A DNA stretch of 35,713 bases from NCBI GenBank assembly GCA_003989075.1, contig RXIX01000024.1:1-35713 (forward strand), written 5' to 3'. This DNA is from Candidatus Competibacteraceae bacterium (GTDB lineage: Bacteria > Pseudomonadota > Gammaproteobacteria > Competibacterales > Competibacteraceae). How positions within the stretch are numbered: the stretch's first letter is position 1; every line of letters starts with the position of its first letter. The translations under genes were made by a program, and so were the position numbers. Positions 1 through 35,713 of this stretch are shown piece after piece. A model generated the notes under the pieces. That model did not search any database. It saw nothing but the letters and a program-made list of their open reading frames with translations, and was not told the DNA's origin.

Positions 1-544
<544 letters not shown>

Positions 545-559
545 TCACCGCTGCATCAC

Positions 560-600
560 GCTTGCTTGACGATACGAATGGCCGGTGCTAGCTTGCTTGA
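560..600 (+). promoter_or_regulatory. Candidate sigma70 promoter with a 10-bp direct repeat
   Basis: The plus strand has TTGACG at 566-571 and TAGCTT at 589-594 with a 17-bp spacer, a plausible sigma70 promoter for the lipoprotein gene starting at 636. The decamer GCTTGCTTGA occurs twice, at 560-569 and 591-600, exactly 31 bp apart (about three helical turns), and overlaps both promoter hexamers. This would suit binding of a regulator on one DNA face. The function is inferred from position only. Confidence 0.35.
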
Positions 601-635
601 TAGTGACACTTTTCCTTCCAATCCCGATAGACGCA

Positions 636-977
636 ATGCAGCGGTTCCGCCGTCCTTTCAAGACCTTGCCCAAGCGGCTCCGATCTTCGTCGCTGGCTGT
701 TGCCTGCCTGGCGCTGGCCGCCTGTGCCAGCGCGCCCGTGCAGGAAATGAGCGATGCCCGGCAGGCCATTCATGTCGCCGAGCAAACCAGTATTGCGCCG
801 CCCGCCGCCGACACGCTGCAAAAGGCTCGCCAGCTGCTGCTGAAGGCGCAAAGCGAACTGGAAGCCGGCGCCTATGACAACGCCCGCCAGCATGCTCTTG
901 ACGCACGTGACCAGGCCATCCGCGCCCGTGAGCAGGCCAGCCCGCCCCTGCCGGCCAACGCCTCCGGTTCCCTCTGA
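636..977 (+). CDS. DUF4398-type lipoprotein
   Basis: Small predicted lipoprotein of 113 residues. A basic n-region (QRFRRPFKTLPKRLRSSS) is followed by a hydrophobic stretch and the lipobox LAAC, so the mature protein should begin with a lipidated cysteine followed by ASAP, probably in the outer membrane. The mature part is one alpha-helical segment rich in Ala, Gln, Arg and Glu (AADTLQKARQLLLKAQSELEAGAYDNARQHALDARDQA), as expected for DUF4398 proteins, which resemble tetratricopeptide helices. I chose the ATG at 636 over an in-frame start at 585 because it gives a compact signal peptide; no strong ribosome binding site is seen before either. It is followed by a thioredoxin-like gene on the same strand. 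The function is unknown. Confidence 0.7.
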   Translation: MQRFRRPFKTLPKRLRSSSLAVACLALAACASAPVQEMSDARQAIHVAEQTSIAPPAADTLQKARQLLLKAQSELEAGAYDNARQHALDARDQAIRAREQASPPLPANASGSL

Positions 978-1030
978 TCCATCGTTGCCCGAGCGGGTTC
1001 CGCCGGACCTCCGCGCAGGAGAACGCCTCC

Positions 1031-1543
1031 ATGTCGCCCCCCATCTTCCGCATGAATCCCGGTCGCATCGGTCTGCGTCCCGCATGGATACTGGCGCTGT
1101 TGCTGATCAGCCTGGGCGCCAGCGCGCGGCCACTGCATTTCACCCTGCCCGGCCTGAACGGACAGGCAGTGCAACTGGCGGATTTTCGCGGCCGCTGGGT
1201 GGTGGTTAACTTCTGGGCCAGCTGGTGTGCACCCTGCCTGCTGGAAATGCCTGAACTGCAGACCTTTCACGAGCAGCACGCTGACCGGGCGACGGTGATC
1301 GGCGTCAATTTCGAAAACCTGCCGGCCAGCGAATTGCGCCTGTTCACCGAGCGTCTGGGCGTAACGTTTCCCATCGCCCTCAGCATGGCCAAACCGGTGC
1401 CCGGCTTTGCCGTGCAGGGCTTGCCGACCACCTTCCTGATCGACCCAAGCGGTACGCTGGTCGATACCCATCTGGGCAGCATCAACGCGGCCATGCTGGC
1501 GGCACGCATCGCAGCGCCTGCGGCAGCGCGGTCTACGCCATGA
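1031..1543 (+). CDS. TlpA/ResA-like periplasmic thioredoxin
   Basis: Predicted membrane-anchored or secreted thiol-disulfide oxidoreductase of 170 residues. Residues 18-32 form the hydrophobic core of a signal peptide or anchor. The thioredoxin fold follows, with the redox motif WCAPC (Cys66, Cys69) and the cis-proline loop GLPTT. This is the TlpA/ResA/DsbE pattern, proteins that reduce disulfides in the periplasm, for example in cytochrome c or cuproprotein maturation. No cytochrome maturation gene is adjacent, so the substrate cannot be inferred. The stop codon overlaps the start of the acylphosphatase gene (ATGA), indicating coupled translation. An in-frame ATG at codon 8 is an alternative start. 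Confidence 0.85.
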   Translation: MSPPIFRMNPGRIGLRPAWILALLLISLGASARPLHFTLPGLNGQAVQLADFRGRWVVVNFWASWCAPCLLEMPELQTFHEQHADRATVIGVNFENLPASELRLFTERLGVTFPIALSMAKPVPGFAVQGLPTTFLIDPSGTLVDTHLGSINAAMLAARIAAPAAARSTP

Positions 1544-1812
1544 GCATCCTGTGCCTGCGCTGCCAGGTCAGCGGCCGCGTGCAGGGCGTCGGCTTTCGCT
1601 ACGCCACCGCCGAGCACGCCCAGATGCTGGGCCTGAGCGGTTATGTGCGCAACCTGCCGGATCGACGAGTCGAGGTGCTCGCCTGCGGCGAGGAACGCGC
1701 CGTGCTCGCCCTGCGCAACTGGCTCTGGCAGGGTCCGCCACTGGCTCAGGTCAGCGCCGTTGACTGCGAAAAATGCCCACCGCATACCCAGTCCGGCTTC
1801 CGGATCATATGA
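1540..1812 (+). CDS. acyP: Acylphosphatase
   Basis: Small cytoplasmic enzyme of 90 residues that hydrolyses acylphosphates such as acetyl phosphate or carbamoyl phosphate. The signature GRVQGVGFR is at residues 12-20, with catalytic Arg20; the second catalytic residue is Asn38 in GYVRN. Length is normal for the family. It overlaps the TlpA-like gene by 4 nt. Two extra cysteines near the N-terminus (Cys5, Cys8) and two near the C-terminus are unusual but probably incidental. The gene ends 279 bp before the convergent proS end. Confidence 0.93.
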   Translation: MSILCLRCQVSGRVQGVGFRYATAEHAQMLGLSGYVRNLPDRRVEVLACGEERAVLALRNWLWQGPPLAQVSAVDCEKCPPHTQSGFRII

Positions 1813-2091
1813 CCATTATCCCGGCCGGACATGGACCCGGCCACCCAGGGGCTTGACTTATCCACAGGCTTATGCAGTGCCATTCTCTGGTGCGCGCCGT
1901 GCTCCGTTTCGCCGCAAAATCTTCGCCAAATTCCGCAATTTAAACGCAAGCACCTGAAATAGAACACAAAAAACCGATGATCAAAAAGTCATCAAATTGT
2001 CATTATGTGAGCGAGGACGCACAGTTACCCGCTGCGCACCAAAGTTATCCACAGAGTTATCCACAGGTTCTGTGGATAACTTTTGCCGCGC
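1813..2091. other. AT-rich intergenic region with four perfect DnaA boxes
   Basis: This gap separates the convergent ends of acyP and proS, so it should not need a promoter. Perfect DnaA boxes TTATCCACA lie at 1858-1866, 2045-2053 and 2057-2065, and an inverted one (TGTGGATAA) at 2071-2079. The stretch from about 1915 to 2010 between them is strongly AT-rich compared with its surroundings. Closely packed DnaA boxes beside an AT-rich unwinding-like segment are the known ingredients of oriC, and also of DnaA-titration or reactivation sites. No dnaA, dnaN, mnmG or rpmH gene is in the window, and flanking genes point towards the region rather than away from it, which does not favour oriC. No ORF is supported here. 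Confidence 0.6.
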
Positions 2092-3840
2092 TCAGTCCGC
2101 CGCGCCCCGCTCCGGATCACACGCGGCGCGCTCTGCGGCAAGCCGGGCACCCAGCCAGTCGGGCAACGCATCCCAGGCCACCATCTGACTTTCCGCATCG
2201 CGCCGGCCGCGATACTCGACCTGCCCGACAGTCAGATTGCGTTCGCTGACCACCACCCGATGCGGAATGCCGATCAGTTCCATATCGGCGAACATCACGC
2301 CGGGACGGGCATCGCGATCATCCAGCAGCACCTCGATGCCCGCCGCCAGCAGAGTTTGATACAGGGTCTCGGTGGCCTCGCGCACCGCTGCCGAACGGCC
2401 ACTGCCAATCGGCAGCAGCGCCACCTGGAATGGCGCCATCGCCGCCGGCCAGATGATGCCGCGCGGGTCGTGATTCTGCTCGATGGCTGCCGCCACCACC
2501 CGCGATACGCCGATGCCATAGCAGCCCATGGTCACGACGCCCGTCTGGCCGTTTTCCTTGAGCACCTCGGCCTGCAGCGCAGCGCTGTACTTGGTGCCGA
2601 GCTGGAAGATATGGCCGACTTCGATGCCGCGGGCGATGGCCAGCGTGCCACAGCCGTCGGGGCTGGGATCTCCGTCCACCACGCTGCGGATATCGGCAAA
2701 CTGCGGCTCGGGGCAATCGCGACCGAAATTGACTCCGGTCAGATGCCAGTCATCCTGATTGGCGCCGGTGACGAAATCGGCCATGTTCGCCACCGCACGA
2801 TCGGCAATCACTGTGCCGCTGAAGCCAACCGCACCGAGTGAACCGGGGCTGGCGCCAAAGGCGACGCGGATCGCCTCGGGACTGGCAAATACCAGCGGTG
2901 CTTTCACCTGCGGCAGTTTCTCGGCCTTGATCGGATTGACTTCATGATCGCCGCGCACCAGCAGCAGCACCGGCTGCTCATCCTCACCCTCGACCACGAC
3001 TGCCTTGACCGTGCGCGTGGCGGGAATGCGCAGGAAGTCACACAGCTCAGCAATGGTCTTGATCGCCGGCGTGTGCACCCGCTGCAGCGCCTCTGCCGGG
3101 GCCGGTCGCTCGCCAGCGGGCGCGACCGCCTCGGCCAGTTCGACATTGGCCGCATAGTTACTGCCATCGGCAAAGGCGATCGCATCCTCGCCGGACTCGG
3201 CCAGCACATGGAACTCATGAGACAGCGCGCCGCCGATGCTGCCGGTATCGGCCAGGACCGCGCGAAATTTCAAGCCCAGCCGGCTGAAAATGCGCGAATA
3301 GGCCTGGTACATGGTGTCGTAGGTGTCCTGCAGCGAGGCGGCATCAAGGTGGAAGGAATAGGCATCCTTCATCACGAATTCACGCGCCCGCATCACGCCA
3401 AAGCGCGGCCGCACTTCATCACGGAACTTGGTCTGGATCTGGTAGTAATTCACCGGCAACTGCTTGTAGCTCTTGACTTCGCGCCGGAACAGATCGGTGA
3501 TCACTTCCTCGTGGGTCGGGCCAAAGCAGAAGTCGCGATCATGGCGATCCTTAATGCGCAGCAGTTCTGGGCCGTATTTCTGCCAGCGGCCGGATTCCTG
3601 CCACAGCTCGGCGGGCTGCACCGCCGGCATGAACAGCTCCAGGGCGCCGGCGCGGTTCATCTCCTCGCGCACGACAGCCTCGACCCGGCGCAGCACGCGC
3701 AGACCCAGCGGCAGCCAGGTATAAACGCCAGCGGCGAGCTTGCGGATCAGCCCGGCGCGCAGCATGAGCTGGTGACTGACAATCTCGGCATCGGCCGGGG
3801 TTTCCTTAACGGTGAAGAGCGGAAAGCGGGATACGCGCAT
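2092..3840 (-). CDS. proS: Prolyl-tRNA synthetase
   Basis: Class II aminoacyl-tRNA synthetase of 582 residues, bacterial type, which charges tRNA-Pro with proline in the cytoplasm. The N-terminal segment [20 protein letters not shown], motif 2 region [21 protein letters not shown] and the motif 3 glycine-rich stretch GCYGIGVSR are all present. Between motifs 2 and 3 (roughly residues 225-390) sits the YbaK-like editing insertion that hydrolyses mischarged Ala-tRNA-Pro. The anticodon-binding domain forms the C-terminal ~130 residues. Length and start match the family; upstream only a weak AAGG is visible. It is transcribed away from a DUF4124 gene on the same strand 86 bp upstream. Confidence 0.96.
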
Positions 3841-3926
3841 GGACAGGGCCTTGAATCAGGATCGCGGGGTGGCGGGGTTTACTGGGGCGCGGGCGGCATG
3901 GCCGGCCACGGCTGGGCATAACGGCA

Positions 3927-4391
3927 TCAGGGATTGCAGAAATAGTCCTGGTCCTTGCGCGCCTTCTGCAGTTCCTGGGCGCGCTGCTCATCGCTGATAG
4001 TCACCTTCTTGCCCTCGGCATCGGTCTTGACTACTGGGCGCTCGCTTTGCAGCACGTCAACGTTCTTGCGCGCGATTTCGCAATTTTTGGCGCGGGCGGC
4101 CTCGGCATCCTGCTGGGCCTTTTCCTGCTGGGCTTTTTGCGCCGCCTCATCCTCGGCCAGCTTGCGGGCCAGGGCTTCCTGATCGGGCGCCGGAGCCTGG
4201 GGGACGCCGGCATCGCCAGCCGCGCCACCGCCCTTGCGCACGGTCTCATAAGGGGTACCCGCCGGCGGCGGCAGCTCGGAATATTGAACCTTGCCGACGC
4301 TATCGGTCCATTTGTAGACGAACTGTTCAGCATGAGCCGTCAGGGTGCAAAGACCCACCAGCAGCAGGCTCGGCAGGATGGATGTCCGCAT
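3927..4391 (-). CDS. DUF4124-domain secreted protein
   Basis: Predicted periplasmic protein of 154 residues. An N-terminal signal peptide (MRTSILPSLLLVGLCTLTAHA) is followed at once by the DUF4124 signature EQFVYKWTDSVGKVQYSELPP, a short beta domain found at the start of many proteobacterial envelope proteins. The rest is Ala/Gln/Glu/Lys-rich and probably forms a coiled coil (EALARKLAEDEAAQKAQQEKAQQDAEAARAK is its core), ending with one cysteine in DYFCNP; another Cys lies in KNCEIARK. I chose the ATG at 4391 because it gives a clean signal peptide with GGGAGA upstream; the same frame stays open far upstream but without coding features. No function is known. Confidence 0.8.
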   Translation of the reverse strand: MRTSILPSLLLVGLCTLTAHAEQFVYKWTDSVGKVQYSELPPPAGTPYETVRKGGGAAGDAGVPQAPAPDQEALARKLAEDEAAQKAQQEKAQQDAEAARAKNCEIARKNVDVLQSERPVVKTDAEGKKVTISDEQRAQELQKARKDQDYFCNP

Positions 4392-4691
4392 AGTCAGGTC
4401 TCCCGATGACCGGCGCCGGGACGCACGTTCCCGCCGCTGGGGATTTCGCTGGAAATGAAAGTTCTGTAGTATAACCGGTCCGCAAGACTCGCGCCCAGCG
4501 CGTACCGGCGGCTTGCATGGCGGGTTGCGCCCGCCGGGTGCTACCCCTGCCACGCGGCGGTTACCCCGTCCTGTCGTGGCCCCGGCATTGCCACCTCTCC
4601 GGACCTGGCCCTGTTCCGCCCGTACATTGGTGAGTGTTCTTGTTCCGTTGTCCCTGTCCATACCCCCGTAATGCCATGAGGAAAACACACC
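4392..4691. promoter_or_regulatory. Divergent intergenic region upstream of ilvB
   Basis: These 300 bp separate the divergent DUF4124 and ilvB starts and must contain both promoters. A TAGTATAAC stretch near 4468-4476 gives possible -10 hexamers on both strands, but no good -35 at 17 bp is seen. A short ORF starting at 4516 has no run of Ile, Val or Leu codons and no attenuator hairpin with a T-tract follows, so I see no classical ilv leader peptide. The ilvB ribosome binding site GAGG lies about 10 nt before its GTG. Confidence 0.3.
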
Positions 4692-6437
4692 GTGGAACCT
4701 ATCACTGGTGCTGAAATTCTGGTCCGCTGCCTGAAGGAAGAAGGCGTCGAGCACATCTTCGGTTATCCGGGTGGCTCGGTGCTGCATATCTACGACGCCC
4801 TGTATGCCCAGGAGGATGTCCAGCACATCCTGGTGCGCCATGAACAGGCCGCCACCCATGCCGCCGACGGCTATGCCCGCGCCAGCGGCAAGCCCGGCGT
4901 GGTGCTGGTCACCTCCGGCCCGGGCGTCACCAACGCAGTCACCGGCATCGCCACTGCCTACATGGACTCGATCCCGATGGTGATTTTTTCCGGTCAGGTG
5001 CCCACTGCCCTGATCGGCAACGACGCCTTCCAGGAAGTGGACACGGTCGGCATCACCCGGCCCTGCGTCAAGCACAATTTCCTGGTCAAGGATGTGCGCC
5101 AGCTGGCCGAGACCGTGAAGAAAGCCTTCTTCATCGCCACCACCGGCCGCCCCGGTCCCGTGCTGGTTGACCTCCCCAAGGACGTCACCATCAGCAAGAC
5201 CGAGTATCACTACCCGAAAAAAATCAAGCTGCGTTCCTACAGCCCGACGGTGCGCGGCCACGCCGGCCAGATCCGCAAGGCGGTCGACCTGATCCTGTCA
5301 GCGAAGCGGCCGATGATCTACACCGGCGGCGGCGTGGTTCTCAGCGAAGGGTCCACGGAACTGGTCGAACTGACCCAGCTGCTCGGCTACCCGATCACCA
5401 ACACACTGATGGGTCTGGGCGCCTATCCAGCCACTGACCGGCAGTTTGTCGGCATGCTCGGCATGCACGGTACCTACGAAGCCAACATGGCCATGCACGA
5501 CTGCGACGTGCTGATCGCCATTGGCGCACGCTTTGACGACCGCGTCACCGGCAAGCTGGAAAAATTCTGCCCGACCGCGCGCATTGTCCATATCGACATC
5601 GACCCGTCCTCGATCTCCAAGAACGTGCGCGTCGACATTCCCATTGTCGGCTCGGTGCCGCATGTACTGCGCTCGATGATCAACGTCATCCGCGACGAGA
5701 AGCTGCGCCCGGACGCTGAAGCGCTAGCGCTGTGGTGGCGGCAGATCGAGCAGTGGCGCGGCATGGAATCCCTGCGCTACCGCAACAGCGACGCAGTGAT
5801 CAAGCCGCAGTTCGTGATCGAGCAGTTGTACAAGGTCACCGCCGGCCAGGCGATCATCACCTCCGACGTGGGCCAGCACCAGATGTGGGCGGCGCAGTAC
5901 TACCTGTTCGACCGGCCGCGGCAGTGGATCAACTCCGGCGGCCTGGGCACCATGGGCTTTGGCCTGCCCGCGGCGATGGGTGCCAAGCTGGCCATGCCCG
6001 ATCAGGACGTGGCCTGCGTCACCGGTGATGGCAGCATCCAGATGATGCTGCAGGAACTGTCGACCATGAAGCAGTACTGCACGCCGGTCAAAATCGTCAA
6101 CCTGAACAACGGCTATCTGGGCATGGTCCGGCAGTGGCAGGAGTTCTTCTATCAGAAGCGCTACTCCATGACCTATTTCGAAGCGCTGCCCAATTTTGTC
6201 ATGCTCGCCGAAGCCTACGGCCATGTCGGCATGCGCATCGAGAAGCCGGGCGACGTGGAAGGCGCGCTGCGCGAAGCCTTCGCCATGAAGGACCGCACCG
6301 TGTTCCTCGACTTCATCACCGACCCCAGCGAGAACGTGTTCCCGATGATCCCCTCCGGCGGTGGCCAGAACGAAATGCTCCTGGCCGAGCGCGACGAGAT
6401 GGTTTCGACCCACGAAGAAGGCATGGTGCTGGTGTGA
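4692..6437 (+). CDS. ilvB: Acetolactate synthase large (catalytic) subunit
   Basis: Thiamine-diphosphate enzyme of 581 residues that condenses pyruvate with pyruvate or 2-ketobutyrate, the first common step of valine, leucine and isoleucine synthesis. The N-terminal domain has the catalytic glutamate in RHEQAATHAADGYARA and FGYPGG near residue 25. The C-terminal TPP-binding domain has GDGSIQMMLQEL followed by the metal-binding LNNGYLGMVRQWQ. Length matches IlvB/IlvI (about 575). The start is GTG, with GAGG 10 nt upstream. Its 3' end overlaps the small-subunit gene by 4 nt, so the two subunits are translationally coupled. It could equally be named ilvI; the small subunit downstream is of IlvH type. 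Confidence 0.96.
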   Translation: MEPITGAEILVRCLKEEGVEHIFGYPGGSVLHIYDALYAQEDVQHILVRHEQAATHAADGYARASGKPGVVLVTSGPGVTNAVTGIATAYMDSIPMVIFSGQVPTALIGNDAFQEVDTVGITRPCVKHNFLVKDVRQLAETVKKAFFIATTGRPGPVLVDLPKDVTISKTEYHYPKKIKLRSYSPTVRGHAGQIRKAVDLILSAKRPMIYTGGGVVLSEGSTELVELTQLLGYPITNTLMGLGAYPATDRQFVGMLGMHGTYEANMAMHDCDVLIAIGARFDDRVTGKLEKFCPTARIVHIDIDPSSISKNVRVDIPIVGSVPHVLRSMINVIRDEKLRPDAEALALWWRQIEQWRGMESLRYRNSDAVIKPQFVIEQLYKVTAGQAIITSDVGQHQMWAAQYYLFDRPRQWINSGGLGTMGFGLPAAMGAKLAMPDQDVACVTGDGSIQMMLQELSTMKQYCTPVKIVNLNNGYLGMVRQWQEFFYQKRYSMTYFEALPNFVMLAEAYGHVGMRIEKPGDVEGALREAFAMKDRTVFLDFITDPSENVFPMIPSGGGQNEMLLAERDEMVSTHEEGMVLV

Positions 6438-6940
6438 ACAACAACAATCGTCACCTGATTTCAATCCTGATGGAGAACGAGTCCGGCGCCCTGTCGCGGG
6501 TCGCCAACCTGTTCTCGGCGCGTGGCTACAACATCGAGAGCCTCACGGTCGCTCCGACCGATGATCCGACTCTGTCGCGCCTGACCCTGGTCACCAGCGG
6601 CAACGAGCAGATCATCGAGCAGATCGTCAAGCAGCTCAACAAGCTGATCGACGTGGTCAAGCTGATCGACCTGACCGAGACCGACGCCATCGAACGCGAA
6701 CTGATGCTGGTCAAGACCAAGGCGGTCGGCGGCGAGCAGCGCGCCGAGATGAAGCGTCTCGCGGAAATCTTCGACGGCCACATTCTGGATGTCACCGACT
6801 CGACCTATACCATCGAGCTGACCGGGCGCGGCCAGAAGCTGGACAACTTCCTGCGCGCGGTCGAGAAGGATGCCATCCTTGAAGTGGTGCGCTCCGGCGC
6901 GACCGGTATCGCCCGCGGGCAGAAGGCACTGCACGCCTGA
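6434..6940 (+). CDS. ilvH: Acetolactate synthase small (regulatory) subunit
   Basis: Regulatory subunit of 168 residues that activates the large subunit and makes it sensitive to valine feedback. The N-terminal ACT domain is clear (HLISILMENESGALSRVANL, then ARGYNIESLTVAPT), including the Asn and Gly residues around the valine site; the C-terminal half (EIFDGHILDVTDSTYTIELTG) is the usual second domain. The start is the GTG at 6434, inside the last codons of ilvB (overlap GTGA); upstream extension in this frame is shadow coding of ilvB. E. coli IlvH is 163 residues. A hairpin terminator follows, so part of the transcription may stop before ilvC. Confidence 0.95.
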   Translation: MNNNNRHLISILMENESGALSRVANLFSARGYNIESLTVAPTDDPTLSRLTLVTSGNEQIIEQIVKQLNKLIDVVKLIDLTETDAIERELMLVKTKAVGGEQRAEMKRLAEIFDGHILDVTDSTYTIELTGRGQKLDNFLRAVEKDAILEVVRSGATGIARGQKALHA

Positions 6941-8035
<1,095 letters not shown>

Positions 8036-8050
8036 GGCAGTGCTCCCAGA

Positions 8051-8091
8051 GGCAGGGCACAGCGCGTAACAACGCGGGTGTCCTGCCTTTT
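8051..8091 (+). terminator. Intrinsic terminator after ilvC
   Basis: GGCAGGGCAC at 8051-8060 pairs with GTGTCCTGCC at 8078-8087 (one G-U), with an inner GCGCG/CGCG extension and a TTTT tail at 8088-8091. It lies just after the ilvC stop and just before the pssA start. Confidence 0.7.
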
Positions 8092-8098
8092 GCGTTCG

Positions 8099-8902
8099 AT
8101 GGCGAATCCCATGACTCCAGACACCCCCGAAGTCCGCCGCCCCCGCGGCATCTATCTGCTGCCCAATCTCTTCACCACCGCAGCCCTGTTCTGCGGTTTC
8201 TACGCCATTATTGCCGCGCTGCATAACCGCTTCGAGCCTGCGGCGATCGCCGTATTCGTGGCCATGGTTCTGGATGGTCTGGACGGTCGGGTCGCGCGAC
8301 TGACCCACACCGAGAGCGAATTTGGCGCCCAGTACGACAGCCTGGCCGATCTGGTGTCCTTTGGTTTGGCGCCGGCGCTGATCATGTATGAATGGGCGCT
8401 CGGTACCATGGCCACGATGGGACCATTCCTGTCCAAGATTGGCTGGCTGGCGGCGTTTTTCTACACGGTGATGGCGGCGCTGCGCCTGGCGCGTTTCAAC
8501 GTCCAGCTCGGCCACACCGACAAGCGCTATTTCATCGGGCTGCCCAGCCCTTCGGCGGCGGCCATTGTCGCCGGCATGATCTGGTTCTGCAGCGATCTGG
8601 GGCTGAGCGGCAACGAGGTGCTTGGACCGGCGCTGCTGGTCACCGTTGGCGCCGGGGCGCTGATGTTCAGCAACATTCTCTATCTGAGTTTCAAACAGGT
8701 GGATCTGCGTGGGCCAGTGCCCTTCGTAGCGGCGCTGCTGGTGGTGCTGCTATTCGTGCTGACTTCGATGGATCCGCCCAAGGTGTTGTTTGGCGGCTTC
8801 CTGATCTATGGCCTGTCCGGACCGCTGCTGTTCCTGGTACGGCTGCGCCAGCGCGTCCGCCGCCGCAACCAGATCCCGGGTGAGCCGCCCGAATCCCACT
8901 GA
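8099..8902 (+). CDS. pssA: CDP-diacylglycerol-serine O-phosphatidyltransferase
   Basis: Integral membrane enzyme of 267 residues that makes phosphatidylserine from CDP-diacylglycerol and serine, the precursor of phosphatidylethanolamine. The CDP-alcohol phosphatidyltransferase signature D-G-x2-A-R-x8-G-x3-D-x3-D is recognisable as DGLDGRVARLTHTESEFG followed by AQYDSLAD. The family start RRPRGIYLLPNLFTTAALFCGF is present and several hydrophobic helices follow. The start is uncertain: GTG at 8078 falls inside the preceding terminator stem, ATG at 8099 is my choice and ATG at 8111 is possible; none has a strong ribosome binding site. A pssA between ilvC and leuA is a known arrangement in Proteobacteria. 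Confidence 0.92.
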   Translation: MANPMTPDTPEVRRPRGIYLLPNLFTTAALFCGFYAIIAALHNRFEPAAIAVFVAMVLDGLDGRVARLTHTESEFGAQYDSLADLVSFGLAPALIMYEWALGTMATMGPFLSKIGWLAAFFYTVMAALRLARFNVQLGHTDKRYFIGLPSPSAAAIVAGMIWFCSDLGLSGNEVLGPALLVTVGAGALMFSNILYLSFKQVDLRGPVPFVAALLVVLLFVLTSMDPPKVLFGGFLIYGLSGPLLFLVRLRQRVRRRNQIPGEPPESH

Positions 8903-9103
8903 CACCGCACCCCGTCCCAGGATTGACCGCATGGGGCAGCACCGATCCGTTGCCACGACCATCCTGCCAATGCTCCGTCATCCTGATGGAGCATGTGCAT
9001 GTGTGGGCTGAAAAAGTTACTAAAATACTCATAATCAAGCACTGTGGTCCGCCGGCATTGCCGCGCGCTGGCATGATGCCCGCACCCCTCGGAGATTATC
9101 TGC
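8903..9103 (+). promoter_or_regulatory. leuA upstream region with a small hairpin
   Basis: The gap before leuA contains a perfect 7-bp stem, ATGCTCC at 8970-8976 with GGAGCAT at 8988-8994, but no T-tract after it. An AT-rich patch at about 9009-9037 (AAAGTTACTAAAATACTCAT) could hold the leuA promoter -10, without a clear -35. No leucine-rich leader peptide is visible. Confidence 0.3.
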
Positions 9104-10639
9104 ATGAACCAGTTGATCATTTTTGATACCACGCTGCGCGACGGCGAACAAAGCCCGGGCGCATCGATGACCCGGGAAGAAAAGGTCCGCATCGCCAAGA
9201 TGCTGGAACGGATGCGGGTGGACGTGATCGAGGCTGGCTTTCCCATCGCCAGCCCGGGCGATTTCGACGCGGTGCAGGCCGTGGCGCGGGCGGTCAAGGA
9301 TAGCCGGGTGTGCGGACTGGCACGCGCCGCCGACGCCGATATCGACCGCGCCGGTGAAGCACTCAAGGATGCCGCTGCCGGGCGCATCCACACGTTTATC
9401 GCCACCTCGCCCATCCACATGCAGATGAAGCTGCGCATGGAACCGGATCAGGTGGTGGAACGGGCGGTTGAAGCTGTGCGACGTGCCCGGCGCTGGACCG
9501 ATGATGTGGAATTCTCCGCTGAAGACGCTGGGCGTTCCGAGATCGACTTTCTGTGCCGGATCACTGAAGCGGTGATCAAGGCCGGCGCACGCACCATCAA
9601 CATCCCCGACACAGTCGGCTACAACGTCCCCGAGCAGTTTGCCCAGACCATCCGCAGCCTGATTGAGCGGGTGCCCAATGCCGATCAGGCCATTTTCTCG
9701 GTGCATTGCCATAACGATCTGGGTCTGGCGGTTGCCAACTCGCTAGCGGCGGTGCTGGCGGGCGCGCGGCAGGTGGAATGCACCATCAACGGTCTCGGCG
9801 AGCGCGCCGGCAATGCCTCGCTGGAGGAAATCGTCATGGCGGTGCGCACCCGTCGCGACGTCTTCCAGCTTGAAACCGGCATCGACACCACCCAGATCGT
9901 ACCGGCCTCGCGCCTGGTGGCCAACATTACCGGCTTTCCGGTGCAACCCAACAAGGCCATCGTTGGCGCCAATGCCTTCGCCCACGAATCCGGCATCCAT
10001 CAGGATGGCGTGCTCAAGCACCGCGAAACCTATGAAATCATGCGCGCCGAGGATGTCGGCTGGAGCACCAACCGCATGGTGCTGGGCAAGCATTCCGGCC
10101 GCAATGCCTTCCGCACCCGTCTGGAACAGCTCGGTGCCAGCTTCGCTACCGAAGAGGAGTTGAACGCTGCCTTTGCCCGCTTCAAGGATCTGGCCGACAA
10201 GAAGCACGAGGTCTATGACGAGGATCTGCAGGCGCTGGTCACCGATGCCTATCTGGCGGCGGAAAATGAGCGGGTCAAGCTGCTGTATCTACGGGTCTGC
10301 TCGGAAACCGGCGAGACGCCCAACGCCGAGGTGGCCCTGCTGGTCGATGGTGAGGAGCACCGCGTCGCCGCCAGCGGCGGTGGCCCGGTGGACGCGGCGT
10401 TCAAGGCCATCGAGAGCCTGTTGCAGACCCGCACCGACCTGCTGCTGTACTCAGTGAACAACATCACCAGTGGTACCGACTCGCAGGGCGAAGTCACGGT
10501 GCGCGTGGCCAAGGATGGGCGCATCTTCAACGGTCAGGGCGCCGATACCGATATCGTTATTGCCTCGGCCAAGGCCTATGTCAACGCGCTGAACAAGGTG
10601 CTGCAACCCAGCGAGCGGGCGCACCCGCAACTGCTGTAG
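9104..10639 (+). CDS. leuA: 2-isopropylmalate synthase
   Basis: First committed enzyme of leucine synthesis, condensing acetyl-CoA with 2-ketoisovalerate; 511 residues, normal for the LeuA type 1 family. The N-terminal TIM barrel opens with [16 protein letters not shown], which holds the Arg-Asp pair of the active site, and has the metal ligands HCHNDLG and the signature [17 protein letters not shown]. The C-terminal ~120 residues (from about 390) form the regulatory domain that binds leucine; the [12 protein letters not shown] stretch belongs there. A GGAG lies 10-12 nt before the ATG. It is close to a downstream uracil-DNA glycosylase gene (15 bp). Confidence 0.97.
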
Positions 10640-10654
10640 GCACGACCAGGGCAC

Positions 10655-11575
10655 GTGATGACCGATCCGCAGCGTCGCCGCCAGTATCTCGCCGAGCTGG
10701 GCATTCCCCTGTGGCTGCCGCGGCACGACGGCTTATTGTCCACCGCTGCGGTGGAAGCGCCCACACCGGCGCCGGCAAGTGACCCGGCACTGCTGCCAGC
10801 GGTCCCGGAACCGGTAGCGGCAGCGCCTGATCCGGTCGCTGCCGACAGCCCCCTGGATCGGGACATTGCCCCCCTGGATGCAGACTGGGAACCGTGCCTG
10901 GATGTGGGTGTGGATATTGATGTGGAGCTGGATATTGATGTGGACAGGGATGTGAATGACGATGCGCCCCACCCGGCCCCGCTCAGTCGCGCGGCACGCA
11001 TTGCCACACTGGACTGGACCGCGCTGGAGGCCGAAGTGCGTCAGTGCCAGTCCTGCGGGCTGTGCACGACCCGTACCCAGACCGTGTTCGGGGTCGGCGA
11101 TCGGCAGGCGCGCTGGCTGGTGATCGGTGAAGCGCCCGGCGCCGATGAAGACCGGCAGGGCGAGCCCTTCGTTGGCCGTGCTGGCAAACTGCTCAACCCG
11201 ATGCTGCAAGCGATCGGCCTGCGCCGCGAGCAGGTCTATATCGCCAATATTCTGAAATGCCGCCCGCCGGACAACCGCGATCCCACACCGGACGAGGCCA
11301 CCACCTGCCGGCCATTCCTGGAGCGGCAAATTGCCCTGCTCCAGCCCCGCATCATTCTGGCAGTCGGGCGCATCGCCGCGCAAAATCTGCTGGCCACCGA
11401 TACGCCGATCGGCAAGCTGCGGGGCCGGATTCACCGCCTGGGTCCGGCGCGCATCCCGCTGGTGGTCACCTACCATCCCGCCTATCTGCTCCGTTCGCCG
11501 CGCGAGAAGCGCAAGGCCTGGGATGATCTGCGTTTGGCACGCCGCGCGCTGGCCAATCCGGCAGCCACGCCATGA
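10655..11575 (+). CDS. Family 4 uracil-DNA glycosylase (Fe-S)
   Basis: Predicted base-excision repair enzyme that removes uracil from DNA; 306 residues. The catalytic domain starts at about residue 120. Conserved cysteines expected for the [4Fe-4S] cluster are in CQSCGLC (131, 134, 137), CRPP (202) and TTCRPF (218). Motif [20 protein letters not shown] (158-177) is the family 4 motif 1 and HPAYLL (274-279) the second active-site motif. The first ~110 residues are a low-complexity Pro/Ala/Asp-rich linker with an unusual Asp-Val/Ile repeat (about 83-100). Start could be GTG 10655 or the adjacent ATG 10658. It overlaps rimI by 4 nt (ATGA). Confidence 0.9.
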
Positions 11576-12051
11576 ACAGCGTCACGCAGACCACGCCTGC
11601 CGTACAGCGTGGACCCTTTCGCGCCATGCTGTACGCCGATCTGCGCGAGATCATCGCCATCGAGCAACAGGCCTATATCTTTGCCTGGACTGAGAATATC
11701 TTCCGTGACTGCATCCGCGCCGGCTACCACTGCCGGGTGGCACAGCCGCCGCATCGCCTGATCCAGGCCTATGGCATCCTGTCGGCGGCAGCGGGCGAAG
11801 CGCATGTACTGAATTTATGCGTACGCCGCGAACTGCAGGGCCGGGGCCTGGCCCGCCCACTGCTCGAACACCTGCTGGAACAGGCGCGCGCCGCGCAGGC
11901 GCAGACCGTGTTCCTGGAAGTACGCCCCTCCAACCTGCCCGCCCTGCGCCTCTATCAGACCGCCGGCTTTTGCGAGGTCGGTCTGCGCCGGGGCTACTAT
12001 CCCGCTGCCACAGGCCGCGAAGATGCTCTGGTCATGGCCCGGGAGCTGTGA
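11572..12051 (+). CDS. rimI: GNAT acetyltransferase, RimI-like
   Basis: GNAT-fold acetyltransferase of 159 residues, most like RimI, the enzyme that acetylates the N-terminus of ribosomal protein bS18. The acetyl-CoA pyrophosphate loop is RRELQGRGLARPLL (about residues 84-97), preceded by the beta-strand HVLNLCV and followed by FLEVRPSNLPALRLYQTAGF, which is the RimI pattern, and a C-terminal RRGYYP. It is translationally coupled to the upstream glycosylase (ATGA overlap). The N-terminal 15 residues are an extension compared with E. coli RimI. The exact substrate is inferred from family similarity. Confidence 0.85.
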   Translation: MNSVTQTTPAVQRGPFRAMLYADLREIIAIEQQAYIFAWTENIFRDCIRAGYHCRVAQPPHRLIQAYGILSAAAGEAHVLNLCVRRELQGRGLARPLLEHLLEQARAAQAQTVFLEVRPSNLPALRLYQTAGFCEVGLRRGYYPAATGREDALVMAREL

Positions 12052-12138
12052 GCCAGGCTGGCCCGGCCCGGATCCAGGACGCATGCCTGGAAGTTCATCA
12101 TCCGCGCTCGCCGCTGCCACCCTGCCCAGACGCCACTC

Positions 12139-14838
12139 ATGCCTGCCGAAACCCTTCTCGTTGACTCCGCGCTGATTCGCACCGCTGCCGGTCTGCTGAT
12201 TGGCTGCCTGCTGTTGCTGGCGCTGTTCGCCCAGCACTGGAAGCTGCTGGCGCTCGGGCAACGCTGCGCACACCTGGAAGCCGAGCTGGCCGCGCACCAG
12301 ACGCATACGCGGGGCGACCCCGATCTGCAGACGCTGCTTGACAGCCTGCCGATCGCTGCGGCCTACCGCAAGGGCGACAGTCTGCTCGTCAACCGCGCCG
12401 CAGAACAGCTGACCGGCTACACCCGCCAGGCCCTGGCTAATCCAGTTGCCTGGTTTGCAACCCTGCATGGCCGCGACCGCGACCGGGCCCGGCAGTATTA
12501 CGAAAGCGACCGGCAAACCGTACCAACCCATCCACGCATCCAGTCGATCATCCATCGCGACGGCTGGGTGCTGTGGGTCGAGTTCGCGATCGCGCCCTGC
12601 GGCAGCGACGAAATCTGGCTGCTACAGGACATCACCAACCATGAGCAGATGCGTCAGGCCCTGTGCGAAAGCCAGGAACGCTATCGTGCCCTCGCCGATG
12701 CCTCGCTGGATAGCATCTTCATCCTCGACCAGCGCGGCATCCTGCAGTATGCCAATCCGGCCGCCGCCCGCGCCTTCGGCTGTGAACCACAGACGCTGAT
12801 CGGCCAGAGTTTTTATCAGGTACAGCCCCCGGAAACCGTTTTCCGCAACCTGCAGATCGTGCAGCGCCTGCTCGACCATGGCGAAACGGCAACCATCGAG
12901 GAACCACGCCGCCTGGGCGAAACCACGCACTGGTACGAAACCCATCTGCTGCCGCTGTGCGATGAGCATGGGCGGCGCAACCGGGTCATGTGCGTCGGTC
13001 GCGATATCACCACGCGCCGCACTCTGGAGCAGCGTCTGCGCCAGTACCAGCATATCGTCGCAGCGCTGCCCGATGCCGTGTCGCTGGTCGATAGCGAATA
13101 CCGCTACCGGGTAGTGAATGACGAATATCTGCGCCGCACCGGCAAACGCCGCGAGCAGATCGAGGATCAGCCGGTTGCCGAGATCATGGGCACCACGACC
13201 TTTGCTGAGGTGGTCAAGCCGCAACTTGATCGCTGCCTGGGCGGTGAATCCATCCAGTATCAAGCCTGGTTTAATCTGAGTGGCAAGGATGCGCGTTTCC
13301 TCGATGTCAGCTACACGCCCTATCGCGATGAAAGCGGCGCCATCACCGGTATCCTGGTCAGCAGCCGCGATATCACGCCACTCAAGCAGCTTCAGGAACA
13401 AGCCCAGGTCGCGCTGGCCAAGTACCAGCTGCTGTTTGATACCTTCCCGCTGGGCGTAACCGTAACCGATGCCGACGGCCGGATTCTGGAAACCAATCAG
13501 ATGGCGGCGCACCTGCTGGGTCTGCCGGCCGAGACGCATCGGCAGCTCAGCATCACCGATCCCGCCTGGCACATCGTGCACCTGGACGGCACGCCGATAC
13601 CGGCCACCGAACGCGTCAGCGTGCGCGCCCTGCGCGAACAGCGGCGCATCGAAAATGCCGAGATCGGCGTCATTCGCCCCGACGGTCAGACCGTCTGGCT
13701 GAGTGTCACCGCCGCACCGCTGCCGCTGGCCGGCTACGGCGTGGTGATCACCTATCACGACATCAGCGACCGGCTGTGCACCGAGCAGACGCTGCGTGAA
13801 AGCGAGCAGCGCTTCCAGACTCTGTTCGCCCGCCATGACGCCATAATGCTGCTGATTGCTCCCGACACTGGCCGCATTCTCAACGCCAATCGCGCCGCCG
13901 AGCATTTCTACGGCTATGACCTGGCGCAGTTACGGCGTATGAACATCGCCGATCTCAACACCCTGCCGCCCGACGAGTTGCGCCGGGAACGCGAGCGTGC
14001 CCTGCACGAAACCTGCAACAGCTTCATCTTTTCGCATCGCCGCGCCGATGGCAGCCTGCGCACCGTCGAAGTGCACTCCTCGCCCATTCCGTTCGGCGAT
14101 CGCAAGGTGCTGTTCTCCATCATTCACGACATCACCGAGCGCCAACAGGCCGAGCAGGCGCTGCGCCAGTCGCTGCGGGAAAAGGAAATCCTGCTGCGCG
14201 AGATTCACCACCGCGTCAAGAACAACCTCGCCGCCATCATTGGCCTGGTCGATCTGCAACGCCAGGCAGCGACCACACCGCCCGAGCACCAGATTCTGCT
14301 CGCCGAGTTGGCCAACCGCTTCAAGTCAATGGCCCTGGTACATGACATGCTGTACCGGGCCGAAGCGCTGAACCGGATCGATTTTCATGTCTATCTGCAA
14401 GCCCTGAGCGACTGCCTGCGCGCGGCCTTCACCCCGTCGGAACCGATTCAGGTCGATACCCGCGCCCCGGGCATATGGCTGACTCTGGACACGGCCATCC
14501 CCTGCGGCCTGATTGTCAATGAGTTGCTGGTCAATGCCTTCAAGTACGCCTTTCCCGATGGCCGGCCGCGCGCCGGCGCCAGTGGCTGCCTGATCAGCGT
14601 CACCGTGACCCAGAACGATGGCGCCTGCACCCTGCGCGTCGCCGACAATGGCATCGGTCTGCCCGAGAATCTGGACTGGACCACCACCCGCACCCTGGGC
14701 CTGCGCCTGGTGCGCATGCTCAGCCGCCAGCCGCTACAGGGTTATCTCGAAGTCGATTGCAGCACCGGCACCTGCTTTCTACTGCGTTTTAACGTCACGG
14801 CCGACGCTAGCACTGCCGCGACGGCACTCCCGGCGTGA
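12139..14838 (+). CDS. Membrane-anchored multi-PAS sensor histidine kinase (HisKA_2)
   Basis: Predicted sensor kinase of 899 residues. One hydrophobic helix (about 13-34) near the N-terminus anchors or targets it to the membrane. Five PAS-like units follow at roughly 65-165, 175-295, 305-410, 425-540 and 550-675; each has the typical start (for example SLDSIFILDQRGILQYANPA or DAVSLVDSEYRYRVVN). The HisKA_2 dimerisation motif LREIHHRVKNNLAAIIGL places the phosphoacceptor at His690/His691. The HATPase_c domain has the N-box NELLVNAFKYAF and the G1 box VADNGIGLPENL. There is no receiver domain and no response regulator gene next to it, so its partner is elsewhere. The ligand is unknown. Confidence 0.88.
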   Translation: MPAETLLVDSALIRTAAGLLIGCLLLLALFAQHWKLLALGQRCAHLEAELAAHQTHTRGDPDLQTLLDSLPIAAAYRKGDSLLVNRAAEQLTGYTRQALANPVAWFATLHGRDRDRARQYYESDRQTVPTHPRIQSIIHRDGWVLWVEFAIAPCGSDEIWLLQDITNHEQMRQALCESQERYRALADASLDSIFILDQRGILQYANPAAARAFGCEPQTLIGQSFYQVQPPETVFRNLQIVQRLLDHGETATIEEPRRLGETTHWYETHLLPLCDEHGRRNRVMCVGRDITTRRTLEQRLRQYQHIVAALPDAVSLVDSEYRYRVVNDEYLRRTGKRREQIEDQPVAEIMGTTTFAEVVKPQLDRCLGGESIQYQAWFNLSGKDARFLDVSYTPYRDESGAITGILVSSRDITPLKQLQEQAQVALAKYQLLFDTFPLGVTVTDADGRILETNQMAAHLLGLPAETHRQLSITDPAWHIVHLDGTPIPATERVSVRALREQRRIENAEIGVIRPDGQTVWLSVTAAPLPLAGYGVVITYHDISDRLCTEQTLRESEQRFQTLFARHDAIMLLIAPDTGRILNANRAAEHFYGYDLAQLRRMNIADLNTLPPDELRRERERALHETCNSFIFSHRRADGSLRTVEVHSSPIPFGDRKVLFSIIHDITERQQAEQALRQSLREKEILLREIHHRVKNNLAAIIGLVDLQRQAATTPPEHQILLAELANRFKSMALVHDMLYRAEALNRIDFHVYLQALSDCLRAAFTPSEPIQVDTRAPGIWLTLDTAIPCGLIVNELLVNAFKYAFPDGRPRAGASGCLISVTVTQNDGACTLRVADNGIGLPENLDWTTTRTLGLRLVRMLSRQPLQGYLEVDCSTGTCFLLRFNVTADASTAATALPA

Positions 14839-14996
14839 GATCTTGTCTCAACGCACTGCTGCCTTAATGCAAAGAACTGCAAAAAAAGTACAGCGAAGCA
14901 TAGTGGCTTTGTCATAATGGCCATCGCGCCCGCCATGGGCGGCTCCTGAAGAAAAACCCTTTCATAAATCAAACAGCTAGTAGATAGAAGAGACAG

Positions 14997-15839
14997 ATGA
15001 CCGATATTATCAAGTCACACGCCAAAGTTGGCGTTTATGTCGATGCCGCCAACATTTCCCGCAACGGCGGCCAGCGCATGCAGTATGACGTTCTGCGCGA
15101 ATTCGCCTGCCGTGACCATGCTGAACCGCTGCGCCTCAACGTTTACCTCTCCTACGATGAGGAACGCGCCGAAACCAATACGGTCTATCGCGACAAGGCC
15201 CGCGCCTACCAGTCGGCACTGCGCGAAATCGGCTACAAGGTGATCGAGAAGCGGGTCAAGTGGTTCCAGGACGAGGCCGGCAACCGCTATGGCAAAGCCA
15301 ATGCCGATCTCGACATGGCGGTCGATGTGCTGCTGCAGTCGGAGAACCTGGACCGGGTGCTGCTGGTGACCGGCGATGGCGATTTTGTGCAGGTGGTGCG
15401 CGCCCTGCAGAACAAGGGCTGCCGGGTGGAAACCCTGGCCTTCGACAATGTGTCCGAGGAACTGCGCCGCGAATCGGACATGTTCGTTTCCGGCTATCTG
15501 GTACCGGGCCTGCTGCCGACCCGGGGCGATGACTACTTCTCGCCGGTCTGGGGTGCGATGGGTTCACGGGTGCGCGGCTACTGCTATCACCATGATGACA
15601 ACAAAAGCTTCGGCTTCATGCGCTTCCTGGTGAAATTGTCGCCCTACCTGTGGAAAACCGACTCGCGCGATGCCGATTCCCCATACCGGACGGCGTTCTT
15701 CCACGATTCCAGCCTGCCGGACGGCTTCAACGTGATGAAGCTGCCTTCACGCAACCACATTTTCGAATTCAACCTGGCCGAACCCAACGGCAAGCAGCCG
15801 GTCGCCACCGACATCGTGCTGATTCATCCCTCTTCCTGA
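14997..15839 (+). CDS. NYN-domain (LabA/DUF88) protein with cold-shock-like C-terminal domain
   Basis: Predicted RNA-acting protein of 280 residues. Residues 10-165 form a NYN (PIN-like) domain with acidic metal-binding positions Asp16 (VYVDAANIS), Asp104/Asp106/Asp110 (NADLDMAVD) and Asp127/Asp129 (VTGDGDFVQ), so the nuclease site looks intact. Residues ~191-278 look like a cold-shock OB fold: an RNP1-like KSFGFMRF (203-210), an RNP2-like AFFHDSSL (233-240), and a C-terminal NHIFEFNLAEPNGKQPVATDIVL, in the right order, with an insertion between the RNP motifs. It precedes prc by 47 bp on the same strand. A role in RNA cleavage is inferred; the OB-fold match is by eye. Confidence 0.8.
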   Translation: MTDIIKSHAKVGVYVDAANISRNGGQRMQYDVLREFACRDHAEPLRLNVYLSYDEERAETNTVYRDKARAYQSALREIGYKVIEKRVKWFQDEAGNRYGKANADLDMAVDVLLQSENLDRVLLVTGDGDFVQVVRALQNKGCRVETLAFDNVSEELRRESDMFVSGYLVPGLLPTRGDDYFSPVWGAMGSRVRGYCYHHDDNKSFGFMRFLVKLSPYLWKTDSRDADSPYRTAFFHDSSLPDGFNVMKLPSRNHIFEFNLAEPNGKQPVATDIVLIHPSS

Positions 15840-15886
15840 GACGCCAGCGCCCGGCGCAGCGGGATCCCTTCATCGAGGTTCTGTCC

Positions 15887-17980
15887 ATGCATTGCTTCCG
15901 AACCCTAAAGCTCCTCCTGGTCCTGCTGCTGCTATCGAGCCTGCCGGGCGTCAACGCCAGGACTGTCACGGACGATGTCGCCCCGCTGGCGCCAGCGGCG
16001 CAGCTCAACGCCCTGGACCGGACCATTGCCAACCTGCTCTCGCAACACCATTACCGGCAAAGCAAGCTCGACGACCGGCTGTCCTCGCTGATCCTCAACA
16101 CCTATCTCGATGATCTGGATGCCAACCACGCCTACTTCCTGGCCAGTGACATTGCCGCCTTCGAGAAATATCGCAGCACCCTGGACGATGCGCTCAAGAA
16201 CGGCAACCTGCAGCCGGCCTACGAGATCTTCAACGTCTATCTGCAGCGACTGGGCGAGCGCAGCGAACGCATCCAGGCGCTGCTCGGCCAGGATTTCCGC
16301 TTTGACAGCGATGAAACCCTGAACGTCGATCGCAAGAACGCGCCCTGGGCCAGGAGCGCCGCCGAACTCGACGAGTTCTGGCGCAAGCGGCTCAAGCACG
16401 AAATGCTGACCCTGATCGTCTCGGGCAAGGAACCCGCTGCCGCCCGCGAACTGCTGCGCAAACGCTACGAGAACCGCCTGAATCAGGCGCGCCAGACCAG
16501 CAGCGAGGACGTCTTTCAGCTCTACATGAATGCCGTCGCCCAGTCCTTCGATCCGCACACCGCCTATTTCTCGCCGCGCAACACCGAGAATTTCAATATC
16601 CAGATGCGCCTGTCGCTGGAAGGCATCGGCTGCGTGCTGCGCATGGAGGATGAACAGGTCACCGTGGTTGAACTGGTGACCGGTGGCCCGGCCGATCTGA
16701 GCCAGCAGATCAAGGCCAATGACCGCATCGTCGCTGTCGCTCAGGGCGATGATGGCCCCTGGGTGGATGTGGTCGGCTGGCGGCTGGATGATGTGGTCGA
16801 GCGCATTCGCGGCGCGCGCGGCTCGGTGGTGCGCCTGAAGATCCTGCCCGGTAAGGCCGGCGCGGCAGCGGCGGAAAAAACCGTGCGCCTGGTCCGCGAC
16901 ACCATCAAGCTGGACAAGCAGGCCGCCAAGAGCGAAATCAAGACCCTGCGCGACAGCGATGGGCGCGAGCGGCGCATCGGCGTGATCACCATTCCGGCCT
17001 TCTACAGCGATTTTGAAGCCGCCCGGCGCGGCGATCCCGACTATCGCAGCACCACCCGCGACGTGCGCCGCCTGCTTGGCGAACTGCACGGCAAGGTCGA
17101 TGGCCTGGTGCTGGACCTGCGCGGAAACGGCGGCGGTTCGCTGCAGGAAGCGATCGATCTGACCGGGCTGTTCATCGCCGAAGGGCCGGTGGTACAGGTC
17201 AAGCACACCCGTGGCGATGTCGAGGTGGAAAAGGACGGCGATCCTGAGCAGGTCTACGATGGACCGCTGGCGGTGCTGGTCGATCACGCCAGCGCCTCGG
17301 CCTCGGAAATTTTCGCCGGCGCCATTCAGGATTATGGCCGCGGCCTGGTGATTGGCGACCCGACCTTCGGCAAGGGCACGGTGCAGACCATGATCGATCT
17401 CAATCGTCTGACCCGCGCCGCCGAGCCGCAGGGCCAGCTCAAGCTGACCATTGCCAAGTTCTACCGGGTCAACGGCAGCAGCACCCAGCATCGCGGTGTC
17501 CGGCCCGATATCGACATTCCCTCGGTATTCGATAGCGAGGAGATCGGCGAGAGCGCCCAGAAGAACGCCCTGCCCTGGGATGAAATCGCCGCGACCCGCT
17601 TCCGCAATGACCGGCGGCTGCTGGCACTGCTGCCGGAGCTGTCGAAACGGCATCAGGTGCGGGCGACCAGCGATCCTGATTACCAGAGCTATCTGCAGGA
17701 TCTGCGATTCAGCCGTGAACAGCGCGAGAAAACCACCGTATCGCTGCGCGAAAGCCAGCGCCGCGCTGAACAGAACCGCATCGAGACCTGGCAGCGTGAA
17801 CGCGAGAACCGCTATCGCGCCCTCAAGAATCTGGCGCCACTGCAGCCCGGCGATGATCTGCCGCAGGGCAAGGAGAGCGCCATCCCCGATGCCGCCCTGC
17901 AGGAAAGCGTCCGCATCGTCGCTGACCTGATCGCCCTGAACGGCGGCAAGGCACCGGGCACCGTGGTCATGAATCGCTGA
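15887..17980 (+). CDS. prc: Tail-specific protease (C-terminal processing peptidase)
   Basis: Periplasmic S41-family protease of 697 residues, close to E. coli Prc/Tsp (682), which degrades misfolded or tagged proteins and processes cell-wall enzymes. A signal peptide ends around residue 24 (LLLVLLLLSSLPGVNA). An N-terminal helical domain is followed by a PDZ domain near 235-330 (SLEGIGCVLRMED, then GGPADLS) and the protease core with LDLRGNGGGSLQEAI. The catalytic dyad is Ser471 in HASASASEIF and Lys496 in TFGKGTVQ, spaced 25 residues as in E. coli. The C-terminal ~170 residues are the helical DUF3340 region. The ATG at 15887 has GAGG 8 nt upstream; the frame upstream is a shadow of the NYN gene. 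Confidence 0.95.
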   Translation: MHCFRTLKLLLVLLLLSSLPGVNARTVTDDVAPLAPAAQLNALDRTIANLLSQHHYRQSKLDDRLSSLILNTYLDDLDANHAYFLASDIAAFEKYRSTLDDALKNGNLQPAYEIFNVYLQRLGERSERIQALLGQDFRFDSDETLNVDRKNAPWARSAAELDEFWRKRLKHEMLTLIVSGKEPAAARELLRKRYENRLNQARQTSSEDVFQLYMNAVAQSFDPHTAYFSPRNTENFNIQMRLSLEGIGCVLRMEDEQVTVVELVTGGPADLSQQIKANDRIVAVAQGDDGPWVDVVGWRLDDVVERIRGARGSVVRLKILPGKAGAAAAEKTVRLVRDTIKLDKQAAKSEIKTLRDSDGRERRIGVITIPAFYSDFEAARRGDPDYRSTTRDVRRLLGELHGKVDGLVLDLRGNGGGSLQEAIDLTGLFIAEGPVVQVKHTRGDVEVEKDGDPEQVYDGPLAVLVDHASASASEIFAGAIQDYGRGLVIGDPTFGKGTVQTMIDLNRLTRAAEPQGQLKLTIAKFYRVNGSSTQHRGVRPDIDIPSVFDSEEIGESAQKNALPWDEIAATRFRNDRRLLALLPELSKRHQVRATSDPDYQSYLQDLRFSREQREKTTVSLRESQRRAEQNRIETWQRERENRYRALKNLAPLQPGDDLPQGKESAIPDAALQESVRIVADLIALNGGKAPGTVVMNR

Positions 17981-17984
17981 CGCC

Positions 17985-18848
17985 ATGACTGCACCCGTGC
18001 TGCTGGACCCGATACTGGCCGAGCGTCTGACCGTGGCTCTGGAACGGCTGGCGGCCACGCTGCCTACCGTGCCGACCATGCCTGACTGGGCCAACAGCCG
18101 CGCCTTTCGCTGGCGGCGCGGCCATTTGTGGCCGGTGCGTCATCCGCACCGGCTGCGGCTGGCTGATCTGCAGTGCATCGACCGGCAGAAGATGGCGCTG
18201 GATCGCAACGTGCGCCAGTTTCTGGCCAGGCGGCCCTGCAACAACGCCCTGCTCTGGGGCGCGCGCGGCACTGGCAAATCGTCACTGGTCAAGGCGCTGC
18301 TCAACGAATACGCCGGACAGGGCCTGCGCCTGATCGAGGTCGACCGGCATGATCTGCTCGACCTGCCGGAGATCGTTGAACCGCTGTTTAGCCGTCCCGA
18401 GCGCTTCCTGCTCTACTGCGATGATCTGTCCTTCGAGGCCAATGATCCCGGCTACAAGGCGCTCAAAGCGATGCTCGACGGTTCGATCAGCGCCACGCCC
18501 GATAATGTGCTGCTCTGCGCCACCTCCAATCGCCGCCACCTGTTGCCGGAATACCTGCGCGAGAACCAGGAGAGCCAACTGATCGATGGCGAGTTGCATC
18601 ACGGCGAGGCAGTGGAGGAAAAAATCTCGCTGTCGGAGCGCTTTGGCCTGTGGCTGTCGTTCCATCCCTTCAGCCAGGAGGATTATCTGGCCATCGTCAG
18701 CTACTGGCTGGAGCAACTGCACTGGCCGGCGGGCCTGGATGCAGATACCCGCGCCGCAGCCCTGCAATGGGCTCTGCAACGCGGTTCGCGCAGTGGCCGG
18801 GTCGCCTGGCAGTTTGCTCGCGACTGGATTGGCCAGCACAGCGTGTAG
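17985..18848 (+). CDS. DUF815 AAA+ family ATPase
   Basis: Predicted cytoplasmic ATPase of 287 residues. The Walker A motif GARGTGKS is at residues 92-99, Walker B is FLLYCDDLSFE (about 141-151), and CATSNRRHLLPEYL is the sensor-1 region with an arginine-rich continuation, as in DUF815 proteins. Between them lies the GYKALKAMLDGSISATPDNV segment characteristic of the family. It starts 4 nt after the prc stop, so the two are probably co-transcribed. DUF815 proteins have no settled function. A strong hairpin follows 45 bp after the stop. Confidence 0.9.
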   Translation: MTAPVLLDPILAERLTVALERLAATLPTVPTMPDWANSRAFRWRRGHLWPVRHPHRLRLADLQCIDRQKMALDRNVRQFLARRPCNNALLWGARGTGKSSLVKALLNEYAGQGLRLIEVDRHDLLDLPEIVEPLFSRPERFLLYCDDLSFEANDPGYKALKAMLDGSISATPDNVLLCATSNRRHLLPEYLRENQESQLIDGELHHGEAVEEKISLSERFGLWLSFHPFSQEDYLAIVSYWLEQLHWPAGLDADTRAAALQWALQRGSRSGRVAWQFARDWIGQHSV

Positions 18849-18893
18849 CCGCGTCCCGCCACCGCGCCAGCTCCAGCACTAGCGGCAAACCAC

Positions 18894-18924
18894 CATCCCC
18901 GCCCACGCGGGGATGCGTCGTTTT
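18894..18924 (+). terminator. Perfect 9-bp inverted repeat, probable terminator
   Basis: CATCCCCGC (18894-18902) and GCGGGGATG (18907-18915) form a perfect stem with a 4-nt loop, followed after 5 nt by TTTT. It would end the prc-DUF815 transcript. The palindrome also resembles the core of type I-E CRISPR repeats, but only one copy is present. A second imperfect AT-rich inverted repeat (GGCGGAAAAAT with ATTTTTTTCGCC, about 18938-18957) lies just after it. Confidence 0.55.
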
Positions 18925-18963
18925 CGCGGCGGAAAAATTCGTGATGATTTTTTTCGCCACCGC

Positions 18964-18991
18964 TGTAAGAAACGCCGCCGCGTTTCGACTA
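18964..18991 (+). promoter_or_regulatory. Candidate ECF sigma promoter of the buf operon
   Basis: TGTAAGA at 18964-18970 and CGACTA at 18986-18991 are separated by 15 bp. A GTAA-type -35 with a CG-starting -10 is the usual pattern of ECF sigma promoters and fits regulation by the ECF sigma factor encoded at the end of the same operon. A start point near 18998 would give a leader of about 95 nt before the bufA start codon. The match is by eye, without other promoters to compare. Confidence 0.5.
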
Positions 18992-19031
18992 ACCCACTAT
19001 CGAACGCAACAACACGCGCTTCGTATCCAAA

Positions 19032-19051
19032 CTCCTCCACTGCGGGAGGAG
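19032..19051 (+). promoter_or_regulatory. Hairpin in the bufA leader
   Basis: CTCCTCC (19032-19038) pairs perfectly with GGAGGAG (19045-19051) across a 6-nt loop in the presumed 5' untranslated region. The GGAGGAG half is a perfect Shine-Dalgarno-like sequence but lies about 41 nt before the bufA ATG, too far to serve it; the GAGG at about 19080 is used instead. A role in mRNA stability or translation control is a guess. Confidence 0.35.
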
Positions 19052-19092
19052 ATCGCCAAGCCCGATCCACGACTGATGATGAGGCACTCACC

Positions 19093-19401
19093 ATGAGCAA
19101 GACCCAGACTTCGACGACTCTTTCCGCCACTGCCCTGGCCCTGGCCCTCGGTACGGCGTTGACCCTGTCCGCCGCGCCAGCAGCGGCCGCCGACGACAAT
19201 GAAAAATGTTTCGGCGTCGCCCTCAAGGGCAAGAACGACTGCGCCGCCGGTCCCGGCACTTCCTGCGCCGGCACCTCCAAGACCGACTATCAGGGCAGCG
19301 CCTGGAAATACGTCCCCAAGGGCAGTTGTGAAAAGACCGCCTCCCCGACCTCGCCGACCGGTTACGGCCAGCTCGCCGCGTTCAAGGATAAGCAGTCCTG
19401 A
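19093..19401 (+). CDS. bufA: Bufferin-type RiPP precursor, DUF2282 (BufA/GigP)
   Basis: Precursor peptide of 102 residues. Residues 1-33 form a Sec-type signal peptide ([20 protein letters not shown] is its core), so the product is periplasmic. The mature part has the DUF2282 pattern with four cysteines: Cys39 and Cys50 in [14 protein letters not shown], Cys58 in TSCAGTS and Cys79 in KGSCE, with [15 protein letters not shown] conserved. In characterised bufferins the partner MNIO enzyme converts the two central cysteines to thiooxazoles, and the peptide binds copper. By position these would be Cys50 and Cys58. In Cupriavidus metallidurans the homologous gene is gigP in a gold/copper-induced operon. 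The ATG at 19093 has GAGG about 9 nt upstream; the longer frame upstream is not coding. Confidence 0.88.
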
Positions 19402-19452
19402 TCACGCCCGGCTGCTGCTGAACGCACAGGACCGCTTTGAGGAATACCCGCG

Positions 19453-20370
19453 ATGACGATGATGCAGCCTTTCCCTGGCGAAACACCCGCGCGGGGTATT
19501 CCCTCCAGACCGCGACATAGCTGCCTGCCGGCCCGTGCCGGCCTGGGCCTGAAGCCGCAACAGGTCGCCGACATCCTGGCACAGCAGCCGGATGTCGGTT
19601 TTTTCGAGATTCATGCCGAAAACTATCTGGTCGCCGGCGGTCCCTTTCATCACCACCTGAGCTGCATCCGCGACCGCTACCCGCTATCGATTCACGGTGT
19701 CGGGCTGTCCATTGGCGGTGAAGGACCGCTGGATAGTGCTCATCTCGACCGTCTGGCGGCGCTGATGGACCGCTATCAACCGCAGGCTTTCTCCGAACAT
19801 CTCGCCTGGTCGAGCCATGGCGGGGTGTTTTTCAACGATCTGCTGCCGCTGGCCTATGACCACGCCACGCTGATCCAGGTCTGCGACCATATCGACCAGG
19901 TTCAGCAGCGCCTGCAGTGGCGCCTGCTGCTGGAGAATCCGGCTACCTATGTTGAATTTGCCGCCTCGACCTGGGACGAAGCCAGCTTCATCAGCGAGAT
20001 TGTGCGCCGCACCGGCTGCGGCCTGCTGCTCGACATCAACAACGCCCATGTTTCCGCCGTCAATCATCAGCGCGACGCCCGGCACTACATCAGCGCGCTG
20101 CCGCTGGCGCAGGTCGGTGAAATTCACCTGGCCGGGTTCAGTGTCGATCACGATGCCGCTGGTGCAGAACTGCTGATCGACACGCACGGCGCGCCGGTCG
20201 ATGACGCGGTGTGGGCACTCTACGCTTTCGCACTGCAGCACCTGGGACCGACGCCAACCCTGATCGAGCGCGACCAGAATATTCCGCCGCTGCCGGTCCT
20301 GGTCGCCGAGGCGCACCATGCCGACCGGTTGCTCAGTGGTGAACCGCTGGTCACGGAGCTGTCAGCTTGA
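19453..20370 (+). CDS. bufB: DUF692 multinuclear non-haem iron oxygenase (BufB/GigA)
   Basis: MNIO enzyme of 305 residues with a TIM-barrel fold, expected to modify cysteines of the adjacent BufA precursor. Family metal-site segments appear in order: RAGLGLK, FFEIHAENYLVAGGP, SIHGVGLSIGGEG, FSEHLAWSSHGG, LLLENPATY, LLLDINNAHVSAVNHQ, GEIHLAGFSVDHD, LIDTHGAPV and LIERDQNIP. All the usual His, Asp and Glu ligand positions seem to be kept; the AGF tripeptide replaces the commoner AGH. The start ATG at 19453 has GAGGAA about 8 nt upstream, 51 nt after bufA. The stop overlaps the TTG start of bufC (TTGA). Methanobactin MbnB is a relative, but the DUF2282 and DUF2063 neighbours define the bufferin branch. 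Confidence 0.93.
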   Translation: MTMMQPFPGETPARGIPSRPRHSCLPARAGLGLKPQQVADILAQQPDVGFFEIHAENYLVAGGPFHHHLSCIRDRYPLSIHGVGLSIGGEGPLDSAHLDRLAALMDRYQPQAFSEHLAWSSHGGVFFNDLLPLAYDHATLIQVCDHIDQVQQRLQWRLLLENPATYVEFAASTWDEASFISEIVRRTGCGLLLDINNAHVSAVNHQRDARHYISALPLAQVGEIHLAGFSVDHDAAGAELLIDTHGAPVDDAVWALYAFALQHLGPTPTLIERDQNIPPLPVLVAEAHHADRLLSGEPLVTELSA

Positions 20371-21269
20371 GCAACCAACAGTCACAGGACTTGCGCTTTT
20401 CGTCATTCCCGCGTATGCGGGAATCCAGTAGCGTGTTGAAAAGAATGGATACCTGCTTTCACGGGAATGACGGAAAAAGTCAGGTAAGCGAAAGTCCTGA
20501 GTCATTGCAACAGGCCTTCGCCGCAGCCCTGCTCGATCCCGATCTGCCCTGTCCGCCGGGTCTGCGCACCTGGAATGGTTCCGACCCCGCGCAGCGCTTT
20601 GCCGTCTATCGCAATAACGTGCTGGTCTCACTGGTCGATGCACTGGCGGATACGTTTCCGGTCACCCGGGAACTGGTTGGCGACGAGTTTTTCCGGGCCA
20701 TGGCCAGCCTGTTTGTGCGCCAGATGCCACCGCGTTCCACCCAACTGGTCGATTACGGCGCCGGGATGCCGGCTTTTATCGCCACCTTTGCCCCTGCTGC
20801 CAGCGTGCCCTATCTGGCCGATGTGGCCCGGTTGGAATACCTGCGCATCCAGGCCTGCCACGCCGCCGATGCTCTGCCGCTGGCGGCGGAACAGTTGGCC
20901 CGGGTGCTGGCGCAACCGGAGCAATTGCCTGCCCTGCGCCTGATCGCACATCCGGCGCTGCGCCTGCTGTGCTCGCCGTATGCCATCGTGTCGCTGTGGG
21001 CCGCCCATCAGGGCCTGATCGCACTCGGCGACGTCGAGCCCTATCACCCGGAATCCGCCCTGGTGGTGCGGGCTGGGCTGGAGGTGGAAGTCATAACTAT
21101 GCCGCCCGGGGGAGACATTCTGCTCGCCCATCTGCTCGATGGCCTGAGCCTGGGCGAAGCCGCCGCGCGGGCCAGCACCGCCTGTGATCATTTTGATCTC
21201 ACCGCCAATCTGGCGCTGCTGCTGCGTCATGGCGCCTTTTCCGCGCTGCATCTACCCGTGGAGACCTGA
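20367..21269 (+). CDS. bufC: DUF2063 RiPP partner protein (BufC/GigB), with repeat-encoded insertion
   Basis: Putative DNA-binding-like DUF2063 protein that forms the substrate-recognition partner of BufB; 300 residues from the TTG at 20367. The start overlaps the bufB stop (TTGA) and has GGAG 8 nt upstream. The conserved domain begins at ESLQQAFAAALLDPDL (residue 45) and continues with RFAVYRNNVLVSLVDALADTFP, GDEFFRAMA, SLFVRQMPP and YLADVARLEYLR, all typical. Residues ~8-44 are encoded by a palindromic repeat element (20385-20499) and look foreign (SSFPRMRESSS, HGNDGK). An in-frame TTG at 20505 or ATG at 20445 could be used instead. The core domain appears intact, so the gene is probably functional. 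Confidence 0.88.
   Translation: MSNQQSQDLRFSSFPRMRESSSVLKRMDTCFHGNDGKSQVSESPESLQQAFAAALLDPDLPCPPGLRTWNGSDPAQRFAVYRNNVLVSLVDALADTFPVTRELVGDEFFRAMASLFVRQMPPRSTQLVDYGAGMPAFIATFAPAASVPYLADVARLEYLRIQACHAADALPLAAEQLARVLAQPEQLPALRLIAHPALRLLCSPYAIVSLWAAHQGLIALGDVEPYHPESALVVRAGLEVEVITMPPGGDILLAHLLDGLSLGEAAARASTACDHFDLTANLALLLRHGAFSALHLPVET
20385..20499. repeat. Palindromic MITE/REP-like element inside bufC
   Basis: Terminal inverted repeats CAGGACTTGCGCTT (20385-20398) and AAGCGAAAGTCCTG (20486-20499) match at 13 of 14 positions. Inside, ATTCCCGC/GCGGGAAT (20405-20412, 20417-20424) forms a perfect hairpin that reads ATTCCC-N8-GGGAAT, the pattern of the Neisseria dRS3 repeat and of similar intergenic repeats in Proteobacteria. 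TCATTCCCG (20403-20411) can also pair with CGGGAATGA (20462-20470), so the whole element can fold into one long stem. It has no ORF of its own. It lies in the 5' coding region of bufC and keeps the frame open. Confidence 0.8.
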
Positions 21270-21271
21270 AC

Positions 21272-21808
21272 TTGAATACCGTAATCACATCAAACATGCC
21301 CACACCAGACGCGGCCGCTCCGATTCCCCGCTGGGCACACTTCATCCCGCTGATCCTGCCACTGCTCGCACGCATTCCCGATTCACTGATCGCGCTGCTC
21401 GGGCGCTTTTCCATCGCCGCCGTGTTCTGGAAGTCGGGGCAAACCAAGATCGAGGGCCTGAGCATTGATCTGGTTGATGGCAGCTTCAGTCTCGGCATTC
21501 CCCGCCTGTCCGACTCGGCAGTCGCCCTGTTCCGCGATGAATACCGCTTGCCCCTGCTGCCAGCGGAACTCGCCGCACCACTGGCCGCCAGTGCGGAACA
21601 CGTTTTCCCGATCCTGCTGCTGCTCGGGCTGGCGACCCGCTTCTCGGCCCTGGCATTGCTCGGCATGACCCTGGTGATTCAGATCTTTGTCTATCCGGAC
21701 GCCTATCCCACACATGGTGTCTGGGCAGCTGTACTACTCTATCTGGTAGCCAGGGGACCTGGCGTACTGGCCATCGATCACTGGATTGCCCGGCATTACG
21801 CGCGGTAG
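21272..21808 (+). CDS. bufD: DoxX-family membrane protein of the buf operon (BufD/GigT)
   Basis: Integral membrane protein of 178 residues, DoxX family. Hydrophobic segments at about 37-53 (SLIALLGRFSIAAVFW), 105-125 (HVFPILLLLGLATRF), 127-142 (ALALLGMTLVIQIFV) and 148-165 match the four-helix DoxX fold, and the family signature LGRFSIAAVFWKSGQTK is present. In C. metallidurans the equivalent gene closes the gigPABT operon. The start is TTG at 21272, 2 nt after bufC, with GGAG 9 nt upstream; ATG at 21296 is an alternative. Its role in bufferin export, redox or assembly is not known from sequence. Confidence 0.85.
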   Translation: MNTVITSNMPTPDAAAPIPRWAHFIPLILPLLARIPDSLIALLGRFSIAAVFWKSGQTKIEGLSIDLVDGSFSLGIPRLSDSAVALFRDEYRLPLLPAELAAPLAASAEHVFPILLLLGLATRFSALALLGMTLVIQIFVYPDAYPTHGVWAAVLLYLVARGPGVLAIDHWIARHYAR

Positions 21809-21865
21809 GCAGGTGCCATTCCGCTCCTGCCATCCCCTTCATGCCACCGCCGATACAGGAAAACC

Positions 21866-22498
21866 GTGATCAGCACTGCACAGACGGCACCGCGCGCCGA
21901 GGCGCCAACCGCCGGAACCTTATGGGATCCCGCCTTTCTCGCGCAGTTGCGCCGCGACATGGTCCGCTTTGCCCAATTGCAGCTTCGCGACCCGGCCGGC
22001 GCCGAGGATGCGGTTCAGGAAGCCCTGGCCGCAGCCCTGAGCGGGCAGGGCCGCTTCAGCGGGCAGGCCGCTTTGAAAACCTGGGTGTTTGCCATTCTCA
22101 AAAACAAGATCGTGGATACCCTGCGGCTGCGGCAGCGCATGGCGACAATCACGCCCTTGGTCGCCGACGACAAGGATGAGGAGGACGATTTCGCGGTGCT
22201 GTTCAACACCAGGGGACACTGGCGGGCGGAAGACCGGCCCCACGCCTGGGGCGATCCCGAAACCACCCTGGCCCAGCAGCAGTTCTGGGCGGTCTTCGAG
22301 GCCTGCCTGACACGACTGCCCGACTCCGTGGCCCGGGTGTTTATGATGCGCGAGTTCCTGGACTTTGATACGCCGGGTATCTGCCAGGAACTGGCCATCA
22401 CCACCAGCCACTGCCACGTCATCCTGCACCGTGCCCGCATGCGTCTGCGGCTCTGCCTGGAACAGCGTTGGTTCACCACCGAGGCTCACCCATGTTGA
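21866..22498 (+). CDS. ECF-type RNA polymerase sigma factor
   Basis: Sigma70-family protein of 210 residues with only regions 2 and 4, as in ECF sigma factors. Region 2 is DMVRFAQLQLRDPAGAEDAVQEALAAA then LKTWVFAILKNKIVDTLR (the -10 recognition helix). A linker rich in acidic residues (DDKDEEDDF) follows. Region 4 is FEACLTRLPDSVARVFMMREFLDFDTPGICQELAITTSHCHVILHRARMRLR, the -35 helix-turn-helix. Start is GTG at 21866 with AGGAAA upstream. It comes 57 nt after bufD and overlaps the zinc-finger gene downstream. In C. metallidurans the ECF factor RpoQ serves gigPABT; by context this protein should control the buf promoter at 18964-18991. Confidence 0.9.
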   Translation: MISTAQTAPRAEAPTAGTLWDPAFLAQLRRDMVRFAQLQLRDPAGAEDAVQEALAAALSGQGRFSGQAALKTWVFAILKNKIVDTLRLRQRMATITPLVADDKDEEDDFAVLFNTRGHWRAEDRPHAWGDPETTLAQQQFWAVFEACLTRLPDSVARVFMMREFLDFDTPGICQELAITTSHCHVILHRARMRLRLCLEQRWFTTEAHPC

Positions 22499-22701
22499 CC
22501 TGCCATCACGTCACACACCTGCTGTCCGAAGCCCAGGATCGGCCGCTGTCCTGGCGCGAACGCATTCCGCTCACTATCCATCTGCTGATGTGCCCAGGAT
22601 GCAACAATTTTCGCCAGCAGATGACGTTCCTGCGCCAGGCCACGCGCCAGTACGCGCAAGGGCAAGCGGATTGCACTGATTCAAAGCCACCGCCGGACTG
22701 A
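22492..22701 (+). CDS. Small zf-HC2 anti-sigma-like protein
   Basis: Protein of 69 residues overlapping the sigma gene by 7 nt. The sequence has Cys4, His5, His6, a helix, then HLLMCPGCNNF, which is the H-x3-C-x2-C zinc motif of anti-sigma factors. No transmembrane segment follows, so it is a soluble mini anti-sigma rather than a membrane-bound one. A thiol- or metal-sensitive zinc site next to a metal-responsive RiPP operon suggests that the finger itself is the sensor; this is inference. ATG at 22492 is chosen; an upstream in-frame GTG at 22468 lies inside the sigma gene. Confidence 0.8.
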   Translation: MLTCHHVTHLLSEAQDRPLSWRERIPLTIHLLMCPGCNNFRQQMTFLRQATRQYAQGQADCTDSKPPPD

Positions 22702-22744
22702 GCGCTGCCGTTCCGATTGCCGCAACGCCAGACAGCGCGCAAAA

Positions 22745-22780
22745 AAAACCGTTCCGGGCACATATACCCGGAACGGTTTT
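22745..22780. terminator. Perfect bidirectional terminator
   Basis: AAAACCGTTCCGGG (22745-22758) and CCCGGAACGGTTTT (22767-22780) are a perfect 14-bp inverted repeat with an 8-nt loop, giving a GC stem flanked by A and T tracts on both strands. It sits between the convergent ends of the buf operon and the UPF0114 gene and can stop transcription from both sides. Confidence 0.92.
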
Positions 22781-22819
22781 GCATTTCAGCGCACCGGGCG
22801 GTGCGCCGTTCCCTTGCCC

Positions 22820-23353
22820 TTAATGATGACTGCGATGCTGGGCGAAGGCGATGCGGTCGACCACTGCCATCAGCAGCGCCGAAATCACGAAGGTCAGGTG
22901 GATCACCACCAGCCAGAACAACTGGCTGTTCCACACCGGCGTGTTGACATCCTGTGGCGGCGCGGTCATGAACGCCTTAAGCAGATGGATTGAGGAAATG
23001 GCCACGATCGACACCGCCAATTTGACCTTGATGGTCGCAGCATCGATCTTGCCCAGCCAGGATGGCTTCTCCTGATCACCGGTGGCATCCAGGCTGGAAA
23101 CGAAGGTTTCATAGCTGCTGAGAATCACCATCACCAGCAGATTAGCCACCAGGGTCAGGTCGATGAGTGCCAGCACCGCCAGCACCAGATCCACCTCGCT
23201 GGCGGTCGTGATGATGGCGTACAGGTGGATGACCTCCTGGAATGCCTTCACCGCAAACAGGACCAGCAAGGCGATCAACGCCAGATACAACGGTACCAGC
23301 AACCAGCGGCTGAGCAGAATGGTACGTTCGAGCATGGTTTCAATCAGTTTCAT
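22820..23353 (-). CDS. UPF0114 (YqhA/TIGR00645) membrane protein
   Basis: Inner membrane protein of 177 residues. Hydrophobic segments near residues 14-36 (SRWLLVPLYLALIALLVLFAV), 54-80 (VDLVLAVLALIDLTLVANLLVMVIL), 108-125 and 145-165 match the four-helix UPF0114 family. Family patterns LIDLTLVANLLVMVILSSYETFVS and KLAVSIVAISSIHLLKAFM are obvious. The family has no firmly known function. The gene is divergent from the H-NOX gene and shares a 168-bp promoter region with it; it ends towards the bidirectional terminator. Confidence 0.9.
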   Translation of the reverse strand: MKLIETMLERTILLSRWLLVPLYLALIALLVLFAVKAFQEVIHLYAIITTASEVDLVLAVLALIDLTLVANLLVMVILSSYETFVSSLDATGDQEKPSWLGKIDAATIKVKLAVSIVAISSIHLLKAFMTAPPQDVNTPVWNSQLFWLVVIHLTFVISALLMAVVDRIAFAQHRSHH

Positions 23354-23446
23354 TCGTTCACGTCAGTTGGGTCATTGGACTGGATGAAAGCAGCACACAG
23401 CAGCATCTGATATAGCACACACACATTTCAAGGACATCTGCCGCCC

Positions 23447-23490
23447 GTGACAACGCCGCTTGGAACGATAATACTTTCGATCAGTTCCAA
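23447..23490 (+). promoter_or_regulatory. Candidate promoter and operator-like dyad of the H-NOX operon
   Basis: GTGACA (23447-23452) and TAATAC (23469-23474) are spaced by 16 bp and may be the promoter. A perfect inverted repeat TTGGAAC (23460-23466) and GTTCCAA (23484-23490), with a 17-bp spacer, straddles the -10. Its position is right for a repressor or for control by a dimeric regulator. The match to a known operator is not evident. Confidence 0.35.
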
Positions 23491-23521
23491 TCCGCATCGC
23501 GCATTCGCCGGAGGTTTCCGT

Positions 23522-24078
23522 ATGTACGGCATGGTTAACCGGGCTCTGGAAGATATGGTCACCGAACAGTTCGGCGAGGACACCTGGGAGCGAATCAAGG
23601 CGGCCGCTGGAGTAGATGTCGAGGTCTTCATCACCAACGAAGGCTATCCCGACGAACTCACCTACCGGTTGGCGGCGGCGGCCAGCACCCTCCTCGGCCA
23701 GCCGGTGCCGGTGCTGCTGGAAGCCTTTGGCATGCACTGGGTGCTCAAGACCGCTCGCGAAGGCTATGGCGACCTGATGGATGCCCATGGCAGCACCCTG
23801 CCCGAATTCCTGCTTAACCTGCCCAACTTCCACACCCGGGTCAGCCTGATTTTCCCCTATCTGGAACCGCCGCGCTTTGCCTGCAGCGATGTCAGCGCAC
23901 AGTCGCTGCGCCTGCACTACTACTCGCATCGCGCTGGCCTGACGCCCTTCGTGCGCGGGCTGCTGCAGGGCCTGGGGCAGATGTTCGCCACCCCGATCAC
24001 CATCGAACAGGAGGCCGATCGTGCCACCGGTGCCGACCACGACATCTTCCACGTCTCCTGGATACCGCCGGCGACCGC

Positions 24079-24082
<4 letters not shown>
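23522..24082 (+). CDS. H-NOX haem-binding gas sensor
   Basis: Stand-alone H-NOX (haem NO/O2 binding) protein of 186 residues, normal for bacterial members. The proximal haem ligand is His104 in LPNFHTRVSLIFP and the propionate-binding motif Y-x-S-x-R is Tyr133, Ser135, Arg137 in HYYSHRAGL. The N-terminus MYGMVNRALEDMVTEQFGEDTWERI is typical. I see no obvious distal tyrosine just after the YxSxR motif, which would favour NO over O2, as in facultative organisms; this is inference. GGAGG lies about 8 nt before the ATG. The stop overlaps the start of the partner kinase (ATGA), the usual H-NOX operon order. Confidence 0.93.
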
Positions 24083-26517
<2,435 letters not shown>

Positions 26518-26547
<30 letters not shown>

Positions 26548-29500
26548 CGCGGCGATTGGGGCAGTCGGCGGCGCATCGCTGACCGCGCCCGGCCAGCTCC
26601 GCACATACAGGTCACGTTGCGGATAGGGAATCGAAATCCCGGCCGCCTTGAAGCAGTCCCAGATCGCCATCAGCACCTCGGCGCGGGTCTTGAACAGGCT
26701 GTCGCGGCTCATATCGACAAAGTATTGCAGGCGGAAATTCACCGCCGAATCGGCAAACTCCCACAACAGTACCAGCGGCTCGGGCTTGGGCAGAATCGCC
26801 GGATGCGCTTCCAGCACCTCGGCCAGCAGCTTTTGCACCTGATGCGGGTTGGATTCGTAGCTGGCGCCAATGATCAGCACCGTACGCAGTACCCGATCCT
26901 CATGGGTCCAGTTGGTGAAGGCATCGCTGATCACCGCCGCATTGGGAATGATCACGGTCTGGTTATCAAAGGTTTTCACCGTCAGCGAACGCATGCCAAT
27001 ACTGGCCACCTCACCTTCGTGTGGGCCGATCTTGACGATATCGCCGCTGCGCAAAGGCCGCTCGATGAGCAGAAACAGCCCACTGATGAAGTTATTGGCC
27101 AGGCTCTGCATGCCCAGGCCGATGCCGACGCCGACCGCACCGGCAAACACCGCCAGCGTGGTCAGATCGATGCCGATGATGCGCAGGATAGTCAGCAGGC
27201 CGATCAACACCACCGCGTACTGGGTGAACATCGACAGGCTGTGGCGCACACCCAGATCACTGATCCGCGACAGGATCCAGCGGTAGGTAATGGCCCGGCT
27301 CCATTGCCCCAGCCAGATCACCAGCACCAGCACCGTCACGGTCAGCGCGATCCGCCAGGGCGAGATGCCCGCATTGCCCACTTCGAACAGCGGTCGCTCC
27401 AGAAAGCCCCAGACCGAGGCAATCACCGCCGACTGGCTGGTCCAGCCGTAGGCGCGAAACAGCACCACCCAGGCCCCCCCATACAGCAGCAGATTCAGGA
27501 TACGGTGCAGCGGCGCAATGATGTCCTGCGTCCACAGCAGGCCATAACCCGAATGGGTCACCGCATAGTTCTTCAGGGCCACCACCAGATCGTTCAGCAG
27601 GCTGCGTGCCAATAGCCAACTGACCAGCACGGCCAGGAAGATCAGCAGATTGCCCGCCACCAGCCAGGCCAGGCGCAGATAACCGAGCAGACCCAGCACC
27701 GCCGCACCCAGCAGCGACAAAGGCAGCAGCAGACTGCCAAAACGCAGCAGCACGAACCAGAAGCGATCGCTATATACCGCGCCGATCCGTTCCACCACCA
27801 GACGGCGGATGCGCGCACCGGGCACAAAGGCCCAGAACCAGTAGAGCATGAACACGCGATCAAAGGCGGTGACCACGTTTTCGGGCAGATCGCTCAGATG
27901 CGCCAGCACTACCAGCGCCACCAGCAGACCGCCCAGACCCAGAGTCCAGCGCAGTTGCCGATACAGCGGCAGATGCTGCTGCCCAGCCGGCAGACGCGGC
28001 GCAGCCAGCAGCAACCAGGCCAGGCTCACCGGCAGGCGAATACCCACCCAGACCAGCGCCAGAGTCATCAAAATGCTCAGGCCCGGCGGCGGCGCCTCAA
28101 CCAGCCACAGCAGCAGCAGCAGCGCAGCAGCAAAGCCGGCACTGGGCAGATTCACCCGCGCCAGCAACAGCGTCCCGATGAACAACTGGCGCAAAAAGCT
28201 GTTATCAGCCAAATTGCGCGACTCAGCCTGTATCTGCAAGACCCGGCGCAGGCCACGCCCAATTAGCACTAGCAGCCAGAACAGCGCCCCCTGCAGGCTC
28301 ACCAGCATCACCCAGCGCAGCGCCGGAGCCTCCAGCATGGCCTTGAACGCCGCCTCAACACTCAGCCGGATCTGATAGAGCAGCACCTGCGGCACGATCG
28401 CCAGCCCCCGCAGCAACTGCTGCCAGGCATCGACACTGTCCGGATAGGGCTTGCGGGTCAACAAATCCTGCCGCAGCCGCTCCTGGTAGTAGATTTCCAG
28501 CCGCGCTTCGATGGCACTGACCTGCTGCTGCAGATCCTGCACCTGACCGGTGCGCTGGCCCAGCTCATCCAGCAATTGGTTGAGCTGTTGCAGTTCATCG
28601 TTGCGCTGGCGACGATCATTGCCAGCCACCGGCTCACGCCGCTCAATCACCTGGCGCTGCTGCACATAGATCGCGCTGCGCTGCTGCAGCAGTTCGGCAT
28701 TGCGCTGCAGATCCTCACGCATGGCATCAAAACGCTTGAGCGCCTCGTGCAGAGTGTCCGGATCAACGCCGCTCTCCTGCAACAGATCGCCAAGCCGCGC
28801 CAGTTCATTGCCCAGCTCACCCAGATGCCGCTCCAGATTCAGCAGGCTGATGCGCTCCTCGGTGATGCGCAGATCAGCACCCATGCGCTGCCAAGCTGCC
28901 AGCGACAGATCGCCCGGCGGCTGTGCCAGGCGCTGGCGCAGGGCACTGGCCCGGTCCTGCTGCGCACTCAGATCGGCCTGCAGGCGATCAACCAGATCCG
29001 ATTGGCTGCTCTGTCGGGCCTGTTCCTGACGCTGCTGGAAAATCTGCTCGACGCGCTGGCGCCACTGCTCGGCCACCTGCAGACGCAGCTTGACCACCTC
29101 GGCCTGCTCGCGCAGATTCTCCAGATGGCGTGTTTCCAGAGCCAGTTCGCCACGCTGCTGCATCAACGCCGTGCTGACCTGCTGTAACTGTGCGACCCGA
29201 TCCGCCGTGCCATCGGTCTGGCCCTTGACCGGGTTCTTGAGCAACTGCTCGCGGGTTTCCAGATCGCTGATGCTTTTTTGCAATTCGTCGATGCGGCGCC
29301 CGGTGTTGGCCAGTTCCGAGCTGTTACTGTCCTGACTGAGCCGGGCCGATTCCACGTCCACCCGCGTCTGTTCGAGCAGGGTCTCATCGAGCTGCTCGGG
29401 GCGCAGCGCTTCGAGCTGCTGTGGCAGATCAACCAGTTGCTGCTCGAAGGTGGCGCGGCTGCGCCGGATGCTGTCACGGTCGCGGTCGAGCACCTGACTG

Positions 29501-29655
29501 CGCGTCGCCTGCTGCTCAGCGGCCTTGGCGCTATCGAGTGGTGCCACCAGCGGCGGCGTGGACTGCGCCCAGGCCGGTGCGCCCAGCCCCAGCGCCAACA
29601 GCAGCGTCAATACGATCCAGACAGGATTTTTCACGGCAGAAACGGCCAGAGTCAT
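26518..29655 (-). CDS. mscK: MscK/KefA-type mechanosensitive channel
   Basis: Large mechanosensitive channel of the MscS superfamily, 1045 residues, slightly shorter than E. coli MscK (1120). A signal peptide (VWIVLTLLLALGLGAPAWA) precedes a long periplasmic coiled-coil region (~40-420), rich in Gln, Arg and Leu. A set of transmembrane helices (~440-800) follows and the pore-lining helix and beta domain start near residue 845: GVGIGLGMQSLANNFISGLF, then RPLRSGDIVKIG and VIIPNA. The channel opens on membrane tension to release solutes. I prefer ATG 29655 to the in-frame TTG at 29661; a GTG at 29634 would also keep the signal peptide. The 3' end overlaps the convergent kinase gene. Confidence 0.92.
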
Positions 29656-29705
29656 CGCCAATTCGCGTCTTGTGCTGTTGGTTTTCGAAACGGCTCGGGA
29701 GACGT

Positions 29706-30161
29706 TCAGATGATCGCGCCCGGCGCGACCCGCAGCCAGAAGGTCACCGGACCGTCATTGGTCAGGCTCACCTGCATATGCGCGCCAAAGCGGCCGGTAG
29801 CGACCGGTGCATACTGGCTGCGCGCCTGTTCGACCAGGTAGCCGAACCAGCGTTCACCCTCAGCGGGCAGCGCTGCCGGGGTGAAACTGGGGCGCAGGCC
29901 CTTTTGGGTATCGGCGGCCAGGGTGAACTGCGGCACCAGCAGCAGGCCGCCGCCACAGTCGCGCAGGCTGCGGTTCATCCTGCCCTCGGCATCGGCGAAC
30001 ACCCGATAGCGGAGCAGCCGCTCCAGCAGCCGATCCGCCTCGCGTGCGCCATCGCCGCGCTCCACGCCCAGCAGCACCAGCAACCCCGGGCCGATCGCGC
30101 CCACCACCGCACCCTCGACCTCGACCCGTGCCGCGCTGACCCGCTGCAGCAGCCCGATCAT
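29706..30161 (-). CDS. dtd: D-aminoacyl-tRNA deacylase
   Basis: Proofreading enzyme of 151 residues that removes D-amino acids (and glycine) from mischarged tRNAs; E. coli DtdA has 145. The N-terminus [17 protein letters not shown], the catalytic segment [16 protein letters not shown] and the cross-subunit NDGPVTFWL motif (the usual NxGPVT) are all present. The usual serine of the SQFTL motif is proline here (VPQFTL). Its start overlaps the stop of the proline iminopeptidase gene (ATGA), so the two are coupled, with pip first. Confidence 0.94.
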
Positions 30162-31108
30162 GCCAGCCGGTCGGCAAAAGCCTGGGTGGCAGTCACCAGC
30201 GCATCGACAATGCCCGGCTCACTGGCGGCATGGCCGGCCGGGGTGATGATGCGCAGTTCCGCTTCCGGCCAGGCCTGATGCAGCGCCCAGGCCCCATCCA
30301 GCGGGCAGATCACATCGTAGCGGCCATGCACGATCACCCCAGGAATGCCGCGCAGCCGCCCAGCATCACGGACCAGTTGATCCGGCTCCAGGAAGCACTG
30401 ATTGACGAAGTAATGGCACTCGATGCGCGCCAGACTGAGCGCGCGGCGCGCCTCACTGAACTGCTCGATGGTATGGCTGTTGTGCTCCAGACTCAGGGTT
30501 GAGCCTTCCCACACCGACCAGGCCTTGGCGGCGCGCAACCGCTCCAGCTCATTGGCGCCGGTCAATCGCCGGTAATAGGCCTGGACCAGATCATCGCGCT
30601 CCGCCAGGGGAATCGGCGCCAGAAAATGCTCCCACAGGTCCGGAAACAGGCGACTGGCGCCCTGCTGATAAAACCAGTGAATATCCTGATCGCGGCACAG
30701 GAAGATGCCGCGCAGAATCAGGCCGAGCACCTGCTGCGGATGGGTTTCGGCATAGGCCAGCGCCAGGGTCGAGCCCCAGGAACCGCCAAACACGACCCAG
30801 CGCTCGATGCCCAGGTGCGTGCGCAGCCGCTCGATATCCGCCACCAGATCCCAGGTGGTGTTGTCGCGCAGCTCGGCATGGGGTGTCGATTGACCGCTGC
30901 CACGCTGATCAAACAGCACGATGCGATAACGCTGCGGATCGAAAAAGCGCCGGTGCAGCGGTTCGCAGCCCCCACCCGGCCCGCCGTGCAGGAACAGCAC
31001 CGGCAGACCCTCGGGATTGCCGCATTCCTCGATGTACAGGGTATGGCGCGCATCGACGGCGAGGCGCGAGGTGGCATAGGGCTTGATATCGGGAAACAGG
31101 ACGCGCAT
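30158..31108 (-). CDS. pip: Proline iminopeptidase
   Basis: Alpha/beta hydrolase of 316 residues that releases N-terminal proline from peptides in the cytoplasm (peptidase family S33). The oxyanion segment [13 protein letters not shown] is at 38-50, [11 protein letters not shown] is at 67-77, the nucleophile Ser110 is in [13 protein letters not shown], and the other triad members are Asp265 (HGRYDVICP) and His293 (AGHAASEP). The ATG at 31108 has GGAG about 7 nt upstream and gives the family start [11 protein letters not shown]; a longer frame from 31171 is unlikely. Translationally coupled to dtd. Confidence 0.94.
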
Positions 31109-31197
31109 GGAAAACTCCGGTTCAGCAGGCAAGGGGGGTGTCGCTGTCATTACGGCTGATTCTAACCGCAATCACGCCTCGGCCCGGAGCACGTCGT

Positions 31198-31953
31198 TCA
31201 GAGAATGTAATCCACCACCGCATCCAGATCGTCGAACACCCGCCCGCCCAGAGGTTCGACGCGGCGTTCATCGCCATGACGATACTTGCCACTGCGCACC
31301 AGTACACCGCGCAGACCGGCGGACAGGGCGCCGCAGATGTCCATTTCGGCATCATCGCCGACCATGACCACGTCATGCGCCGGCAGATTGAGGCTGTTGA
31401 CGGCGGCCTGAAAAAACGCGGCGGCTGGCTTGCCCAGCACCACCGCTTCCAATTCGGCGGCATATTCCAGCGCCGCCATGAACGGGCCGATGTCCAGAGT
31501 TAATTGCTCGCCCTCGCGGAAATAGCGGTTGGCGCCCATCGACAGCAGCGGCAAGCCGTCCAGCAGCAGGCGGAAACACTGATTCAGCGCGGCGTAGCTG
31601 AACTCTGGCCCGGCATCGCCGAGCAGCACTGCACTGGGCGGGCCGGCGCCGAGCAGATCGGCGAATTCGCCACGCAGATCGGGATGCACCAGTAGATGCG
31701 GCACCAATCGCCGCTCGATCAGATACTGGCGCGCCGCTACCGCCGGGGTGAACAGGTGCTGGATCGGCACATCCAGACCGATGCGCGCCAGGCGATTGAC
31801 AATCGCGGCACGGGTCACCCGGGTGCTGTTGGTGACGAAGCGGATCGGAATCCCGGCCGCACGCAGGCTCAGCAGCGCCTCGCGGGCACCCGGCAATGGA
31901 TAGCCCCCGGCGTATAAAACACCTTCGAGGTCGAGCAAGACGCCGTGGATCAT
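31198..31953 (-). CDS. HAD-IIA family hydrolase (LHPP/NagD-like)
   Basis: Haloacid dehalogenase phosphatase of 251 residues, subfamily IIA, most like TIGR01458/LHPP proteins. Motif I is LLDLEGVLY with nucleophile Asp8; the usual second aspartate is Glu10. Motif II is FVTNSTR, motif III is the lysine in VVLGKPAAAFF and motif IV is VGDDAEMDICGA. The cap domain lies between motifs II and III. The ATG at 31953 starts the family N-terminus MIHGVLLDL; frame further upstream is shadow coding of hemH. It lies 128 bp downstream of hemH on the same strand. Substrate unknown. Confidence 0.88.
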   Translation of the reverse strand: MIHGVLLDLEGVLYAGGYPLPGAREALLSLRAAGIPIRFVTNSTRVTRAAIVNRLARIGLDVPIQHLFTPAVAARQYLIERRLVPHLLVHPDLRGEFADLLGAGPPSAVLLGDAGPEFSYAALNQCFRLLLDGLPLLSMGANRYFREGEQLTLDIGPFMAALEYAAELEAVVLGKPAAAFFQAAVNSLNLPAHDVVMVGDDAEMDICGALSAGLRGVLVRSGKYRHGDERRVEPLGGRVFDDLDAVVDYIL

Positions 31954-32081
31954 GAACGTTCCCACTGAATCGGATTCGGGACCGCGCCGCGTCATCTGAC
32001 ACGCCGCGGTGCTAATCACCGCTTCAGTGAGTATAGAAGGCACCTTCAGGAAAGCAGGTCGGCACGCGCCGATGTTGCCGC

Positions 32082-33200
32082 TCAGTCTGTAGTGCCCAGC
32101 GCCCGCGCCCGCTGCACGCGCGCCGCACGCTCGGCGGCGACTGCGTCCGCATCGTAAGCCGCGTCCAGCTCCGGCCAGCCGGCCGCGTGGCGCTCGACCA
32201 GTCCGGCCAGGGCAGCGATATGCCCCGGATCGTCGTTCAGTGCCGGCAGATAGCGGTAGGTGGTGCCGCCGGCTTCCAAAAACACCTGCCGGTTCTCCAG
32301 GGCGATTTCCTCCAGCGTTTCCAGGCAATCGGCGGCAAACCCAGGGCAAACCACATCGACGCTGCTCACTCCGGCCCTGGCCCAGGCCGCCAGCAACTCG
32401 CTGGTATAAGGCTGCAGCCATTCGGCGCGACCAAAGCGCGACTGGAACGCTACCGCCCATTGCGTCGCCGACAGCCCCAGCCGTTCCGCGACCAGCCGCG
32501 CGGTCTTGTGGCATTGACAGTGATAAGGGTCGCCGGCCAGCAGATTGCGCTGCGGCAAGCCGTGGAAGGAAAACAGCAGCCGTTCCGCCGGCTGCTCGCC
32601 ACGGGCCGCTGCGATATGTGTGGCCAGTGCATCCAGATAGGCGGGATCGTCGTGGTAGTGGGTGATAAAGCGCAGTTCCGGCAGCCAGCGCCAGCGTTGC
32701 AGCTCAGCGCTGACCGCGTCGAAGGTCGAGGCGACCGTAGCGGCGGAATACTGTGGATACAGCGGCAGCACCAGCAGGCGGCGGGCGCCGGCCGCGCGCA
32801 GTTCCGCCAAGGCTGCCGCAATCGATGGGGTGCCATAGCGCATGCCCAGCGCCACGCGCACCGGCCCTGGAAACCGCCGGGCCAGGGTATCGGCCAGTGC
32901 CGTGCTCTGCTGGCGGCTGATGGCCAGCAGCGGCGAGCCGGCCTCGGTCCAGATGGTCTGGTACTTGCGCGCCGAACGCGCCGGGCGCAAGGGCAGAATG
33001 ATGCCGTGCAGAATCAGCCACCACAGGGGCCGGGGCAGTTCTACCACGCGCGGATCCCAGAGGAATTCGCCCAGATAGCGGCGCAATGCTGCCGGCGTTG
33101 GGGCGTCGGGCGTGCCCAGGTTGGTCAGCAGCACGCCCAGGCATGCGGCCTGCTGGTGGGCCAGATCAGGGCTCAGGGTATCAGTAGCGGTCGAGGCCAT
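32082..33200 (-). CDS. hemH: Ferrochelatase
   Basis: Enzyme of 372 residues that inserts Fe2+ into protoporphyrin IX, the last step of protohaem synthesis. The N-terminal GVLLTNLGTPDAPT (about 22-35) is the family start, with YPQYSAATVASTFDAV at 148-163, the active-site His213 in FSFHGLPQRN and Glu294 in CLETLEEIA. Both metal-site residues are present. ATG 33200 is chosen because the family N-terminus follows at once; the open frame upstream is a shadow of the dehydrogenase gene. It is divergent from the hydroxyacid dehydrogenase across 69 bp; a TATAAA-like -10 is visible on the minus strand near 33227-33233. Confidence 0.94.
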   Translation of the reverse strand: MASTATDTLSPDLAHQQAACLGVLLTNLGTPDAPTPAALRRYLGEFLWDPRVVELPRPLWWLILHGIILPLRPARSARKYQTIWTEAGSPLLAISRQQSTALADTLARRFPGPVRVALGMRYGTPSIAAALAELRAAGARRLLVLPLYPQYSAATVASTFDAVSAELQRWRWLPELRFITHYHDDPAYLDALATHIAAARGEQPAERLLFSFHGLPQRNLLAGDPYHCQCHKTARLVAERLGLSATQWAVAFQSRFGRAEWLQPYTSELLAAWARAGVSSVDVVCPGFAADCLETLEEIALENRQVFLEAGGTTYRYLPALNDDPGHIAALAGLVERHAAGWPELDAAYDADAVAAERAARVQRARALGTTD

Positions 33201-33269
33201 CGTCGTCCTATTCTGCGGTTTTGGTGATTTATATCTCTGGAAATAGACCACGCTCGGAGGTTCCGCGCC

Positions 33270-34226
33270 ATGCCTGCTGTTTTTCTTGACCGCGACTCGC
33301 TTGATCGCGGCGATCTTGATTTCAGCGCTTTGGAGCATGCGCTGCCCGGATTGCGCTATTACCCGGCTACCGCGCCCAGCGAGATTGCCGCGCGCATCGC
33401 CGAAGCCGAGGTGGTGATCAGCAACAAGGTGCTGCTTGATGCTGCTGCCATCGCCCAGGCACCGCATCTGCGGCTGATCTGCGTGGCTGCCACCGGGGTC
33501 AATAATGTGGATCTGGCAGCGGCGGCGGCGCGGGCCATCACGGTCTGCAATTGTCGCGGTTACGGCACGGCAGCGGTGGTGCAGCATGTGTTCGCGCTGC
33601 TGCTGAGCCTGATGACCCGCCTGCCCGAGTATCAGCAGGCGGTGCGCGCCGGACGCTGGCAACAGGCGGCGCAGTTTTGTCTGCTGGATTTTCCGATCCG
33701 CGAACTGGCTGGCAAGACCCTGGGCATTATCGGTTATGGCGAACTGGGCCAGAGTGTGGCACGTATCGCCGAAGCGTTTGGTATGCGGGTGCTGATCGCC
33801 CAGCGCCCCGGCACGGTGGATGAGCAGAATGGACGCGTGCCGCTGCCGCTGCTGTTGCCGCAGGTGGATGTGCTCAGCCTGCATTGTCCGCTAACGCCGG
33901 AGACGCGCGGCCTGATCGGTGGCTGGGAACTGGCGTTGATGCGCCGTGATGCGATTCTGATCAATACCGCGCGCGGCGGGCTGGTCGATGAGGCGCTGCT
34001 CGCCGATGCCTTGCGCCAGGGTGCGCTCGGTGGCGCTGGAATCGATGTATTGAGTCTGGAACCGCCGACGCGGGGCAATCCACTGCTGGCGCCGGATATT
34101 CCCAATTTGATTGTGACCCCGCATAGCGCTTGGGGCAGTCGGGAATCGCGCCAGCGCATGATTGAACAACTGGTGGAGAATGTCAGCGGCTATTACAGTG
34201 GCGCGCCAACACGGGTAGTGGGATGA
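33270..34226 (+). CDS. D-2-hydroxyacid dehydrogenase (HprA-like)
   Basis: NAD(P)-dependent dehydrogenase of 318 residues, of the D-isomer-specific 2-hydroxyacid family, most like glycerate/hydroxypyruvate dehydrogenase HprA. The substrate domain has VISNKVLLD and CVAATGVNNVDL; the Rossmann motif GIIGYGELGQSVARIAEAFGM has the expected GxGxxG; the catalytic arginine is in INTARGGLVDE, the glutamate in SLEPP and the histidine in TPHSAWGS. GGAGG lies 10 nt before the ATG. A terminator hairpin follows about 150 bp after the stop. The exact substrate cannot be set from sequence. Confidence 0.92.
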   Translation: MPAVFLDRDSLDRGDLDFSALEHALPGLRYYPATAPSEIAARIAEAEVVISNKVLLDAAAIAQAPHLRLICVAATGVNNVDLAAAAARAITVCNCRGYGTAAVVQHVFALLLSLMTRLPEYQQAVRAGRWQQAAQFCLLDFPIRELAGKTLGIIGYGELGQSVARIAEAFGMRVLIAQRPGTVDEQNGRVPLPLLLPQVDVLSLHCPLTPETRGLIGGWELALMRRDAILINTARGGLVDEALLADALRQGALGGAGIDVLSLEPPTRGNPLLAPDIPNLIVTPHSAWGSRESRQRMIEQLVENVSGYYSGAPTRVVG

Positions 34227-34378
34227 AATGACCGGCGATTAGTGCGGCAGCTTGGCATCCGATACGCGCCATTGCCGGGAACACTGCGGAACAGGGTCAG
34301 AATGCGGGATGCATGGAATGGGAAAAGGCAGAATGAGGCGAAATTCATACCGGTGATGGTGCAGCACCACACGCTAAG

Positions 34379-34401
34379 GCCCGCATAGTGCGGGCTTTTT
34401 T
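34379..34401 (+). terminator. Intrinsic terminator downstream of the dehydrogenase gene
   Basis: GCCCGCA (34379-34385) and TGCGGGC (34389-34395) form a perfect 7-bp stem with a 3-nt loop followed by TTTTTT. The ~150 bp between the dehydrogenase stop and this hairpin contain no ORF that I can support. Confidence 0.85.
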
Positions 34402-34713
34402 GTGGGCAGTGTTGGGAAAAGACTGTATCAGGACGAGACAGTATAGAACTGAAAGTGATGTAATTCAGGACACACTTTTCGGGTTTTTTCTGCAAAAAGG
34501 GGGATTGAAGTGTGACAGTGTAAAGCAGGAGAATGATAGCGAAACCTTTCAAAAGGTTGGATTTTGGAATTCCATAAGTGCCGCTTTCGATAAGCCTATT
34601 CGAGTTGTTGTCAGAACAAAACTTGTCATATTTAACAGCAAGTTAATTAAGGCTTGCCGTGATTATATGTCAACACTGACGTAAAATAAGGCGTCGTTTA
34701 GGAGATCTAATTT
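34402..34713. other. AT-rich stretch without a supported gene
   Basis: Base composition drops sharply after the terminator at 34379-34401. An open frame of 98 codons (34388-34684, plus) starts with a GTG inside the terminator stem, has no ribosome binding site and resembles nothing I know, so I do not call it a gene. The change in composition is kept up to the IS1 end, which suggests one acquired segment. Confidence 0.5.
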
Positions 34714-34755
34714 ATGTTAGTCTGCGACAGCATAAGGAATGCCAATGAAATGTAA
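34714..34755 (+). CDS. Short upstream ORF (13 codons), translationally coupled
   Basis: ATG at 34714 follows TAGGAG at a 9-nt spacing, the best ribosome binding site in this area. It encodes MLVCDSIRNANEM and stops at TAA 34753-34755, whose last base is the first base of the next ATG (TAATG). The main ORF itself has only a poor site, so this leader may load ribosomes for it. Too short to recognise. Confidence 0.4.
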   Translation: MLVCDSIRNANEM

Positions 34756-35510
34756 TGATTTTGGCCAGACATATGCCTGACGAATCGCAATCCTTTTGGG
34801 CAAAACTAGCTGTAATTACCGCACTTCTGACTGCGTTTGTAGGGCTTGCTACGTTAGTATCCAAGCATCTCATTGGTAACGAAAAAATAGTAATAGTATC
34901 GCCTTCTCCATCGTATGATCTGCACCAACAACATGAAGAGCAGACCACACGGTTGGCCGAAATCAAAAAACGCCAGCAGGATGCGGAGCAACAGTTGCTA
35001 CAAACCGAATTAGCCAGACAAGTGGCAGAAGCCGCCGCACGACGGGCTGAAGCTAATAGAGTACAAGCTGAACAGCAAGCCAAAGTGGCTGAGGCGGCGC
35101 GGCGTTTGGCTGAACAACAACTGGATGCTCCGGGAACAAGTCATCAACCTAGTTCATTGATTTCTACCGTGACGCCAACGAATGAAATACAGGTATGGAA
35201 ACAAGATTGGGGATCAGGTATTGTGGGTGTCGTCACAACCCGTCCGTGTTTATATTTGCCGATATGGCAAAAAAACATGGATAAAGAAATAGGCAAAAGT
35301 TTCGAGTTTTTATCTTATTCAATGATACCAGCCGAGCGTTTAAAACGGCAAGAGGATGCATGGTATGTTAGAGGCGATGGATATGCCGTTACCGTTATTG
35401 GCTGTTGGAGCCCGTCGGCACACAAGATTTTCTTTTTCAGAAAATCCGATGCCAAAAAATGGGAGCAGGAGGACTTTTATGTGGATGAGCATTGGGAAGA
35501 AATTAGGTAG
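34755..35510 (+). CDS. Membrane-anchored coiled-coil protein of unknown function
   Basis: Hypothetical protein of 251 residues. A single transmembrane segment is at about 16-36 (AKLAVITALLTAFVGLATLVS). An Ala/Gln/Glu/Arg-rich coiled coil runs from about 55 to 125 (the TELARQVAEAAARRAEANR stretch is typical), then a Ser/Pro/Thr-rich linker and a C-terminal globular part (from ~143) with many aromatic residues (VWKQDWGSGIVGVVTTRP, YLPIWQKN, ARGDGYAV-like). Start is ATG 34755, or ATG 34773. The reading frame ends in AGG TAG, bases that probably belong to the inserted IS1 end, so the true C-terminus may be lost. Much more AT-rich than the neighbours, which suggests transfer. Confidence 0.55.
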   Translation: MILARHMPDESQSFWAKLAVITALLTAFVGLATLVSKHLIGNEKIVIVSPSPSYDLHQQHEEQTTRLAEIKKRQQDAEQQLLQTELARQVAEAAARRAEANRVQAEQQAKVAEAARRLAEQQLDAPGTSHQPSSLISTVTPTNEIQVWKQDWGSGIVGVVTTRPCLYLPIWQKNMDKEIGKSFEFLSYSMIPAERLKRQEDAWYVRGDGYAVTVIGCWSPSAHKIFFFRKSDAKKWEQEDFYVDEHWEEIR

Positions 35511-35523
35511 TGGCTCACTGAGG
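35506..35523. repeat. Probable terminal inverted repeat of an IS1-family element
   Basis: GGTAGTGGCTC at 35506-35516 matches the IS1 end GGTAATGACTC at 9 of 11 positions and lies 9 bp outside the transposase stop codon, the distance expected in IS1. The other end of the element is outside the window, so the target duplication cannot be checked; the bases just left of it (to 35505) would be the duplicated target. Confidence 0.5.
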
Positions 35524-35712
35524 AGAGCAGGTTAAATTGTACTGATGCAAGAAGAGTTGGATGACACTCTCATGCAGTTGAAGGGATTTGGAGAAGGACA
35601 GTGTTTTACGAACAAAGCGGCCCAGGCGTTGGCGCAGGGTGTTGTTGAAGCGCTCGATGTGATGGGTTGGGCCTCGTTTGGGGTAGCGACCGTTGTCGCC
35701 CGCTTAGATCAA
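35515..35712 (-). pseudogene. IS1-family transposase (InsB-type), C-terminal part with an in-frame stop
   Basis: The minus strand reads, before its stop at 35515-35517, GDNGRYPKRGPTHHIERFN then NTLRQRLGRFVRKTLSFSKS and LQLHESVIQLFLHQYN. This is the C-terminal region of IS1-family InsB/InsAB' transposases, with the catalytic Glu in HIERFNNTLRQR. Upstream, the same frame has TAA at 35704-35706, 62 codons before the stop, so either the copy is broken or the frame changes there. The N-terminal part lies outside the window. Confidence 0.75.
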
Positions 35713-35713
35713 A

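Follow-up and report, generated by a model that had tools for sequence, protein, structure and literature searches.

How does a bacterium of the family Competibacteraceae control a gene block that resembles a bufferin operon, and what signal might switch it on? We addressed this question for one contig (C24) of a 3.4-Mb genome in 278 contigs; the window is this whole stretch of 35,713 nucleotides. A sequence-only reading had proposed a strand-coherent block of six genes for a DUF2282 precursor, a DUF692 enzyme, a DUF2063 partner, a DoxX protein, an ECF sigma factor and a zf-HC2 protein. Profile searches with Pfam and NCBIfam confirmed all six in place, each with a match above the curated cut-offs (Table 1). 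The co-oriented genes occupy a block (18965-22782) that runs from a putative promoter to a palindrome, with overlaps of a few bases between bufB and bufC and between the sigma and anti-sigma genes. The start codon is TTG for bufC (at 20367) and doxX, and GTG for the sigma gene. Against the narrower NCBIfam models (HvfC, HvfX and PRK sigma), BufC, DoxX and the sigma factor stayed below the cut-offs. Neither BufC nor the anti-sigma protein had a significant match in PDB sequence searches, and an Rfam search of the region matched no family.

Table 1. Features of the operon and of related loci. Scores are followed by the cut-off of the model in brackets; positions refer to the window unless a locus is named.
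Feature	Position	Strand	Support
Putative sigmaE/MseR-class promoter, GTAAGAAAC-N12-CGACTAAC, about 100 bp before bufA	18965..18993	+	
bufA, DUF2282 (Buf1) precursor, 102 aa, signal peptide, four Cys	19093..19401	+	PF10048, E 6.8e-25, 87.3 bits (22.4)
bufB, MNIO (DUF692) maturase, 305 aa	19453..20370	+	PF05114, 346 bits (25); NF050167 MNIO_BufB, 376.5 bits (310); PDB 3bww, E 9.7e-41
bufC, DUF2063 partner, 300 aa as read including 40 MITE codons	20367..21269	+	PF09836, 98.6 bits (27.2)
MITE, 115 bp, ends CAGGACTT/AAGTCCTG, AGTCA target duplication, in frame in bufC	20385..20499	.	
doxX-family membrane protein, 178 aa	21272..21808	+	PF07681, 61.5 bits (23.6)
ECF sigma factor, 210 aa	21866..22498	+	TIGR02943, 262.6 bits (162.2); Pfam Sigma70_r2/r4 above curated cut-offs
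Soluble ZAS-type (zf-HC2) anti-sigma factor, 69 aa	22492..22701	+	NF052368 antisigmaE, 78.4 bits (50); Pfam zf-HC2, 30.7 bits (22.2)
Palindrome, probably a bidirectional terminator, shared with the convergent UPF0114 gene	22739..22782	.	z -5.1
TVP38-disulfide-oxidoreductase fusion gene	L037:775-2916		
TVP38-disulfide-oxidoreductase fusion gene	L041:647-2788		
TVP38-disulfide-oxidoreductase fusion gene	L043:899-3109		

The precursor has exactly four cysteines, as had been claimed, and an N-terminus that we judged from its sequence to be signal-peptide-like. We collected 34 further precursors from relatives, of which 31 retain the four-cysteine pattern; the other three, from L056, L064 and L067, have six cysteines and are of another type. 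bufA and bufB are the only DUF2282 and MNIO genes in the whole genome. Buf1 clusters combine a DUF2282 precursor, an MNIO enzyme and a DUF2063 protein and chelate copper by thiooxazoles (PMC12452194). Gene content therefore supports the assignment of the locus as a Buf1-type bufferin operon, and the proposed RiPP type was borne out. By analogy with these relatives, from which both the thiooxazole chemistry and the copper binding are taken, the BufA product is probably a modified, copper-binding periplasmic peptide, and this particular peptide would share their activity.

The activity of the maturation complex is not certain because BufC carries an insertion. Comparison with relatives revealed 120 bp added in frame, consisting of a MITE with inverted ends and a 5-bp target duplication (empty site LSNQQSLQQAFAAALLDPD versus MSDQRLFAAALLDPD in relatives). 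The MITE has 74 matches in its own genome, many of them about 96% identical, and more in five relatives. The added codons are close to the N-terminus of BufC, and one could argue that the operon is decaying, the insertion having ruined maturation and left BufA unmodified. However, the reading frame stays open, the MITE precedes the DUF2063 domain, which starts near residue 47, and every other gene is intact, and we regard decay as very unlikely.

We then considered the regulatory genes. The anti-sigma reading frame starts inside the sigma stop codon (ATGTTGA), and its 69-residue product carries C4 and H30-x3-C34-x2-C37, with numbering identical to that of meningococcal MseR. None of the four residues varies among the 45 sequences that we compared. 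In MseR, Cys4, Cys34 and Cys37 are important or essential while His30 is not (PMC2893595), and the related HrsE, of 67 residues, inhibits RpoE2 in Haemophilus influenzae (PMC7907618). Judged by its sequence, the pair is of the MseR/HrsE ZAS kind; that the 69-residue protein would inhibit its sigma factor is taken from these characterized relatives. The suggestion that it is a direct metal or thiol sensor is plausible. The nearest named relatives of the sigma factor are from a Gammaproteobacteria MAG and a Candidatus Competibacteraceae MAG.

The closest known counterpart is the rpoE operon of Neisseria meningitidis (NMB2140-NMB2145), which likewise joins a DoxX-family gene, an ECF sigma factor and a soluble ZAS anti-sigma factor in one operon. 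Its sigmaE/MseR system shares with our locus the Cys4/His30/Cys34/Cys37 set and a promoter of similar sequence and spacing (PMC2893595). The precursor differs, being of the EGKCG type in Neisseria and a DUF2282 protein here; the equivalent gonococcal cluster (gonophorin) makes a thiooxazole peptide (PMC13097082). H. influenzae resembles the locus in its ECF sigma factor RpoE2, its cytoplasmic ZAS anti-sigma factor HrsE and a DoxX-like operon in the regulon (PMC7907618), but there rpoE2-hrsE lies near msrAB and apart from the DoxX-like operon, and its autoregulation is very limited. Caulobacter-type Buf1 clusters have NrsF as the anti-sigma factor, whereas our locus encodes a soluble ZAS protein. 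A survey of MNIO clusters lists NrsF as well as sigma factors for the Buf1 type and nowhere mentions zf-HC2 (PMC12452194), so the pairing is a variant that has received little description and does not amount to a new kind: its parts are known, and a DUF2282 bufferin under MseR-type control is a recurrent variant combination of them. The locus would link DUF2282 bufferins to the stress switch of Neisseria and Haemophilus, a link absent from that survey.

The operon had originally been read as gig-type and copper-responsive, on the model of the gold- and copper-induced Cupriavidus gigPABT with RpoQ. The biosynthetic genes fit this reading, since gigPABT of Cupriavidus metallidurans encodes proteins identical in kind (DUF2282, MNIO, DUF2063 and DoxX), and gig operons are bufferin clusters induced by both metals. 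The regulatory genes speak against it. The rpoQ-rsqA genes of C. metallidurans are transcribed divergently from gigPABT, RsqA is predicted to be membrane-bound, and control of gig by RpoQ is not demonstrated (PMC10304878), whereas the pair in the window is co-oriented with the biosynthetic genes and of the MseR family, and its anti-sigma protein is soluble. A copper- and gold-responsive operon of the gig/RpoQ type is thus an unlikely description of the locus.

Control by the operon's own sigma factor, the other regulatory proposal of that reading, fared better. A search for a sigma-70-like promoter in the operon found none. The site upstream of bufA (in short form GTAAG-N16-CGACTAA) resembles the meningococcal sigmaE consensus GTMAGBWTT-N12/13-CGTCTAAH (PMC2893595), with 7 of 8 positions matching in the -10 element, the same 12-nt spacer and 6 of 9 positions in the -35 element, which departs from the Neisseria consensus at the other 3. 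No other exact match to GTAAG-N16-CGNCTAA occurs in the 3.4-Mb genome, which has three further sites with one mismatch. Within the family, every one of the six genomes with the sigma factor has at least one exact copy of the motif, versus 1 of 17 genomes lacking it; in genome G016 the motif is present and the sigma factor was not detected. By profile, the motif precedes bufA in 14 of 20 sigma-linked operons and in none of 28 unlinked ones (Fisher p 8e-8, a value inflated by the relatedness of the genomes, and with one genome, L041/L247, counted twice among the 20). Across the class, 41 sigma/anti-sigma loci gave 22 motif matches, with 1.5 expected from dinucleotide shuffles. Over the whole of 40 sigma-positive genomes, we counted 20 copies of the motif and 24 of its backward reading; the motif, not being in excess, is informative only together with its context, and we claim no genome-wide regulon. 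The promoter thus tracks the sigma factor, and autoregulation of the bufferin operon is well supported by sequence; the meningococcal operon is known to be autoregulated (PMC2893595). In the genome of L041, the promoter occurs twice in tandem upstream of bufA, 79 bp apart in a duplicated stretch.

Is the pair a dedicated bufferin regulator? Among the 80 nearest named sigma loci, the anti-sigma gene adjoins the sigma gene in 79, and an MNIO gene lies no more than 6 kb away in 17. Only one, in Trinickia fusca (L295), has the gene order of the window, without the motif. As the other 63 have no MNIO gene nearby, the pair is not dedicated to bufferins; it is a general module, which several lineages combine with bufferin operons in more than one arrangement, and a similar pairing occurs in, among others, Aromatoleum diolicum, Hydrogenophaga taeniospiralis, Prodigiosinella confusarubida and T. 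fusca. In three close relatives, a gene for a fusion of TVP38 (VTT) and a pyridine nucleotide-disulfide oxidoreductase (∼713 aa) lies between doxX and the sigma gene. The TVP38-oxidoreductase gene of the genome studied here (contig C44) has no motif upstream. In other relatives, the motif precedes genes for TVP38-disulfide-oxidoreductase, glutaredoxin, EGKCG-type MNIO precursors and a cysteine-rich repeat peptide. At L211 (G016:C152), a small secreted-looking peptide with NPCAAK repeats and no Pfam family is encoded behind an exact motif copy; it is possibly a further cysteine-rich RiPP precursor. At L214 (G004:C3:22685-22712), an exact copy is followed after about 60 bp by the gene of a radical SAM protein; the bufferin operon of G004 lies 3.2 kb downstream of this copy.

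Taken together, gene content, the ZAS residues and the co-occurrence of promoter and sigma factor lead us to consider it highly probable that the locus is a Buf1-type bufferin operon under a switch of the MseR/HrsE class. In the working that we propose, the zinc-loaded ZAS protein would keep the sigma factor inactive in the cytoplasm until the cysteines of its metal site are oxidized or displaced, either by a thiol oxidant or by a soft metal such as Cu(I), Au or Hg. The released sigma factor would fire the promoter at 18965, giving expression of BufABC-DoxX and, by read-through, of the sigma and anti-sigma factors, hence a positive loop with its own brake. Before Sec export, BufB and BufC would turn cysteines of BufA into thiooxazoles; once in the periplasm, the mature peptide would bind copper. 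The chemistry, the metal binding, the anti-sigma action and the autoregulation assumed here are taken from the literature on relatives.

Which signal acts on this switch we can only infer. The operon had been called copper-responsive, yet judging by the characterized relatives, oxidative or thiol stress is no less likely a trigger. It is conceivable, with a likelihood a little short of even, that envelope oxidative or thiol stress rather than metal is the signal and that the peptide guards against copper released or reduced under stress. Consistent with this, rpoE2 of H. influenzae, which controls msrAB, responds to both HOCl and H2O2 (PMC7907618), msrAB is also under sigmaE control in Neisseria (PMC2893595), and the motif stands ahead of disulfide oxidoreductase and glutaredoxin genes in relatives. 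On the other hand, the oxidants tested elicited no response of meningococcal sigmaE (PMC2893595), and the present genome, unlike the Neisseria regulon with its msrAB, offers no second exact promoter copy. More tentatively, one widespread ZAS-sigma switch of Beta- and Gammaproteobacteria could be a cytoplasmic soft-metal/thiol sensor over a shared set of genes, comprising DUF2282 and EGKCG thiooxazole metallophores, the TVP38-disulfide-oxidoreductase fusion, glutaredoxin and further cysteine-rich secreted peptides. If true, this connection across metallophores, oxidoreductase and glutaredoxin is one that the cited literature does not describe. For the control of bufferin operons, the MseR/HrsE-class switch proposed here offers a soluble candidate sensor of 69 residues with defined cysteines and a candidate promoter; with these, and with organisms that have a similar pairing, the choice between metal and oxidant becomes directly testable.

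The block had also been said to be closed by a perfect terminator. The palindrome downstream of the anti-sigma gene is real (folding energy -25.5 kcal/mol), but it is followed by 8 T for the opposite (minus) strand, which serves the convergent UPF0114 gene, and by only 4 T on the strand of the operon; it is thus at best a shared bidirectional terminator rather than a perfect one for the operon. At the other end, a terminator-like or REP-like hairpin, CATCCCCGCCCACGCGGGGATG (18894-18915), lies between a DUF815 gene and the operon promoter. Elsewhere in the window (23447-26547), the gene of an HNOB (Haem-NO-binding) protein overlaps a gene whose large product, a hybrid histidine kinase, combines PAS and receiver domains with an HNOBA region; the two proteins probably form a pair that senses nitric oxide or haem ligands.
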